Source: Salsipaludibacter albus (GTDB lineage Bacteria; Actinomycetota; Nitriliruptoria; Nitriliruptorales; Nitriliruptoraceae). Taken from it: DNA of 64,000 bases. A program made the position numbers and the translations under genes. The stretch is from NCBI RefSeq assembly GCF_019798055.1, contig NZ_JAHOPH010000012.1, positions 1 through 64,000 on the forward strand, given 5' to 3'. Of this stretch, positions 1 through 64,000 are shown piece by piece (the first letter of the stretch is position 1; every line of letters begins with the position of its first letter). Below the pieces are notes generated by a model that did not search any database, was not told the origin of the DNA, and saw only the letters and a list, made by a program, of their open reading frames with translations.

Positions 1-1497
1 GTCGTCATCGGTGTCGTGGTCGCGGCACTCGTGCTGGCGGGAGCCGGCTGGGCCGCCGTCGCGCTGCTCGGGGGCGACCAGGAGCCGGTCGCGGCCCCGA
101 CCCCGGCGCCGACGATCGAGCCACCGGCGCCGACGGCACCACCCACCGAGGTGCCGAGCGAGGCGCCGTCGACCCCCGACAGCCTCGAGGACCTGTTCGG
201 CGAGGGCGGGCTCGACGACCTGCTCGGCGAGGGTGGACTGGACGACCTGCTCGGCGAGGGCGGGCTGGACGACCTGCTCGGCGGGCAGTTCGACGCGGAG
301 CTGCTGGCCTGCCTCGCTCCACCGGACGCGTCGTCCCCGTCACTGGACGGCACGCCGTTGCCGGACGACCAGGAAGAGGCCATCCGCACCATCGGTGAGC
401 AGGTCGCCGCGCTGCGGGGGTTGTCGTTCACCGAGGAGGTCGACCTCGAGCTGCTGTCGGACGCCGAGCTGGCCGAGCGCGTGACCGAGGTGACCGAGGA
501 GGACTACCCGGTGGAGGCCAGCGACGTCGACCAGGCGATCCTGTCGGCGCTGGGCCAGGTCGACCCCGACCTCGACCTCCGGGCCACCTTCGGCGAGCTG
601 CTGTCCGAGCAGGTGGCCGGGTTCTACGACCCCGAGACCGGCGAGCTGGTGGCGTCCGGATCCGAGGACCTGGCCCCCCAGGACCGGGTCATCGTCGCCC
701 ATGAGCTCGACCATGCCCTGACCGACCAGGCACTGGGCCTGCCCGCGCTCGACGAGGAGGACGACCTCGACGCCGTCCTGGCGCGACAGGGGCTGGTCGA
801 GGGGGACGCGTCGGTGCTCATGCAGCAGTGGGCCGCGTCCCACCTGTCGCTGACCGACCAGCTGTCGATGGCGGTGCCGCAGGCCGACACCCAGGCGCTC
901 GAGCAGGCGCCGTACGTGCTCCAGCAGCAGTTGCTGTACCCCTACACCGCCGGCATGTCGTTCGTGTGCGCCCAGTACAACCAGGGTGGCTGGGACGCCG
1001 TGGACGCGATGTACGACGACCTGCCCACCACCACGGCCCAGGTGTTGTGGCCCGAGCGGTACGCGGCCGGCGAGGAGGCTGTCGACGTCCCGGCGGTCCG
1101 GCTGCCCGGAGGTGACGAGCTGCGCGCCACGACCTGGGGTGCGGCCGACCTGCTGTGGTTGCTGCAGGCTCCGGGGGACGACCCGTCGGCCGGGCTGGCC
1201 GGTGCCGAGGAACTGGCTGCGGACTGGGCCGGGGGCTCGCTGACCGCCTGGGAGACCGACGCCGGCACGACGGTCACCCTGCAGGTGGCGCAACAGGCCG
1301 GCGGCGCGCTGTGCGGGACCATGGACCGGTGGTACGAGGCAGCGTTCCCCTCGACGTCGACGACCGACCCGACCGGCGGTGAGCAGGCCGCCTGGGACGG
1401 CGACGGACGCGCGGCCAGCCTGGCCTGTGACGATGACCTGGTCACGATGACGGTCGGCCCGGACCTGGCCAGCGTCCGCGCGGTGGAGGCTGGCTGA
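1..1497 (+). CDS. Membrane-anchored putative zinc metallopeptidase, 5' end outside the window
   Basis: The reading frame is open from base 1, so the true start lies upstream; 498 residues are visible. The first 25 visible residues are a hydrophobic membrane anchor, followed by a Pro/Thr/Ala-rich linker and three copies of a 9-residue Gly/Asp/Leu repeat. The folded domain carries the HExxH signature HELDH (bases 700-714, visible residue 234). An EGDAS motif about 35 residues later is a likely third zinc ligand, as in actinobacterial lipoproteins with HExxH followed by EGDA. The domain should face outside the membrane. The substrate is unknown. The next gene starts on the base after its stop codon, so they are probably co-transcribed. 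Confidence 0.72.
   Translation, partial: VVIGVVVAALVLAGAGWAAVALLGGDQEPVAAPTPAPTIEPPAPTAPPTEVPSEAPSTPDSLEDLFGEGGLDDLLGEGGLDDLLGEGGLDDLLGGQFDAELLACLAPPDASSPSLDGTPLPDDQEEAIRTIGEQVAALRGLSFTEEVDLELLSDAELAERVTEVTEEDYPVEASDVDQAILSALGQVDPDLDLRATFGELLSEQVAGFYDPETGELVASGSEDLAPQDRVIVAHELDHALTDQALGLPALDEEDDLDAVLARQGLVEGDASVLMQQWAASHLSLTDQLSMAVPQADTQALEQAPYVLQQQLLYPYTAGMSFVCAQYNQGGWDAVDAMYDDLPTTTAQVLWPERYAAGEEAVDVPAVRLPGGDELRATTWGAADLLWLLQAPGDDPSAGLAGAEELAADWAGGSLTAWETDAGTTVTLQVAQQAGGALCGTMDRWYEAAFPSTSTTDPTGGEQAAWDGDGRAASLACDDDLVTMTVGPDLASVRAVEAG
199..279 (+). repeat. Three 27-bp in-frame tandem repeats
   Basis: Units at 199-225, 226-252 and 253-279 each encode GEGGLDDLL and differ at only a few bases; a degenerate partial copy (LEDLF) precedes them. 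They form an acidic, flexible spacer between the membrane anchor and the metallopeptidase-like domain. Copy number is probably variable between strains. Confidence 0.9.
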
Positions 1498-2313
1498 GTG
1501 GTGTCGGGCGACCTGCTGGACAACGGGGCACCCGAGGTGCTGGTGCTGCGTGACACCGACGCCACCCTCGACACCGATCGCCTGGTCCTGCCCGGTGGCG
1601 GGTCCGCGGACGTCTTCGCCGAGGACGACCAGACCCTTGTGCAGGTGACGGCGGGACACCCCGACGGCGTCGAGATCCTGCGCAGCGTGCTCACGTCGCC
1701 GGCCCTGCAGGTGCATGGCGACGTGCTCGACGTCGTCGTGGTCGGGGGTGGCGGCTGGGACCGCTGGGTCCTGTCGGGCGACCTCGAGCACCGGTGGCTG
1801 TTCAGCCGGCACTGGGAGCACCGGCCCGACACGGCCGCCGTGGTGACGGTGGTGGGCCACTCCCCCGGCGACGACGAGACCACGCCGCGCGGGGCGCCCA
1901 CGGCAGGACCGGCCCTGGCCACGGCGACCCGGCTCGTCCACGACACGGTCGGACCTCCCGGCACGCTGCACGTCGTGACCCTGGTCACACGGCGTGGTGG
2001 GCCGGTCGCCGGCGGAGTGAGCGACCGCCGACCCGACCCGGGGGTGGTGGGTGCGGCGCTGGACGAGTCCGACGTCGTCGTGGCGTCGTGGGGGCCGGTC
2101 GAGCAGGGGATGTCGGACGCGGTGGCCGACACCGTCGAGGAGTTGCGCGTCCGCCGTGACGAGGGGACCCGGGTGCTGGTCCGATCCGTGGACGGGACGA
2201 TCGAGACGTCCGGCACGCCGCCGCAGCCCGGCAACGCGCCGACCGTGGGCCGCGACACCCGGCTCGTCGATGCCCCCGCCGAGTGGCTGTGGGGCGGCGA
2301 GCTGGTGAGCTGA
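1498..2313 (+). CDS. DUF1643-like protein
   Basis: A 271-residue protein whose GTG start directly follows the TGA of the metallopeptidase gene (a second GTG follows one codon later). Residues from about 90 resemble DUF1643 in outline. A hydrophobic strand and a GHSPGDDETT-type segment stand where DUF1643 has its NPS motif. A later SDVVVASWGP segment followed by a helix matches the usual VCAWG region. The N-terminal 85 residues look like a separate beta-rich domain. The DUF1643 match is by eye and divergent, and the biochemical role is unknown. No signal peptide is visible, so it is probably cytoplasmic, unlike its neighbour. Confidence 0.5.
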   Translation: MVSGDLLDNGAPEVLVLRDTDATLDTDRLVLPGGGSADVFAEDDQTLVQVTAGHPDGVEILRSVLTSPALQVHGDVLDVVVVGGGGWDRWVLSGDLEHRWLFSRHWEHRPDTAAVVTVVGHSPGDDETTPRGAPTAGPALATATRLVHDTVGPPGTLHVVTLVTRRGGPVAGGVSDRRPDPGVVGAALDESDVVVASWGPVEQGMSDAVADTVEELRVRRDEGTRVLVRSVDGTIETSGTPPQPGNAPTVGRDTRLVDAPAEWLWGGELVS

Positions 2314-2392
2314 TTCGGGAAGTTCTTCCGACGCACGGCCCACCATTCACCAGCACGGACACGGATCCATTTCGAACGATCTGCACCACCTA

Positions 2393-2422
2393 TTGACATT
2401 CGCCATCCCTACGATGCATGAT
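2393..2422 (+). promoter_or_regulatory. Candidate promoter for the small aromatic-rich protein
   Basis: A perfect TTGACA at 2393-2398 is followed after 18 bp by CATGAT (2417-2422, four of six bases of TATAAT). The surrounding 250 bp is clearly less GC-rich than the flanking genes. An ATGCAT word occurs twice over the -10 area (2414-2426). The leader to the start codon at 2573 would be about 140 nt. Confidence 0.45.
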
Positions 2423-2572
2423 GCATTTCTCGGCGGCAGTTCGGTTGTTCGGGGGATCGGTGTTCGCCAGTCGGCTACCGGGACTCGAGCCGTTGCTGTT
2501 GGCACAGGCCGGTGTGCTCCAGCAACGGGGAACGCAGCACCATCCCCTCACATCGAACTCGGAGCCACAATC

Positions 2573-3022
2573 ATGACCACGCAAGCACCGGAAGCACCAA
2601 CCGGTTCCTTCAAGGAACACCTCGAGGAACAGTCGATCGCGGCCACGGCGACTGCTGCCGGGACCGCCCAGAAGGTCGAGCTCTTCGCCAAGGGCGCCTC
2701 GATCGGGTGGCTCGGACAGGACGGCGGACAGTGGTGCGTCGTCACCGGACCGGAGGCCGCCGTGCGGCTCGAACCGTACGTGTGGAGCGGCGTGCTGTAC
2801 TACCGCAACGCCGACGACACGTCGCGCTACCTCTCCGTCAGCGACGGGTACCACTACGTCGGGTTCTACAACTGGATCGGGGCGCGGGGCTGGACAAAGA
2901 CCGGCAACGTGCTGACCTCGCTGTACTCCAATGAGCAATTGTCGTACTGGTCCAGTGACAACGGCTACGTCTACGCGAACACGGGCAGTGGATACACGCC
3001 GCTCACGGTCGAGTTCCACTAG
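2573..3022 (+). CDS. Small aromatic-rich beta protein, function unknown
   Basis: A 149-residue protein. ATG 2573 is chosen because GGAG lies 8 nt upstream (2561-2564); the frame is open further 5' but that part looks non-coding. After a 40-residue Ala/Thr/Glu-rich helical lead, the rest is short beta-like strands rich in Tyr, Trp and Gly. This resembles small sugar- or lipid-binding beta folds, but I recognise no family. No signal peptide is visible. A hairpin separates it from a phospholipase C-like phosphoesterase 91 nt downstream, so the two may form one unit. Confidence 0.72.
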   Translation: MTTQAPEAPTGSFKEHLEEQSIAATATAAGTAQKVELFAKGASIGWLGQDGGQWCVVTGPEAAVRLEPYVWSGVLYYRNADDTSRYLSVSDGYHYVGFYNWIGARGWTKTGNVLTSLYSNEQLSYWSSDNGYVYANTGSGYTPLTVEFH

Positions 3023-3033
3023 ACCGACGCGCC

Positions 3034-3074
3034 ACGCCGTCCGGAACCGGTGGCTCGCCGGGACCGGACGGCGT
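3034..3074 (+). terminator. Intergenic stem-loop between 3022 and 3113
   Basis: A perfect 11-bp inverted repeat, ACGCCGTCCGG at 3034-3044 and CCGGACGGCGT at 3064-3074, with a 19-nt loop. There is no T-run. It could be a GC-rich terminator of the small upstream gene, or a partial terminator lowering expression of the phosphoesterase. Confidence 0.55.
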
Positions 3075-3112
3075 CGCACGACCCCGTCGACAGCGCCCGA
3101 CCGGAGGCTGCC

Positions 3113-4621
3113 ATGAAGGACAAGATCGACCACGTCGTCGTCCTGATGCTCGAGAACCGTTCGCTCGACAACGTGCTCGGGTGGCTCTACGACGACGACG
3201 ATCCGTCGTGCCAGCCCAGCCAGTTCCTTGGTGCCGACACCACGCCGACCTTCGCGGGGTTGCAGACCGGGCCGCACACCAACCAGTACGACGGGCGGGC
3301 CATCCCCGCCACGCGGGGCACCTCCGGGGACTCGGGCCACTCCTGGGTGTCTGCCCAGCCGCTCCGGGTGCCCGGCATGGACCCACACGAGACCTACGCC
3401 CACGTGAACCGACAACTGTTCGGCTCGCCGGACGACCCGACCACGACCAATCCCCCGCCGGGCACGCCGGCAGCCATGGCCGGGTTCGCCGAGGACTACG
3501 ACGCCGTCTACGAGACGTGGGAACAGCTCGACCAGGTCATGGAGGCCTACTCACCGGAGCAGCTGCCGATCCTGAACGGCCTCGCGAGGGCCTACGCGGT
3601 CAGTGACGCCTGGCACTCGTCCGTGCCCACCCAGACGAACCCGAATCGTGCGTTCTCGCTGTGCGGGACCTCCCTGGGCCGGGTCGACAACAACTCGCTC
3701 GACGCCGTCGAGCAGTTCCCGGCGCCGACCATCTTCAACTGCCTGCCGTCCGGGACGTCCTGGGGGATCTACTTCCACGACGTGTGGCAGGACGGGCAGT
3801 GCTACACCCAGTACACCTTCCCCCGCATCTCCGACGTCCTCGACGACGGCGAGATCGCCTCGATCGACACGTTCTACGACAAGGCCCGCGCCGGGACCCT
3901 CCCCCGCCTGACCTGGCTCGAGCCGTCGTGGGGCTATGGCCTGGGCGCCTTCGACGGCTCGGGTTTCCATTGTGGCTCGGTGGCCGGCAAGCGCTTCGGG
4001 GCGCAGGGCAACGACTACCACCCCCCGACCTGGGTGGGGCCCGGGGAGGCGTTCGTCAACGACGTCTACGAGGCCCTGGCCGCCGATGCCGACGCCTGGC
4101 AGCGCACGCTGCTGGTGATCACCTTCGACGAGCACGGGGGGACCTACGACCACGTCGACCCGGGTTGGGGCGCGGTCCCGCCGGACGACCACCGGAGCCC
4201 GGACGGCTTCGGCTTCGACCGCTACGGGGTCCGCGTCCCGACCCTGCTGGTGTCACCCTGGGTCCAGGCACGGACCGTGTTTCGTTCCCCCAGCGCCACG
4301 TCGAAGTACGACCACACGTCGCTGCTGGCGACGCTGCTGGACTGGTGCGGGGTCGCGCCCGCGTCGGCCGGGCTGGGTGCCCGGGTCGCCGCGGCCCCCA
4401 CCTTCGACGCTGTCCTGGCGGATCGACCACGCAGTGACGTGCCCCGCTTCGTCGTCCCGGACGGCTACGCCCAGCAGGGGGCGGACTGTCGCGTGCCGGG
4501 CGAGCGACAGCGCCTGCCAGTGGGTGTCATGCGTGCCCTGGTCGCGGACAGCGCGACCCCCGAGGACCTGGAGGCACGCATGGAGGCGCTCATCGCGGTG
4601 CCGTCGACCCGGGATCCGTGA
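3113..4621 (+). CDS. Phospholipase C / acid phosphatase-type phosphoesterase
   Basis: A 502-residue member of the phosphoesterase family that includes bacterial phospholipase C and AcpA. ATG 3113 is preceded by GGAGG at 5-nt spacing. Family motifs are present: LENRSLDN near the N-terminus (metal ligands), TNPNR around residue 180 with the Thr expected to be the nucleophile, FDEHGGTYDHV (metal ligands), and RYGVRVPTLLVSPW. It should hydrolyse a phosphate ester such as a phospholipid head group. No Sec or Tat signal is visible, which is unusual for secreted phospholipases C. Its last 32 bp overlap the convergent GNAT gene. Confidence 0.88.
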   Translation: MKDKIDHVVVLMLENRSLDNVLGWLYDDDDPSCQPSQFLGADTTPTFAGLQTGPHTNQYDGRAIPATRGTSGDSGHSWVSAQPLRVPGMDPHETYAHVNRQLFGSPDDPTTTNPPPGTPAAMAGFAEDYDAVYETWEQLDQVMEAYSPEQLPILNGLARAYAVSDAWHSSVPTQTNPNRAFSLCGTSLGRVDNNSLDAVEQFPAPTIFNCLPSGTSWGIYFHDVWQDGQCYTQYTFPRISDVLDDGEIASIDTFYDKARAGTLPRLTWLEPSWGYGLGAFDGSGFHCGSVAGKRFGAQGNDYHPPTWVGPGEAFVNDVYEALAADADAWQRTLLVITFDEHGGTYDHVDPGWGAVPPDDHRSPDGFGFDRYGVRVPTLLVSPWVQARTVFRSPSATSKYDHTSLLATLLDWCGVAPASAGLGARVAAAPTFDAVLADRPRSDVPRFVVPDGYAQQGADCRVPGERQRLPVGVMRALVADSATPEDLEARMEALIAVPSTRDP

Positions 4622-5405
4622 GCACGCGCATCCAGGGCGTGGTCGTCGTGACGGCGACGAGCCCGTGGCCCTCCAGGATGGGACGCGAGTCCGCGCTCGA
4701 GTCGCTCTGGAGCAGGCGCTTGCCCAGCCGCAGTGCGGACGCGGCCCGTGCCGCCGTCAGCGCCCGGTAGATCCCGCGGTGACGCCACTGCGCCACGGTC
4801 GAGCCGCCCCAGATCCCGGCGAAGTCGGTGTCCTGGACCGGCTCCAGCCGCCCGGCACCCACGACGTCGCCGTCGTGTTCGGCGACCCACAGTTCCATGC
4901 CGTCGTCGAGTGACTGGCGGTGGAGCAGCGCGGTCATCATGTTCTCGACGTCGACGTCGCCGAACACGTCGCGTTGCATCTCGGCCATGCGACGCACGTC
5001 GTGCTCGGCGTGGATCCTGCGCAGCGTGACCCCGCTGGGCAGGGGCACGTCGACGGCGAGCGCGCTCGCCTCCCCGATCATGACGGTCTCGGGATCGTCC
5101 GCCACGAACCCGTGCTCGACGAGGGCGTCCTCGAGACCCGGGGCGTCGTCGTGGCCACAGGCCTTCCACTCCACCTCGCGGATGTCCGGGTCGACCCGGT
5201 AGTGCTCGAGGACCTGGCCGACCCAGCGCCGGATCGTGGCGGCGTCCGCACCGTCGAGACCCCGGTAGCTCACCCAGCCCTCGTGCCACGGATAGGTCAC
5301 CAGGTGGAGGGGGCCGAGGCGCGTCACCGCGACGGCGCTCGGGGCGACCGTGCGCAGCTGGGCGTCGTAGGCCGCCAGCAGGTCGGCCGGATCGGAGCGG
5401 GTCAT
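4590..5405 (-). CDS. GNAT family N-acetyltransferase
   Basis: A 271-residue protein; ATG 5405-5403 overlaps the stop of the upstream lyase gene (ATGA), indicating translational coupling. The C-terminal half, residues 130-265, is a GNAT domain: a beta strand ending in ELWVAEHDGDVVGAGRL, and an acetyl-CoA loop of the divergent kind in QWRHRGIYRALTAARA. The N-terminal 125 residues look like a second, degenerate GNAT-like lobe. The acceptor is unknown. Coupling to an aromatic amino acid lyase makes an amino-acid-derived substrate possible. Confidence 0.82.
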   Translation of the reverse strand: MTRSDPADLLAAYDAQLRTVAPSAVAVTRLGPLHLVTYPWHEGWVSYRGLDGADAATIRRWVGQVLEHYRVDPDIREVEWKACGHDDAPGLEDALVEHGFVADDPETVMIGEASALAVDVPLPSGVTLRRIHAEHDVRRMAEMQRDVFGDVDVENMMTALLHRQSLDDGMELWVAEHDGDVVGAGRLEPVQDTDFAGIWGGSTVAQWRHRGIYRALTAARAASALRLGKRLLQSDSSADSRPILEGHGLVAVTTTTPWMRVLTDPGSTAPR

Positions 5406-6982
5406 GGCGGTCCGGCGTCGTCGTCGGGTGCGAGCAGTGCATCGGCGTGGTCGTCGGGTGCGAGCAGTGCATCGGCGTGCTGGTGGAGCAGGTCCGACGT
5501 GCGCCGGTGGACGTCCTGCGGGCTGGTGCCAATCGGGATGTCCTGCAGCTCCTGGACGACCAGTCCGACCAGCCGGCCCGTGCCCCGGCCGGGCTGGCGC
5601 GGCGGCGGTCCCGGGCCACGGCCGGCCACGGCGATCAGCAGTTCGACGACCAGGAGGTCGTGCAGGATGGCGGTCGCCTCCGACGTCCGGTCGAGGGCCT
5701 CGGCAAGGTTGGTGGCGTGGTCCTCCACGGCCAGGTCGAGCGACGGGACGTCGAGCGTCACCGGGTTGGCGAGGTGTCGGAGTCGGGTGTAGGCGGCCGC
5801 CGCGGGATAGCGCAGCGCCAGGCCGGCCAGCACGGGTGGCGCACCTCCCCCGTTCGGCGGGCCCGGCGTGCCCGAGGCGTCCGGACCGAACGAGCTGACG
5901 GCGGCGTCCCACAGGTGGCCCATGCGGCGCTCGGCGAGCAGGCCGACGTGGCACAGCGCCACCCGCATGGACTCGGCGGCGAGTGCGAGGTTCATGGGCT
6001 GGAAGTTGCCGTTGGAGATGATCCGCTGGCTCGGCAGGTCGACCAACGGGTTGTCCGACGGGGCGTTGAGCTCGGCGAGCACCGCGTCGGCCAGGAGGTC
6101 CACGGTGTCCCGACACGCACCGTGCACCTGCGGGACGACCCGGAAGCTCAGCGGGTCCTGCACCGACATCCCGTCGGTCGGCGGTTCCCCGCCACGCAGC
6201 GCCGACCGGATGGCGCCCGCGGTGGTCTCCATCCCACGACCGGCCCCGGCGCGCGCGACCGCCGGCTCGACGATCGAGGGGTTGGCGCCGAAGGTCTCCA
6301 TCGAGGTCGCGACCACGAGGTCGGCCAGCCCGACCACCCGCTCGACGTCCCCGACGAGCAGGGCACCGTGCCCGACCGCCACGGCGTTGGACGACATCAG
6401 TGCCAGGCCGTCCTTCGGCTCCAGGGACACGGGCTCCAGACCGGCGTCCTCCAGTGCCGTCCCGGCGTCGACCGCACGTCCGTCGACGTCGACCGTGCCC
6501 CGGCCGAGCAGTGCCAGTCCGACCGACGCGAGCTGTCCCAGGTCGCCCGAGCCGACCGACCCCGACGAGAGGATCACCGGGTGGATGCCGTGGTCGAGCA
6601 GGTCGGCCAGCGCGCGGGCGACGCCGGGCGAGACCCCGGCCCCGCCACGGGCGAATCCGTTCAGTCGCACCACCATCGCGGCACGCACCCGCGCCGGCGG
6701 CAGGGGCTCGCCGGTCGCGCCCACGTTCATCTCGAGCAGCATCGGCTGCATCGACGCCAGGGCCTCGGCCGGCAGGGCCTGGTCACGGGCATGGCCCACG
6801 CCCGTGGTGACCCCGTACACCAGGTCACCGCGCGCCACGGCGTCGTCGACGACCTGGCGGCTGCCCCGCATGCCGTCCACCACGTCCTCGTGCAGCGTGA
6901 CCCGCGCCCCGGCGGCAACTGCCGCCACGTCGGCCAGTGTCATCGCCTCGGCCGTGATCTCCACCGTCTCGACGTCGCCCAC
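5402..6982 (-). CDS. HAL/PAL/TAL-family aromatic amino acid lyase with atypical active site
   Basis: A 526-residue member of the histidine/phenylalanine/tyrosine ammonia-lyase family. GTG 6982 is preferred over ATG 7000 because GGGGAG sits 7 nt before it. The Tyr56 motif VYGVTTGVG is present. The MIO loop reads GSVGSGDLGQ (residues 141-150) instead of the canonical GSVGASGDL, so the Ala of the Ala-Ser-Gly triad is missing and Ser145 lies between two glycines. The canonical QDPYSLRC reads QDPLSFRV, replacing the catalytic Tyr by Leu. It may be a divergent lyase or aminomutase, or act without a normal MIO group. The C-terminus carries a 10-residue duplication. Confidence 0.85.
   Translation of the reverse strand: MGDVETVEITAEAMTLADVAAVAAGARVTLHEDVVDGMRGSRQVVDDAVARGDLVYGVTTGVGHARDQALPAEALASMQPMLLEMNVGATGEPLPPARVRAAMVVRLNGFARGGAGVSPGVARALADLLDHGIHPVILSSGSVGSGDLGQLASVGLALLGRGTVDVDGRAVDAGTALEDAGLEPVSLEPKDGLALMSSNAVAVGHGALLVGDVERVVGLADLVVATSMETFGANPSIVEPAVARAGAGRGMETTAGAIRSALRGGEPPTDGMSVQDPLSFRVVPQVHGACRDTVDLLADAVLAELNAPSDNPLVDLPSQRIISNGNFQPMNLALAAESMRVALCHVGLLAERRMGHLWDAAVSSFGPDASGTPGPPNGGGAPPVLAGLALRYPAAAAYTRLRHLANPVTLDVPSLDLAVEDHATNLAEALDRTSEATAILHDLLVVELLIAVAGRGPGPPPRQPGRGTGRLVGLVVQELQDIPIGTSPQDVHRRTSDLLHQHADALLAPDDHADALLAPDDDAGPP
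5421..5480. repeat. 30-bp tandem duplication at the 3' end of the lyase gene
   Basis: Bases 5421-5450 and 5451-5480 match at 29 of 30 positions. The copy adds ten residues (HADALLAPDD twice) just before the lyase C-terminus and keeps the reading frame and the overlap with the GNAT start. Near-identity suggests a recent event. Confidence 0.9.
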
Positions 6983-7101
6983 GATCCATCTCCCCACCAT
7001 GCGCGGATCACGCGAACACCGCGTCGTCCTCGATCCGCCGACCGTGACCATACAGCGCAACAGTCTGCGCGATCCGGTCACGGTCGCCATCCCGTCGTGG
7101 C

Positions 7102-7551
7102 TCACGTGGGAGCGTCGTCGGGGCCGTCGAGATCGGTGAAGAGGGTCAGCTGCGTCCCCTCTGGGTCGCGCAGCCGGGCGTTGCGGGAGTCCCAGGGCGT
7201 GCGGGTCGGTGGTGCCACGAGCCTGGCACCAGCCTCGACCAGGCGCCGGGTCGTGTCGTCGCTGTCGGGCACGGCGAACGCGACCCGGACCCTGTCGGGG
7301 ACCCGCCGGCCCACCTCGACCTCGTCGATGAACTCGGCGTAGGGATCGTCGTTGAGCTCGAGGGTGGCGCGGCCTGCCGCGAGGATCGTCACGTGCCCAC
7401 CGCGCTCCTCGTGGTGCGCCAACTCCTCGAGGCCGAGCTGGTCGCGGTAGAACGCGACCGCCCGGGCGTGGTCGTCGACGGTGAGCACCAGTCGCAACTC
7501 GGTGACCGGGCCGCCGGGTGGCGTGGTGGTCGAGGTGTCCGCGTCAGGCAT
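7102..7551 (-). CDS. VOC/glyoxalase-fold protein
   Basis: A 149-residue single VOC domain; ATG 7551 gives the usual family length. The paired beta-alpha-beta-beta-beta modules are clear: a first half starting LRLVLTVDDHARAVAFYRDQLGL and a second half ending RLRDPEGTQLTLF. The Glu of the first half and a final acidic residue are plausible metal ligands. Many such proteins are dioxygenases, glyoxalases or binding proteins, so no substrate is given. It lies 120 bp upstream of the lyase on the same strand, a loose cluster. Confidence 0.8.
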   Translation of the reverse strand: MPDADTSTTTPPGGPVTELRLVLTVDDHARAVAFYRDQLGLEELAHHEERGGHVTILAAGRATLELNDDPYAEFIDEVEVGRRVPDRVRVAFAVPDSDDTTRRLVEAGARLVAPPTRTPWDSRNARLRDPEGTQLTLFTDLDGPDDAPT

Positions 7552-7714
7552 GGTCGGAAGCCGTTCGTGTCGATTGGTGGCCAGGGCAGGTCGGCCGGGA
7601 CGTCGAGACGGCACCGGCCGCGCTGTCGTCGGCATGCGCCTCGAGCAGCAACACCGCCACGACGTGCGCCACCACATCGTGCCGCGTGGCGTGGTCTCCG
7701 TCAGGATCTCCCAT
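7544..7714 (-). CDS. Possible 56-residue protein overlapping the VOC gene start
   Basis: ATG 7714 opens a 56-residue frame whose stop overlaps the VOC start by 8 nt, the kind of junction seen between real genes here. The middle (HDVVAHVVAVLLLEAHADD) could be a helix. No convincing ribosome site precedes it and no family is recognised. It fills most of the 257-bp gap between the VOC gene and the Mrp operon and may be spurious. Confidence 0.25.
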   Translation of the reverse strand: MGDPDGDHATRHDVVAHVVAVLLLEAHADDSAAGAVSTSRPTCPGHQSTRTASDHA

Positions 7715-7808
7715 GGGCCTGGGGCGGTTGGACACCTGGAGGTCAGGACGCGGGGGCACGCAGCACGCTCACCATGCTCGCCACGATCGTCGCGCGCCGT
7801 CGTGACCC

Positions 7809-8159
7809 TCAGTCGGGCCGAGAACCCGTGGTGTCGACCGCGTCACGCAACTCGTCGACCAGCGTCTGTTCGGACAGCTCGGTACCGGCCCGGTAGGCCG
7901 CTCGCCCGACCAGGTGTGATCCCACGGGTGCGGTCAGGGTCTGCAGGATCACGACCAGGACCAGCTTGGCGCGGCTGCCCGGATCGGGCACGACGAGCGC
8001 AGCCCCCAGCAGCACCAGCGCCAGTCCGAGGGTCGCGGGCTTGGTGGCGGCATGCATGCGGGCGAAGACGTCGGGGAACCGCTGCAGGCCGATCGTCGCG
8101 ACGACTGCCAGCACGCACCCGACGGTCATCATGGTCCCGGCCAGCACGTCCAGGATCAT
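7809..8159 (-). CDS. mnhG: Na+/H+ antiporter subunit MrpG/MnhG
   Basis: A 116-residue membrane subunit of the multi-subunit Mrp Na+(K+)/H+ antiporter. Three hydrophobic helices and the family pattern GLQRFPDVFARMHAATKPATLG are present. It is the last gene of the ten-gene operon; its ATG overlaps the mnhF stop (ATGA). The polar C-terminus is expected in the cytoplasm. The 257 bp that follow contain no clear terminator. Confidence 0.92.
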   Translation of the reverse strand: MILDVLAGTMMTVGCVLAVVATIGLQRFPDVFARMHAATKPATLGLALVLLGAALVVPDPGSRAKLVLVVILQTLTAPVGSHLVGRAAYRAGTELSEQTLVDELRDAVDTTGSRPD

Positions 8160-8419
8160 CGGGCACCTCGGCGTTCGATGAACCGGGCAACCAGGGCCGT
8201 GCCCGTGAAGCCCAGCAGCGAGGCGACCACCATGACGTCGAGGAAGATCCCGGACCCGGAACGCACGGCACCGATGGCGATCCCGCACACGACCACGACC
8301 AGCATCGTGTCCAGGGCGACGATGCGGTCGGCCAGCGAGTCGCCCCGGAGCAGGCGCACCAGGCACAGGGCTGCCGACACCGCCAACAGCCCCAGCAGGA
8401 CGCTCGTGAGCAGGATCAT
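8156..8419 (-). CDS. mnhF: Na+/H+ antiporter subunit MrpF/MnhF
   Basis: An 87-residue membrane subunit with three predicted helices. The family signature LLRGDSLADRIVALDTM lies in the first cytoplasmic loop. The start overlaps the mnhE stop and the stop overlaps the mnhG start, both as ATGA, which argues for strict co-translation in the antiporter complex. Confidence 0.92.
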   Translation of the reverse strand: MILLTSVLLGLLAVSAALCLVRLLRGDSLADRIVALDTMLVVVVCGIAIGAVRSGSGIFLDVMVVASLLGFTGTALVARFIERRGAR

Positions 8420-8985
8420 CGCGGGCTCCTCGTGTTCAGTGGGTCGACGTCGGGGCCGAACGGGGACGGTGACTCGACGGCGAAGGTGGCACGGGCCAGG
8501 CGCTCGAGGTGCTGGACGTCGGATCGGACGTCCTCGAGGGCACGCAGGTGGAGGACGTGCACGTAGACCGTGGGCGGGTCCCGACGAACCTCCAGCGTCA
8601 GGGTCCCCGGTGTCAACGAGATCGCGTTGGCGATCAGCGTGACCAGGCCGGGTGCGGTGGTGCCGAGCGGCACGGCGACGATGCCCTCGTTGATGTCGTT
8701 GGTCGGCGTGACCACCTCCCAGGCCACGACCGCGCTCGCCCGCACCAGGGCCCACACGAACCAGGTGAAGAACCGCAGCGCGGCGAGCGGGCGCACGGCG
8801 AGGTCGCCCGATCGCCGCGCGATCGGCACGAGCCACAACGTCCCCAGCCCCACCACGGTGCCCCACACGACGTTGGCGATGCTGATGTCTCCCCACAGGG
8901 CACACCACACGACCACGCACCAGCCCACGGCGACTGCTGCGCGGCTCCGGACGGAGGTGGAGGTCCCTGCATCGCCGTCGGTCAT
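8416..8985 (-). CDS. mnhE: Na+/H+ antiporter subunit MrpE/MnhE
   Basis: A 189-residue subunit. Hydrophobic helices occupy roughly residues 15-105, followed by a soluble domain with the MnhE pattern TLIANAISLTPGTLTLEV and VYVHVLHL. It is the usual accessory subunit needed for assembly of the Mrp complex. The start overlaps mnhD (ATGA). Confidence 0.93.
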   Translation of the reverse strand: MTDGDAGTSTSVRSRAAVAVGWCVVVWCALWGDISIANVVWGTVVGLGTLWLVPIARRSGDLAVRPLAALRFFTWFVWALVRASAVVAWEVVTPTNDINEGIVAVPLGTTAPGLVTLIANAISLTPGTLTLEVRRDPPTVYVHVLHLRALEDVRSDVQHLERLARATFAVESPSPFGPDVDPLNTRSPR

Positions 8986-10472
8986 CGCAGCACGGCCTGG
9001 ACGTAGGCGCCGCGTTCGAGCAGCACCGACGCCGCCCGCTCGCTGAAGTCGTACAGCGGTCCTGCCGCGACGACGAAGGCCAGGGAGACCGTGACCAGGA
9101 TGGCGGTCGCGACCGTCATCGGTGCCGCCACGACATGCTCACGGTCGAGGCTGACCGCGGCGCGGGCCGGGTCACCCCAGAACACGCCGTTCCAGATCTT
9201 GGTCATCGAGAACAGCGTCAGGAGGCCGACCGCCAGCGAGACCCCGGTGACGACCCACTGCTCGGCAGCGAACCCCGATTGGGCCAGCGACAGCTTGGCC
9301 ACGAACCCGGAGAACGGGGGGATGCCGGCCAGGCTGAGCGCCGGGAGGAGGAACAGGACCGCCAGCACCGGGGCCGTGTGCATCGCACCGCCGAGTCGGT
9401 CGAGCGCACCCGTGCCGGCTCGCTCCTCGACGATGCCGCCGACCAGGAACAGCGTCGTCTTGACGACGATGTGGTGCACGACGTACAGCACCGCACCGGC
9501 GATCCCGGCCAACGTGAACAGGCCGAGGCCGAAGATCATGTAGCCGATCTGGCTGACGATGTGGAAGGACAGGATGCGCTTGATGTCGTTCTGCGCGATC
9601 GCCCCGACCACTCCGACCGTCATCGTCAGGGCGGCGAGTACCAGCAGGGCGATCGACACCTCGCCACCGGTCGGGAACAGCAGGGTCTGCGTGCGGATGA
9701 TCGCGTAGACCCCCACCTTGGTCAGCAGGCCCGCGAACAGCGCGGTGACGGGTGACGGGGCCGTCGGGTAGGAGTCCGGCAGCCACTGGAACAGGGGGAA
9801 GATCGCCGCCTTGACCCCGAACACGACCAGCAGCAGCAGCCCCAGCGCCGTGCGGATTCCGGTCGGAACCTGGTCCATGGCCACGGCCAACGCCGCGAGG
9901 TTGACCTCCCCGGTCGCCGCGTACACCAGCCCGATGGCGGTGATGAACAGGGTCGAGGCCAGCAGGCCGATCACGACGTAGGTCATCCCGTGGCGGACCT
10001 GGTCCCGCGAGCCGCCGAGCGTGATCAGGACGTAGGAGGCCACCAGCATGACCTCGAAGGCGACGAACAGGTTGAACAGGTCGGCGGTGAGGAACGAGGC
10101 CGCGACGCCGGCGGCGAGCACGAGGTACAGCGGGTGGAAGGCCGGGGCCTGCTCCTTGGTCCGCTGGCTGCCGATCGCGTAGACCATCACCGTCCACAGC
10201 ATCAGGCTGGACACCACGAGCATGATCGCGCCCAGGGGGTCGGCGGCGAGCACGATGCCCACGGCGGGATCCACCGCCCCCACCCGGACGCTGACCACGG
10301 AGCCGTCCCAGACGCTCGCCACCACCACGATCGACAGGACCTGCATCGTCGCCAGGACCACCAGGCTGACCGTCCGCTGGAGCACCAGCGGACGACCCAG
10401 CAGCAACAGCGAGACCGCGGCAGCCCCCAGCGGGAGGCCGACGAGCAGGGGAAGGGCGACGTCCGGACTCAT
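8982..10472 (-). CDS. mnhD: Na+/H+ antiporter subunit MrpD/MnhD
   Basis: A 496-residue proton-translocating subunit homologous to complex I NuoM/NuoN. About 14 hydrophobic helices are present, including the LFNLFVAFEVMLVASYVLI segment with the conserved Glu, the FGVKAAIFPLFQWLPDSYPT segment with the key Lys, and the broken helix near VHHIVVKTTLFLVGG. It forms one of two antiporter modules with MrpA. It overlaps mnhC and mnhE by ATGA at each end. Confidence 0.95.
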   Translation of the reverse strand: MSPDVALPLLVGLPLGAAAVSLLLLGRPLVLQRTVSLVVLATMQVLSIVVVASVWDGSVVSVRVGAVDPAVGIVLAADPLGAIMLVVSSLMLWTVMVYAIGSQRTKEQAPAFHPLYLVLAAGVAASFLTADLFNLFVAFEVMLVASYVLITLGGSRDQVRHGMTYVVIGLLASTLFITAIGLVYAATGEVNLAALAVAMDQVPTGIRTALGLLLLVVFGVKAAIFPLFQWLPDSYPTAPSPVTALFAGLLTKVGVYAIIRTQTLLFPTGGEVSIALLVLAALTMTVGVVGAIAQNDIKRILSFHIVSQIGYMIFGLGLFTLAGIAGAVLYVVHHIVVKTTLFLVGGIVEERAGTGALDRLGGAMHTAPVLAVLFLLPALSLAGIPPFSGFVAKLSLAQSGFAAEQWVVTGVSLAVGLLTLFSMTKIWNGVFWGDPARAAVSLDREHVVAAPMTVATAILVTVSLAFVVAAGPLYDFSERAASVLLERGAYVQAVLR

Positions 10473-10918
10473 CCGTCGCCTCCCGGCCCGACGCCGACCT
10501 CGTGCTGGTCCGCGATCTCCCCATGCGCCGCCTCGCGGGTCTCGCGGCGGGCACGATCCTGGTCGAGGCGACGGACCGCGGCCGCCAGGCGACGGTCCTC
10601 GAGATCGTCCTCGACGGTGTCGTCGCGTCGCTGCCGCCAACTGCGGTAGGCCATTGCCAGGAGGAACCCGCTGACCCCGAAGGTGATCACGATGGCGGTC
10701 AGTGCCAGCGCCTGCGGAAGCGGATCCGACGTCGTGGCGGGATCCGCCCCCGCGATCGGCACGCCACCCGCGCGTCCGCCGGCGGTCAGCAGCAGCAGGT
10801 TGGCCCCGTGGCCCAGGATGGCCAGCCCGATCACGATGCGGGTCAGCGACCGTTGCATCAGCAGCCAGGCGCCGATGGTGTACAGCGCGCCGATGGTGCA
10901 GGCCAGGACCAGGATCAT
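10469..10918 (-). CDS. mnhC: Na+/H+ antiporter subunit MrpC/MnhC
   Basis: A 149-residue NuoK-like subunit with three membrane helices in the first 95 residues (pattern IVIGLAILGHGANLLLLTAG, then ALALTAIVITFGVSGFLLAM). The C-terminal 55 residues are an unusually long charged cytoplasmic tail rich in Arg and Glu. The start and stop overlap its neighbours as ATGA. Confidence 0.93.
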   Translation of the reverse strand: MILVLACTIGALYTIGAWLLMQRSLTRIVIGLAILGHGANLLLLTAGGRAGGVPIAGADPATTSDPLPQALALTAIVITFGVSGFLLAMAYRSWRQRRDDTVEDDLEDRRLAAAVRRLDQDRARRETREAAHGEIADQHEVGVGPGGDG

Positions 10919-11441
10919 GACGCCACCCCACGTCGGGTGTCGACGTCGTCCGCGTCACGATCGGCCGCCGCACCCAGGGAGCGCAGCAGGCCCAGCACCA
11001 GCCCGATGACCACCAGGTCGACCCCCACGTCGAACACCAGCGCCGAGGTGGCGTTGACCGTGCCCAACACCGGGATCTCCAGCGTGGCCTTCGCGCCGTA
11101 CAGGAACGCCCCGCCGAAGATCCATCCCGCGGCGCCACTCGCGAACGCCAGCAACAGCCCCGCGCCCAGCAGGACGTGCTCCTCCAGCGGCAGGACCCGA
11201 TCGACCTCGGCAGCGCCACCCGCCACGTAGCGCAGGACCAGCGCGGTCCCGATGACCAGGCCACTGACGAAGCCGCCACCCGGTGCGTTGTGGCCGGCGA
11301 ACAGCAGGAAGAGCCCGAACAGCACGGCCGTGCGGAACACCAGGTCGAGCACGACGTCTAGGATGACGCTCCGCCGCGGGGAGTTCGCGTCGGGGCCCGC
11401 TGGGGGGCCGGTGGGACGATGGACCGGTCCGGTCGGCGGGA

Positions 11442-11445
<4 letters not shown>
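10915..11445 (-). CDS. mnhB: Na+/H+ antiporter subunit MrpB/MnhB
   Basis: A 176-residue membrane subunit. The MnhB core starts near residue 35 with VFRTAVLFGLFLLFAGHNAPGGGF, a strong family signature, and ends with a helix VDLVVIGLVLGLLRSLG. The first 30 residues are Pro-rich. ATG 11445 overlaps the mnhA stop. Having mnhB as a separate gene matches the seven-gene type of Mrp operon. Confidence 0.93.
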
Positions 11446-13771
<2,326 letters not shown>

Positions 13772-13772
<1 letters not shown>

Positions 13773-14422
13773 CAGCGTGGCCCCGTGGTCGACGGGGCCA
13801 GCACGACGGGCAACCGCAGGGCATCGCTCACGCGCTCGATCCCCCATTCGTCGATCGCGCCGGTCACGACCACCAGGTCGTGCCGGCGATCGACGAAGCG
13901 ACGAAGCCCCTGCTCGAGGGTGCCCGGCAGCAACACCCGTCCCGGCGGGGGCTCGTGCAGGAACGTGGCCGCAGCGGCGAGTCGCCGGGCCGCAGCCATG
14001 CGCACCGGGTCGTCGTCCGGTCGCTCGGCGGTCTGGAAGTCGATGGTCGTGACGACGGTGACCGCACCGATCGGGCCCAGTCGATCGAGCAGCGCACTCG
14101 CGTCGGCCGCGTCGTGGCCGTCGCCGAGGACCACCACGACCACGTGGGCCCCGCGCCGTGCGGTGGGGGTGCGACAGAGCTCGATGGGTCGTGCGGCCGG
14201 CTCACGATGGCGGACGTAGTCCAGGGCCAGCGGCACGAACAACGGACCGAAGACCAACGCCAGCCCCAGCAACGACCGCAGGTCGTGCCCACGACGGTGC
14301 AGGACCACCGCCGCGGTGACCCCACTGCCGACCCACGCAAGCACCCCCAGCACGACCCACGAGACCGTGCCGACGACGGCGACCAGCTGGACGTGCCCCG
14401 TCTCGACGAACGACGACGTCAC
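13772..14422 (-). CDS. Membrane-anchored UspA-like protein in the Mrp operon
   Basis: A 216-residue protein starting with GTG 14422, which overlaps the antiporter stop (GTGA). Two hydrophobic helices (about residues 9-36 and 47-66) are followed by a soluble alpha/beta domain with universal-stress-protein features. These are the strand HVVVVVLGDGHDAADASALL, a central strand GAVTVVTTIDF, and a final strand DLVVVTGAIDEWGIERVSDAL before PVVLAP. The ATP-binding glycines typical of UspA are not clear. Its position between CPA2 and Mrp suggests a nucleotide- or stress-sensing regulatory subunit; this is inference. Confidence 0.72.
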
Positions 14423-16287
14423 GTCGGCGTCGCCTCCGGCATCCGCTCGGCCAGGGTCTGGGTCGAGGCGGGCGCCTGGCGGGACAACAGCCGGACACGA
14501 TCACCGGGGCGGAGTTCGTCGACCAGCGGGAACGGGATCACCTGGTCCTCCCGGAGCACCGCCAGGGGAAGACCCGACCGGCCACTGCGCAACCGCTGCA
14601 GCATGCCGTCCGGCTCGTCGACGCCGACCGTCGTCAGGGCCGCCTGGCCGTCGTCCAGCCAGCGTCCCCACCGCTCGACGTCGACCGGGGCGTCGAACAA
14701 CGGGCCGGCGCTGCGCGTGGCCAACAGGCGGTCGGTCGAGCCGTTGGTGTCCCCTGCCGAGGCGATGCGGATCTCCGGCACCCCGAAGTCGTCCTGGGCG
14801 ATGTCGGCGACGAGGACGTTGACCTCCGTGTTCGGGGTCATCGCCACGAGCAGGCCGGCCTCGTCGGCTCGGGCGCGGCGCAGGCTGTCGGGATCGAGGG
14901 CATCTCCCGTGACCGCCCGCAGGCCCGCCTGCCGACACTGTGCGGTGCGGTGCGGATTCGCGTCGAGCACCCACACGTCCCGGTCGCCGGACAGGGCCTC
15001 TGCCCAGGCCCGGGCCACGGGTCCGGCCCCCACGATGGTCACGCCCCGACGCTTCGTCCCGGCCTCGGCGAGTTCGCCGTGCCGGCGGAGCCACTCGACG
15101 CCAGTCTTGAGCATGACCGGGACCGTCGCCGTGGTCAGGATGGCCATGAGGACCAGGACGGTGAAGACCTCGGTGGTGATGAGGCCCCGCTCGAGGCCGA
15201 TCCCGGCGACGATGATCTCGACCGCTCCGCGGCCGTTCATCGCCGCACCGGCGACGATGCCCTCGCGCCAGCCGTACCCGGTGGGCAGGTAGAACAGCGC
15301 GGTCCCGAGGATCTTGCCGAGGGTCGCCGCGACGACGATCACGGTGAGCAGGAGCCAGTTGTCGAGGGCGGCCGTGAGGGAGATCTCGAACCCCGCCGTG
15401 ACGAAGAACACCGGCGCGAGGATCCCGATCGAGACGCGGCCGACCAGGTTCGACACGTCCCGGAAGTCGCGACGTCCGAGGACGTCGCGGCGCATCACCA
15501 TGCCGGCGACGAACGCACCGAGGATGGGGTGCAGGCCCAGCAGGCCGGCCGCGGCCGACAGGCCGAGACCGACCAGGACGAACACCGACAGCGCGTAGCC
15601 GGTGCCGTCGAGGCCCCACCGCTTCCTGGCCCAGGCCGAGACGCGTGGGACGACCAGGCCGGCCACGATCGCGATCACGACGAACAGGACCACCTGGGCC
15701 CCGACCGTGGCGATCGCGCCGACGTCGGCCCCACCGTCCTCCAGGGACAGGACCCCGGCGAAGATCACGAGCGTGGCCGTGTCCGACAGCAGGGCACCCG
15801 CCATCAGCACGTAGGCCAGTCGCGTGCCGAACAGACGCAGGTCGGCGAGGATCCGCGACTTCGTGGTCAGGGACGTGACCCCGACGGCGGCCCCGACGAA
15901 GATCGCGGCGATCACCGAGAAGCCGAACGCCAGCATTGCCGCGAACCCCAGGACGAACGGGACCACGAAGCCACCGATCGCGGCGAGCAAGCCGGCCTTC
16001 GACGCCCGTTTCAGGTCGTCGAAGTCGATCTCGGTCCCGATGTAGAGCATCATCAGGATGATCCCGAGCTCGCCGATCTCGGCCAACCCAGCACCGTCGG
16101 ACAGCAGGCCCAGCAGCGGCGGCCCCAGCACGATCCCGGCCAGGAGCTCACCGAGGACGGACGGATAGCCCATGCGCACGGCCACGCTTCCGGCCAGCCA
16201 GGCGGCTGCGAGCACGAGCGCGAGCGCGACCAGGTCGACGGGCCCGTGGGCGACGTCGCCAGCGGCGGCGGCGAGCATGACGGTCAT
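14419..16287 (-). CDS. CPA2 (Kef-type) cation/proton antiporter with RCK domains
   Basis: A 622-residue protein. ATG 16287 is preceded by AGGAG at good spacing. Residues 15-390 form the Na_H_exchanger fold, with MGYPSVLGELLAGIVLGP, IGTEIDF and a substrate-site helix around GALLSDTATLVIFAG. Residues 400-520 form a TrkA-N (Rossmann) domain beginning VTIVGAGPVARAWAEAL, and the end resembles a TrkA-C domain. This is the architecture of nucleotide-gated K+/H+ or Na+/H+ antiporters. It heads the Mrp operon, so sodium and potassium extrusion appear co-expressed. Confidence 0.9.
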   Translation of the reverse strand: MTVMLAAAAGDVAHGPVDLVALALVLAAAWLAGSVAVRMGYPSVLGELLAGIVLGPPLLGLLSDGAGLAEIGELGIILMMLYIGTEIDFDDLKRASKAGLLAAIGGFVVPFVLGFAAMLAFGFSVIAAIFVGAAVGVTSLTTKSRILADLRLFGTRLAYVLMAGALLSDTATLVIFAGVLSLEDGGADVGAIATVGAQVVLFVVIAIVAGLVVPRVSAWARKRWGLDGTGYALSVFVLVGLGLSAAAGLLGLHPILGAFVAGMVMRRDVLGRRDFRDVSNLVGRVSIGILAPVFFVTAGFEISLTAALDNWLLLTVIVVAATLGKILGTALFYLPTGYGWREGIVAGAAMNGRGAVEIIVAGIGLERGLITTEVFTVLVLMAILTTATVPVMLKTGVEWLRRHGELAEAGTKRRGVTIVGAGPVARAWAEALSGDRDVWVLDANPHRTAQCRQAGLRAVTGDALDPDSLRRARADEAGLLVAMTPNTEVNVLVADIAQDDFGVPEIRIASAGDTNGSTDRLLATRSAGPLFDAPVDVERWGRWLDDGQAALTTVGVDEPDGMLQRLRSGRSGLPLAVLREDQVIPFPLVDELRPGDRVRLLSRQAPASTQTLAERMPEATPT

Positions 16288-16592
16288 GCGGTCTCCTGGT
16301 TCTGGCGCCGGGACGTTCGTGGGCGCGTGGGTGGGAGGGAGGGGTCGAGCCGGACGTTGAGCCTGACGAGCACCGCCACGGCGCCCGTGGACAGGACCAA
16401 CCGCAGCCAGCCCGGGCCCACCAGCACGCACCCGACGAGCAGGACGACGGCGATCGCGAGCCAGGTCCCGACCACGACGTGGTCATGGTGGGCCCCCGGC
16501 AGTGCGGTCCGGTCCGCTGGTCGTTCGCTGCCCGTGCCCAGGGACGTGGGCGGTCGGACCTGCGGCGGGTGGCCGCATGCGGAGCGCTGCAT
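16284..16592 (-). CDS. Small two-helix membrane protein, first gene of the antiporter operon
   Basis: The stop overlaps the CPA2 start (ATGA). The C-terminal 70 residues contain two hydrophobic helices (VVVGTWLAIAVVLLVGCVLV and LRLVLSTGAVAVLVRLNV) and a basic tail, typical of a small transporter accessory protein. The start is uncertain: ATG 16592 gives 102 residues, but the first 35 are low-complexity and an internal GTG nearer the first helix is possible. I recognise no family. Confidence 0.55.
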   Translation of the reverse strand: MQRSACGHPPQVRPPTSLGTGSERPADRTALPGAHHDHVVVGTWLAIAVVLLVGCVLVGPGWLRLVLSTGAVAVLVRLNVRLDPSLPPTRPRTSRRQNQETA

Positions 16593-16735
16593 GGTGCGGG
16601 GCGCACCGGTGTGGCGGCCGGACCTTCCACGTGCGCCGACGGTGTCGTGGCGGCGAGGTGCGTGGTTGGTGCCCGGACACGATGGGATGGAGGGCCAACG
16701 GCTCGCGGTCATGGCCCCAGCGTCTTCGACGGTGG

Positions 16736-16779
16736 CTGATGGACCCCTGAAGCCCTGCTGAAGAAGGCCTGAAGATCAG
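16736..16779. promoter_or_regulatory. Four 11-bp direct repeats, candidate OmpR-type operator
   Basis: CTGATG at 16736 and CTGAAG at 16747, 16758 and 16769 follow each other at exactly 11-bp steps. OmpR/PhoB-family regulators bind head-to-tail as dimers to direct repeats with about this spacing. The array lies between the divergent CPA2-Mrp operon and the OmpR-type regulator gene, so it could serve both. The last unit also contains the small palindrome GCCTGA-AGA-TCAGGC (16767-16781). Confidence 0.65.
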
Positions 16780-16823
16780 GCTCCGGCACGTCGAGGCGAT
16801 CGCTGGGACGTCGCCCGCAGGGA

Positions 16824-16829
16824 TAGTCT
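16824..16829 (+). promoter_or_regulatory. Candidate -10 box of the response regulator gene
   Basis: TAGTCT fits the TANNNT pattern and lies 28 bp before the start codon, leaving room for the AGGAG ribosome site at 16844-16848. No clear -35 is seen, consistent with activation from the repeats 45-90 bp upstream. Confidence 0.4.
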
Positions 16830-16856
16830 CGCGACTCGCTCCCAGGAGACGTCAGC

Positions 16857-17537
16857 ATGTCTGCCACGTCGCCGCGCATCCTGTTCGTGGAGGACGACGC
16901 CGCGGTGCGAGCCGCCGTGACGGCGGCGCTGCGCGGCGACGGCTACCTCGTGCGCGCACAGCCCGACGGGCGCGACATCGACAGCGCGATCGCGGACCTG
17001 CATCCCGACCTGGCGATCCTCGACATCCGGCTGCAGGTCGGACCCGACGGCCTCGCACTGGCTCGTCGGCTCCGCCACGGCAGCGACATGCCCATGATCT
17101 TCCTGACCGCGGCCGATGAACTGGACGATCGGCTGGCCGGTTTCGACGTCGGGGCGGACGACTACCTGACCAAGCCGTTCTCGGTCGTCGAGTTGCTGGC
17201 CAGGGTCCGGGCACTCCTGCGCCGGTCCGGGTCGCTGGAGTCCGACACGTGGGAGGTCGAGGACCTGGTCGTGAACGAGTCCGGCCGATCAGTGCGTCGT
17301 GGCGACCGCCCCCTCGAGCTCACGCCGACCGAGTTCGACCTGTTGTCCGCGCTGGGCCGTCGACGCGGGCGGGTGACCTCCAAGGAGCACTTGCTGATGG
17401 CGGTGTGGCAGTTCGACTCCTACGACCCCAACCTGGTCGAGGTCCACATCTCGGCGTTGCGGCGCAAGCTCGAGGAGGACGGCGCACCGCGACTGGTGCA
17501 CACGGTGCGAGGGGCGGGTTACGTTCTTCGGCCGTGA
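16857..17537 (+). CDS. OmpR-family response regulator
   Basis: A 226-residue two-domain regulator. The receiver domain (residues 7-120) has the acidic pair in VEDDAA, phospho-acceptor Asp in LAILDIRL, and the Lys in DDYLTKPFS. The C-terminal winged helix (130-226) has ELTPTEFDLLSALGRR and ends with HTVRGAGYVLRP. AGGAG precedes ATG 16857 at 8 nt. Its stop overlaps the kinase GTG start. By position it is the likely regulator of the CPA2-Mrp operon through the 11-bp repeats. Confidence 0.95.
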   Translation: MSATSPRILFVEDDAAVRAAVTAALRGDGYLVRAQPDGRDIDSAIADLHPDLAILDIRLQVGPDGLALARRLRHGSDMPMIFLTAADELDDRLAGFDVGADDYLTKPFSVVELLARVRALLRRSGSLESDTWEVEDLVVNESGRSVRRGDRPLELTPTEFDLLSALGRRRGRVTSKEHLLMAVWQFDSYDPNLVEVHISALRRKLEEDGAPRLVHTVRGAGYVLRP

Positions 17538-18877
17538 TCAAGACGCCCTCACTGCGCAACAGGATGACGGCCACCACCGTGGCCGTGGTGGCCGTCGTGG
17601 TCGTCGCCCTCGACGCCTTCGTGTACCTCTCGCTGGCCGAGCGCCTCGACGAGATCCTCGACCAGGTGCTCCAGGCCCGGACCCAGGCGGCGAGCCAGGT
17701 GGTCCGCGCGGATCCACCGATCAGCTCGCTGGTGACGGAGTTGTCCGACGCGGGCGTGCCGGCCGTGGTCCGCTTCCCCGACGGCCGAGTCGTGCGCACC
17801 GAGGACGGGGACCGGCTGTTCGACCGACTGCCACCCGCCCCGGAGGCAGCGTCGGCCCTGCAGGACAGCGAGGTCCTGACCCTCGACGACGGCACCGAGA
17901 TCGAGGTGCTGGTGTCGCGGGGCGGGGCCAACGCCACGTTGCGCCGTGTCCTGGTGCTCGAGACCATCGGGAGCCTGGTCGCGATCGTGCTCGCGATCGT
18001 GGTCCTCAACCGCGCCGCACGGGTCGTGACCCGACCCGTGGACCGGATCGTGGACGTGGCCGACCAGATCGCCGATGGCCGGACCGACCTGCGCCTCGAA
18101 CCGTCGGACCCCTCGACCGAGGTCGGGCGCATGGCCGCCGCGATGGATCGCGTGGTCGCAGCCCTGGAGGAGGCTCTCGAGACGGCTCGCCGGGAGGAAC
18201 GACGCAGTCGGGACTTCCTGGCCGACGCCGCACACCAGCTCCGAACGCCCGTGGCCGGCCTGCGGGCAACTGCCGAGACGGTGCTCACCTCGGCATCACC
18301 GGACGAGCGCGAGGAGCTGCTGGAGAACGTGGCTCGCGAGGCTGATCGCATCGGTCGCCTCGTCAACTCGCTGCTGGCGATGGCGCGCCTGGACCGTCCG
18401 GAGCAGGTGGACCAACGCCCCGTCGACCTGGTGGACGTCCTCACCACCGAGGTCGCCCACCAACTGTCCCTGGCCCCAGGACTGGCCGTCGACCTCGACG
18501 CGACTCGGCCGTCCATGACCGTCGTCGGCGACGACATGTGGCTGCGGGCCGCGCTCGGCAACCTCCTCGACAATGCCCGTCGTCATGCTCGCCACCGGGT
18601 CGACGTCGCCGTGCGCGAGGTCGGCGCCACGACCACCGTGACGATCCACGACGACGGCCCCGGTGTCCCCGCAGGTCGTGAAGACCACGTCTTCGGGCGT
18701 TTCGTGTCGCTCGACGGGGACGGGTCCGGACTCGGCCTTCCGATCGCGCGGGCCATCGCCCAGGCACACGAGGGAACACTGGAGCTGGTCGACGGCCGGT
18801 TCGAGCTCTCCCTGCCGACCGACGGCAGCTCGCGCCCCCGTTCGCTCCCCCGCGCCGAGACCACCACGGCGTCGTGA
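17534..18877 (+). CDS. Sensor histidine kinase partnered with the OmpR-type regulator
   Basis: A 447-residue kinase starting at GTG 17534, which overlaps the regulator stop (GTGA). Layout: first membrane helix (residues 15-35), an extracytoplasmic sensor of about 105 residues, second helix (about 140-162), HAMP domain, HisKA with the phospho-acceptor His in DAAHQLRTPVAG, and HATPase with the N box NLLDNARRH and glycine boxes DDGPGVP and GSGLGLPI. The stimulus is unknown; the genetic context suggests ionic or pH stress. Confidence 0.94.
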   Translation: MIKTPSLRNRMTATTVAVVAVVVVALDAFVYLSLAERLDEILDQVLQARTQAASQVVRADPPISSLVTELSDAGVPAVVRFPDGRVVRTEDGDRLFDRLPPAPEAASALQDSEVLTLDDGTEIEVLVSRGGANATLRRVLVLETIGSLVAIVLAIVVLNRAARVVTRPVDRIVDVADQIADGRTDLRLEPSDPSTEVGRMAAAMDRVVAALEEALETARREERRSRDFLADAAHQLRTPVAGLRATAETVLTSASPDEREELLENVAREADRIGRLVNSLLAMARLDRPEQVDQRPVDLVDVLTTEVAHQLSLAPGLAVDLDATRPSMTVVGDDMWLRAALGNLLDNARRHARHRVDVAVREVGATTTVTIHDDGPGVPAGREDHVFGRFVSLDGDGSGLGLPIARAIAQAHEGTLELVDGRFELSLPTDGSSRPRSLPRAETTTAS

Positions 18878-18893
18878 CGGATCCGGCTCGTCA

Positions 18894-19592
18894 TCAGGTC
18901 CCGGTGATCGTGAACTCGTTGTCGTCCGGGTCGGTGAGTTCCACGACGTCGTCCCCCTCGATGCGTCGCCGGGCACCCAACGAGACCAGTCGCTCGACCT
19001 CGCGGGCCATCGTGTCCCTGCTGATCACGAGGTCGAACCGCTGCTCGTTGCGGCCGACCTTGTCGACCACGGGTGGGCCGCCCCACGCGACCTTGGTGCC
19101 GCCGAGCGGCGACTGGATCGCCGTCTCCTCGTCCTGGTCCCACACCAGGCCCCACCCGAGCGCGTCCCGCCAGAAGTGTCCGACCGACCGCGTGCCGTCA
19201 CAGGCGACCTCGCCCAGGAAGCCGCAGCCCGCCAGGTAGCCGTTGCCTGCCTCGATGACGCAGAACGGGTTGCCCTCGGGGTCAGCGACGACGACGTGGT
19301 CCTCCTCCGGCAACTGCCCGACATCGAGGGGCCGGCCACCGAGCTCCAGCGCCCGGGCCACGGTGCGGTCCTGGTCGTCGGGACGCGCACTGGTGAGGTG
19401 GAGGTGCAGCTGCCGGCCCCGGCGACGCGCCGACCCGCGCACGAACCGCAGCCCGACCTGGGTCTCGTCCCCCGCGAGCATGACGCCGTCCAGCGCCCGG
19501 ACAGCCCTGCGCCCCAGCAGCGCTGCCCAGAACTCCGCCACCCGGGCAGGCTCCCGCGCCTCGAACACCACGCTGCGCAACGTCAGTCCCAT
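18894..19592 (-). CDS. Two-domain VOC/glyoxalase-like protein
   Basis: A 232-residue protein with two VOC domains. The first (residues 4-112) starts LRSVVFEAREPARVAEFWAALLGR and ends with DPEGNPFCVIEAG. The second (about 122-232) starts with CDGTRSVGHFWRDALGWGLV and ends with DPDDNEFTITG. This glyoxalase-like arrangement is common in actinobacteria, and most members are uncharacterised. It has its own promoter box and looks leaderless. It is convergent with the kinase gene, with only 16 bp between stops. Confidence 0.84.
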   Translation of the reverse strand: MGLTLRSVVFEAREPARVAEFWAALLGRRAVRALDGVMLAGDETQVGLRFVRGSARRRGRQLHLHLTSARPDDQDRTVARALELGGRPLDVGQLPEEDHVVVADPEGNPFCVIEAGNGYLAGCGFLGEVACDGTRSVGHFWRDALGWGLVWDQDEETAIQSPLGGTKVAWGGPPVVDKVGRNEQRFDLVISRDTMAREVERLVSLGARRRIEGDDVVELTDPDDNEFTITGT

Positions 19593-19598
19593 GCCGCC

Positions 19599-19604
19599 AG
19601 CCTA
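19599..19604 (-). promoter_or_regulatory. -10 box for a leaderless VOC transcript
   Basis: On the minus strand TAGGCT is followed by exactly 6 nt and then the ATG at 19592. There is no Shine-Dalgarno site. This spacing puts the transcription start at the start codon. Confidence 0.5.
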
Positions 19605-19613
19605 GGATCCCTG

Positions 19614-20198
19614 TCAGACGGTGCCAGTACGTCGGATCCGTTCGAGGTGCGTGCGGAGCACCTCCAGTGCCTGTGGCGCGGAGGTCTGTTCCAGCAGGAT
19701 GCCCATCGACAGTCCGAGAACGAGCGCGAGGAGTCCACGGGCTTCGATTCCGGGATCGATGTCGGGCGCCAGGGCGTGGGTTGCCGCCATCTCGGACAGT
19801 TCGGTGGCCAGGACGTCGATCAGGGCGTGGCCGTTGGCGAACGCATCGGCTCGGCGCAGGACCGGGTCGGCCATCGCGGCGGACGCGAAGTGCAGGTAGA
19901 CCTGCATGGCTGCCCGGGAGTCGGGGTCCTGGGGCAGGAATGCCTCGAGGATCGTGGCGAGCCGGTCGAACGGTCCGGCGTCGGCTCCGAGCGTGTCGAG
20001 CTGTTGGGCGATCCGGACCGCGACCTTCGCCGAGGTGTGGTCCAGCGTGAGGAGGGTGGTGTGGCGACGAGCATCGGTGGCTTCAAGACCGACCGGCTCC
20101 GGGTCGAGTACGAGGAGGTCTACGACCGCATCCTCGAACGGGACTGGCCAGTGCCCCACGAGGAACTGGACCTCGAGACGAGCTTCGGGGCGACGCAT
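19614..20198 (-). pseudogene. TetR-family regulator remnant lacking its DNA-binding domain
   Basis: The part from about 20060 down to 19614 encodes a TetR C-terminal ligand domain, beginning TTLLTLDHTSAKVAVRIAQQ and containing SRAAMQVYLHFASAAMADP. A normal TetR protein has about 60 further residues with the helix-turn-helix before this. Here the upstream part of the frame (20063-20198) is merely the antisense of the neighbouring hydrolase N-terminus. The HTH has therefore been lost, apparently by a deletion at about 20060. It is unlikely to bind DNA. Confidence 0.7.
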
Positions 20199-20821
20199 GT
20201 CCGGGCGGCAGGTCGGTGCAAATGGAACCGGTGACCTCGGCCGAGGATCTCGTTGTGTGGCTGGACGAGGTCGTGGACGGGCTCGGGCTGGACCGCCTGC
20301 ACCTGCTTGGCTACTCCGAAGGCGGGTGGATCGCCGGCAGCCACGCGGCCCTGTCCACCCACCGCGATCGTCTGGCCAGTGTGACGCTCGTCGGAGCCGC
20401 CGGTGCGATCGAACGCATCCCCACTGGCTTCCTCGTCGCCATGGTCGGACGCGCGATGGTCGCCTCGCGTGACCGCACCGCGGCGCTGGCCAGGTTCAAC
20501 CGGTGGCTGAACGGTGACGTGGACCTGACGCCAGCACAGGTCGAGTTGCTCGAGGTCTCCATGGGCACCTATCGGCAGCGGCTACCCCGACCCGACCGTC
20601 TCGGTGACGACCAACTCCGACACATCACCGCCCCGACGCTGCTGATGATGGCCCGGGACACCAAACTCTACGACCCCGCAACCGTGGCGGAACGCGCCCA
20701 ACGGCTCCTCCCCGACGTCACCATCGACATCACCCCCGACGCCGGCCACGGCCTGCTGTTCCAGTACCCGGGCGATCTCACCGCCCGCATCAACGACTTC
20801 CTCGCCGCACACGACACCTAA
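20061..20821 (+). pseudogene. Alpha/beta hydrolase with an internal deletion and frameshift
   Basis: A first frame (GTG 20061, GGAGG before it, to stop 20234) encodes the family's typical N-terminus: YEEVYDRILERDWPVPHEEL, then FGATHV. A second frame (GTG 20216 to 20821, 201 residues) resumes at SAEDLVVWLDEVVDGLGLD and includes the nucleophile elbow GYSEGG and the final His in DAGHGLL. The intervening 60 or so residues with the HG oxyanion motif are absent and the two parts are in different frames. The second frame may still be translated, but should not fold as a normal enzyme. Confidence 0.72.
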
Positions 20822-20911
20822 CGGCGGTCCTGACGCCACGTGCCAGAGCGACGACGTCGCCGCCGGAGGAGATCGGCGGTTCTCCGATGGTCGGCCCCTG
20901 CGATGTCCGAT

Positions 20912-20990
20912 GGTGGTCCGTCTCGCCTCTGAGCGACAATTCGCGTGGCGCCCCGTATGGCGCTGTCGCTGAAAGGCGAGACGGACCACC
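20912..20990. repeat. Long near-perfect hairpin, 79 bp
   Basis: A 17-bp perfect outer stem (20912-20928 with 20974-20990) is followed by a 3x3 internal loop. A 7-bp stem comes next (20932-20938 with 20964-20970). After a 9-nt one-sided bulge there is a 5-bp top stem, GCGCC and GGCGC, around a 6-nt loop. It lies in the 390-bp gap after the damaged hydrolase gene and has no T-run. It could be a strong terminator or a small mobile hairpin element. Confidence 0.75.
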
Positions 20991-21133
20991 TCCTTCCACC
21001 AGCCGTCGGCCAGCCTCGCGGGGGTTGATGACCGACGTGGCCATGACGCTCCTCCCGTGGGGCCGACGGCGATCACCGTGGGGGTCGTGGAGACGGCGAC
21101 GGTCGAGATGAGCGGCAGCGGTCATTCCGTGAC

Positions 21134-21150
21134 CTCAACGTTTCCTCAAC
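21134..21150. promoter_or_regulatory. Direct repeat CTCAAC-N5-CTCAAC, candidate KdpE-type operator
   Basis: CTCAAC occurs at 21134-21139 and 21145-21150, an exact 11-bp step. It is the reverse complement of the GTTGAG repeats upstream of the second potassium transporter unit. It lies about 60-80 bp before the predicted start of the lipoprotein-TrkH-TrkA transcript (-10 candidate TACCGT at 21200-21205). Confidence 0.6.
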
Positions 21151-21211
21151 ATCTGGGCTGGTAGCGGGAATCGACGACGGGGCGACTCGATTGCGGACGT
21201 ACCGTGGCGCG

Positions 21212-21790
21212 GTGATGTCGATCGGTGCTGACTCGGGTGGCCGTGACCGTGATCCGCGTGCGGGCACGGTGGTGACCGGGCGTTGCCGGGGGGGCAGGGC
21301 CGGCTGGCGTTGCATGTTCGCCTTGGTGCTGGTCGCCAGCCTGGCAGTTCTGGGCTGTGCCGGGGGGAGTGCTCGTCCCACCGTGCAGGACTGGGTGGTG
21401 ACGTGGACCGATGCGCAGTCGTTGGTCCCCCGACGGGCCTCGCTGGAGGACCCGCTCGACGACGAACGGTGTTCGCGGGTGTTGGTGTCGTTGCGGGAGG
21501 TCCGCGACCGGTTGGTCCCGTCGCCGGACGAGTTGGTGGATTCTGCTGCGCGGGCGTGGTTGGCCCAGGCCGAGCACATGTTCTTCGAGTGCTTCTCCGC
21601 TGCTTCGTCGGACAGGCCGGCCGTGGCGTATGCCACGTTGGAGCGGCTGCGCCACCAGGTCGACGAGGCGCTGGCAAGTGCGGCCAGCTCGCTGGGTGAT
21701 CCTGCGGTCGGGGACCGCCAGGTCGACGGCCGGTCGGTGGTCGCGGTGACGGCTGCCCGGGGGGATGGTGGTGGCCGTGTCGTCGGATGA
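21212..21790 (+). CDS. Lipoprotein at the head of the TrkH-TrkA operon
   Basis: About 192 residues. GTG 21212 is 6 nt after a TACCGT box (21200-21205), fitting a leaderless message; ATG 21215 is the next codon. A basic N-region is followed by the hydrophobic stretch MFALVLVASLAVLGC ending in a lipobox Cys. The mature part is a helical domain of about 150 residues with two further Cys residues (DERCSRVL and FFECF) that could pair outside the cell. It overlaps the trkH start by 26 bp. No family is recognised. A role at the outer face of the potassium channel is inference. Confidence 0.65.
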   Translation: MMSIGADSGGRDRDPRAGTVVTGRCRGGRAGWRCMFALVLVASLAVLGCAGGSARPTVQDWVVTWTDAQSLVPRRASLEDPLDDERCSRVLVSLREVRDRLVPSPDELVDSAARAWLAQAEHMFFECFSAASSDRPAVAYATLERLRHQVDEALASAASSLGDPAVGDRQVDGRSVVAVTAARGDGGGRVVG

Positions 21791-23192
21791 CCCTGCCTGG
21801 CTGCGTGGTCGGCCATCGTCTCGGGTGGGTGGCACCGAGCGGGTGGGCGTCCTGCCGGTGTTCCTGCGTGGGCCGATCACGCCTGCCCAGTTCCTGGCGC
21901 TGTCGTTCGCCGGGTTGATCGCCCTCGGTACCGCGTTGCTGTGGTTGCCGGTCTCGCATGCGAGCGGGGACATCGGCGGACTGGATGCGTGGTTCACGGC
22001 GACCAGCGCAGTGTGTGTGACCGGGCTGGTCGTGGTCGACACCGGCACGGCGTGGAGCCCGTTCGGCCAGGTCGTGATCCTGTTGTTGTTCCAGCTGGGC
22101 GGGCTCGGGTTGTTGACCTTCGGGACCGTGCTGGCGGTGGCGACCGGTCGCCGCCTCGGGGTCGGGCAGCGCCTGCGGCTGCAGGAACAGGTCCGGGCGT
22201 TCGACCTGGGCAGCCTCGGCCGGCTGTTGCGGGCGATCACGCTCATCGTGGTCGGGGCCGAAACGGCCGGTGCGATCCTGCTGTACGTGCGGATGGCACC
22301 GGTCGAGGGTCCCGGGCGGGGCGCGTGGTATGCCGTGTTCCACTCGGTGAGTGCGTTCAACAACGCGGGGTTCTCGCTGTATCCGGACAGCCTGGTCCGC
22401 TATGTCGACGACCCGGTCGTGACCCTGTCGACCATCGCGCTGGTGGTGGTGGGTGGGCTCGGGTTCGTGGTGCTGGTCAACCTGCATGGCCGATTCCGTG
22501 GGCCGGGCCGGGTCAGGTTGACCCTGCACACCCGGATGGTGCTGTCCATGACGGCGTTCCTCGTGGTGGCGGCCATGGCGGTGCTGTTGGTGTTCGAGTG
22601 GAACAACCCGAACACCCTCGGGAGCCTGACGGTGGGTGACCGGCTGCTCGCGTCGGCCTTCCAGGCCGTGACGCCGCGCACGGCCGGGTTCAACACGCTG
22701 GACTATGCCGCCATGGTGCCGGCCAGCCTGGTCGTGACCATCCTGTTGATGTTCATCGGTGGCAACCCCGGCTCGACGGCGGGCGGGATCAAGACGGTCA
22801 CGTTCCACGTGCTGGTGCTGGGGGTGTGGAGCGTGATCCGTGGCCGTCACGAGACCTCCGTGTTCGGTCGGCGGATCGACCATCGCACCGTGCAGCGCGC
22901 CAGCGCCATCGTCACCGGGGCGGTGCTGTTGGGCGGCGCGGCCGTGACCGTCCTGGCGCTGGTCGAGCCCGACATCCCGTTCCTGGCGCTGCTGTTCGAG
23001 GCCGTGTCCGCGCTGGGTACGGTCGGGCTGTCCCTGGGTGTCACCGATGACCTGACCGGGCCCGGCAGGGTCGTGATCATCGCCCTTATGTACCTGGGCA
23101 GGATCGGGTTCCTGACCTTCGCGCTGGCCCTGGTCGAACAGCAACGACGCCGGCCACACCGGTTCCTGGCCGAAGAGGTGGTGATCGGCTGA
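21765..23192 (+). CDS. trkH: TrkH/KtrB-type potassium uptake channel subunit (first copy)
   Basis: A 475-residue membrane protein with four pore-loop repeats typical of Trk/Ktr transporters: TSAVCVTGLVVVDTG, FHSVSAFNNAGFSLYP, FQAVTPRTAGFNTLDY and FEAVSALGTVGLSLG. The third repeat is followed by GGNPGSTAGGIKT. ATG 21765 lies inside the lipoprotein gene; a GTG four codons later is possible. Its stop overlaps the trkA start (TGATG). The length suggests the shorter KtrB-like group. Confidence 0.94.
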   Translation: MVVAVSSDDPAWLRGRPSSRVGGTERVGVLPVFLRGPITPAQFLALSFAGLIALGTALLWLPVSHASGDIGGLDAWFTATSAVCVTGLVVVDTGTAWSPFGQVVILLLFQLGGLGLLTFGTVLAVATGRRLGVGQRLRLQEQVRAFDLGSLGRLLRAITLIVVGAETAGAILLYVRMAPVEGPGRGAWYAVFHSVSAFNNAGFSLYPDSLVRYVDDPVVTLSTIALVVVGGLGFVVLVNLHGRFRGPGRVRLTLHTRMVLSMTAFLVVAAMAVLLVFEWNNPNTLGSLTVGDRLLASAFQAVTPRTAGFNTLDYAAMVPASLVVTILLMFIGGNPGSTAGGIKTVTFHVLVLGVWSVIRGRHETSVFGRRIDHRTVQRASAIVTGAVLLGGAAVTVLALVEPDIPFLALLFEAVSALGTVGLSLGVTDDLTGPGRVVIIALMYLGRIGFLTFALALVEQQRRRPHRFLAEEVVIG

Positions 23193-23848
23193 TGCCAAGC
23201 CAGTTCCTGGTCATCGGGACCGGCCGGTTCGGGTCGTCCATCGCCAGCGCCCTGTACGACTTCGGGCACGAGGTCGTGGCCATCGACGAGGACGAACATG
23301 CCCTCGAACCGGTCATGCAGCAGGTGACCCATGCAGTCGTCATGGACGCCACGGACGAAGAAGCGCTCCGCAAGCTGGGCATCGGCGGATTCGACACCGT
23401 GATCGTGGCGATCGGTGAGAACCTCGAGGCAAGCATCCTGGCGACGGTTGCCGTGCGCGCGGCCGGGGCGCGCTACGTGATCAGCAAGGCCGACGGCCAA
23501 CTGACTGCACGAGTGCTGGCGGCCGTGGGTGCCGACGAGGTCGTGCGTCCCGAACACGACATGGGGCGACGGCTGGCCCGCCAGCTCGCCAGCCCGGCCC
23601 AGGTGTCGGCCCTCGAGCTGGGTCCCGACCACACGATCGTCGAGCTCGAGACCAACGAATCGATGATGGGGACCCTTGCTGACCTGCGCCTGCCATCACG
23701 CTTCGGCGTCCAGGTCATCGCCGTGCACCGAGAGGACGAACTGCTGGTGAACCCCGGCGCGGACTTCGAGGTGTACCTGCGCGACCGGCTCGTGGTCCTC
23801 GGACGCAACGACGAGATCGCCGCGCTGCGCGATCTCCTGGCCGAGTAG
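23192..23848 (+). CDS. trkA: TrkA/KtrA-type RCK gating subunit
   Basis: A 218-residue cytosolic protein. The Rossmann RCK-N domain begins FLVIGTGRFGSSIASAL with the GxGxxG loop at residues 9-14 and acidic AIDED at the end of strand 2. An RCK-C (TrkA-C) domain follows from about residue 140. It binds NAD(H) or ATP/ADP and gates the TrkH channel. One RCK unit is present, as in KtrA, not two as in E. coli TrkA. The start overlaps the trkH stop. Confidence 0.94.
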   Translation: MPSQFLVIGTGRFGSSIASALYDFGHEVVAIDEDEHALEPVMQQVTHAVVMDATDEEALRKLGIGGFDTVIVAIGENLEASILATVAVRAAGARYVISKADGQLTARVLAAVGADEVVRPEHDMGRRLARQLASPAQVSALELGPDHTIVELETNESMMGTLADLRLPSRFGVQVIAVHREDELLVNPGADFEVYLRDRLVVLGRNDEIAALRDLLAE

Positions 23849-23859
23849 GAGGCGACCCA

Positions 23860-24705
23860 ATGCCCAACTGGCGGCTGCACCCGTCCTACGCCACCGTGAC
23901 CTGCCTGTTGCTGCTGTTCGGCGGCCTGGTGATCGACCTCAACACCGACCGTGCCCTGGTCGTGGCGATCATCTACGCCATCCCGATCGCGCTGTCCGGG
24001 CTCGTGGTGTCACGCACCCTGACCTGGTGGTGCATCGCGCTGGCCCTGCTGGCCAACATCGGCGCCGGCTACGGCAACGCGATCTCGTCGGGCGGCATGG
24101 ACGCCGTCACCATCCTCAACCGGGTGCTCGCGGCCGTGTCGTTCCTGCTCGTGGGGCTCATGACCCTGCTGCTCGAGGCCACGTCCGAAGAGGTCGAGGA
24201 GCTGGCCGATGCCGAGCAGGACAGCGTCCGTGAACGCCAACTGCGCCAGTTCCTCGTCGACCTGTCGGGTCCACTGGAACCCGAAGAGGTGATGTCACGC
24301 AGCGTCGTGGAGCTTCGCAAGCTCCTCGAGGCCGACGCCGTGGTGATCACCGCACTGGACGGCGACCGCTTCGCCGAGCCGCGCTGGGCCGCCCCGGTGC
24401 GGACCGACCTCGCAGCCACCGGCACCACGGCGTCCTGGGCGGTCGACGCGCTGCCGATCACCCGCAACCCCGTGATCGGCGTGCGGTCCGACCAGGGCAT
24501 GATGAGCGTCGGGCGGTGGCGATGCGACACCGCCGCGGACCTGGTCGTGCTGGCCGCACGACCGCGGCGACGGTGGGCCGCGCGACTGCTCGGCGATGCA
24601 CTGACCGTGCTGGTCCCGATCCGCGACCGCGCCCTGGAACTCCAGCGGGCCCGTGCCGGCAACGCCGCACCTCACGGCGCTCCATCCTCCACGGACCGCC
24701 CGTGA
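23860..24705 (+). CDS. Membrane sensor-like protein without an output domain
   Basis: A 281-residue protein; AGGAGG ends 7 nt before ATG 23860. Four hydrophobic helices fill residues 10-105, followed by an acidic coiled coil (about 107-135) and a GAF-like soluble domain (about 140-265). No histidine kinase, GGDEF or HTH module follows. Its stop overlaps the GTG of the KdpD-like kinase (GTGA). It may be a separate sensory subunit for that kinase; this is inferred only from coupling and layout. Confidence 0.7.
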   Translation: MPNWRLHPSYATVTCLLLLFGGLVIDLNTDRALVVAIIYAIPIALSGLVVSRTLTWWCIALALLANIGAGYGNAISSGGMDAVTILNRVLAAVSFLLVGLMTLLLEATSEEVEELADAEQDSVRERQLRQFLVDLSGPLEPEEVMSRSVVELRKLLEADAVVITALDGDRFAEPRWAAPVRTDLAATGTTASWAVDALPITRNPVIGVRSDQGMMSVGRWRCDTAADLVVLAARPRRRWAARLLGDALTVLVPIRDRALELQRARAGNAAPHGAPSSTDRP

Positions 24706-25889
24706 TCTCCGGACGGGCGGCGGGCACCGACGGCACGCCCAACGGTCGTGTGACGACGGCCATGGCACGGCGAGCAGCCGACCGTGCGGAGGACGGCGCC
24801 GAGACGCCGCCGGGACGTCCGGACTGGTTGACATCGTCGGCTCGGACGTGGTGGGGCCTGGCGGTCGCGTTCGTGCTCCCGGTGGTGTTCGCGCTCGTGC
24901 TGATGCCGTTCCGCGACACCGTCGAGGGCGCCGTGTTCGGGCTGCTGATGCTGGTTCCGACGACGCTTGCAGCCGCGATCGGCGGACCCGTTCCTGCCGC
25001 GGTCGCGGTCGTCGTCGGCAGTACCGCCCACAACCTGATGTTCACCCAGCCCTACATGACGCTGCGGGTCGCCGACACCACCGACGTGACCGGGCTGGTC
25101 GTCCACATCGTGGTCGCGGTCGTGGTGTCGCTGGTGGTCGTGCGCGAACAACGTGCCGCCCGCCGTGCGGAGACCCGTGAGGAAGCCGCCGCCCGGGTCC
25201 GCCTGCTCGAAGAAGTCGACCGCGTTCGCACGGCGATCCTGGGTGCGGTGTCCCACGACCTGCGCACGCCACTGGCCGCGATCGCGGCCGCCGGATCCGA
25301 ACTGCAGGCCAGCGACGTCGCGTTCAGCGACGACGACCGTGCCGTGCTGGCAGCCACGATCACCGAACAGGCACGACGGCTCGACCGGACCGTCGCCAAC
25401 CTGCTCGACGCCGGACGTCTCGAGGCCGGCCAGGTGGACGTGCAGTCCGAGGCCGTCGACGTCCGCGACCTCGTCGAGGAATGTCTGGCAGGCGTGCCCG
25501 ATGCCACCACCCACCGGGTCACCGTCGAGGTGCAACCCGGCACGCCGCCCCTGTGGGTCGACCCGGTCCTCATCGAGTCGGCCCTGCGCAACCTGGTCGA
25601 CAATGCCCTGCGTCACTCCCCACCCGACCACCCCGTGGAGGTCTCGGCGTTTCCGGCCGGCGGCGGAGTCGCCCTCACGGTCCGCGATCACGGACCCGGG
25701 CTGCCACCGACCGACGACGACCACCTGTTCGACGCGTTCCAGACACGCCGAGACGGCGGGATCGGCCTGGGCCTGGCCATCTGCGCCGGGTTCGTGGCGG
25801 CCCACGGTGGCAGCATCGACGTCGTCACCGGACCGGACGGATCCTGCTTCGAGCTGGTCCTGCCGGCGGTCCCGGAGCCAGACGAATGA
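24702..25889 (+). CDS. KdpD-like sensor histidine kinase, short form
   Basis: A 395-residue kinase from GTG 24702. After about 45 polar residues there are four close-packed membrane helices of the DUF4118/KdpD type (GLLMLVPTTLAAAIGGPVPA and NLMFTQPYMTLRV are characteristic). HisKA follows with the His in GAVSHDLRTPLAAI, then HATPase with NLVDNALRHS and GIGLGLAI. The N-terminal KdpD sensor and Usp domains are missing, so sensing may rely on the preceding membrane protein. Stop overlaps the regulator start (ATGA). Confidence 0.92.
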   Translation: MISGRAAGTDGTPNGRVTTAMARRAADRAEDGAETPPGRPDWLTSSARTWWGLAVAFVLPVVFALVLMPFRDTVEGAVFGLLMLVPTTLAAAIGGPVPAAVAVVVGSTAHNLMFTQPYMTLRVADTTDVTGLVVHIVVAVVVSLVVVREQRAARRAETREEAAARVRLLEEVDRVRTAILGAVSHDLRTPLAAIAAAGSELQASDVAFSDDDRAVLAATITEQARRLDRTVANLLDAGRLEAGQVDVQSEAVDVRDLVEECLAGVPDATTHRVTVEVQPGTPPLWVDPVLIESALRNLVDNALRHSPPDHPVEVSAFPAGGGVALTVRDHGPGLPPTDDDHLFDAFQTRRDGGIGLGLAICAGFVAAHGGSIDVVTGPDGSCFELVLPAVPEPDE

Positions 25890-26587
25890 CCATCCGCGTC
25901 CTGGTGGTCGACGACGACGACGCCATCCGGCGCGTCGTGGGCACGGGCCTGCGAGCCCGCGGCTACGACGTCGCCGAGGCAGCATCGGCCGAGGCCGGCC
26001 TGTCGGCCATCGCCAAGGTGAGCCCGGACTTGGTGATCCTCGACCTGGGTCTGCCCGACGGCGACGGCATCGACGTCTGCGCGACGATGCGCGAGTTCTC
26101 GACCGCACCAGTCATCGTGCTGTCGGTCGAACGAACCGACCACCGCAAGATCGAGGCCCTCGACGCCGGCGCGGACGACTTCGTCACCAAGCCCTTCTCG
26201 ATGGGGGAACTGCTGGCCCGGATGCGCGCCGCGCTGCGACGCACCGAGGTGCCCGACTCGGACCCGGTGATCGAGGTCGGGCCACTCACGGTCGACCGCG
26301 GCGCGCGCCGGGTCACGGTCGGCCGACGAGACGTCGACCTCACCGACACCGAGTATCGCGTGCTGGTGGCGCTGGCAGAACACCCCGGCCGGGTCCTGAC
26401 CCACACCATGCTGCTCGACAGGGTCTGGGGACCGGGCTACGCCCGCGACCTGCACTACCTCCGCGTCTACGTCAGCCGATTGCGCCGCAAGCTCGAACAC
26501 GACCCGTCCGCCCCCGAGCTGATCGTGACCGTCCCACGCGCCGGGTACCGACTCGAGATCCTCGACGCCCCGGAGGGCGGTGGCTGA
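25886..26587 (+). CDS. KdpE-like response regulator
   Basis: A 233-residue OmpR-family regulator. The receiver domain has VVDDDDAI, LVILDLGLPDGDG and DDFVTKPFS. The winged-helix domain has LTDTEYRVLVALAEHPGRVLTH and ends with TVPRAGYRLEIL. Together with the short KdpD-like kinase it forms a potassium- or osmo-responsive system. No kdpFABC genes are present; the adjacent targets appear to be the two TrkH units, both of which carry GTTGAG direct repeats. Confidence 0.94.
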   Translation: MTIRVLVVDDDDAIRRVVGTGLRARGYDVAEAASAEAGLSAIAKVSPDLVILDLGLPDGDGIDVCATMREFSTAPVIVLSVERTDHRKIEALDAGADDFVTKPFSMGELLARMRAALRRTEVPDSDPVIEVGPLTVDRGARRVTVGRRDVDLTDTEYRVLVALAEHPGRVLTHTMLLDRVWGPGYARDLHYLRVYVSRLRRKLEHDPSAPELIVTVPRAGYRLEILDAPEGGG

Positions 26588-26606
26588 CCGGGCCGTGCGG
26601 CCCGGT
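26587..26606 (+). terminator. Hairpin directly after the KdpE-like gene
   Basis: Perfect 8-bp stem ACCGGGCC (26587-26594) and GGCCCGGT (26599-26606) with a GTGC loop, beginning on the last base of the stop codon. No T-run follows. It separates the first potassium operon from the promoter of the second. Confidence 0.6.
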
Positions 26607-26620
26607 GACCTCGACACCGC

Positions 26621-26669
26621 GTTGACGGGACGTTGAGTGATCTCGCCACCCTGTTGAGCACGCGTTGAC
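26621..26669. promoter_or_regulatory. Two pairs of GTTGA(G/C) direct repeats, candidate KdpE-type operator
   Basis: GTTGAC at 26621 and GTTGAG at 26632 are 11 bp apart; GTTGAG at 26653 and GTTGAC at 26664 are again 11 bp apart. The same word in reverse orientation forms the pair at 21134-21150. It sits directly upstream of a TAGCGT box (26682-26687) that is 6 nt before the start of the small membrane protein gene. Confidence 0.65.
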
Positions 26670-26681
26670 CCCACCCGGTCG

Positions 26682-26687
26682 TAGCGT
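26682..26687 (+). promoter_or_regulatory. -10 box for a leaderless transcript of the second TrkH unit
   Basis: TAGCGT, then 6 nt, then ATG 26694 with no ribosome-binding site. No normal -35 is present, consistent with dependence on a regulator bound at 26621-26669. Confidence 0.5.
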
Positions 26688-26693
26688 CCCACC

Positions 26694-26867
26694 ATGCGTC
26701 ACACCACCGATCATTTGAGGACCCGCCAACTGGCCCGTCGCTGCCTTGGCTGGATGCAGGGGTGGTGGCGAGAGGCCGTCCGTGGCGTCGCGCTGGTGGC
26801 CATGGCCATGGCGACGTGGTGGGCCGCGATGCTGCTGGTCACGGTCGCGGCCACCGGAGCATCCTGA
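26694..26867 (+). CDS. 57-residue single-helix membrane protein before the second TrkH
   Basis: A basic, aromatic N-terminal half (RHTTDHLRTRQLARRCLGW, with GWWREAVRG after it) is followed by one hydrophobic helix, VALVAMAMATWWAAMLLVTV. Its TGA is separated by one base from the ATG of the second trkH. The promoter box and operator belong to this gene, so it should be the first product of the unit. Small single-helix subunits accompany several K+ pumps (KdpF is one), but no homology is claimed. Confidence 0.65.
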   Translation: MRHTTDHLRTRQLARRCLGWMQGWWREAVRGVALVAMAMATWWAAMLLVTVAATGAS

Positions 26868-26868
26868 A

Positions 26869-28398
26869 ATGGCCGGGATCCTGCTGACCGTGCGGCCATC
26901 CAACGCCGACCTGCTGGGGGGCGTGCACCACCTCGGCCGGCTGCTCGCGGTCGTGGGCTATTCGATGCTCGCGCCGCTGGCCGTCGGGGTGGCCCTGCGC
27001 GAGTGGCGATCAGTGACCGCGCTCGCGACCTCCGTGGGCGTGACCCTGCTGGTCGCGGCCCTGCTGGAACGCCTCCAGCGTCCGGAGGTCGCGCCGCGGC
27101 TGACCTGGGGCACGGGTGCGGCGACGGTCGCGGTGACCTGGTTGGTCGCCCCGGCATTCGGGACCCTGCCGCTGTGGCTGACCGGCGTCTACTCCTCGGG
27201 GTTGGACGCCTACTTCGACGGCGTGTCCGCCCTCACCACCAGCGGGCTGTCGCTGGCCCTCGACCTGGACCACCTGCCCCAGTCCCTGAACCTGTGGCGT
27301 CACCTCATGCAGTTCCTCGGCGGCCAGGGCATCGTGATCGTCGCGTTCGCGCTCGCCACCAGTTCGGGCGGGAACCTGTCGACCCTGTCGTCCGTGGAGG
27401 GCCGCCAGGAACCCATCCTGCCCAACGTCGTCACCACCGCCCGGTTCATCGCCCGGGTCGCGGGCACCTACCTGGCCTTCGGCACCCTTGCCCTGTGGGC
27501 TGCGCTGCTGGCCGGCGGGTTCACCCCGGTCCGGGGCCTGCTGCACGCTGCAGACCTGGCCATGGCCGCCTTCTCCACCGGCGGGTTCGCCCCCATGTCG
27601 ACATCCGTCGGCTACTACCACTCGATCTCGACCGAGCTGGTCCTGTCAGTGTTGATGCTGGCCGGCGCCGCCTCGTTCCACCTGCACTTCCAGCTGTGGA
27701 GACACGGTCCCCACGAAATCACCCGCAACTCCGAGTTCCGCACCATGGTCGTCACGCTGACGACGCTGACGGCTGCAACCGTGGTCGGACTGGCTGCGAC
27801 CGGTACCTACCACGACGTCGAAGCCCTGTTGCGCAAGGGCGCGTTCACCGCCCTGTCCGCCCACACCACCACCGGGTTCGCCGTCGTTGCCGGACCGGCC
27901 TACGAAACCCAGTGGGGCGTGCTCGTCCCGGCACTGCTCGTGATCGCCATGGCCATCGGCGCCATGGGTGCATCCACCGGCGGCGGGATCAAGGTCGTCC
28001 GCGTCATGCTGGCCGCCAAGGCCGTCGGCGAAGAGATCCGCCGCGCACTGCTGCCCGACGCAGCGGTCGTGGTCAGCCGCTACCACGCCGGCCAGCGCAG
28101 ACTCCTCAGCGACCGCGCCATCCGCTCCGCCACCCTGGTCGGACTGCTCTTCCTGGGGACCTACCTGCTCGGCAGCCTCGTCGCGCTCGGCTACGGCTAC
28201 GGACTGGAACAGGCGCTGTTCGAGTCCACGTCCGCAACCGCAACCATCGGACTGACCTCGGGCCTGCTGGCCCCAGACATCCCCGCCCTGCTGAAGGTCA
28301 CCTACATCGTGCAGATGTGGCTCGGGCGCCTGGAGTTCATGGCCTGCTTCGTCCTCGCCGGCTACCTCCTCACCATCCTGCGAACACGCCGACCATGA
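26869..28398 (+). CDS. trkH: TrkH-type potassium uptake subunit (second copy)
   Basis: A 509-residue paralogue of the first TrkH. Pore repeats are visible: FDGVSALTTSGLSLALD, MAAFSTGGFAPMSTSV, FTALSAHTTTGFAVVAG and FESTSATATIGLTSG, with GASTGGGIKVVR after the third. It is longer than the first copy, owing mainly to two extra N-terminal helices as in E. coli TrkH. ATG 26869 follows the small gene immediately. There is no second trkA, so it may share the RCK subunit encoded at 23192. Confidence 0.92.
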   Translation: MAGILLTVRPSNADLLGGVHHLGRLLAVVGYSMLAPLAVGVALREWRSVTALATSVGVTLLVAALLERLQRPEVAPRLTWGTGAATVAVTWLVAPAFGTLPLWLTGVYSSGLDAYFDGVSALTTSGLSLALDLDHLPQSLNLWRHLMQFLGGQGIVIVAFALATSSGGNLSTLSSVEGRQEPILPNVVTTARFIARVAGTYLAFGTLALWAALLAGGFTPVRGLLHAADLAMAAFSTGGFAPMSTSVGYYHSISTELVLSVLMLAGAASFHLHFQLWRHGPHEITRNSEFRTMVVTLTTLTAATVVGLAATGTYHDVEALLRKGAFTALSAHTTTGFAVVAGPAYETQWGVLVPALLVIAMAIGAMGASTGGGIKVVRVMLAAKAVGEEIRRALLPDAAVVVSRYHAGQRRLLSDRAIRSATLVGLLFLGTYLLGSLVALGYGYGLEQALFESTSATATIGLTSGLLAPDIPALLKVTYIVQMWLGRLEFMACFVLAGYLLTILRTRRP

Positions 28399-29063
28399 AC
28401 CCGCACCGACGCACCGTCCCACCGGGCACCGCCAAACGCCTGGCCGCCCTGGTCGTCGTCCTGGCCGTGCTGATCGTCGCCCTGGGCTGGCTACGCGCCC
28501 GCCTGCCGGGTGGCACACCCGCGCCCGGACCGGTGGCCGGACTGGCACAGCTCCCTCCCCTGGCAACCTGCGACGGCCCATCCACCACGCCCATCCGGAT
28601 CACCAGCAGCCTCGCCGTGCAGTGCGGCCAACGCTTCGACGACCGCACCATCCACTACGCCGGCGAAGTCGTCGGTGACGTCCTCGAACGCGACCGCGGC
28701 GCCTGGGTCCAACTCAACGACGACGCCTACGCCCTGGACCTCGGACCCCTCCCACGAACCGGCATCCAGGCCGGCACCAACAGCGGACTCGCCGTCTGGC
28801 TCCCAACCGACGCCGGGACCACGTGGACACCCGGACGACACGACCGTCGCGGCGACGTCCTCGCCATCACCGGAACCTTCCACCACGCCGACCCCGACGA
28901 CGGCGGAGGCACCACCATCCACGCCCAGTCCATCGCCACCATCGCCCCCGCCACCGCACCCGAACCGCGCGCCCCATCCGGAACGGTCATCGTGCTCGCC
29001 GCCACCACCCTCCTGGCAGCAGCAACGCTGCGCACCCGCCCCATCCCCACGCGCCGACCCTGA
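28395..29063 (+). CDS. Double-anchored membrane protein with an OB-fold-like outer domain
   Basis: A 222-residue protein translationally coupled to the second trkH (ATGA). One membrane helix near residues 15-33 and another at about 193-211 flank an extracytoplasmic domain. Within it, HYAGEVVGDVLERDRGAWVQ, then NDDAYALDLG, and a later strand DVLAITGTFHHADPDDGG with IHAQSI have the rhythm of an OB fold. Two Cys (residues about 60 and 78) may form a disulfide. Function unknown; a role in potassium uptake is suggested only by the operon. Confidence 0.6.
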   Translation: MNPHRRTVPPGTAKRLAALVVVLAVLIVALGWLRARLPGGTPAPGPVAGLAQLPPLATCDGPSTTPIRITSSLAVQCGQRFDDRTIHYAGEVVGDVLERDRGAWVQLNDDAYALDLGPLPRTGIQAGTNSGLAVWLPTDAGTTWTPGRHDRRGDVLAITGTFHHADPDDGGGTTIHAQSIATIAPATAPEPRAPSGTVIVLAATTLLAAATLRTRPIPTRRP

Positions 29064-29100
29064 CCCGTGCGGGCCCATCCGTGCCGCGTCGACGAGTGGG

Positions 29101-29430
29101 TCAGGTGCGTGGGGCGTACATGATGATGGCCATCCCGGCCAGGCACACCGTCGCGCCGATGAGGTCCCAGCGGTCGGGTCGGAAGCCCTCGAACGCCATG
29201 CCCCACAGGATCGACCCGGCGATGAAGATTCCTCCGTAGGCCGCGAAGACCCGGCCGAACTCGGCTTCGGGTTGCAGGGTCGCGATCGCGCCGTAGCCGG
29301 CCAGGGCGAGCCCGCCCGCGACCACCCATGGCCAGCCGCGGTCGTCGCGCAGACCCTGCCACACCATCCATGCACCCCCGATCTCGGCCACGGCCGCGAT
29401 CGCGAACAACACCAGCGAACGAGCGACCAT
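29101..29430 (-). CDS. YnfA/UPF0060-family small membrane protein
   Basis: A 109-residue protein with four hydrophobic helices and the family pattern, starting [40 protein letters not shown] and [16 protein letters not shown] follow. E. coli YnfA is 108 residues. The family belongs to the small multidrug resistance-like superfamily; some members have been linked to efflux. ATG 29430 has an AGGGG site 8 nt upstream. It follows a 53-residue gene on the same strand and converges on the OB-fold gene. Confidence 0.9.
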
Positions 29431-29464
29431 CAGGCGACCCCTGGCGAAGGCGAGACGACCGCGG

Positions 29465-29626
29465 TCATGCTGCCAGCCGTTGGGCGATCTCGTCGTTGTT
29501 CGCGTCCAGGACGCAGCCGTGGTCCGCGGCGTCCCACACCTGGGTGTCCAGGAGGCGGTGGGCAGTGCGGTGTGGGGTGCGGTCGAGGTGGCCACACAGC
29601 ACGCCGTACTCGAGCTCGACGTCCAT
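29465..29626 (-). CDS. 53-residue hydrophilic protein upstream of the YnfA gene
   Basis: ATG 29626 has GAAGGAG at 7-nt spacing, one of the best ribosome sites in the window, supporting a real gene. The protein has Cys-Gly-His in its first part and an acidic C-terminal half ([19 protein letters not shown]). No membrane helix and no family recognised. It ends 34 bp before the ynfA-like start and is probably co-transcribed with it. Confidence 0.6.
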
Positions 29627-29774
29627 GAACATGCTCCTTCATCGGTGGTGGTGACGCTAGGACCTTCGACCCGCTCCAACGCGAGGTCGGGTCCGGACGA
29701 ATTGTTGAGATCGGTGTGAATGCGCGACGGCGGCCAGCCAGGACGACCCACGCGACTGGGGGAGGGCGTGCGAC

Positions 29775-30959
29775 GTGGCGGATAGCGTCGCACGTCGTGC
29801 GACGATCGAGGATCTCGTGGAACGGCTCACCATCGGCGTGGTCGGCACCACCCGCAAGCCGGACGAACGCCGGCGTCCCGTCCACCCTGCCCACCTGGAC
29901 CGCATCGACGTGGCGGTGCGCGAGCACCTCCTGTTCGAGCGTGGCTACGGCGAGCCCTTCGGCGTGGAGGACGACGAGATCGCCCGCCACGTCAGTGGCG
30001 TGGTCGATCGCGCAGAACTTCTCGAACGGGCCGAGGTCGTGTTGATGCCCAAGCCCCTGGCCGCCGACGTCGCGGAGATGCGCCCGGGCCAGGTGTTGTG
30101 GGGCTGGCCGCACCTGGTGCAGGATCCCGAGGTCACCCAGTTGGCCATCGATCGCCGGCTGTCGGTGATCGCGTGGGAGTCGATGAACCACTGGAACGCC
30201 GATGGCTCGTACTCGTTGCACGTGTTCCATCTCAACAACGAGATCGCCGGGTACGCCGCGGTCATCCATGCGCTCCAGTTGCGGGGCGCCACTGGCCACT
30301 ACGGACGGCAGCTCCGGGCCGCGGTCATCTCCTTCGGGGCGACCGCCCGCGGCGCGGTCCGGGCGCTGGACGCGATGGGCGTCCACGACGTCGAGGTCAT
30401 CACCCAGCGTGACAGCCCCGCGGTCGCCGCGCCGTTCGCCAACGTGGTGATGGGACGGTTCGAACGACTGGCGGACGATCCGAGCCGGGCACGGGTCCTG
30501 CGCCGAGGAGGACCGCAGGCGACCCAGGACTTCCTGGCCGAGCACGACATCGTGGTGAACTGCGTCCTGCAGGACACCACGGCACCACTGGTGTTCGCCG
30601 ACGACCCGTTCGCCTTCGCGCCGGGCACGATCGTCGTCGACGTGTCGGTGGACGAGGGCATGGGCTTCTCCTGGTCGCGTCCGACGTCGTTCGCCGACCC
30701 GATGTTCACCGTCGGCGACCAGGTCCACCACTACGCCGTCGACCACACGCCGTCGCTGTACTGGGAGTCCGCCACGTGGACCATCAGCGAGGCCCTGCTC
30801 CCCTACCTGGACGTCGTGCAGCGCGGGCCGGCCACGTGGTCCGACGACCCGACGATCTCGCGTGCCCTGGAGATCGAGGACGGCGAGGTCCGCAACGAGC
30901 GGATCCTGGCCTTCCAGCACCGCGCCTCGTCCCATCCGCATGCGGTCCGCAGCAGCTGA
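29775..30959 (+). CDS. N5-(carboxyethyl)ornithine synthase-like / alanine dehydrogenase-fold enzyme
   Basis: A 394-residue protein from GTG 29775 with GGAGGG about 8 nt upstream. The AlaDH/PNT N-terminal part has [20 protein letters not shown] and the typical segments [16 protein letters not shown] and [10 protein letters not shown]. The NAD(P) domain begins [21 protein letters not shown]. This matches NADPH-dependent enzymes that join an amino acid (ornithine or lysine) reductively to pyruvate, rather than true alanine dehydrogenase. The precise substrate cannot be read from sequence. Confidence 0.78.
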
Positions 30960-31064
30960 TCGCTGGCCGTGGGAGGCGTCGTGCACGAGTTGCCTCGAGA
31001 CGGTGCCAGAACGATTGACAGCACTCCTAGGCTGATCGCACACCCCCGGTTCGGGACACCTCCC

Positions 31065-31310
31065 ATGATGACCACGCTCCAGCGCGACGCCGAACTGATC
31101 CGGGCGTCACCGACGCTGCAGATCCTGCAGAGCTCCCTGGCCAGCGTCCTCGTGCTTTCACTGCTCACCCTGGTGGTGGGTGACTACCTCCTGGGGCTGC
31201 CCTTCGGTGCCCGGACGATCGTCATTGCCCTGGTCGTGGGGGCGGCGGCTGGACTGGTCGTGCTCTATGCCGTCGTCCATCGTCGGAGACGGAACGCCAC
31301 CAGCCGGTGA
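31065..31310 (+). CDS. Small two-helix membrane protein
   Basis: An 81-residue protein; ATG 31065 gives a short polar lead, then two hydrophobic helices (about residues 26-45 and 52-72) and a basic tail RRRRN. The in-frame extension upstream to 30969 looks non-coding. No family recognised. It stands alone between the dehydrogenase-like gene and the lipoprotein gene. Confidence 0.55.
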   Translation: MMTTLQRDAELIRASPTLQILQSSLASVLVLSLLTLVVGDYLLGLPFGARTIVIALVVGAAAGLVVLYAVVHRRRRNATSR

Positions 31311-31358
31311 GATCGCCGGGCCTGATGCACGGGCGATCCGACGGCGACCGGGGAGAAG

Positions 31359-31386
31359 TTGGGAATCGGCGACGGGTCCATACGAT
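31359..31386 (+). promoter_or_regulatory. Candidate promoter of the HExxH lipoprotein gene
   Basis: TTGGGA (31359-31364), a 16-bp spacer, then TACGAT (31381-31386), a good TANNNT box, 28 bp before ATG 31414. Confidence 0.45.
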
Positions 31387-31413
31387 GGCAGGACGTCTGT
31401 GGGTGAGGGATGC

Positions 31414-32331
31414 ATGCGGTTTCGGCTGCCGGCAGTGGTGGCCCTGATCGTTGTCACTGCGGCGTGCACCGCCACCGAACAGTCCCGACCGCGTCCCGAT
31501 GCGACGCCATCGGCTGCGTCGTCGACCGAGCCCACCCCGGCAGGTCAGTCGACCAGCGAACCCGCGCCGACCGACGCTGCCCCATCACCCCCTGCCGTGT
31601 CCGATGGACTACCCGAGGTCCAGGTCTGGGTCGAGCCGGCCCTCGACGAGGAGGTCGGTGACCAGTTCGACGTCCATCTCGACGAGCTCGTGCGGCATGC
31701 GGTGATCGAGGCCACACGACGGCTCCCCTCCCGTACGGAGTCCGTCAGCGTCTCCGTGGCCCAGGAGCCGTCACGAGTCATCATCCCGCACCTGGGTCTG
31801 GGGGCGTGGGCGACCCACGACATCGCTGTTGCCGTGGATCCCGACAGCGACCACCTCGGGGCCGGGCTGGCCCACCTGCCGACGCTGGTCGCGCACGAGA
31901 CCCATCACCCGTGGCGCTCCACCTCCGGCGGCGGAGGTCCCCAGGGACTGGCCGCGGCGGCCGTGGCCGAAAGGTTGGCAGACCACTTCGCACGTGAGGT
32001 CCACCCCGAGATTCCACCACAGCCCTGGACCCGGGCCATTCCCGAAGCCAACCACGCGGACTGGTGGAGGCGGTTGACCGCGGCCGACGGCGACGACGTC
32101 GACATGGACGACCATGACCGCTGGTTCTTCGGGGCCGGCGACGTTCCCGCGTGGACCGGCTACACCCTCGGGTGGGAACTGGTCGGCGACTACCTCGCCT
32201 GCCACGACACGCTTGCCAGTGACCACGTGTCGACGCCGTGGGAACGCATCGTCGCAGGTGCAGGCCACCCGTGGACGCGTCCGGAGAGCAACGAGGCGAA
32301 GCCTTGCGGATCTCGCCCGTCGGACGGATGA
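31414..32331 (+). CDS. Lipoprotein with an HExxH zinc-protease motif (DUF2268-like)
   Basis: A 305-residue protein. The signal peptide MRFRLPAVVALIVVTAAC ends in a lipobox Cys18, followed by a 45-residue Ser/Thr/Pro-rich tether. The domain has the motif HETHH (residues 161-165) flanked by LPTLVAH and a Trp. A GWELVGDYLACHD segment late in the protein resembles the second part of DUF2268-type predicted zinc proteases. It should act on the outer surface. GAGGGA lies just upstream of ATG 31414. Confidence 0.72.
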   Translation: MRFRLPAVVALIVVTAACTATEQSRPRPDATPSAASSTEPTPAGQSTSEPAPTDAAPSPPAVSDGLPEVQVWVEPALDEEVGDQFDVHLDELVRHAVIEATRRLPSRTESVSVSVAQEPSRVIIPHLGLGAWATHDIAVAVDPDSDHLGAGLAHLPTLVAHETHHPWRSTSGGGGPQGLAAAAVAERLADHFAREVHPEIPPQPWTRAIPEANHADWWRRLTAADGDDVDMDDHDRWFFGAGDVPAWTGYTLGWELVGDYLACHDTLASDHVSTPWERIVAGAGHPWTRPESNEAKPCGSRPSDG

Positions 32332-32486
32332 TCACCGGCTGCTCGAGTTCCGGGAGGCTCCGGTCCAGGTGGCAATCCCCGTGCTCCTCCCAAGGCCGCC
32401 TCAATGTGGACTGAAAGCCCTCGGAGGCACTCCTCGGGGAACCGAGTACCGTCGCCGCCTTGTTGCTGGCACGGCCGGAGAAGCTC

Positions 32487-33155
32487 ATGATCGAACGATT
32501 CGGCCCGGAGACGGCCCTTCTCCTCATCGATGTGCAAGTCGGCGTCAACGACCTGCGCCACTGGGGTGGGCCCGCGGGTCGTCGCAACAACCCGGCAGCC
32601 GAGGACATGCAGCGGGCGCTGCTGGCGACGTTCCGAGATGCTGCACTCCCAGTCGCCTTCACCGTGCACGACTCGCGCGAACCTGACTCACCATTGCGCC
32701 TGTCCCTCCCGACGGGTCGCCAGATCCCGGGTCTGGAGCCTGCCGGCGGTGATGTCGTGGTGATCAAGCACACCAACAGCGGCTTCGTGGGCACGGGCCT
32801 GGAGGTCGACCTGCGCCGGTCGCGGATCAGCCGACTCGTCATCGCCGGGTTCTTCACCAACATGTGCGTCGACACGACGGTCCGGATGGCCGGCAACCTC
32901 GGCTTCGACACCTACACCGTCGGTGATGCCTGTGCGACCATCAACCGGGTTGGCCTCGACGGGGTCGACCACGATCCCGAGGTCGTGCACGACCTCAGCC
33001 TGGCCTCGCAGAACGGAGAATTCTGCACCGTGCTGTCCACCCAGGACGTCCAGCGGCTCACGTCGGCCGACGTGGCGCAGTTGGATCGTGTCCAGGGCAA
33101 CGAACCCGCCAGCCCGGCTCCATCCGATCGCACCAACACCAGGATCGACGTCTGA
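32487..33155 (+). CDS. Isochorismatase-like cysteine hydrolase
   Basis: A 222-residue enzyme. The catalytic triad of the family is visible: Asp15 in ALLLIDVQ, Lys94 in VVIKHTNSGF and Cys127 in FFTNMCVDTT, with the cis-peptide region before it. GGAG lies 6 nt before ATG 32487. Members hydrolyse amides or isochorismate (nicotinamidase, N-carbamoylsarcosine amidase and others); the acceptor cannot be inferred. A 30-residue polar tail follows the domain. Confidence 0.9.
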   Translation: MIERFGPETALLLIDVQVGVNDLRHWGGPAGRRNNPAAEDMQRALLATFRDAALPVAFTVHDSREPDSPLRLSLPTGRQIPGLEPAGGDVVVIKHTNSGFVGTGLEVDLRRSRISRLVIAGFFTNMCVDTTVRMAGNLGFDTYTVGDACATINRVGLDGVDHDPEVVHDLSLASQNGEFCTVLSTQDVQRLTSADVAQLDRVQGNEPASPAPSDRTNTRIDV

Positions 33156-33288
33156 ACGTCGACGTCCAGGCACCCCGGTCGACCGGCCGTGAGGTCATTG
33201 CGCTGGCTGCTTCGAGCTCGGCGGATGAGTGTCCGGGCGATGAGTTCGTGCACGACGAAGCGTCTGACTTGTCGACGAAGGAGCATCC

Positions 33289-33900
33289 ATGACTGCACCT
33301 GGACGCCGAACGGGACCGAGGGTCATCGGCGACATCTCGATGTCGGTCGACGGTTTCGTGACCTGCCCCGACCCGGGCCCCGATCGCGGCCTCGGCCGTG
33401 GGGGCGAGCCGCTGCATGCGTGGGCGATCGACAGCACGCACGACGTCGACCGGAACGTCCTTGCGCGCTCGTCCGCGGCGAGCGGAGCGGTGGTGATGGG
33501 GCGTCGCCTGTTCGACATCATCGACAGTTCCCACGGTTGGAACGACGAGATGGGCTACGGCGCCGACCAGGCCGCCACGCCGCCCTTCTTCGTGGTGACC
33601 CGGTCGCCACCCGCCCGGGTCCGGCTGGACCTGGACTTCACCTTCGTCGACACACCGGCCGAGGCCATCGAGCGCGCCCGGACAGCGTCGGGCGAGCAGG
33701 ATGTCGTCGTGATGGGCGGAGCCATGGTCCTGCGCTCCTGCCTCGACGAGGGGTTGCTCGACGAGCTGCGCCTGCACGTCGCGCCGATCCTGCTCGGCGG
33801 CGGCACCCCGTTGTTCGATGCTGTCGACCGCCGGGAGTTGGGCCAACGCGAGGTCGTGGTGTCGCCCCACGCCACCCATCTCACCTATCAGCTTCGTTGA
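33289..33900 (+). CDS. RibD C-terminal / dihydrofolate reductase-like protein
   Basis: A 203-residue protein; AAGGAG precedes ATG 33289 at 6 nt. The DHFR-like fold is clear: VIGDISMSVDGFVTCPDPGPD at the N-terminus, GAVVMGRRLFDI, and the NADPH-binding segment DVVVMGGAMVLRSCLDEGLL followed by DELRLHVAPILLGGGTPLF. Such stand-alone proteins are reductases of unknown substrate rather than true folate enzymes. It converges on the SulP gene. Confidence 0.88.
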   Translation: MTAPGRRTGPRVIGDISMSVDGFVTCPDPGPDRGLGRGGEPLHAWAIDSTHDVDRNVLARSSAASGAVVMGRRLFDIIDSSHGWNDEMGYGADQAATPPFFVVTRSPPARVRLDLDFTFVDTPAEAIERARTASGEQDVVVMGGAMVLRSCLDEGLLDELRLHVAPILLGGGTPLFDAVDRRELGQREVVVSPHATHLTYQLR

Positions 33901-33927
33901 TCGACGGCCGTCGCGGCAGGCCGGATC

Positions 33928-33948
33928 CCGAGGTTGGCCCATCCTCGG
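33928..33948. terminator. Small hairpin between convergent genes
   Basis: CCGAGG (33928-33933) and CCTCGG (33943-33948) with a 9-nt loop lie in the gap between the DHFR-like gene and the SulP gene. Short stem and no T-run; weak. Confidence 0.35.
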
Positions 33949-34042
33949 ACCAGGGGACGGCACGACCGAGGAGGCGGCGCGGATTCAGTCCTCGATGACG
34001 TCGAGCCCCTGTGCTCGCAGGTCGGGTGGGCTCGACGATGAT

Positions 34043-35740
34043 TCAGGTTCCCGTCGCGACCCGTGGGCCGCCAGTCTGTTGGCGATGCGCCTCGATCACG
34101 TCGTGGACGGTTGCGAACACGGCGTCGTCGCCGACCAGTTCCAGCGTTCCGAACGTCTCGAGTTCGTCGCGGACGTCGTCGGAGAGCCCGGACAGGACGA
34201 GCTTGGCGTCGTGGCCGGCCAGCTGGCCGACGACCTGGCGCAGCGTCTCGGCGGCGGAGTAGTCGACGTCGGCGACCGAACTGGCCTCGAGGCAGAACCA
34301 GTCGATCGGCGGGTCGACCTGCTCGACCAGTTCGAGCACTTCCTCGGCGAACTGGTTGGCGTTGGCGTAGTAGAGGCTGTGGGCGAAGTGGTACACGACC
34401 AGGCCGGGGCGCAGCGTCCTGGCCGTGTCGAGGGGAAACGATTCGATCACGCCGTCCGGGTTGCGTGCCACCAGCGTGTTGCGTGGCTTGTAGCTGCGAC
34501 GCAGGTGGATCACGATCGACAGGAAGATGGCCAGCAGGATCCCCTGCAGGACGCCGACGAAGACGACCACGACCGCCGTCAGCAGGGCGACCCAGAACTC
34601 CTCGCGTCGCAGGCGGAAGATCTTGCGCATGCCCGCGACGTCGACCAGGTCGAGTCCGATCAGGAACACGACGGTGGCCAGGACGGCGGTGGGCAGGTAC
34701 TGCAGCGGCTCGGTCAGGAACAGCAGCACCACGACCACGATCGCCACCATGGTGAGGCTCGTGACCTGGGTCCGACCGCCGACGCTGTCGGCCATCTGGG
34801 TCTTGGTGGGGCTGCCGTTGACGGCGAACGCCCCGGTCAGTCCGGCCGCGACGTTGGACAGCCCCAGGCCGACCAGGTCGGTGTCCTCGTCGAACGACTC
34901 GTCGTACTTCGCGGCGTAGGCCCGCGACGTGGCCGCACTCTGGGCGAGGATGACGACGAACAGCGACACCGCGACACCCACCAGTACGGCGATGTCGCTG
35001 GTGTCCACCGATGGGAAGGTGAGGCTCGGCAGGCCGCTCGGGAGGGGGCCCAACGTGGCGATCCCGTGGTCGGTGAAGTCCCACGCCGCGCTCGCCACGA
35101 TCGCGCCGACCACCGCGACCAGCGTCCACGGGAAGGACCGTGACAGCAGCCGCCCCCCTCGGATGACCACCGCGACCCCGAGCGCGACGCCCACCGTGGC
35201 GAGGCTGGCCTGCGACAGGTCCGCGACGACGTTGACCAGTTGCGCGACCGGTCCGGACCCCTCCTTGGGCAACCCGAACATGTCCGGGACCTGACCGACC
35301 GCGACCTGGATCCCGACACCCGTGAGGAACCCGACCAGCACCGTTCGGGACAGGAAGTCGGCGATGAAGCCCAGCCGCGCGACCCGGGCGAGCAGCAGGA
35401 GGATGCCGGTGATGATGGCCACCATCCCGGCCAGTGCGACATAGTCGTCCGTCCCGGCGGACGCCATCCCGGCGATCCCGGCTGCCAGCAGTGCCGCGGT
35501 CGCCGAGTCCGCACCGACAACCAGGTGGCGGGACGAGCACAGGATCGCGAACACCGCGGTCGGGACCACGAGGGTGTACAGGCCCGTGATGATCGGCATC
35601 CCCGCGATCGTTGCGTAGCCCAACGCCGTCGGGATGGCGAGTGCTGCGAGCGTGATGCCGGCAAGGAGGTCGCGAGGCAGGGCGGCTCGGTCCAGTGGGC
35701 GGATCCCGGCCAACAGGGCAGGTCCGGATGTTCGTGCCAT
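34043..35740 (-). CDS. SulP-family anion transporter with STAS domain
   Basis: A 565-residue protein. Residues 20-420 form the SulP membrane domain, opening with DLLAGITLAALAIPTALGYA, with NVAAGLTGAFAVNGSPTKTQ in the middle. The C-terminal 130 residues are a STAS domain (VVYHFAHSLYYANANQFAEEV and a WFCLEASSVADVDYSA segment). Likely substrates are sulfate, bicarbonate or similar anions. GAGG precedes the ATG. It is first or last of a loose minus-strand group with the DUF1622 and SHOCT-domain genes. Confidence 0.93.
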   Translation of the reverse strand: MARTSGPALLAGIRPLDRAALPRDLLAGITLAALAIPTALGYATIAGMPIITGLYTLVVPTAVFAILCSSRHLVVGADSATAALLAAGIAGMASAGTDDYVALAGMVAIITGILLLLARVARLGFIADFLSRTVLVGFLTGVGIQVAVGQVPDMFGLPKEGSGPVAQLVNVVADLSQASLATVGVALGVAVVIRGGRLLSRSFPWTLVAVVGAIVASAAWDFTDHGIATLGPLPSGLPSLTFPSVDTSDIAVLVGVAVSLFVVILAQSAATSRAYAAKYDESFDEDTDLVGLGLSNVAAGLTGAFAVNGSPTKTQMADSVGGRTQVTSLTMVAIVVVVLLFLTEPLQYLPTAVLATVVFLIGLDLVDVAGMRKIFRLRREEFWVALLTAVVVVFVGVLQGILLAIFLSIVIHLRRSYKPRNTLVARNPDGVIESFPLDTARTLRPGLVVYHFAHSLYYANANQFAEEVLELVEQVDPPIDWFCLEASSVADVDYSAAETLRQVVGQLAGHDAKLVLSGLSDDVRDELETFGTLELVGDDAVFATVHDVIEAHRQQTGGPRVATGT

Positions 35741-35774
35741 CGACGCCTCGTTTCTCGGGCGGGTGAGGTGGGGA

Positions 35775-36152
35775 TCACCCCTGTTGTGATGGCCCGGTTT
35801 GGTGCGTGCGAGCCTGCAGCTCTGCGCGGCGCCATGGCGCGACGCCGTCGATCTCGGCGTCCAGCGAGAGGCTCAGCACGGTTCGCACGACCACGAGGAC
35901 GGCCAGGATCAGCACGCTCTCGAGGGTGCTCTCGACGGCCACGGTCTTGACGACGTCTGCTGCGACGAGGACCTCGAGGCCGAGCAGCAGGGTGCGACCG
36001 AAGCGCCGGCGCATCGACTCGTACAGGCTCGGGCCCGAGGCGCGTTCGACGACCGCCCGAACGGCCGTGAAGACGGCGCCGAGGATGAGGATCGCGACGC
36101 CGACCACCTCGAAGGCCTGCGCGACCAGGTCCATGGTTTCCGTGAGTTCCAT
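35775..36152 (-). CDS. DUF1622 membrane protein
   Basis: A 125-residue protein with three hydrophobic helices and the DUF1622 pattern, including FGRTLLLGLEVLVAADVVKT and VLVVVRTVLSLSLDAEIDG. The family is widespread next to ion transporters and is uncharacterised. It lies 34 bp upstream of the SulP gene on the same strand and is likely in its operon. Confidence 0.85.
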   Translation of the reverse strand: MELTETMDLVAQAFEVVGVAILILGAVFTAVRAVVERASGPSLYESMRRRFGRTLLLGLEVLVAADVVKTVAVESTLESVLILAVLVVVRTVLSLSLDAEIDGVAPWRRAELQARTHQTGPSQQG

Positions 36153-36263
36153 GCGCCGCTCCTCTGGTCGCCGCGATCACCATCCGTCCGGGGGACGTTC
36201 GCGTTCGCGCTCCAGGTCGTAGCCCAGGACGGCAACCAGTTCCTGGGGCGACGCACCGGCCTC

Positions 36264-36647
36264 TCAGGCAGTCCCCATAAGGTGGGCCTTGGCGGCGGAG
36301 AAATCGGCGTCGTTGATCGTGCCGTCGTCGTGCAGCCGGGCCAGCTTGGCGAGTTCGTCCGACAGGCTGGTCGTGCCCGCAGCCGACTGGATGTAGTCCC
36401 TCGTGGCCGCGTCCTGTGCCTGGGCGTCCGCCACGGCGCGGTTGCGCATGTCGTCGCCTCGGGCGATCAGGTAGACGAACACGCCCAGGTAGGGAAGGAC
36501 GATCACGAAGATCGACCACATCGTCTTGCCCCAGCCGGACAGGTCGGCGCTGCGGAAGATGTCGCCGAACACCTGGAAGAGCAGCATCATCCAGATGAAG
36601 AACAGGAAGAACCAGAAGATCGAGAGCAGGACGTCTCCGGTACCCAT
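36264..36647 (-). CDS. Membrane protein with PLDc_N and SHOCT domains
   Basis: A 127-residue protein. Two hydrophobic helices (about residues 8-28 and 42-62) form a PLDc_N-like hairpin (SIFVIVLPYLGVFVYLIARG). The C-terminus is a short SHOCT motif, LAKLARLHDDGTINDADFSA, with AKAHLM after it. Such proteins are common in actinobacteria and probably oligomerise in the membrane. A strong ribosome site GAGGAG precedes the ATG, and an 8-bp inverted repeat lies in the leader. Confidence 0.86.
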   Translation of the reverse strand: MGTGDVLLSIFWFFLFFIWMMLLFQVFGDIFRSADLSGWGKTMWSIFVIVLPYLGVFVYLIARGDDMRNRAVADAQAQDAATRDYIQSAAGTTSLSDELAKLARLHDDGTINDADFSAAKAHLMGTA

Positions 36648-36669
36648 GGTGGTGACTCCTCGGGGTCAG

Positions 36670-36688
36670 GATCCCGGTGCCCGGGATC
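36670..36688. promoter_or_regulatory. Inverted repeat in the leader of the SHOCT-domain gene
   Basis: GATCCCGG (36670-36677), a 3-nt loop, CCGGGATC (36681-36688): perfect 8-bp stem 23 bp before the start at 36647. It could be an operator or a leader hairpin. Confidence 0.4.
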
Positions 36689-36907
36689 GGATGCTGGAGG
36701 CGCACCATCTGTGTTGTCGCGCTGGTCTCCAACGATGGGCACCATCGTGCGGTCATGCCGGTCGCTCGGCATCATCCGCTTCGGACGAGATGCCTGACGG
36801 GCGACGCGTGCGGCTTCGGCTGGTTTCGGTCGGTCCCCGTCCCTAGAGTCGGAGATTGCGGCCAGCCGTCGGCGGGCTCGAGGGTCCGGGCACGGGGAGA
36901 AGCGAGC

Positions 36908-39169
36908 GTGGATGAGTCCGCACCGCCCGTCTCGACCGCGGTCGAGCGGCCCTCCACCTTCCCGCTGGACGCGTCCAGGCTCCGTCTGCCGTTCGTCCGC
37001 CCGGGCATCGTCCGGCGCTCGATCGTGCTGGAACGGCTCGATGCCGAGGAACCGTCGTCGGTCCTGTTGGTCGTGGCGGGTGCGGGCTACGGCAAGACCA
37101 CGATGCTGCACCAGTGGGTGACCGGACGGACCGGCGCCGTCGCGTGGCTGAACCTCGCCCCCGAGGACAATGATCCCACGGTCCTGTTGACCTATCTCGC
37201 CACGGCGCTCGGGAGCGTGGTGGCGCTCGATTCGGACGTGTTCGCCGAGCTTGCCAACGAGTATCCGTCCACGACGCTGGTCTCCCAGCTGGTCGCCAAC
37301 TCCCTCACCGATCCTGCCGAACCGGTCGTGCTGGTCCTTGACGACCTCCACGCGCTCGTCAACCCTGCGTGCCTCGACGTCGTCGATCGCCTGGTGCGCC
37401 AGGCCTCGCCGACGGCGCGCGTCGCGCTGTCCAGTCGTCGGATGCCCGGGGGCTCGATCCCCCGCCTGCGTGCACGGGGAAGTGTGGTCGAGGTCGGGCC
37501 CGACGACCTGGCCATGGGACCGGCGGAGGCCACCGAACTGTGGGCCGGCTCGGGTCTCGAGTTGTCCGCGGCCGATGCCGAGCCCCTCGTCGAGGTCACC
37601 GAGGGATGGCCGGTGGCGCTGTACCTGGCGGCCCGGTCCGCCCGTGCCCGGGACGCGTCCGGGCAGGTCCCGGCGCGTGGGGTGTCCGGACGCTCGGTCG
37701 TCGAGTACATCCATGCCGAGCTGCTGTCGTCGTTGGACGCCGAGACCGTGCAGTTCCTGACGCGGTCGGCGGTCCTGGACCAGATGTCGGGCCCCTCCTG
37801 CGACGCGGTCCTGCGGACCTTCGGCTCGGGCGAGCGCCTCGAGGAGTACGCCCGGGTCAACCTGCTGGTGGTACCACTGGACGAGGACGGGACCTGGTAC
37901 CGGTACCACCACCTGTTCCGCGACCTGTTGCTCGCCGAGCTGGACCGCCGCGAGCCCGGGCTGGTCCACGAGCTGCAGGCCCGCGCCGCGCAGTGGCACC
38001 AGGCCCACGGATCCATGGACGAGGCCGTCGAGTACGCCATGGCCGCCGAGGACGTCGGTCGTGCGGCGTCGATCGTGGCCAACCACGTACCGAAGCTGTA
38101 CCAGCAAGGTCGCTCGGAAACGCTGGCGCGGTGGTTCGCGTGGTTCGACGCTCGCGATGCCATGGTCTCCCACGCCCCGGTGGCGGTCGCCGGCGCATGG
38201 TGGGCAGCCCTGCAGGGCCGTGCAGCCATGGCAGACCGGTGGGCGACGGCGGCGGCCCAGGCCCGACGTCGCGACAGCGCCGGGGCCGACCTGGGTCGCG
38301 CCATCGACGGTCCCATCGCGCTCGTCGAGGCGGTCCTGTGCCGTCATGGCGTCGCCCGGGCGCTCGACGACATCGTCACCGCGGAACGCCTGTTTCCCCC
38401 GGACCACCCGTGGCGTCACGCACTGCTGCTCATGGCCGGCGTCACCAGGCTGGCCACGGGAGCGTCGTCGGCCGCCGATCGGGTGCTGGTCGAGGCGACG
38501 GAGGTTGCGCAGGAGAACGGTGCTGGTCCAGCCCTTTCCACCGCACTGGCCGAGCGAGCGCTTCTCGCGCTGGCCCGTGGCGAGGGTGACGAAGCTCGCC
38601 GGCTGGGCAACCGGGCCGTCGACGTGGTCGAGCAAGGTCGGCTTCGGGGCGACGCAGGCAGCGCCGTGGTGTTCGCCGTCGCCGGCCGTATTGCCAGTCG
38701 TGACGGCGACCGTCAGCGTGCCCGCGCGCTGCTCGCAGGCTTCCAGCGGGCTCGCGGTGGACTCACCCACGCGATGCCACTCCTCGCGGTCCAGGCCAGG
38801 GTCGAAGCCATGCGGGCCCTGCTCGCCCTGTCCGATGGCGCCGGCGCGCGAACCCTGCTCCGCGAAGCCGACGAGATCGTGCGCATCCGGCCCGGACTCG
38901 GACAGTTGGAGGCCCAGGTGGAGGATGTGCGTGCCCTGGTGGACGCGATCCCCGCCGACGTGCTCGGGGCGTCCACTCTCACGGAGGCGGAACTGCGCCT
39001 GCTCCCGCTGCTGCAGACCCACCACACCTTCCGGGGCATCGGCGAACAGTTGTTCCTCTCCCCCAACACGGTCAAGACCCAGGCCATCTCGATCTACCGC
39101 AAGCTGGGCGTCTCGTCACGCAGCAGCGCGGTCGCCAGCGCCGTGGAGATGGGCCTGCTCGACGGGTGA
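36908..39169 (+). CDS. MalT-type LuxR-family transcriptional regulator with ATPase domain
   Basis: A 753-residue protein from GTG 36908 with GGGAGA 7 nt upstream. The N-terminal STAND-type NTPase has Walker A VAGAGYGKTTM and Walker B VVLVLDDLHAL. A winged-helix region (YRYHHLFRDLLLAEL) and about 300 residues of TPR-like helices come next. The C-terminal LuxR helix-turn-helix reads RGIGEQLFLSPNTVKTQAIS, then YRKLGV. This is a signal-transduction ATPase activated by a ligand; the ligand is unknown. A TAGAGT box at 36844-36849 is a candidate -10. Confidence 0.92.
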   Translation: MDESAPPVSTAVERPSTFPLDASRLRLPFVRPGIVRRSIVLERLDAEEPSSVLLVVAGAGYGKTTMLHQWVTGRTGAVAWLNLAPEDNDPTVLLTYLATALGSVVALDSDVFAELANEYPSTTLVSQLVANSLTDPAEPVVLVLDDLHALVNPACLDVVDRLVRQASPTARVALSSRRMPGGSIPRLRARGSVVEVGPDDLAMGPAEATELWAGSGLELSAADAEPLVEVTEGWPVALYLAARSARARDASGQVPARGVSGRSVVEYIHAELLSSLDAETVQFLTRSAVLDQMSGPSCDAVLRTFGSGERLEEYARVNLLVVPLDEDGTWYRYHHLFRDLLLAELDRREPGLVHELQARAAQWHQAHGSMDEAVEYAMAAEDVGRAASIVANHVPKLYQQGRSETLARWFAWFDARDAMVSHAPVAVAGAWWAALQGRAAMADRWATAAAQARRRDSAGADLGRAIDGPIALVEAVLCRHGVARALDDIVTAERLFPPDHPWRHALLLMAGVTRLATGASSAADRVLVEATEVAQENGAGPALSTALAERALLALARGEGDEARRLGNRAVDVVEQGRLRGDAGSAVVFAVAGRIASRDGDRQRARALLAGFQRARGGLTHAMPLLAVQARVEAMRALLALSDGAGARTLLREADEIVRIRPGLGQLEAQVEDVRALVDAIPADVLGASTLTEAELRLLPLLQTHHTFRGIGEQLFLSPNTVKTQAISIYRKLGVSSRSSAVASAVEMGLLDG

Positions 39170-39187
39170 CCCCCGTTGACGGTCACC
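39165..39187 (+). terminator. Hairpin at the end of the MalT-type regulator gene
   Basis: GGTGACC (39165-39171), a 9-nt loop, GGTCACC (39181-39187). The stem overlaps the stop codon and lies between two convergent genes, so it may act in both directions. Confidence 0.5.
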
Positions 39188-39202
39188 GTGTGTCGAGGGT
39201 CG

Positions 39203-42103
39203 TCAACCCGCGGCTCCCTGGCCCACGGCCTGCATGGCTGCGTGTTCGTGCAGGTCCTGTTCGGCCTCGTGGTGGCCTGGCTTGAGGTCGAAGACCACCT
39301 TGTGCACCGTGCCGGTGAAGGCGTAGGGGGCCCGGTCGCGGTAGTCGCGATCGACCACCAGGCCGTTGTCGCGGCCGACGTCCATGCCGGCGTAGGTCGA
39401 GAACGCCACCGGCACGGTCCGGTCGATCCGGCCCCCGCCGATCTGGTCGCCGTTCGCCCACAGCGACACGTTCCCGGCCGTTCCCGGTACGGGCTCGTCG
39501 GCCTCGAACAGCATCGTGACCTGGACGTCGCCGGTGGGCAGGGGATCGTCCGAGGTCTGCACGAACGTGTCCACCCCGAGGAAGGAGTAGGTGTGGCGCA
39601 GCCGACCGTCCGGGTCCACCCACAGCGCGAACCCGCCCATGTCGTCGGCGTTCGCGACCAGCACGCCCTCGGCGCCGGCCTCGGGGACGGTGAGTTCGGC
39701 CTCGATCGCGTACGACCTGCCGTAGACCCGTGGGACCATCCCGCGTTGCACGTTCTGGACGTCGCCCTGGAACGTGTACCGGCTCACCGTCGGCATCGGG
39801 GGGAGGAGCCCGAAGAAGATCGACATCCCGCCCAGCAGCGGCAGCACCCGGTGTCGCTCCGCCTCGCTCCAGAACAACTCCTTGAGCTCCGCCAACCGCT
39901 CCGGGTGCTCGTCGGCGAGGTCGACCGCCTGGGAGAAGTCGTCCGTGAGGTGGTACAGCTCCCACTGGTCGGCCTCGGGGTCGTAGACCCCGGGTGCGAA
40001 CCGCTGCATCGTGGCTGGTGTGAAGTCCCACGGGACCCGGTCGAGCCGTGCACAGGCCCACCAGCCGTCCTTGTAGATGGCGCGGTTGCCCATGGACTCG
40101 AAGTACTGGACGGTGTGGCGCTCCTCGGCATCGGCGTCGTCGAAGGTGTGGGAGAAGCTCGTGCCGTCCATCGGTTCCTGCGTGATGCCGTCGACCGTGT
40201 CCGGCTCGGGGATGCCAGCGGCCGCGAGGATCGTCGGACCGATGTCGATCGCGTGGGTGAACTGGCTGCGCAGCTCGCCCCGGGCCGCGATCCGCTCCGG
40301 CCATGCCATGACCATCGGGTTGCGGGTCCCGCCCAGGTGGCTGCCGGTCTGCTTGCCCCACTGGAACGGGGTGTTGCCCGCCCAGGCCCATGCCGAGGCA
40401 TAGTGGGGGGCGGTGTCGATGCCGCCCAGGGCGTCGACGCCACCGTGGCGATCGATGAGCTCGAGCTGCTGTTGGGGGGTCAATGGCACCCCGTTGAGGA
40501 AGGTGGTCTCGTTGAACGACCCCGTGATGGTCCCCTCCATGCTGGCACCGTTGTCGCCCCAGATGTAGATGACCAGCGTGTTGTCCAGGTCACCCATCTC
40601 CTCGATCGAGTCCAACAGGCGCCCGACGTTCCAGTCCGCGTTCTCCGAGAACCCCGCGTAGACCTCCATCTGGCGGGCGTAGAGGGTCTTCTCGGCATCC
40701 GACAGCGAGTCCCACGCCGGGAACAGGTCGGGTCGTTCGGTGAGCTCGGCGTCCGCGGGCACGATGCCCAGCTCCTTCTGCCGCGCGAACACCTCCTCGC
40801 GGTAGGCGTCCCAGCCAGCGTCGAACCGGCCGGCGTACTTGTCGGCCCAGGACTTGGCGACGTGGTGCGGGGCATGGGAGCAGCCCGTCGAGTAGTACAT
40901 GAACCAGGGCTTGTCCGGATCCTGGGCCCGCACCGCGTGCAGCCACTCCACGGACTTGTCGGTGATGTCGTCGGGGAAGTAGTACTGCTCGCCGTCCGTG
41001 CGTTCCGGGACGCCGATCGTGGCGTTGTCCTGGGTGATGATCGGGTCGTACTGCCCGGCTGCGCCACTCAGGAACCCCCACCAGTGGTCGAAGCCCCAGC
41101 CACTCGGCCAGCGGTCGAACGGACCGGCTGCTCCCTGGACGTTGTCCGGGGTCAGGTGCCACTTGCCGAACCCGCCCGTCACGTAGCCGTTGTCACGCAG
41201 GATCCGGGCGACTGGCGTGCAGCTCTTCGGGACGGCGGCGGTGTAGCCCGGGAACGGGCCCGGGTATTCGGCGATGCTGCCGAACCCGACCCGATGCTGG
41301 TTGCGGCCGGTGAGCAGGGCGGCACGGGTCGGTGAGCAGATGGCGGTCACGTGGAACCGGTTGTAGGCCAGGCCCATGTCGTGTACACGGGTCATCGCCG
41401 GGGTCGCGATCGGGCCGCCGAACGTGTCGGGATTGCCGAATCCGGCATCGTCGATCAGCACGACCAGGACGTTGGGGGCATCGGCCGGCGGTCGGGGTTG
41501 CATGACCACGGTCCAGTCGGGGACCGAGTCGCCGATCGTGCGGCCGGCCACGCCGGCGAAGGACGGGTCGTGCAGCGGCAGCACGGTCCGATCGGGATCG
41601 AACTTGCCGGCGGCCTCCGTCAGCGCAGCCCGCAGTTCGCCGATCGAGTCGCCGGTCATCTCGACCCGCGACTTGCCTGGTGAACCGTCCAGTGCGCGCT
41701 CGGCCGTGAGGAGATCGTCCCCGTCGACCAATGCCAGGATCACCGCCGTCCCGGGCGTCAACCGTTCCCCGATGCCCGTCTCGAGGCCGTCCTCGAGGCG
41801 GTGCCCGGCGAACCGTCCCACCAGGGCCCCGGCGGCCGTGCCGACCGCCACCGACGCCAGCAGCGGGGGTGCCGCCAGGCCGACCAACACACCGACGCCG
41901 CCACCCCACCCCATCCCCTTGCGGCCCAGGCGGTCACCGGTGTTCCTCACCCGGACCTGGCCGTCGTCATCGCGTTCGACCAGGATCACCCCATGCGTTC
42001 GGATCTCCTTGTCGCCAGCGAGCGCAACGAAGGCCTCGAAGTCCTCCTCTGCGGCATCGCCGCTCGGGTAGGCGGCCAGCAGCAACTGTGACGTGTCGGT
42101 CAT
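39203..42103 (-). CDS. Sulfatase fused to an N-terminal DUF1269-like domain
   Basis: A 966-residue protein; ATG 42103 has AGGGGA about 8 nt upstream. Residues 1-165 look like DUF1269: an alpha/beta ACT-like part, a Gly-rich membrane hairpin (GGGVGVLVGLAAPPLLASVA with GTAAGALVG), then a second half ending in GDSIGELRAAL. Residues 200-740 are an arylsulfatase: LVVLIDDAGFGN metal site, CSPTRAALLTGR with Cys256 as the formylglycine precursor, GKWHL, and a DNGAS site. The last 220 residues are a beta-sandwich (ConA-like). No signal peptide is present. The fusion is unusual, since sulfatases are normally exported and DUF1269 proteins are integral membrane proteins. Confidence 0.88.
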   Translation of the reverse strand: MTDTSQLLLAAYPSGDAAEEDFEAFVALAGDKEIRTHGVILVERDDDGQVRVRNTGDRLGRKGMGWGGGVGVLVGLAAPPLLASVAVGTAAGALVGRFAGHRLEDGLETGIGERLTPGTAVILALVDGDDLLTAERALDGSPGKSRVEMTGDSIGELRAALTEAAGKFDPDRTVLPLHDPSFAGVAGRTIGDSVPDWTVVMQPRPPADAPNVLVVLIDDAGFGNPDTFGGPIATPAMTRVHDMGLAYNRFHVTAICSPTRAALLTGRNQHRVGFGSIAEYPGPFPGYTAAVPKSCTPVARILRDNGYVTGGFGKWHLTPDNVQGAAGPFDRWPSGWGFDHWWGFLSGAAGQYDPIITQDNATIGVPERTDGEQYYFPDDITDKSVEWLHAVRAQDPDKPWFMYYSTGCSHAPHHVAKSWADKYAGRFDAGWDAYREEVFARQKELGIVPADAELTERPDLFPAWDSLSDAEKTLYARQMEVYAGFSENADWNVGRLLDSIEEMGDLDNTLVIYIWGDNGASMEGTITGSFNETTFLNGVPLTPQQQLELIDRHGGVDALGGIDTAPHYASAWAWAGNTPFQWGKQTGSHLGGTRNPMVMAWPERIAARGELRSQFTHAIDIGPTILAAAGIPEPDTVDGITQEPMDGTSFSHTFDDADAEERHTVQYFESMGNRAIYKDGWWACARLDRVPWDFTPATMQRFAPGVYDPEADQWELYHLTDDFSQAVDLADEHPERLAELKELFWSEAERHRVLPLLGGMSIFFGLLPPMPTVSRYTFQGDVQNVQRGMVPRVYGRSYAIEAELTVPEAGAEGVLVANADDMGGFALWVDPDGRLRHTYSFLGVDTFVQTSDDPLPTGDVQVTMLFEADEPVPGTAGNVSLWANGDQIGGGRIDRTVPVAFSTYAGMDVGRDNGLVVDRDYRDRAPYAFTGTVHKVVFDLKPGHHEAEQDLHEHAAMQAVGQGAAG

Positions 42104-42277
42104 GTCGTCGGTCCCCTGTGAATGATCGAGGCAGCCGCCTCGAACCGGATCCGGCCCACCATCGCTGATCGGCGGTCGACGCCAGAGGATCCGGGTGACA
42201 CTGACCATACGACCGTCAAGGCTGGGCGCCATCATCTGATCCGGATGACCTCGGACAACCGCGCCCGGAGGGGAAAC

Positions 42278-42505
42278 TCAGCTGTCCCGGGCGGCGCGGG
42301 CGAGGCGGCGACGCAGGGTCGCGATCTGGTCGTCGAGGTCCTCGTGCCAGCCCTGCGCACTGTGCGGTGGGAGGTCGGCGCGGGCCTGCTGGAGCTCACG
42401 CAGGCGGGTGCGCATGGCCGCCACCTCGTCAGGCCCGGGCGCCGCCGACTCCGCCGATGCCCGGTCCCCGCGCTCCTCGGATCGGCCCGCGCCCGACGCG
42501 ATCAC
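42278..42505 (-). CDS. 75-residue coiled-coil protein coupled to the aldo-keto reductase
   Basis: GTG 42505 overlaps the reductase stop (GTGA). The protein has a Ser/Glu/Ala-rich start, then a helical segment [19 protein letters not shown] and a second helix [20 protein letters not shown], suggesting a short coiled-coil hairpin. No family recognised. The coupling is the main support that it is real. Confidence 0.55.
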
Positions 42506-43470
42506 GTGAACAAGTCGTCCAGGCGGGCCTTGGTCTCGTCGTCCATGGCCTCGAGCACGTCCAGCGCCTCCATGTTCTCGTGCACCTGCTCGACCCGCGA
42601 CGCACCGGTGATGACGGTCGACACGTTCGGGTTGGCCACGACCCACGCCAGCGCGACCTGGGCCATCGACGCATCGAGCTCCCCCGCGATGGACTCCAGT
42701 TCGCGCAGGTCGTCGTGGTAGGACTCGTCGGTCAGGTGCTCCTGGAGCCACTCGAAGCCCTCGAGCGCACCACGCGAGTCGTCCGGGACGCCGTCGAGGT
42801 ACTTGCCGGTCAGCAGTCCCGAGCCCAGCGGCGACCACGTGGTCAGCCCCAGCCCGATGTCCTCGTACAGCCGCGCGTACTCCTTCTCGACCTTGCGTCG
42901 CGCCACCATGTTGTACTGCGGCTGCTCCATGACGGGCTTGTGGAGGTGGTGGCGCTCGGCGATCTCCCAGGCGGCACGGATCTCGTCGGCGGACCACTCG
43001 GAGGTCCCCCAGTAGTGCGCCTGGCCCCGGCTGACCATGTCCGACATCGCCCAGACCGTCTCCTCGATCGGGGTGTCGGGGTCGGCCCGGTGGCAGAACA
43101 CCAGGTCGACGTAGTCCAGCCCGAACCGCTCCAGTGAGCCGTCGATGGCCTGGCTGAGGTACTTGCGGTTGAGCGTGTTGGACATGTTCACGTCGTCGTG
43201 GATGCCCCAGTACAGCTTGGTCGAGACCAGGTAGCTCCAGCGTGGCCAGTCCAGCTCGCGCAGGGCCGCGCCCATGATCTCCTCGGACTTGCCACCGGCG
43301 TAGGACTCGGCATTGTCGAAGAAGTTCACCCCGTGGGACCGGGCGGCGTCCATCTGCTCGGCGGCGGCGTCGACGGCGACCTGGTTGTCGTAGGTCACCC
43401 ACGACCCGATCGACAGGGCACTGACCTTGACACCGGTGCGGCCGAGACGGCGATAGATCATGTCAGCCAT
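42502..43470 (-). CDS. Aldo-keto reductase, potassium-channel beta-subunit type
   Basis: A 322-residue TIM-barrel NADPH-dependent reductase. AGGAG precedes ATG 43470. Motifs: [30 protein letters not shown] with the catalytic Asp and Tyr, LVSTKLYWG with the Lys, and [12 protein letters not shown] with the His. The C-terminus has [15 protein letters not shown] and the nucleotide-binding [15 protein letters not shown]. The sequence is closest in style to the Kv-beta/AKR6 group. Substrate unknown. Confidence 0.92.
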
Positions 43471-43656
43471 GGGAGAACTCCTGGAAATCGAGGGTCGGAA
43501 GTGAGACGCGTGGCACCCGAGGGCGGCCGCATCCCGTCGACATCGAGGGTAGGGAGTGGGTCCGAGCTCCGTCCGGTCCGTTCGGGTCCGTTCGGGGTCC
43601 TCGGTGACCGTGGCGGAACGTGGTGGGAGCGTCCGGCGGACCGATCTCGCGTGGGA

Positions 43657-44247
43657 TCAGGCCAGGGCCCACGTCGCCGTGATCGCCACCGTGACCTCGT
43701 CGGTCCCGGACACCACCGGGACGGCCTCGGCCATCGCCCGCAACGGACGCGGCTGGCCACCCGGCCCGGCCGGGTGCTCGGTCAGCTCGGCCAACCCGCC
43801 CAGCTCGCGACCGGCCAGCTCGGCCAGCTGGGTGGCCGCCTCCCGGGCGTCGGCCACCGCGGCGTCCCGGGCCCGTGCGCGCAGGCCCGACTGGTCCGAG
43901 GCGCGCTGGTGCAACGACCGGACCGCGACGTCGTCACCCGCAGCGTTCACGACCGCACTGACGACGGTGCCGGCCCGGTCCACCGGTGCCACGACCGACA
44001 CGACCTGGCTGGCGCGGTGCCCCCGTGGCCGTCCCTGCTGGTCGTGGTCCGTGGCCAGGGTCAGTCCGGTGGTGGCACGAGCGGTGGCCGGACCGTCGTC
44101 GAGCACCGCGAACACGACCGCCACGGCACCGGCCAGCCCGTCGAGCGCCTCGGCGGCCAGCCCGCGTCGGACCGTGACCTCCAACTCGATGACTGCCTCG
44201 TCGGCGATGCCCGCGACGCTCCCGCGGCCGGTGACGGTGATCGACAT
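43657..44247 (-). CDS. SIMPL (DUF541) domain protein
   Basis: A 196-residue protein: SITVTGRGSVAGIADEAVIELEVTV at the start and repeated beta-strands ending EVTVAITATWALA. The DUF541/SIMPL family forms cytoplasmic or periplasmic oligomers linked to oxidative stress; no signal peptide is seen here. It starts 13 bp after the surE stop, so udk, surE and this gene form one operon. Confidence 0.85.
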   Translation of the reverse strand: MSITVTGRGSVAGIADEAVIELEVTVRRGLAAEALDGLAGAVAVVFAVLDDGPATARATTGLTLATDHDQQGRPRGHRASQVVSVVAPVDRAGTVVSAVVNAAGDDVAVRSLHQRASDQSGLRARARDAAVADAREAATQLAELAGRELGGLAELTEHPAGPGGQPRPLRAMAEAVPVVSGTDEVTVAITATWALA

Positions 44248-44260
44248 GGTGACTCCGTGG

Positions 44261-45106
44261 TCAGCCGCGCTCGAGATGGTCGCGGACGTGGTCGTCGACG
44301 AGCGCGTGGGTCGGGAAGTTCAGCGGGGTGATCGACACCATCCCGGCCTGGGCAGCTGCGATGTCGGTCACCGCGGTCCCGGCCGTGGCCACGACGTCGA
44401 GCACCTCCAGGCCGCCGTAGCTGGCGGCCCAGCGACCGTCGGTGTCGGGCAGCATCATCGGTCCGTAGCGGGTCGGCGCCAGCGTGGTGACCCGCCACGG
44501 CGTGTCGTCGTCGGTTCCCCACGGCAGGTTGACCGACACCAGGTCGCAGCCACCCACCAGCCCCGAGACGAGCACCTCGTCGAGCACGCGGCGGGCCTGG
44601 CCGGCGAGCCGCACCCAGCCGGCCCGGGCCGCCGGCTCGGCGATCATCCGACGCCACCCGGCCCAGTCGTCGTCCATGGTGCCGGTCGACAGCGCCACCG
44701 CCGTACGCCCCAGCAGGACCGCCTCGGCCGCCGCGCCGATCGTGCCCGAGGACAGCACGAAGGCGCTGCCGTGGTTGTGCCCGAGGTTGATGCCCGACAC
44801 GACCAGGTCGGGTCCGGGCGCCAGCAGGCCGCAGCCGATCTGGGCGGCGTCGGCTGGGCTGCCGGTGGTCGCCACCACCGTGCGCCCGCCCCGCTCGGCC
44901 TCCGCGACGGTCACGTCGGCGAACCGCGTCATGGCCTTGCCGCTCCAGGACCGCTCGCCGTCGGGCACCACGATCCGGACCTCGCCCAGGTCGTCGAGCG
45001 CGTCCGCCAGCGGCAGCAGGGCCGGCGAGTCGACGCCGTCGTCGTTGGTCACGAGGATCGACCGACCGTCCGGACCACCTGGCAGGGCCGGCGCGACGTC
45101 GGTCAC
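44261..45106 (-). CDS. surE: 5'/3'-nucleotidase SurE
   Basis: A 281-residue SurE. The start is GTG 45106, overlapping the uridine kinase stop (GTGA). Key motifs: ILVTNDDGVDSPALLPLADAL with the metal-binding Asp pair, VPDGERSWSGKAMT, GSPADAAQIG and DLVVSGINLGHNHG. A C-terminal SITPLNFPTHAL matches the family. It dephosphorylates nucleoside 5'- and 3'-monophosphates. Coupling to uridine kinase places both enzymes in nucleotide salvage and pool control. Confidence 0.93.
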   Translation of the reverse strand: MTDVAPALPGGPDGRSILVTNDDGVDSPALLPLADALDDLGEVRIVVPDGERSWSGKAMTRFADVTVAEAERGGRTVVATTGSPADAAQIGCGLLAPGPDLVVSGINLGHNHGSAFVLSSGTIGAAAEAVLLGRTAVALSTGTMDDDWAGWRRMIAEPAARAGWVRLAGQARRVLDEVLVSGLVGGCDLVSVNLPWGTDDDTPWRVTTLAPTRYGPMMLPDTDGRWAASYGGLEVLDVVATAGTAVTDIAAAQAGMVSITPLNFPTHALVDDHVRDHLERG

Positions 45107-45744
45107 GCCAACGACTCGCGCAGGGCCCGCACCACCATGTCGACCGCGACGAGGTTTCGCCCGCCCCGGGGGATCAGCACGTCCGCCCACCGCTTCGACG
45201 GCTCCACGAACTCCAGGTGCATCGGCCGCACGGTCTCCTCGTACTGGCCGAGCACCGAGGCGACCGACCGGCCCCGCTCCTCCACGTCCCGTCGCAGCCG
45301 GCGCAGCAGTCGCAGGTCGGCCTCGGTGTCCACGAACACCTTGACGTCGAGCAGGTCCCGCAGCGACGCCGAGGCGAACAGCAGGATCCCCTCGGCCAGG
45401 ACGACCGGGCGCGGCTCGAGTCGACGGACCTCTGCGTGGCGGACGTAGGTGGCATAGTCGTAGGTCGGGACGTCGACCGCCTTGCCCCGCCGCAGGTCGT
45501 GCAGGTGCTGGGTGAACAACGCGTCGTCGAAGGCGTTGGGGTGGTCGAAGTTGACGGCACGCCGCTGTTCCATCGGCAGGTTCGACAGGTCGTGGTAGTA
45601 CGCGTCGTGCGGCAGGACCGCGACGTTGCCGGGGCCGAGCGCGTCCAGGATGGCGGTCACCACCGTGGTCTTGCCCGACCCGGAGCCACCGGCGATGCCG
45701 ACCACGAGGGGCCGGTCGGGGTGGGGGATGTCGGGCTGGTGCAC
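45103..45744 (-). CDS. udk: Uridine kinase
   Basis: GTG 45744 gives a 213-residue protein, equal in length to E. coli Udk; the frame is open further upstream but that part looks non-coding. The P-loop GGSGSGKTT lies near residues 19-27, followed by LPHDAYYHDLSNLP, VNFDHPNAFDD, and VPTYDYATYVRHAE. EGILLFASASLRDLLDVKVF matches the EGI strand. It phosphorylates uridine and cytidine with ATP or GTP. It heads the udk-surE-SIMPL operon and is divergent from the pirin gene. Confidence 0.93.
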   Translation of the reverse strand: MHQPDIPHPDRPLVVGIAGGSGSGKTTVVTAILDALGPGNVAVLPHDAYYHDLSNLPMEQRRAVNFDHPNAFDDALFTQHLHDLRRGKAVDVPTYDYATYVRHAEVRRLEPRPVVLAEGILLFASASLRDLLDVKVFVDTEADLRLLRRLRRDVEERGRSVASVLGQYEETVRPMHLEFVEPSKRWADVLIPRGGRNLVAVDMVVRALRESLA

Positions 45745-45841
45745 GGTCGCGTCGTTCCTGGTCCGGGATTGGTGGAACGATACGGCACCGGTCGTCGAGG
45801 GGTCGTAGGGTGGCCGGACCGCCACGACCCCGGGGATCGCC

Positions 45842-46729
45842 ATGCCGCGCCGGTTCGACGCCGTCATCGCCGCGAGGGACCGTTCGATCGGGCCGTCCGC
45901 GACCGTCAAGCGGACCCTGCCCTCCGGGCGGCGCCGGATGGTCGGCCCGTTCATCTTCTCGGACCAGTTGGGTCCACTGGTCTACGAGCCCGGCGAGGGC
46001 ATGGACGTGCGTCCCCATCCCCACGTCGGGCTGGCCACCGTCACGCTGACGTTCCGTGGCACGATCGTGCACCGGGACTCCACGGGGGCCGAGCAGACGA
46101 TCCGCCCGGGCGAGGTGAACTGGATGACGGCCGGACACGGCATCGTCCACTCGGAGCGCTCCCCGCTGCCCGACCGTCCGGGCGACACCGTCGAGTTGCT
46201 CCAGACCTGGGTGGCGTTGCCCGACGAGGCCGAGCACGTCGAGGGAGCGTTCGAGCACGCCGGCCACGGCGACCTGCCGACCCACACCGCCGACGGCGTG
46301 ACCACGACCGTGATGGTCGGTGACTACGACGGCGTGGCGTCACCCGTCGCGGTGGCATCGCCCATGCTGCTGGTTGCTGTCGACCTCGAACCCGGTGCGA
46401 CCCACGCGCTGGCCGAGGGGCATCCGGAGCGTGGCGTCCTGGCCCACACCGGCGACGTCGTCGTCGACGGCATCGACCTGCCGCACCACTCCCTGGGGGT
46501 GCTGGACGGCGGCGGGACCCCGACGATCACCAACCCGTCGGACGAGCCCCGCCGGGTCGTCCTGCTGGGCGGCGCCCCCGTTGGCGAGCGCCACATCGCC
46601 TGGAACTTCGTCGCCTCGACCCGCGAGCGCCTCCGGGAGGCCGCCCGCGACTGGGACGAGCACCGCTTCCCGACCGTGCCGGGCGACGACGACGAGCGCG
46701 AGGAGCTGCCCGACAGCATGCGTGGCTGA
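45842..46729 (+). CDS. Pirin family protein
   Basis: A 295-residue bicupin. The metal-binding motif HPHVGLATVTLTF and the later GHGIVHSE supply the His/Glu iron ligands; FSDQLGPLVYEPGEGMDVRP and QTWVALPDEAE are family features. The second cupin (residues 175-260) lacks metal ligands, as usual. Pirins are quercetinases or redox-sensing regulators. It is convergent with the flavin monooxygenase gene. Confidence 0.92.
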   Translation: MPRRFDAVIAARDRSIGPSATVKRTLPSGRRRMVGPFIFSDQLGPLVYEPGEGMDVRPHPHVGLATVTLTFRGTIVHRDSTGAEQTIRPGEVNWMTAGHGIVHSERSPLPDRPGDTVELLQTWVALPDEAEHVEGAFEHAGHGDLPTHTADGVTTTVMVGDYDGVASPVAVASPMLLVAVDLEPGATHALAEGHPERGVLAHTGDVVVDGIDLPHHSLGVLDGGGTPTITNPSDEPRRVVLLGGAPVGERHIAWNFVASTRERLREAARDWDEHRFPTVPGDDDEREELPDSMRG

Positions 46730-46753
46730 GACGGGCGGCCGCCGCGACGGTGC

Positions 46754-47890
46754 TCAGGCCGGCACGGCCCGGCGAGGCCGGCGCGACGCCGACCGCGCCG
46801 CGACCCGTTCGGCGACGAACCGCGCGTCGCGCCCGACCCCGTGGACCTGGCCGGACGACAGCGACCGCTGGAAGTGGAGTCCGACGAAGAACAGCCCGGG
46901 CTCGTCGCTGCTGACCCCCCGGTCGTGGCGCGGGTCCCCCACCTCGTCGAACACGTCCAGGTCGATCCAGCGGGGCAGGCCGGACTGGTAGCCGGTGGCC
47001 CACACCACGTTGGCGACCTCCAGGCGGCTGCCGTCGGCCAGGAACGGCTGGCCGTCCTGGATCCCCTCGACCGGTCCGACCCGCTCGATGCCCACCGCCT
47101 CGACCTCTGCCGGCGTGGTGCGCACCAGCCCGGCGGGCTGGTGCAGCAGTTTCGGGCGCGCCCGACGCCCGATGGGCGTGTCCACGCTCAGCACGCGGTG
47201 GTAGATCCCGCGCAGCACCAGCGTGACCAGCCACTGGTTGCGTGGCTTCTCGACGTCGAAGGGGATGTGGCCGGGATGGTCCCCGGCCACCACGACCTCG
47301 TGGGACTTCACCAGCTCCATGGCGATCTCGATGCCGGAGTTGGCGGCCCCGACCACCAGGACCGGGCCGGGCTGCAGCTGGTCGGGACGCCGGTAGTGGC
47401 TGCTGTGCAGGGCGACCACGTCGTCGCCCAGGTCCGCGGCGAAGTCGGGCAGGCGGGGCTGCTGGTAGTTCCCCATCGCCACGACCACGTCGGCCGCCCG
47501 CCACTGCCCCGCCGTCGTGGCGAGCACGAAGCGACCGTCGTTGCCACGGGAGACCGCCTGCACCCGGACACCCGATCGGACCGGCAGGTCGAACTCGTCG
47601 GCGTAGGCCGCGAGGTAGTCCGCCATCTCGTCCTTGGTCGGGAAGGTGTCGGGGTCACCCGGGAACGCCATGCCGTCCAGCCCGTTGACGTGGTTCGGGG
47701 TGAACAGGCGCAGCGAGTCCCACCGCCGGCGCCAGGCGTCCCCGATCCGCTCGGCGGCGTCGAGGATCACGAAGTCCTGTCCGAGCCGCGCCAGGTGGTG
47801 CCCGACGGACAGGCCCGCCTGGCCACCCCCGACGACGATCGTGTCGACGTCCTGCTCGATCGTGGTCGTGCCTGGGTCCGTGGTCGCCAT
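46754..47890 (-). CDS. Flavin-dependent monooxygenase, CzcO-like
   Basis: A 378-residue protein; GGAGGAG precedes ATG 47890. The FAD fold has TIVVGGGQAGLSVGHHL, the segment WRRRWDSLRLFTPNHVNGLDG, and the NADPH-binding fold GPVLVVGAANSGIEIAMEL. The ATGYQ motif is present (VWATGYQSGLP). These features fit YhiA/CzcO-like and small flavin monooxygenases. Substrate unknown. Confidence 0.9.
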   Translation of the reverse strand: MATTDPGTTTIEQDVDTIVVGGGQAGLSVGHHLARLGQDFVILDAAERIGDAWRRRWDSLRLFTPNHVNGLDGMAFPGDPDTFPTKDEMADYLAAYADEFDLPVRSGVRVQAVSRGNDGRFVLATTAGQWRAADVVVAMGNYQQPRLPDFAADLGDDVVALHSSHYRRPDQLQPGPVLVVGAANSGIEIAMELVKSHEVVVAGDHPGHIPFDVEKPRNQWLVTLVLRGIYHRVLSVDTPIGRRARPKLLHQPAGLVRTTPAEVEAVGIERVGPVEGIQDGQPFLADGSRLEVANVVWATGYQSGLPRWIDLDVFDEVGDPRHDRGVSSDEPGLFFVGLHFQRSLSSGQVHGVGRDARFVAERVAARSASRRPRRAVPA

Positions 47891-48060
47891 GCCGTGCTCC
47901 TCCGGGTCGCGTGTGCACCGGTCAGTGGCGGTTCCGACCGTACGAACGACCGCGCCGGGATCGCATCCGGCAACCCACCCATTGGTCCGGACCACGACGA
48001 TGGGTCATTCGGTGCAGGTCGGCGGCCCGCGGTACCGCCACCGACGACATTCGGGGGCTG

Positions 48061-49707
48061 TCACCGGGATGGACCCACGACCTCGTGCTCGTAGGCCCAG
48101 GCCGTCGCTGCCGCACGCGAGGACAGGTCGAGCTTGGTGTAGATGTTGCTGAGGTGGCGCGCGACCGTCTTGTCGCTGATGAACAGTCGCTCGGCGACCG
48201 CGCGGTTGGTCTTTCCCGTGGCCACCTCGCTGAGCACCTCGATCTCGCGCTCGGTGAGCCCTCCTGGTGCAGCGGGCTCGTCGTCGAACAGCCCGTCCAC
48301 CAGGTCGGCCAGTGGCGCAGCGCCGAGGTCGGCCGCGGTCCGACGCACGGCGTCCGCCTCGATGCGGGCCGTGTCGAGGTCCCCCGTGTCCCGACACGCC
48401 CGTGCCACCAGCAGCCGGGTCATGGCGACCTCGTGGGGGATCCCGAGGGACCGCCACGTCTCGCACGCCACCCGCAGGTGGGCCAGGGCCGCCGGGGGAC
48501 GCCCCTCGGCGAGGCACACCGCCCCCAGGGCACGCTCGGCGCTCGCCCGGACCCACTCGACGTCGAGCCGGTCGTCGAGTCCTGCCAGCCGTTCGGCGGT
48601 CGAGCGGGCACGCTCGACCTCGCCACCGGCCAGGCGCGCCTCCACCAGGGCGGGGAGGAGCGTGGCGCGTTCCAGCTCGCCGCGCGCCGCGTCCACCAAC
48701 CGTTCCAGGGCGTTGGTCGCGCGGTCGACCTCGCCCTCGGCGAGGCGGAGCAGGGCCAGCCCGGGCTGGGGCTCGTGGCCGGCGCGACCGGCCCGCTCGT
48801 AGGCGCGTTCCGCGTCGGCGGCCTCGCCGCGGAGGCGGTGCAGCTCCCCCTGCTCGTACCAGGCGATCCCGATGGCGACCTCGTCGCCGGCACGGGTGAA
48901 GGCGTCGCGCGCGTCGGCGACCTCGCCGAACGCCTCCTCCCACCGGCCCGACAGCGCCAGCACCTGCGCGCGGTGGACCAGGCACTGGCCCCGGTAGGGC
49001 ACGAGGTCGGGCTGGGCCGCGCACCACTCGGACAACGCCTGGGTCCACTCGCGGGCCCGACGCAGCTCGAGGGTGTCGTGGCACGCCGAGATCACCGCGC
49101 AGTAGACGATCCCCGCGACGATCGGCGAGACCTCGCCGTCCACCACCAGCACCATCGCCTCGTCGAGCCGGGCGCGCGCTGTCTCGACGTCGTCGGCGAG
49201 CACCGCCGCCTGGCCCACGCCAAGGATTGCGAGGGCAAGCAGGTCCGGCTCGTCGTGGTCCTGGGCGATCGCCAGCGCCGCCGCGAACCCAGCCCGTGCC
49301 TCGGCCTCGTCACCCCCGTACAGGGCCTGCAGCGCGCCCGGCAGGTGGAGCAGGCCGCGCTCCACGGCGTCGTCGGGCAGCGCGACGAGCAGCCGTTCGG
49401 CCCGAGCGACCCAGCCACTCCCCCGCGCGAGGTCGCCACCGTCGATCAGCAGCAGGCCGAGCCAGAAGGCGGAGGCGACGGCCGACGCCGTGCTCCCGGC
49501 GTCGAGGTGGGCCCGGTGGGCCCGCGCGAGCAGGTCCCGGCTGTCCCGGTCACGACCGACCAGGTACAGGGCGCGGCCAAGACGATCGAGGTCGTCGGCA
49601 TCGGCGTCACCGGCGGCGTCGAGCGACTCGAGGTTGGCCACGACCACCAGCCACCGTCGGTCCTCCCAGGCATCATCGGCCCGGTCACGCAGGTCCTGGG
49701 TGCCCAT
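48061..49707 (-). CDS. LuxR-family regulator with TPR-like repeats
   Basis: A 548-residue protein; GGGAGG precedes ATG 49707. The first 450 residues are paired helices typical of TPR arrays, without Walker motifs. The C-terminal 65 residues form a LuxR helix-turn-helix: GLTEREIEVLSEVATGKTNR, then AVAERLFISDKTVARHLSNI. It lacks the ATPase of MalT-type regulators. Targets unknown; it sits upstream of the flavin monooxygenase gene on the same strand, with a 170-bp gap. Confidence 0.9.
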   Translation of the reverse strand: MGTQDLRDRADDAWEDRRWLVVVANLESLDAAGDADADDLDRLGRALYLVGRDRDSRDLLARAHRAHLDAGSTASAVASAFWLGLLLIDGGDLARGSGWVARAERLLVALPDDAVERGLLHLPGALQALYGGDEAEARAGFAAALAIAQDHDEPDLLALAILGVGQAAVLADDVETARARLDEAMVLVVDGEVSPIVAGIVYCAVISACHDTLELRRAREWTQALSEWCAAQPDLVPYRGQCLVHRAQVLALSGRWEEAFGEVADARDAFTRAGDEVAIGIAWYEQGELHRLRGEAADAERAYERAGRAGHEPQPGLALLRLAEGEVDRATNALERLVDAARGELERATLLPALVEARLAGGEVERARSTAERLAGLDDRLDVEWVRASAERALGAVCLAEGRPPAALAHLRVACETWRSLGIPHEVAMTRLLVARACRDTGDLDTARIEADAVRRTAADLGAAPLADLVDGLFDDEPAAPGGLTEREIEVLSEVATGKTNRAVAERLFISDKTVARHLSNIYTKLDLSSRAAATAWAYEHEVVGPSR

Positions 49708-49832
49708 GTGCGCCTCCCGGTCCCACCCTAGGCACCGCCGGACCGGCCGGCCCGGGAGGGCGTCGGACGGTCGTCCGTTGCGTCACCGCCACGCCGGCGG
49801 CACGGTGGGACTCCCCGACGCAGGAGCACGCC

Positions 49833-50363
49833 ATGGCGACGATCGAGGCGCGGACGGACGACCTCACGACGATCGAGGTGGACGCGGTGGTCAACGCGGC
49901 CAACGAACGGCTCCAGCACGGGGGCGGTGTGGCGGCCGCCCTGGCGGATGCCGGTGGTCCCGAGGTGCAGGCGGAGTCTGACGCCTGGGTCGGCGAGCAC
50001 GGCCAGGTCGACATCGGCGAGGCGGCGGTCACGACGGCGGGCAACATGCCGGCCGACATGGTCGTCCACGTGGTCGGCCCGCGCTACGCCGGGGACGGTG
50101 AGGACGCCCGCAAGCTGGCCTCGTCGGTCACCGCGGCACTCGACGCCGGGGCCGATCGGGGAGCCGCCAGCATCGCGCTCCCGGCGATCTCGGCCGGCAT
50201 CTTCGGCTACCCGATGGCGGACGCGACCCGGGTCATCGTCAACGCCTGCCGCAGCTGGGTGTCGGCCCACCCCGACAGCGACCTCGACATCGTGCTGGTC
50301 GGCGTGACCGACCACGTCACGGGTGCGTTCCAGACGGCACTGGACGACGATCGCCCCATCTGA
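49833..50363 (+). CDS. Macro-domain (ADP-ribose-binding) protein
   Basis: A 176-residue macro domain. The loop VDAVVNAANERLQHGGGVAAAL and the later IALPAISAGIFGYPMADAT are the ADP-ribose-binding signatures. It may hydrolyse ADP-ribosyl groups or O-acetyl-ADP-ribose. GGAG precedes ATG 49833. Its stop codon lies in the first of two 59-bp tandem repeats. Confidence 0.93.
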   Translation: MATIEARTDDLTTIEVDAVVNAANERLQHGGGVAAALADAGGPEVQAESDAWVGEHGQVDIGEAAVTTAGNMPADMVVHVVGPRYAGDGEDARKLASSVTAALDAGADRGAASIALPAISAGIFGYPMADATRVIVNACRSWVSAHPDSDLDIVLVGVTDHVTGAFQTALDDDRPI

Positions 50364-50478
50364 GCCAAGCTCAGGCGGAGCGGACCTGGACGTTGCGAGC
50401 GCAGCGAGCAACTCCAACCTGAGCGAAGCTCAGGCGGAGCGGGGCTGGACGTTGCGAGCGCAGCGAGCAACTCCAACC
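50361..50478. repeat. Two 59-bp tandem repeats rich in small hairpins
   Basis: Units 50361-50419 and 50420-50478 differ at three bases. Each contains GAGC-N3-GCTC and GTTGC-N10-GCAAC stems. A TGACGC-GCA-GCGTCA hairpin (50479-50493) follows. The array fills the gap between the convergent macro-domain and TerC genes and probably ends transcription from both sides. Confidence 0.85.
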
Positions 50479-50497
50479 TGACGCGCAGCGTCAGGCG

Positions 50498-51577
50498 TCA
50501 GGCGTCGCCTTCGGGCTCGACGTCGTCCCAGCCGCCCATCTCCGACACGCCGGCGCCCTCCGCGGGGAGCGTGTCGGGGTCGACGTCGTCGGCCCCGGCT
50601 TCCGGAGGATTGCGCAGGGACCACCAGATCGAGATGGTCAGGAACGTGGCGATCACCACCAGCGACGCCCAGGTCGGGACGTGGTACCACTCGGCGATGA
50701 TCATCTTGAGCCCGACGAACGCCAGCACGCCGGCCAGCCCGTAGTCGAGGTACCGGAAGCGGTCCTTCATGCCCGCGAAGGCGAAGTACAGGGCGCGCAG
50801 CCCGAGGATCGCGAAGGCGTTGGAGGACAGCACCAGGAACGGCTCGCGCGACACGGCCAGGATCGCCGGCACCGAGTCGACCGCGAAGACGACGTCGGTC
50901 GCCTCGATCAGGACCAGGACCGCGAACAGCGGCGTGGCCATGAGGTGGCCGTTCTCGCGGATGAACATCTTCTGGCCGTGCAGCTCGTTGGTGGTCGGCA
51001 CGACCCGGCGGACGGCGCGCAGGACCAGCGAGTGCTCGGGGTCGACCTCGTGGTCGTCGGGCTGGGCCAGCTTCCAGGCGGTGTAGAGGAGGAACGCGCC
51101 GAACACGAACAGCAGCCACTCGAAGCGCTCGAGGAGCGCGACCCCGGCGAAGATGAAGACGGCGCGGAGGACGAGGGCACCGAACACGCCCCAGAACAGC
51201 ACACGGAACTGGTACTTGGGTGGCACCTTGAAATAGCCCAGGATCACGGCCCACACGAAGACGTTGTCGATCGACAGCGACTTCTCGATCAGGTAGCCGG
51301 CGTAGTACTCACCAGCCGCGGCGGCGCCCCAGCCCCACAGGACGACCAGCCCGAAGGTCAGCGCGATCGCGATCCAGACACCCGACTCGATCAGGGCCTC
51401 GCGGAAGCTGATCTCGTGGGCGGTGCGGTGCACGATCAGCAGGTCGGCCAGCAGCAGCCCCACGACGACCACGGTCAGCGCGATCCACTCCCACGGCAGG
51501 ACGTCCAGCTGGACGAAGTTGTCCGACGACGCCTCGGTGGCCAGGGTCATCGGCAGGGAGGAGAGTGCAGCGAGCAT
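50498..51577 (-). CDS. TerC/Alx-family membrane protein, probable manganese exporter
   Basis: A 359-residue protein with about nine helices. Family motifs: EYYAGYLIEKSLSIDNVFVW with the conserved Asp, KYQFRVLFWGVFGALVLRAV, and VFAVDSVPAILAVSREPFLV. ATG 51577 lies 60 nt after a yybP-ykoY riboswitch, which strongly suggests Mn2+ export. The C-terminal 35 residues are acidic. Earlier notes of TerC as tellurite resistance reflect the family name only. Confidence 0.94.
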   Translation of the reverse strand: MLAALSSLPMTLATEASSDNFVQLDVLPWEWIALTVVVVGLLLADLLIVHRTAHEISFREALIESGVWIAIALTFGLVVLWGWGAAAAGEYYAGYLIEKSLSIDNVFVWAVILGYFKVPPKYQFRVLFWGVFGALVLRAVFIFAGVALLERFEWLLFVFGAFLLYTAWKLAQPDDHEVDPEHSLVLRAVRRVVPTTNELHGQKMFIRENGHLMATPLFAVLVLIEATDVVFAVDSVPAILAVSREPFLVLSSNAFAILGLRALYFAFAGMKDRFRYLDYGLAGVLAFVGLKMIIAEWYHVPTWASLVVIATFLTISIWWSLRNPPEAGADDVDPDTLPAEGAGVSEMGGWDDVEPEGDA

Positions 51578-51639
51578 GGAGGGGCCTTGACGTCGTCGGA
51601 ACTTCCGGGCGGGTGGCACGGGTCGGGCCACCGGTCGTG

Positions 51640-51760
51640 GCCCTGCGTGCCCGAAGGTCTCTCCCGCCGGCGAGATGGCGGCCCACGGTGCCGGGCCGGC
51701 GGACGAGCGCGCGACCGGGATGACGACACTGCGGAGGGTGGGGTACTCCCCCTCGAGGCT
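51640..51760 (-). ncRNA. yybP-ykoY (manganese) riboswitch
   Basis: On the minus strand the leader contains GAGGGGGAGTA (51754-51744), GTCATCCCGG (51724-51715) and GCCGGCGGGAGAGACC (ending at 51656), followed by a pairing TTCGGGC. The GGGGAGTA and GAGACC landmarks in this order and spacing are the core of the yybP-ykoY class. It precedes the terC start by about 60-70 nt. Binding of Mn2+ is expected to turn expression on. A TAGACT box at 51772-51767 is a candidate -10. The rest of the 306-bp gap up to 51883 holds the divergent promoter of the MBL-fold gene. Confidence 0.9.
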
Positions 51761-51883
51761 GGCGGCAGTCTATCTGCGGCGCTGGGCGCACGTCCGTCCG
51801 GGGAGACACGCACGCCGACCGCTCCGATCGGCTTGACTGGTGCTCGACCCGTCCCCGCCCCTGACCGGCAGGAACCCCCCCGC

Positions 51884-52528
51884 ATGGACCTCCACCACCT
51901 CGGCCACTCGACCCTGCTCGTGTCGACGGCACGCGCCCGCGTCCTGGTGGATCCCGGTGCCCTGTCGACCGCCTGGCACGACATCGGAGAGGTCGACCTG
52001 GTCGTGGTGACCCACCAGCACCGTGACCATCTCGACCCCGACGAACTCGTGAAGTACCTCGCCCGGCACACCGACGCGGCCGTGGTCGGCGACCACCAGT
52101 CGGCCGAGTTGCTCGCCGGCCACGGGATCGAGGCCGCCGTGCTGCGCCCGGGTGGCACGCGACAGGTCGGTGACCTGTCGATCCAGGGGGTCGGTGGCGA
52201 CCATGCCGTGATCCACCCGGCCATCCCGACCATCGCGAACGTGGGGGTGCTCGTGGCCGAGGACGGTGGTCCGCGCCTGCTCCACCCTGGCGACTCCCAC
52301 GACGCGGTGCCCGACGGCGTCGACGTGCTCGCGCTGCCGATCGCGGCGCCCTGGACGTCGATGGCAGCCACGGCGACCTTCGCCCGTCGCGTGGAGGCCG
52401 ACCACATCGTCCCGATCCACGACGCCATCCTGTCCCCGTCCGGCCGCGAGATCCACGTCGCACTGATCGACCGGCTGGTCCGCGGGCGACTGCAGGACCT
52501 CGCGGACGCCGGACCCACCACGATGTGA
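51884..52528 (+). CDS. Metallo-beta-lactamase-fold hydrolase, UlaG-like
   Basis: A 214-residue protein. MDLHHLGHSTLLVST starts the first sheet; THQHRDHLDPDEL is the HxHxDH metal motif; HPGDSHDAVP supplies the next ligand and VPIHDAILS the last His. The small size and opening fit the UlaG/L-ascorbate lactonase-like group. AGGA lies before ATG 51884. Substrate unknown. Confidence 0.9.
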   Translation: MDLHHLGHSTLLVSTARARVLVDPGALSTAWHDIGEVDLVVVTHQHRDHLDPDELVKYLARHTDAAVVGDHQSAELLAGHGIEAAVLRPGGTRQVGDLSIQGVGGDHAVIHPAIPTIANVGVLVAEDGGPRLLHPGDSHDAVPDGVDVLALPIAAPWTSMAATATFARRVEADHIVPIHDAILSPSGREIHVALIDRLVRGRLQDLADAGPTTM

Positions 52529-52556
52529 CGCCCGGCCGGGGCCGTCCGGGAGCGTC
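52527..52556 (+). terminator. Hairpin after the MBL-fold gene
   Basis: GACGC-CCGG and CCGG-GA-GCGTC form a 9-bp stem with a 2-nt bulge around a GC-rich loop, starting at the stop codon. No T-run. Confidence 0.45.
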
Positions 52557-52651
52557 TGCGGACCGCCACCTGGGCCCCGCCGCTACCGTGGGTGGACTCC
52601 GTCGGCATGCCGGCGATCCCATCCCGTCCCCGAGGCCGCTGCGAGGCCATC

Positions 52652-53353
52652 GTGCGTCCTGCGGCCACCGCACCGCTGCCAGCCCTGGCCCGTCGCTGGG
52701 CCGTGCTGTCCGTCGGCATCACCTTCCTCGTGACGGGCGTGGCCGCGAGCATCAACGCCGGGATCGGCGTCGCGTCGTGGCAGGTGTTCGAGACCGGCCT
52801 CGCGGCCGTCACCGGTGCTCCGCTGGGCTGGGTCCTGCTGGTCGAGTCCGTGGCCGTCCTGCTGCTCGCCTGGCTGGCGCTGGGGATCCGCCCGGGTCCG
52901 GCCACCGTCCTGCTGGCGCTCGCCGGCGGTCCGGCGATCGACCTGCTGACCGACCTGATCCCGCACCCGACCGGGTTCGGCCCGGCCCTGGCGATGCTGG
53001 TCGTCTCGAGCACCATGATCGGGGTCGGCATCGGCCTCTACGTGCCCGCGGAACTCGGGCCGAGCGCCCAGGACTCGCTGTTCGTCGGGCTGTACCGACG
53101 GCTGGGCATCCGCCCGGGGGTCGCGAAGTTCACGACCGACGTGGTGCTGGTCGTTGCCGGCTGGCTGCTCGGGGGCCAGGTGGGTGTCGGCACGGTCGTG
53201 GTGACCGTCCTCATCCCGCCACTCATCGAACTGGTGATGCCATGGGGCCATCGGCTCGCGGGCACGGTCGGTCCGGACGTGGCCGAGGGCGTCGAGGGCG
53301 TCGTCGGGCCCGGTACGCGGCGAACACCGTCGCGTCCTACTCGGGGTCGGTGA
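52652..53353 (+). CDS. YczE/YitT-like integral membrane protein
   Basis: A 233-residue protein with five predicted helices. It starts ALARRWAVLSVGITFLVTGV and contains GIGVASWQVFETGLA, typical of the YczE group, and GVAKFTTDVVLVVAGWLLGG. GTG 52652 has GAGG at 5 nt and is chosen; ATG 52607, nearer the TACCGT box at 52584, is possible. Family function unknown. Its end overlaps the convergent YbaK gene by 17 bp. Confidence 0.8.
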   Translation: MRPAATAPLPALARRWAVLSVGITFLVTGVAASINAGIGVASWQVFETGLAAVTGAPLGWVLLVESVAVLLLAWLALGIRPGPATVLLALAGGPAIDLLTDLIPHPTGFGPALAMLVVSSTMIGVGIGLYVPAELGPSAQDSLFVGLYRRLGIRPGVAKFTTDVVLVVAGWLLGGQVGVGTVVVTVLIPPLIELVMPWGHRLAGTVGPDVAEGVEGVVGPGTRRTPSRPTRGR

Positions 53354-53819
53354 CGTCGGCCACCGTCGCGTCGAGCACGGCCAGGACCCGGTCGGCCTCG
53401 ACCGTGACCCCTGCCCCGTGCTCGCCCATCCCCATCGAGATGGTCCGCCCCCGGACGCGCTCGTCGGCGATGACGGGCAGGGCGGTCCGCGAACCGAACG
53501 GGGTGATGGTGCCACGCTCGTAGCCGGTGAGGTCACGGGCGGCGTCCGTGTCGGCCATGGTCATCCGGGACACCCCGAGCACTCCCCGCAGGCGCGACCA
53601 CGCGATCACCCGGTCACCGGGGACCAGGACGAACCGGTGGTCGTCCTCGGCCACGCGCACGACCATGGTCTTGACGAGGTCGGCCGGGGCCACGCCCCGG
53701 GCTGCCGCGGCCTCGGCCAGTGAGCGCACCCGGCCGTGCCGCACCACCTCGTGCGCCACGCCGGCACCGGCCAGGGCGGCCAACGCGGGCCCGGAGCCCT
53801 CGGAGGCGTCGTCGGTCAT
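53337..53819 (-). CDS. YbaK/EbsC-type aminoacyl-tRNA deacylase
   Basis: A 160-residue protein matching the prolyl-tRNA editing (YbaK) fold. The Lys in PADLVKTMVVRV is the conserved catalytic residue, and GYERGTITPFGSRTALPVI is the GxxSP-like loop region with Thr-Pro instead of Ser-Pro. It should clear mischarged tRNA. ATG 53819 fits the usual length. Confidence 0.88.
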   Translation of the reverse strand: MTDDASEGSGPALAALAGAGVAHEVVRHGRVRSLAEAAAARGVAPADLVKTMVVRVAEDDHRFVLVPGDRVIAWSRLRGVLGVSRMTMADTDAARDLTGYERGTITPFGSRTALPVIADERVRGRTISMGMGEHGAGVTVEADRVLAVLDATVADVTDPE

Positions 53820-53859
53820 GGTCGGTCCCCTGGTCGGTGTCGGCCCTCGGGGAGGGTGG

Positions 53860-54129
53860 TCAGATCGGCGTGTCGCGTCCGCCGACGGTGGCCCACAGGT
53901 CCTGGTGGATGCCGTGGAGGTCGTCGTCGCGTCCTCCGAAATCGGCGTGGCGCTCGCGGGCCGCCGCCTGGTGGGCGTGGACACGGTCCTGGTGATCACT
54001 GATGGCGCCCCGCAGGTGGTGCAGCTGGCTGACCAGCCAGTGGTGGTCGCACGGTTCGTCCTGGTCACACGCCTCGCAGTCCGCGGCCGATTCCCGCGAG
54101 TCCGTGATGTCCTGCAGCCGATCTGCCAT
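53860..54129 (-). CDS. 89-residue His/Cys-rich hydrophilic protein
   Basis: ATG 54129 has GGAAGGGA at 7 nt. The N-terminal part has DCEACDQDEPCDHHWL, three Cys and two His that could bind a metal. The rest is a charged helix with many His and Gln residues. No family recognised. It lies 40 bp upstream of the YbaK gene on the same strand. Confidence 0.62.
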   Translation of the reverse strand: MADRLQDITDSRESAADCEACDQDEPCDHHWLVSQLHHLRGAISDHQDRVHAHQAAARERHADFGGRDDDLHGIHQDLWATVGGRDTPI

Positions 54130-54244
54130 GGTCGTCCCTTCCGAGTGGCTGTCGGCGACGATAGACCGCGCCGGCGGGCCTGTCCCGTGCTCGGGGGGCT
54201 CGTCGGCGGCCGTCCGGCCGGTCGGGCGCCATGGGCCGGGCCAG

Positions 54245-54250
54245 TAGCCT
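54245..54250 (+). promoter_or_regulatory. -10 box for a leaderless transcript
   Basis: TAGCCT, 7 nt, then ATG 54258, with no Shine-Dalgarno site. Confidence 0.45.
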
Positions 54251-54257
54251 CGGGACC

Positions 54258-55730
54258 ATGCCTGACGACGCCGCACTCCCCGACCACCCGACCTGTCTCG
54301 TGACCGGGGCGACCGGCTACATCGGCAGCCGGCTGGTGCCGCGGCTGCTCGACGCCGGCCACCCCGTCCGGGTGCTGGCCCGCACGCCGTCGAAGCTCGA
54401 CGACGTGCCCTGGCGCGACGACGTCGAGGTCGTCGAGGGCGACCTGACCGACGTCGACTCCCTCCGCGAGGCGTTCGCCGACGCGGACGTCGTGTTCCAC
54501 CTCGTGCACTCCATGGGTGGCTCGGAGGACTTCGAGGAGGAGGAGGCGGACAGCGCCCGCAACGTCGCGGCGACAGCCGAGGAACAGGGCGTGTCGCGGC
54601 TGGTGTACCTCGGCGGCCTGCATCCCGAGGACGCTGACTCGTTGTCGACCCACCTGCGGTCCCGCATCCGGGTGGGCGAGATCCTCATCGAGTCGTCGGT
54701 CCCGACGATGGTGTTCCAGGCCGGTGTGGTCATCGGGTCCGGGTCGGCGTCGTTCGAGCTGATCCGCCACCTGACGGACCGCCTCCCGGTCATGACCACC
54801 CCGCGCTGGGTCCACAACCGGATCCAGCCCATCGCGATCCGCGACATCCTGCACTACCTGGCCGCCGCACCCACGGCGGACCTGCCCACCAGCCGGACCT
54901 ACGACGTGGGCGGCCCGGACGTGATGACCTACGGCGAGATGATGAGCACCTACGCCGAGGTCGCCGGGCTCGGTCGTCGCCACATGGTCGTCCTGCGCCC
55001 CCTCACGCCCGGCCTCGCCAGCCGCTGGGTGGGACTCGTCACCCCGATCCCGCCGAAGCTGGCACGTCCCCTGATCGAGTCGTTGGAGTGCGACGCCGTG
55101 GCCGACGACCACGACGTGGACGCGGTCATCCCCCCACCCGAGGGCGGCCTGCTGTCGTACCGGGAGGCCGTCCGCCTGGCCATCGACCATGCACAGCAGG
55201 GCCACGTCGGCTCCTCCTGGGACGAGGCCGATCCCCTCGGGCGACCGGCCGAGCCGCTGCCGTCGGACCCGGACTGGTCGGGCGAGCTGGTGTTCAGCGA
55301 CGCCAGCACCACGCTGGTGGACGCGCCCGAGGACGACGTGTGGGCGGCAGCCCGGCGACTGGCCGGGACCGACATCGCCCTCGACCAGATGACGCCCGCC
55401 CCCACGGGGATCTTCACCCGCCTGGTCGGACGTGGCCCGCTCCGGCGCGGGCGCCGCGCGGACCGTCCGTCCGGCACCTGGAGCATCGGCGAGGACGACG
55501 TGCCGAACGTGTTGCGGCTGCGGGCCGACGTCGAGGTGCCGGGCGAGCTGTGGCTGGAGCTGCGGGTCGCGCCGTCCGGTCGCCGGGCCGGCACCCTGCA
55601 CGGCCAACGGCTGGTGTTCGCACCACGCGGACTCTCGGGGATCCTGTGGTGGCAGGGCATGCTGCCGTGGCGGCGCATGGCCCTGGGCAAGCTGGCCGAC
55701 GGGCTGGACGTCCGCAGCCCCGAGCAGTGA
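54258..55730 (+). CDS. NAD(P)-binding epimerase-like protein with DUF2867 domain
   Basis: A 490-residue protein. The N-terminal 300 residues form an atypical SDR: CLVTGATGYIGSRLVPRLLD, DVVFHLVHSMGG, and VYLGGLHPED, with the Tyr-Lys pair not obvious. The C-terminal 150 residues match DUF2867 (FTRLVGRGPLRRGRR, with GILWWQGMLPWRRMALGKLA near the end). This two-domain layout is common in actinobacteria and uncharacterised. The start is supported by the -10 box spacing. Confidence 0.88.
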   Translation: MPDDAALPDHPTCLVTGATGYIGSRLVPRLLDAGHPVRVLARTPSKLDDVPWRDDVEVVEGDLTDVDSLREAFADADVVFHLVHSMGGSEDFEEEEADSARNVAATAEEQGVSRLVYLGGLHPEDADSLSTHLRSRIRVGEILIESSVPTMVFQAGVVIGSGSASFELIRHLTDRLPVMTTPRWVHNRIQPIAIRDILHYLAAAPTADLPTSRTYDVGGPDVMTYGEMMSTYAEVAGLGRRHMVVLRPLTPGLASRWVGLVTPIPPKLARPLIESLECDAVADDHDVDAVIPPPEGGLLSYREAVRLAIDHAQQGHVGSSWDEADPLGRPAEPLPSDPDWSGELVFSDASTTLVDAPEDDVWAAARRLAGTDIALDQMTPAPTGIFTRLVGRGPLRRGRRADRPSGTWSIGEDDVPNVLRLRADVEVPGELWLELRVAPSGRRAGTLHGQRLVFAPRGLSGILWWQGMLPWRRMALGKLADGLDVRSPEQ

Positions 55731-55744
55731 CCCCGGGGCGGCCC

Positions 55745-56665
55745 ATGGCGAACGCGCTGGAGGACAGGGTCGCACTAGTGGCGGGTGCGACCCGCGGCGC
55801 GGGACGGGCGATCGCCGTCGAGCTCGGTCGTGCCGGGGCCCACGTGTACGCCACCGGCCGCAGCAGCAGGACGTCGGGCCCGTCGGAGATCGGGCGGCCC
55901 GAGACGATCGAGGAGACCGGCGACCTGGTCGTGGCCGCCGGTGGGTCGTGCTCCGCCCTGGTCGTCGACCACGAGGACCCCGATGCCGTCGCCGACCTCG
56001 TGGCCCGCATCGACCGGGAGCAGGGCCGCCTCGACGTCCTGGTCAACGACATCTTCGGCGGCGATCGCTACGCCCAGTTCGGGTCGCCGCTGTGGGAGCA
56101 CGACCTCCACGGGGGCCTGCGGATCCTCCGGATGGGCGTGGACACCCACCTTGTCACCAGCGCCCTGGCGATCCCACTGGTGCTGCGCTCCGGCGGCGGC
56201 CTGGTCGTCGAGATGACCGACGGCACCCGCGAGTTCAACGCCCACTACCGCCAGGGCGTCGGCTTCTACTACGACCTGGTGAAGGCCACGGTGGACCGGA
56301 TCGTCCACTCGCTGGACACCGAGCTGGCCGACCACCCGGTGACCGCGCTGGGTGTCACGCCCGGCTGGCTCCGGTCCGAACACATGCTCGAGCAGTTCGG
56401 CGTGACCGAGAAGAACTGGACGGACGCCTGCCCGGACCACCCGGGCTTCGCGATCTCGGAGTCCCCGACCTACGTCGCCCGCGGGGTCGCGGCCCTGGCC
56501 GCCGACGCCGACGTGGCCCGGTTCGGCGGGCAGATCCTCACAGCGCGACAACTGGCCGACACCTACGACGTCACCGACGTCGACGGGTCGCGCCCGGACT
56601 GCTGGCGGCTGATCGCCGACCACGGCATCGGCGGCGGCGACGAGGTGGTCGCGCAGTACCGCTGA
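55745..56665 (+). CDS. Short-chain dehydrogenase/reductase
   Basis: A 306-residue SDR. LVAGATRGAGRAIAVELGRAG is the cofactor site, VNDIFGG stands where NNAG is usual, and YYDLVKAT gives the Tyr-xxx-Lys pair; TPGWLRSEHM follows it. The ILTARQLAD segment near the C-terminus is family-like. GGGG lies before ATG 55745, 14 bp after the previous stop, so it is co-transcribed with the epimerase-like gene. Confidence 0.9.
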   Translation: MANALEDRVALVAGATRGAGRAIAVELGRAGAHVYATGRSSRTSGPSEIGRPETIEETGDLVVAAGGSCSALVVDHEDPDAVADLVARIDREQGRLDVLVNDIFGGDRYAQFGSPLWEHDLHGGLRILRMGVDTHLVTSALAIPLVLRSGGGLVVEMTDGTREFNAHYRQGVGFYYDLVKATVDRIVHSLDTELADHPVTALGVTPGWLRSEHMLEQFGVTEKNWTDACPDHPGFAISESPTYVARGVAALAADADVARFGGQILTARQLADTYDVTDVDGSRPDCWRLIADHGIGGGDEVVAQYR

Positions 56666-56703
56666 TCCTGCCGGCCGGGGCGAGGGGCCGAGGACGCGAC
56701 CCG

Positions 56704-57528
56704 TCAGAAGGTGAAGTGGCGGATGGACTCGCCGTCGTTGGCGATGTCGGTCATCGCCTCGATGCCCAGTTCGAGGTGGACTCGCGACCAGTCACGCGTC
56801 ACGACGGTGTCGGACTCCTCGGACTTGATGCCCTCGAGGAGGTAGGGGGTGTCGGAGACCAGCAGCAGGGCGCCGTGCGGGATCTGGTTGGCGTGCGCGA
56901 CGATGAAGAAGGTCGCGGTCTCCATGTCGATCGCCAGGGCGGTCAGCCGCCTGAGCCGCTCGAGGAACGCCGCGTCGTGCTCCCACACCCGCCGGTTGGT
57001 GGTGTAGACCACCCCGGTGCGGTACTCCATGCCCCGCTCGACGATCTTCTCGGACACGAACTTGTGCAGCTTGAACGACGGCAGCGCCGGGACCTCCGGC
57101 GGGAAGTAGTCGTCGGACGTGCCCTCGCCGCGGATCGCCGCGATCGGCAGGATGAAGTGGCCGATCTCGGTCGAGTGCTTGAGCCCGCCACACTTGCCCA
57201 GGAACAGCACGCCCGCCGGGTCGATCGCCGTCAGCAGGTCGGTGATCGTGGCCGCGTTGGAGGTGCCGATCCCGAAGTTGACCATGGTCAGGCCATCAGC
57301 GTTGGTGGCCGCCTGCATCGGTCGGTCGCGTCCGCGGACCTCGCAGTCGAAGTCGCTGGCGAAGGCCTCGAGGTAGGCCTTGAAGTTGGTGAGCAGCACG
57401 TAGTCGCCGAACTCGTCCAGTGGCATGCCGGTGTAGCGCGGCAGCCAGTCTGCGACGATCGCGGCCTTCTCGCGGGCCGGGATCTGGCTGGAGGCCGGGG
57501 TCGGCGTCGTGTCGGTCGGTTCGCTCAC
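56704..57528 (-). CDS. AMP nucleosidase-type phosphorylase-fold protein
   Basis: A 274-residue protein from GTG 57528. MVNFGIGTSNAATITDLL, GVLFLGKCGGLKHSTEIGHF, and RRLTALAIDMETATFFIVAH are typical of AMP nucleosidase (Amn) core domains. It would split AMP to adenine and ribose 5-phosphate. It is shorter than E. coli Amn (about 480) and lacks the N-terminal regulatory domain. It lies 5 bp after the GlgA stop, so AMP breakdown may be tied to glycogen synthesis. Confidence 0.85.
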   Translation of the reverse strand: MSEPTDTTPTPASSQIPAREKAAIVADWLPRYTGMPLDEFGDYVLLTNFKAYLEAFASDFDCEVRGRDRPMQAATNADGLTMVNFGIGTSNAATITDLLTAIDPAGVLFLGKCGGLKHSTEIGHFILPIAAIRGEGTSDDYFPPEVPALPSFKLHKFVSEKIVERGMEYRTGVVYTTNRRVWEHDAAFLERLRRLTALAIDMETATFFIVAHANQIPHGALLLVSDTPYLLEGIKSEESDTVVTRDWSRVHLELGIEAMTDIANDGESIRHFTF

Positions 57529-57532
57529 GAGG

Positions 57533-58750
57533 TCAGGCCAGCGCGCGGTACAGGTCGAGGGTCCGCTGGGCGATCGCCGACCAGCTGAACGCCTCGACGG
57601 CACGCTGCCGGCCCGCCGCCCCCATGGCCGCCGCCCGGTCGGGGTCGTCGACCAGGGCGGTGATCGCGCTGGCCAGGTCACGGGCGAACCCCTCCGGGTC
57701 GCGTGGCGTGCCGTAGTCGTCGTCGCCGGGCTCGTAGTCGACCAGCAGCCCGGTCTGGCCGTCCACGACGACCTCGGGGATGCCACCGACGGCCGAGGCG
57801 ACGACGGCGGTCTCGCAGGCCATCGCCTCGAGGTTGACGATGCCCATCGGCTCGTAGATCGACGGGCACACGAACACGTCGGCGTGGGTCAGCAGTTGCA
57901 CGACGTCGGCCTTCGGCAGCATCTCCTCGATCCAGGTCACGTTGCCACGGGTGGCCTGCAGCTCGGCGACGGTGGCGGCGACCTCGTCACCCAGGGCGCG
58001 GGTGTCGGGGGCGCCGGCGCACAGCACGACCTGCACGGCCGGGTCGAGGTGGGCGACGGCGTCGAGGAGGTGGGGCAGGCCCTTCTGGCGGGTGATCCGA
58101 CCGACGAACAGCACCGTCGGGGCATCCGGGTCGAGGCCGTGTGCGGTGAGGACGTCGGTGTCGTGGTCGGGTGCGTACAGCTGCGTGTCGATGCCGTTGT
58201 GGATGACGGTGACCCGGTCGGGGTCGACCGCCGGGTAGCAGGACAGCACGTCGTCGCGCATCCCGCCCGAGACGGCGATCACCGCGTCGGCGTGCTCGAT
58301 GCCCAGTCGCTCGCACCAGCTGGACAGGGCGTAGCCACCCCCGAGCTGCTCGGCCTTCCAGGGTCGCAGCGGCTCCAGCGAGTGGGTGGTGACCACGTGC
58401 GGGACGTCGTGGGTCATCGCCGACAGGTGGCCGGCGAGGTTCGCGTACCACGTGTGGCTGTGGACCAGGTCGACGTCGGCGGTGGCGGCGACCATCGACA
58501 GGTCGGTGGCCATCGTCCGCAGCGCCGCCAGCTCGGGGGCGTCGCCGGCCAGGGCGTCCCAGGTGCCGTGGGCGACGACCGCGGGCTGGTCGTCGGCGGT
58601 CGGGTCGGGACGCGGATCGCCCCAGCAGTGCACGGTGACCGGGGTCAGGGTGGCGAGGTGGCGGGCGAGTTCCTCGGCGTGGACCCCGGCCCCGCCGTAC
58701 ACGTCCGGTGGGTACTCGCGGGTCAGCAGTCCGACGTGGGGCGTGGTCAT
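57533..58750 (-). CDS. glgA: Glycogen synthase, actinobacterial GT4 type (GlgA/GlgM)
   Basis: A 405-residue GT4 glycosyltransferase. [22 protein letters not shown] at the N-terminus, [20 protein letters not shown] in the middle and [20 protein letters not shown] (E-x7-E) are the signatures. Its length and motifs match the actinobacterial ADP-glucose-dependent enzyme that makes glycogen or maltose-1-phosphate. It overlaps the GlgC gene (ATGA). Confidence 0.93.
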
Positions 58751-59982
58751 GCCGGCACCCTCCCGCCCTTGCCGACGACGACGATCCCGCCGTCGGAGAT
58801 GGTGAAGCCACGGGCCCGGTCGCGTTCGTGGTCGCCCCCGATGCGTGCGCCCGGCTCGACCACCACGTCCTTGTCGAGGATGGCGTCGGTGACGACGGCA
58901 CCCTCGCCGACCTCGACGTTGTTCAGCAGGACGCTGCGGCTGACCTCCGCGGTGGACTCGACCCGCACCCCCGGTGACAGGACCGATCGCCGGACCAGCC
59001 CACCGGAGATGATCACGCCCTCCGACACCATCGAGTCCACCGCCCGTCCACGACGGTCGTCCTCGTCCAGGACGAACTTGGCGGGGGGCAGGGGCTGGCG
59101 CCAGGTCAGGATGGGCCACCGGTCGTTGTAGAGGTTGAACGCGGGCTCGACCTCGACCAGGTCCATGTTGCCCTCGTGGTAGGAGTCCAGTGTCCCGACG
59201 TCGCGCCAGTAGGCGTGGTCGCTGGCGGTCTCGCCCGGCACCACGTGGCGCGAGAAGTCGTACACGGCCGCGTCGCCCGACTCGACCAGGTCGCGGACGA
59301 TGTTGCCACCCATGTCGTGCTTGGAGTCGGTCGCGTCCGCGTCGGCCGTGACGGCGTCGACCAGCGTCTGGGTGGTGAACACGTAGTTGCCCATGGACGC
59401 GAAGACCTTGTCCGGGGCGTCGGGCAGCCCGATCGGGTCAGTGGGCTTCTCGTGGAAGCCGGTGATCCGGGTCGGGTCCTGGGCGCTGGTCTCGATGACC
59501 CCGAACGCGCTGGCCTCCTCGATCGGGACGCGGATGCCCATCACCGTGACGCCCGCCCCGGACGCGATGTGCTGCTCGAGCACCTGGCTGGGGTCGGCCC
59601 GGTAGATGTGGTCGGCGCCGAACACGATCACGTAGTCGGGCTTCTCGTCGCCGATGAGGTTGAGGTTCTGGAAGATGGCGTCCGCGGAGCCCGAGAACCA
59701 GTGCGGTCCACGCCGCATCTGGGCAGGGACCGGGGTGACGTAGGAGCCGGTCAGCGGGGACATCCGCCAGGTGACCGAGATGTGGCGGTCGAGGCTGTGG
59801 CTCTTGTACTGGGTCAGGACGGCGATCCGTCGGAACCCCCCGTTGACCAGGTTGGTCAGGGCGAAGTCGATCAGCCGGTAGGGCCCGCCGAACGGCACCG
59901 CGGGCTTGGCGCGATCCAGCGTGAGTGGCATCAACCGCTTGCCCTCGCCACCGGCGAGGACGATCGAGAAGACGTTGGGCAT
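58747..59982 (-). CDS. glgC: ADP-glucose pyrophosphorylase
   Basis: A 411-residue protein. [20 protein letters not shown] is the nucleotide site, [20 protein letters not shown] follows, [20 protein letters not shown] holds the catalytic Asp, and HEKPTDP and [17 protein letters not shown] are family motifs. A left-handed beta-helix forms the C-terminus. GGAAGG precedes ATG 59982. It makes ADP-glucose for the coupled GlgA. Confidence 0.95.
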
Positions 59983-60124
59983 CGGGGGTGCCTTCCGGGT
60001 TGCGGACGTCCTTCGGCACGATAGGGGCTGCCCGTGCCGGCGACCGGGGGTTCGCCCGAGCCGGGCCGTGGTGGGGTCGATCTGGTGGGGTCGATCGCGT
60101 GGCCGGCGGTAGTGTCCCGCCGGG

Positions 60125-61408
60125 ATGCTGGCAGGCCGAGGTGGAGGGCCGCACTTCGTGACGACGTCGACGGTCGGCGACGAGGACCGCCGTGCGGGGC
60201 TGAGGGCCGCGCGACGTCGGGCCACGGGCCTGCTCGTGGTCGTGACCGCGGTCTTCGCCGCGACCTTCCTGGTGGACGAGACCACCCTGGTCGGGTTCGT
60301 GCGGGCCACCGCCGAGGCGGCGATGGTGGGCGGGCTGGCCGACTGGTTCGCCGTGGTCGCCCTGTTCCGCCACCCTCTGGGCATCCCGATTCCCCACACG
60401 GCCGTGATCAGCCAGTCCCGCGACGGCCTGGGCGCGAACCTCGGCACGTTCGTGGAGGACCAGCTGCTGGACCCGCAGGTGGTCGCCGAGCGGCTGCGTG
60501 CCGCCGACCTGGCCGGGCGGGTCGGGGCGTGGCTGCGGGTGCCGGCCAACGCCGAGCGGGTCGCTGGCTCGGTCGCCACGACGCTGGCGACGGTGCTGGA
60601 CGGGCTGGACCGTCGCGCAGTGGCCGACGACCTGGCGGAGCTGGCCGCCCGGGGACTTGCTGCCATGCCGGTGGCCGACCTGGCCGGCCGGGGCCTCGCG
60701 GCGGCGATCGCCGAGGACCAGCACCAGGAAGTGCTGACCGCCGCGATCCGTGGGGTCCGCCAGGCGCTGGACGACCATCGCGCCGTGCTGCGCGCTCGGC
60801 TCGGCCGCGAGTCGCCGTGGTGGGTGCCGCCGGCGGTCGACGACGTCGTCTACGACCGCGCGGCCGACGCCCTGCAGCGGTTCCTGGGTGAGCTGGCCGA
60901 GGATCCCGACCACGAGCTGCGCCGCTCGGTCGACGACCAGCTGCAGGTGCTGGTCGTGCGACTGCGCAGCGACCCGGAGGTCGCCGCCCGGCTCGCCGAG
61001 CGGGTCGACGACCTCGCCAACCGCGACGAGGTCCAGGCGTGGGCGACGACCACGGCCGAGCACCTGGTCGAGGCGATGGCCAGCTCGGCGCTGGACGACC
61101 AGTCCCAGGTCCGGGACCGCCTGACCCGGGCGATCACGACCCTGGGCGAGCAACTGACCACGGACCCACAGTTGCGACACCGGGTCGACGAGTGGATCAC
61201 CGACCTGGCCCCCATGATCGCCGACGCCAGTCGTCGCGAGGTCGGCCGGATCATCGCCGACACCGTGCAGGGCTGGGACCTCGAGGACACCTCCAGCCGG
61301 CTCGAACTGTGGCTCGGCCGTGACCTCCAGTGGGTCCGCATCAACGGCACCCTGGTCGGCGGCCTGGTCGGACTCGTCCTCCACACCATCACCGTCCTCG
61401 CCACCTGA
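60125..61408 (+). CDS. DUF445 membrane protein
   Basis: A 427-residue protein. Hydrophobic helices ([17 protein letters not shown] and [21 protein letters not shown]) start it, with the DUF445 signature [20 protein letters not shown] just after. A 280-residue helical region follows and a final membrane helix ([18 protein letters not shown]) ends it. The TAGTGT box at 60110 lies 9 nt before ATG 60125; GTG 60158 is an alternative start. Function unknown. Confidence 0.9.
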
Positions 61409-61529
61409 CGGCCGGTCCCCCCCCCGACGCCCCGCCGAGAAACCCCGTCCCCGCCCCGAGCGTGATGGCTCAGTGCAACAGTCCGCACGATCCCATCACG
61501 GTCGGCGAGTCGGTGCACGAGACCAGGCA

Positions 61530-61557
61530 GGCACGTCTCGCAGCGAGAGACTGTGCC
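61530..61557 (+). terminator. Hairpin after the DUF445 gene
   Basis: GGCAC-GTCTC (61530-61539) pairs with GAGAC-T-GTGCC (61547-61557), a 10-bp stem with one bulge. The 120 bp between the DUF445 stop and this hairpin show no other feature. Confidence 0.5.
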
Positions 61558-61563
61558 GACAGG

Positions 61564-61605
61564 AAAAAGGTGGAGCCCCGGCGCTTCTCAGCAGTCCGGG
61601 GCTCC
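61564..61605 (-). terminator. Intrinsic terminator of the structured RNA
   Basis: On the minus strand GGAGCCCCGG, a 14-nt loop and CCGGGGCTCC (61605-61572) are followed by ACCTTTTT. This is the only hairpin plus T-run terminator noticed in the window. Confidence 0.85.
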
Positions 61606-62049
61606 GGCGGGGACGGCTTGGCGCTGTCCGGTCTCGAAGCCCCGTGAGGGGCGAGCCCGGCGCAGCGGCTTGGCGCCTCCGCAGACCAGGTCCTACGTCT
61701 GCCGTCGTCCGGCCCGAAGGCCGTCCTCCAGCATCCGTGGCCCCCGAAGGAGCCGCTGTGGACCCAGCCGCGCCGATCCTTCCGGGCCGAAGCCCTTCCA
61801 GCCGACGCTTTGCCAAACTCCAGCGCAGTGGACCTTGGCTCGGCGGCTCCCCTCCGAAGAGGGACTCCGCCTGCAGGAACCTCTGCGCGGCTCCTGCGGT
61901 CTCCGGTGGTGTTGCCACCCTCGGCGACTGGTTGGAACAGTAGCCGACGACCCCCCTGGCCTGTCCAGTCCTCGACGGGAAATGCTCGCTTTTGGAGACG
62001 TCGTGCGGTATGGCCGCACACTTTCCCACAACCCTGCACGGACCCCCCG
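61606..62049 (-). ncRNA. Structured non-coding RNA of unrecognised family
   Basis: The minus strand of this region folds into many perfect short stems. Four UUCG tetraloops: 61710-61723, 61739-61754, 61784-61795, 61850-61863. One GCAA (GNRA) loop: 61908-61919. Other stems: 61639-61652, 61659-61677, 61873-61897, 61926-61970, 62003-62019 nested in 61977-62027. UUCG and GNRA loops form only in the minus-strand RNA, and it ends in a T-run terminator. TTCACA-N17-TAGCAC (-10 at 62061-62056) is a weak promoter guess, giving a start near 62049. The GAGGAAAGTC core of RNase P RNA and the tRNA-like ends of tmRNA were not found. No coding frame fits. Confidence 0.65.
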
Positions 62050-62061
62050 TTCCATGTGCTA

Positions 62062-62407
62062 ACGACGGCGCACGATGGTGTGAAATGCAAGTTCGTCACT
62101 GAGCTCGAACGTGGCGTTCTCCGTCCTCTGTGGGGCGTGTTCGCCGCCGTCCAGTCCACCGCCCCACGAGCTCGACGACCGCCGACGGCATTCCACATGT
62201 CTCGTCCTTCGGCCAGTGTCCGTCCGGTGGGTCCGATACGCTCGCCGGTGGCCAGGTGGGGCCTGTCACGCTGTCGACCCAGGTCACCTCGCACGCGGAA
62301 CGGGCGCACCGCCATCCCCCGAAACTCCCCGGCGATCGTCCACGCGCTCGGGGCCGGCGTGCTCCATCGCGGTCGCCCACACTGCCCCCAACGCCTCGGA
62401 GCCTCGC
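62062..62407. other. Intergenic region between the structured RNA and carD
   Basis: About 350 bp; the part near 62062-62110 is less GC-rich and should hold the divergent promoters. A TACGCT box at 62237-62242 could be the carD -10, leaving a leader of about 165 nt. Nothing else is recognised; open frames here look like chance. Confidence 0.4.
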
Positions 62408-62923
62408 TTGTCGCTCACCTACGCCGTCGGAGACACCGTCATCCACCCCCACCACGGGGCCGCCACGATCGACGACGTGGAGCAACGAGAACTCAACGGC
62501 GACCAGGTCGAGTACGTCGTCCTGACCTCCCCCTTCAACGACCTCACCCTCAAGGTTCCGGTGTCACGGGTCGAGGACGTCGGGATCCGGGCGTGCATGT
62601 CGACAGAGCGCCTCACCGAGGTGGTCGCGGTGCTCGAGGACGAGCCCACCCCGCAGAAGGGGCACTGGTCCCGCCGCTTGAAGCGCAACCAGTCCCGCAT
62701 GCGCTCCGGTGAGCCGGCGAAGCTCGCCATGGTCGTCCGCGACCTGACCGCCAAGCTGAACACCAAGGGCCTGTCCCCGGCCGAACGCCGCATCCACCGG
62801 ACCTCGCGACGCATGCTGCACGGCGAGATCGCTGCCGTCGTGGACGGCGGCGCCGAGGCTGCCGACGCGCTGCTCGACGAGGCCCTGTTGCGTCACATGG
62901 CCGACGACGACACCGAGGACTGA
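62408..62923 (+). CDS. carD: CarD/CdnL-family RNA polymerase-binding regulator
   Basis: TTG 62408 with GGAG 6 nt upstream gives 171 residues, close to the usual 160. The Tudor-like RNA polymerase-binding domain is LTYAVGDTVIHPHHGAATID, followed by EYVVL and DLTLKVPVSRVEDVGIR. The helical DNA-binding part has HWSRRLKRNQSRM (the conserved Trp) and MVVRDLTAKLNTKGLSPAER. CarD stabilises open promoter complexes in actinobacteria. The extended N-terminal frame looks non-coding. Confidence 0.93.
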   Translation: MSLTYAVGDTVIHPHHGAATIDDVEQRELNGDQVEYVVLTSPFNDLTLKVPVSRVEDVGIRACMSTERLTEVVAVLEDEPTPQKGHWSRRLKRNQSRMRSGEPAKLAMVVRDLTAKLNTKGLSPAERRIHRTSRRMLHGEIAAVVDGGAEAADALLDEALLRHMADDDTED

Positions 62924-62945
62924 GCCACGGGTCGCCGGCCCGGCA

Positions 62946-63746
62946 TCACCCCGGTCGTCGGGCCACGACCACGACGTAGTCCTGCTCGTCGTCGAGCGGG
63001 CGCCCGTCGAGGTCGCCGACGACGTCGGTGGTCGCCAGCCCGCGACCCTCGACCATCGCCACCAGTTCCTCCGGTCGGTACAGCCGCTGGACGGTGCCCG
63101 TCGACACCGCGACGCCCGCTCGTGGCTCGAGCCGGTAGTGGCTCGTCAACTGCTGCGTGGCCGCGGCCCAGCGACGGTGTGCCCGGACCGTGACGCCGTC
63201 GACCTCGACGACCTCGCGCTCGGGCTCGGCCAGCGCGGCAGCCCGGTTGGCGACCTCGAGGACCAGGCGACCGCCCGGCGCCACGGCATCGGCCAGGCTG
63301 TCGAGCAGGACCTCGTCCTGGGCCTGCGTCGGGAAGTAGCCGAAGCTGTTGTAGAGGTTGACGACCAGGTCGAAGGGGGGCCCGTGGCCGTCGGCCGGCA
63401 GGGGCAGGTCCAACGGACGACGCAGGTCGGCGTCGACGACCCGCAGGTCGATCCCGGCACCACCGGCGTCGCGGCGCGCCCGGTCCAGCAGCCCCGGGGC
63501 CCGGTCGACCAGGGTGACCCGCGCACCCAGCAGGGCCAGCGGGATGGCGTGGCGGCCCGCACCTCCCGGCGCGTCCAGCACGCGCCACCCCGGCCGGAAC
63601 CCGACCAGTCCCAGCAGGTCGTTGACGGCGCGCTCGGTCTCCTCGGGCGTGATGGCCGGTGCGAACAGGGCCTCGTAGTGCGTGTCGAAGAAGTCCAGGA
63701 ACCAGTCCGGCGCCACGGCAGGGCTGCCGGACTCGTCGGTCGGCAC
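62946..63746 (-). CDS. SAM-dependent class I methyltransferase
   Basis: A 266-residue protein from GTG 63746. The SAM site is WRVLDAPGGAGRHAIPLAL (motif I), with VTLVDRAPGLLDRAR as the acidic strand and PFDLVVNLYNSFGYF as motif IV. The C-terminal part has VQRLYRPEELVAMVEGRGL, usual in small-molecule methyltransferases. Substrate unknown. It follows the ankyrin gene closely on the same strand. Confidence 0.88.
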   Translation of the reverse strand: MPTDESGSPAVAPDWFLDFFDTHYEALFAPAITPEETERAVNDLLGLVGFRPGWRVLDAPGGAGRHAIPLALLGARVTLVDRAPGLLDRARRDAGGAGIDLRVVDADLRRPLDLPLPADGHGPPFDLVVNLYNSFGYFPTQAQDEVLLDSLADAVAPGGRLVLEVANRAAALAEPEREVVEVDGVTVRAHRRWAAATQQLTSHYRLEPRAGVAVSTGTVQRLYRPEELVAMVEGRGLATTDVVGDLDGRPLDDEQDYVVVVARRPG

Positions 63747-63749
63747 GGC

Positions 63750-64000
63750 TCAGCCCCCGAGCAGGTCGACGAGCCCGTGGTTGCCGGCGTCCTCGGCGTG
63801 GCGGGCAGCGGTCCGGCCGTCGTCGTCGGTGGTGCCCCGCCGGGCGCCCGCTGCCAGCAGTCGCTCGATCATGACTGGCTGACCACCGGCTGCGGCTCCC
63901 ATCAGCGGCGTGAAGCCACCGGCCTGCCGGACGTCGACGGTGGCGCCGGCATCCACCAGTGCCGTCACGGTCGCCGGGTCGCCGCTGGCGACCGCGCTGT
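63750..64000 (-). CDS. Ankyrin-repeat protein, start outside the window
   Basis: The minus frame is open to the right edge, so the N-terminus lies beyond it. The 83 visible residues contain at least two ankyrin repeats: TALVDAGATVDVRQAGGFTP with LMGAAAGGQ, and ERLLAAGARRGTTDDDGRTA with ARHAEDAGNHGLVDLL. It is a protein-interaction module. Its stop precedes the methyltransferase GTG by 3 bp, so they are co-transcribed. Confidence 0.8.
   Translation of the reverse strand, partial: SAVASGDPATVTALVDAGATVDVRQAGGFTPLMGAAAGGQPVMIERLLAAGARRGTTDDDGRTAARHAEDAGNHGLVDLLGG

Follow-up and report, generated by a model that had tools for sequence, protein, structure and literature searches.

A candidate structured RNA gene beside carD in Salsipaludibacter albus

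Does the hairpin-rich DNA beside a carD-family gene of Salsipaludibacter albus hold an RNA gene of its own and, if so, what kind of RNA would it specify? The window analysed here, a stretch of 64,000 nucleotides, belongs to contig C4 of the 4.2-Mb draft genome (G000), and an earlier note on it had proposed a structured RNA of about 490 nt at 61563-62049 on the minus strand. The structured RNA largely holds up, but its length does not. Our comparison partner was a second species of the genus, the metagenome assembly Nitriliruptorales LH_M21 (G001), which gives two sequences in all. Conservation between them begins at about 61999, while 62000-62099 is just 46% identical, so that an edge at 62049 lies too far out. 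The conserved block starts just upstream of promoter-like boxes, TGGACA-N19-TACTGT, themselves conserved at 61967-61937, and we therefore place the start near 61930 and predict a transcript about 367 nt long. The predicted ncRNA gene thus occupies 61564..61930 on the minus strand, its 5' end set by the -10 box and its 3' end by a T-run, and the rest of the proposed 490 nt is promoter and spacer. On its downstream side lies a convergent DUF445 protein gene (60125-61408, plus strand) and on the other the CarD-family gene (62411-62923, plus strand; Pfam CarD_TRCF_RID and CarD_C).

The candidate promoter (61937..61967, minus strand) consists of a -35 box TGGACA at 61967-61962, a 19-nt spacer and a -10 box TACTGT at 61942-61937, and LH_M21 presents TGGACA-N18-TAGTGT at the aligned place. 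The boxes are imperfect and the spacer is long; the candidate falls below the threshold of a simple consensus scan, which called no promoter there. Upstream of the -35 box a putative conserved element, AGCGAGCATTT (61980..61990, minus strand), recurs as an identical 11-mer in LH_M21. The 9-mer GCGAGCATT is common to this upstream stretch (61980-61990) and to the region upstream of the RNase P RNA gene (L067), possibly as a shared upstream element or else by chance. At the other end of the predicted gene, the T-run terminator that had been read on the minus strand is confirmed as an intrinsic terminator at 61564..61605, in which a perfect 10-bp stem (61572-61581 with 61596-61605, inverted repeat I8) enclosing a 14-nt loop with a GCU-GAGA-AGC mini-hairpin is followed by ACC-TTTTT, the T tail (61568-61564) starting 3 nt after the stem. 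The LH_M21 contig breaks inside this hairpin (positions 1-6 of L058 are the contig start), and just the 5' half of the terminator is present there. A separate near-perfect inverted repeat at 61456-61505, with 13-nt arms 24 nt apart, lies just after the DUF445 stop codon and is perhaps the DUF445 terminator or another structured element.

The earlier note had proposed aligning a related genome at the carD locus, and that alignment was made here. Identity to LH_M21 is 79.5% over the RNA and 75% over 61929-61999, against 53% in the spacer at 62100-62410 and 55.7% at the four-fold degenerate sites of carD, whose coding sequence as a whole is 83% identical. On these identities the predicted RNA is kept by selection in the sister species, above the neutral level. 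Either strand carries long open frames, which a GC content of 70% leads one to expect, and these could be taken for a small protein gene or a piece of a coding frame, but the substitutions are spread evenly over the three reading phases (23/22/25), the indels relative to LH_M21 are of 1, 2 or 3 nt and break the frame, and the two minus-strand ORFs tested have no Pfam match. A coding role is accordingly hard to credit at all, and judged by this pattern of change the putative gene is non-coding.

When the RNAs of the two species are folded separately, hairpins H1-H6 and H8 come out in one order and the arrays largely agree, although the global closing helices are not the same in the two folds. 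All are on the minus strand. H1 (61898..61928), a hairpin with a GCAA loop of the GNRA type, folds in both species and forms part of covariance model R1. It is followed by H2 (61873..61897), whose loop GCGCAGA (61888-61882) is invariant above a stem showing replacements of A-U and of G-U by G-C, and by H3 (61842..61871), a UUCG-capped hairpin in which double changes align at two pairs (C-G/U-A and U-A/C-G) around a 2-nt indel. H4 (61813..61838) carries the loop CUGCGC (61828-61823) and an A-U to G-C change in its stem. H5 (61770..61808), capped by UUCG or in LH_M21 by UCCG, is the least conserved arm; its geometry is not alike in the two species, and a G-C to A-U double change lies beside its loop. 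H6 (61684..61769) is a three-way junction, predicted separately in both species, with a 10-bp closing stem, an arm 6a capped by UUCG and an arm 6b capped by UUCG (UCCG in LH_M21) that contains an invariant GA/GA internal loop; its G-U/Watson-Crick changes preserve pairing. H7 (61662..61682, loop GCCAA) shows two G-C/G-U exchanges that keep pairing, and in LH_M21 the trimmed RNA adopts an alternative minimum-free-energy pairing while a longer stretch forms the same hairpin. H8 (61628..61660), with a UCAC loop and a CUU bulge, folds in both species.

The minimum-free-energy fold does contain the ten hairpin loops that had been counted as a minimum, but they are not all perfect, several stems being mismatched, and where one GNRA loop had been noticed there are two, the GCAA near the 5' end and the GAGA within the terminator loop. 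The claim of four UUCG caps formed on the minus strand alone proved exact: counting stems of 4 bp or longer, the minus strand packs four UUCG-capped hairpins into 141 nt, the plus strand of this region has none, and elsewhere on the minus strand of the window a 487-nt stretch never holds more than one. The folding energy of the minus strand at 61562-61930 gives z -5.3 against dinucleotide shuffles; a 501-nt stretch gives z -4.0 on the minus strand and an unremarkable -1.6 on the plus strand. Energy alone is not diagnostic for this locus, since other GC-rich windows also reach z about -5 in a sliding-window background scan made with few shuffles.

In a further test, pairs that one species' sequence predicts by itself were tried on the second, and the null came from shuffling letters within base classes. 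Local pairs survived substitution in 52% of cases against 35% expected (p 0.002) and in 64% against 42% (p 0.0005), with six double changes in local pairs against 1.6-1.7 expected (p about 0.003). The same test gave no excess of double changes in carD, used as a control, and the 3' part of the RNA (model R2) has no double changes. Among curated helices 81/81 pairs are kept in both species, a figure biased upwards by the picking of those helices from the alignment itself, and with partners slid by 1-3 columns 27-52% of cells are kept. The covariation is suggestive, and with two sequences lies below the reach of a formal test. Because most stems are palindromic, the plus-strand fold passes part of the same pair test, and the strand is decided instead by the UUCG loops, two of which become UCCG in LH_M21, still of the UNCG type, by seven pair-keeping exchanges through G-U pairs, paired on the minus strand only, and by the terminator. 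That GC-rich intergenic sequence should fold here by chance, with no real gene, would be consistent with the strong z-scores of high-GC windows elsewhere, but seems very unlikely in view of a constraint well above neutral from promoter to terminator, the clustering of UUCG loops and the pair-preserving changes.

The suggestion that the RNA belongs to no known family was checked by a covariance search with Rfam 15, in which no family reached its gathering threshold anywhere in the window; the best at the locus is a single chance-level match (E 0.84), of sX12 to the terminator stem. The earlier note could not match the RNA to RNase P RNA, tmRNA or SRP RNA, and indeed none matches at the locus and the genome's own copies lie elsewhere, on C27, C5 and C18; the first two are similar to the ncRNA in length. 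Nor would the RNA be a cis-regulatory leader or riboswitch: no co-directional gene lies directly downstream, where the terminator is followed by the convergent DUF445 gene on the opposite strand. Taken together, the promoter-like boxes, the terminator, the constraint above neutral, the pair-preserving changes and the lack of both a coding signal and an Rfam match give good support to the large folded RNA of the earlier note as a gene of its own, and we hold it highly probable that the minus strand of 61564-61930 is a genuine stand-alone non-coding RNA gene, whose transcription we infer.

GCGCAGA in H2 and CUGCGC in H4 are the sole large hairpin loops in the 5' half, and GCGCAG of the former and CUGCGC of the latter form a 6-bp Watson-Crick match, invariant in both species, that was found in 0/200 shuffled sequences. 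The two loops could be the halves of a predicted kissing contact, within one molecule or between two. The presence of a stand-alone gene with promoter-like boxes and a terminator, and of some invariant loops such as GCCAA and UCAC, would also suit an antisense sRNA acting in trans, with exposed loops pairing to mRNAs. This we consider rather unlikely, as the RNA is mostly paired, its loops are mainly UUCG or GNRA, its two large invariant loops match each other, and its unpaired bases vary more than its stems (27/106 against 43/235), which favours a structural role. That the RNA works through its fold and not through antisense pairing is the likelier reading, though we put it at no more than about even odds.

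The neighbourhood offers less guidance than had been supposed. CarD had been thought a meaningful neighbour, a view that the comparison does not sustain: the ncRNA start and the divergent carD lie about 480 bp apart, the spacer between them is mostly unconserved, the linkage is seen in two species, and the carD at 62411-62923 is a second copy specific to the genus, with 85% identity to its LH_M21 counterpart and about 40-44% to the nearest full-length sequences of the family. A further CarD, at about 40%, is present in both congeners; the other CarD in the S. albus genome is at C1:86119, with a weaker third match at C1:319360. The order RNA-carD-methyltransferase-ankyrin protein (names read from the ORFs) is kept in LH_M21. 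DUF445 is not a stable neighbour, as no homologue turned up in any of the family's other 34 genomes, sister species included; the DUF445 gene may be a recent arrival, and a DUF445-linked synteny search of those 34 genomes gave no further RNA loci. A CarD-linked role for the RNA is speculation.

One form that such a role could take is that of a 6S/Ms1-like RNA that binds RNA polymerase; the protein CarD does so as well, and its gene adjoins the RNA gene in both species. 6S RNA is a rod of about 180 nt with a bubble, a stand-alone structured RNA like the ncRNA but unlike it in shape and length, and the genome has no match to RF00013; the earlier note, too, could not match the RNA to 6S. That absence counts in favour of a 6S/Ms1-like RNA, and so does Ms1, a sequence-divergent RNAP-binding RNA of ~300 nt reported from many Actinobacteria, with a 6S-like central bubble and typical HAD hydrolase or oxidoreductase flanking genes (PMC9130861). 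Ms1 resembles the ncRNA in being stand-alone, a few hundred nucleotides long, actinobacterial and too fast in divergence for sequence search. However, the independent folds of both species give an array of about ten hairpins in place of a rod with a central bubble, the ncRNA neighbours are DUF445 and CarD, and the RNA-carD spacer is unconserved, so that we think a 6S/Ms1-like RNA quite improbable.

The distribution of the predicted RNA is narrow. BLAST, the two covariance models R1 and R2 and pattern scans of 66 genomes of the class and 396 of the phylum found it in S. albus and LH_M21 only; nothing credible lay outside the genus, with strict filters, which can lose weak matches, applied wherever a model search spanned more than 40 genomes. 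Several candidates were rejected, three of them as coding sequence. A BLAST match in G010 (L003/L063) and a pattern match to H1 in L060 were each read as the 3' end of a protein-coding frame containing a palindromic stretch, for which reason an R1 match of 30 bits in L063 was likewise discarded; an R2 match of 33.8 bits (E 8e-4) in G023 overlaps a long ORF, read as a xylulokinase; weak BLAST pieces across the class (E 0.001-0.01) were scattered over the query and treated as chance; and pattern matches on viral contigs came without a convincing covariance match. Plasmid and phage collections gave no match, and our literature search found no paper tying Nitriliruptor to such an RNA. The putative RNA is a new structured family, restricted so far to one genus and two genomes.

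The explanation that we favour overall, and regard as probable, is an independent monocistronic ncRNA gene acting in trans via its fold. Transcription would run from the sigma-70-like promoter, with RNA polymerase starting at about 61930, to the intrinsic terminator near 61564 and yield a monocistronic RNA of about 367 nt. This RNA would fold into a compact hairpin array including the three-way junction and the H2-H4 kissing contact, and would most likely owe its action in trans to its three-dimensional shape, serving as a scaffold or as the core of an RNP, and not to mRNA pairing or a leader role. The predicted gene architecture and fold are the parts of this scheme that sequence and comparison support.

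To our knowledge, stand-alone structured bacterial RNAs beyond a few universal ones are rare. In this ncRNA, a sparsely sampled actinobacterial class offers an Rfam-unmatched example that has a defined gene and, as predictions, helices and one specific tertiary contact; what it can tell is limited by a family known from two genomes only. Its kind, the stand-alone structured bacterial RNA, is already known; the family is new, in one genus so far. A lineage-specific large ornate RNA in the style of OLE, ROOL and GOLLD, forming an RNA-only or protein-capped particle, would account for the compact hairpin packing, the tetraloops and a kissing match that is possibly intra- or intermolecular. ROOL and GOLLD, however, are phage- or prophage-borne, and the ncRNA is absent from the phage, plasmid and viral collections as searched; it is also shorter than all three and has no Rfam covariance match at its locus, which leaves this reading unlikely. 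The known ornate RNAs combine a dense architecture with kissing loops and a function unknown or partly known, are larger (a 659-nt ROOL, GOLLD over 800 nt in many members), and in several cases proved to form large RNA assemblies (PMC12286853). It is conceivable, and we advance it tentatively, that this Nitriliruptorales genus harbours a new class of bacterial RNA, compact in its tertiary structure and with the H2-H4 kissing contact, working as an RNP core or RNA particle, which would share with OLE, ROOL and GOLLD the dense packing with kissing loops that is predicted here from sequence.
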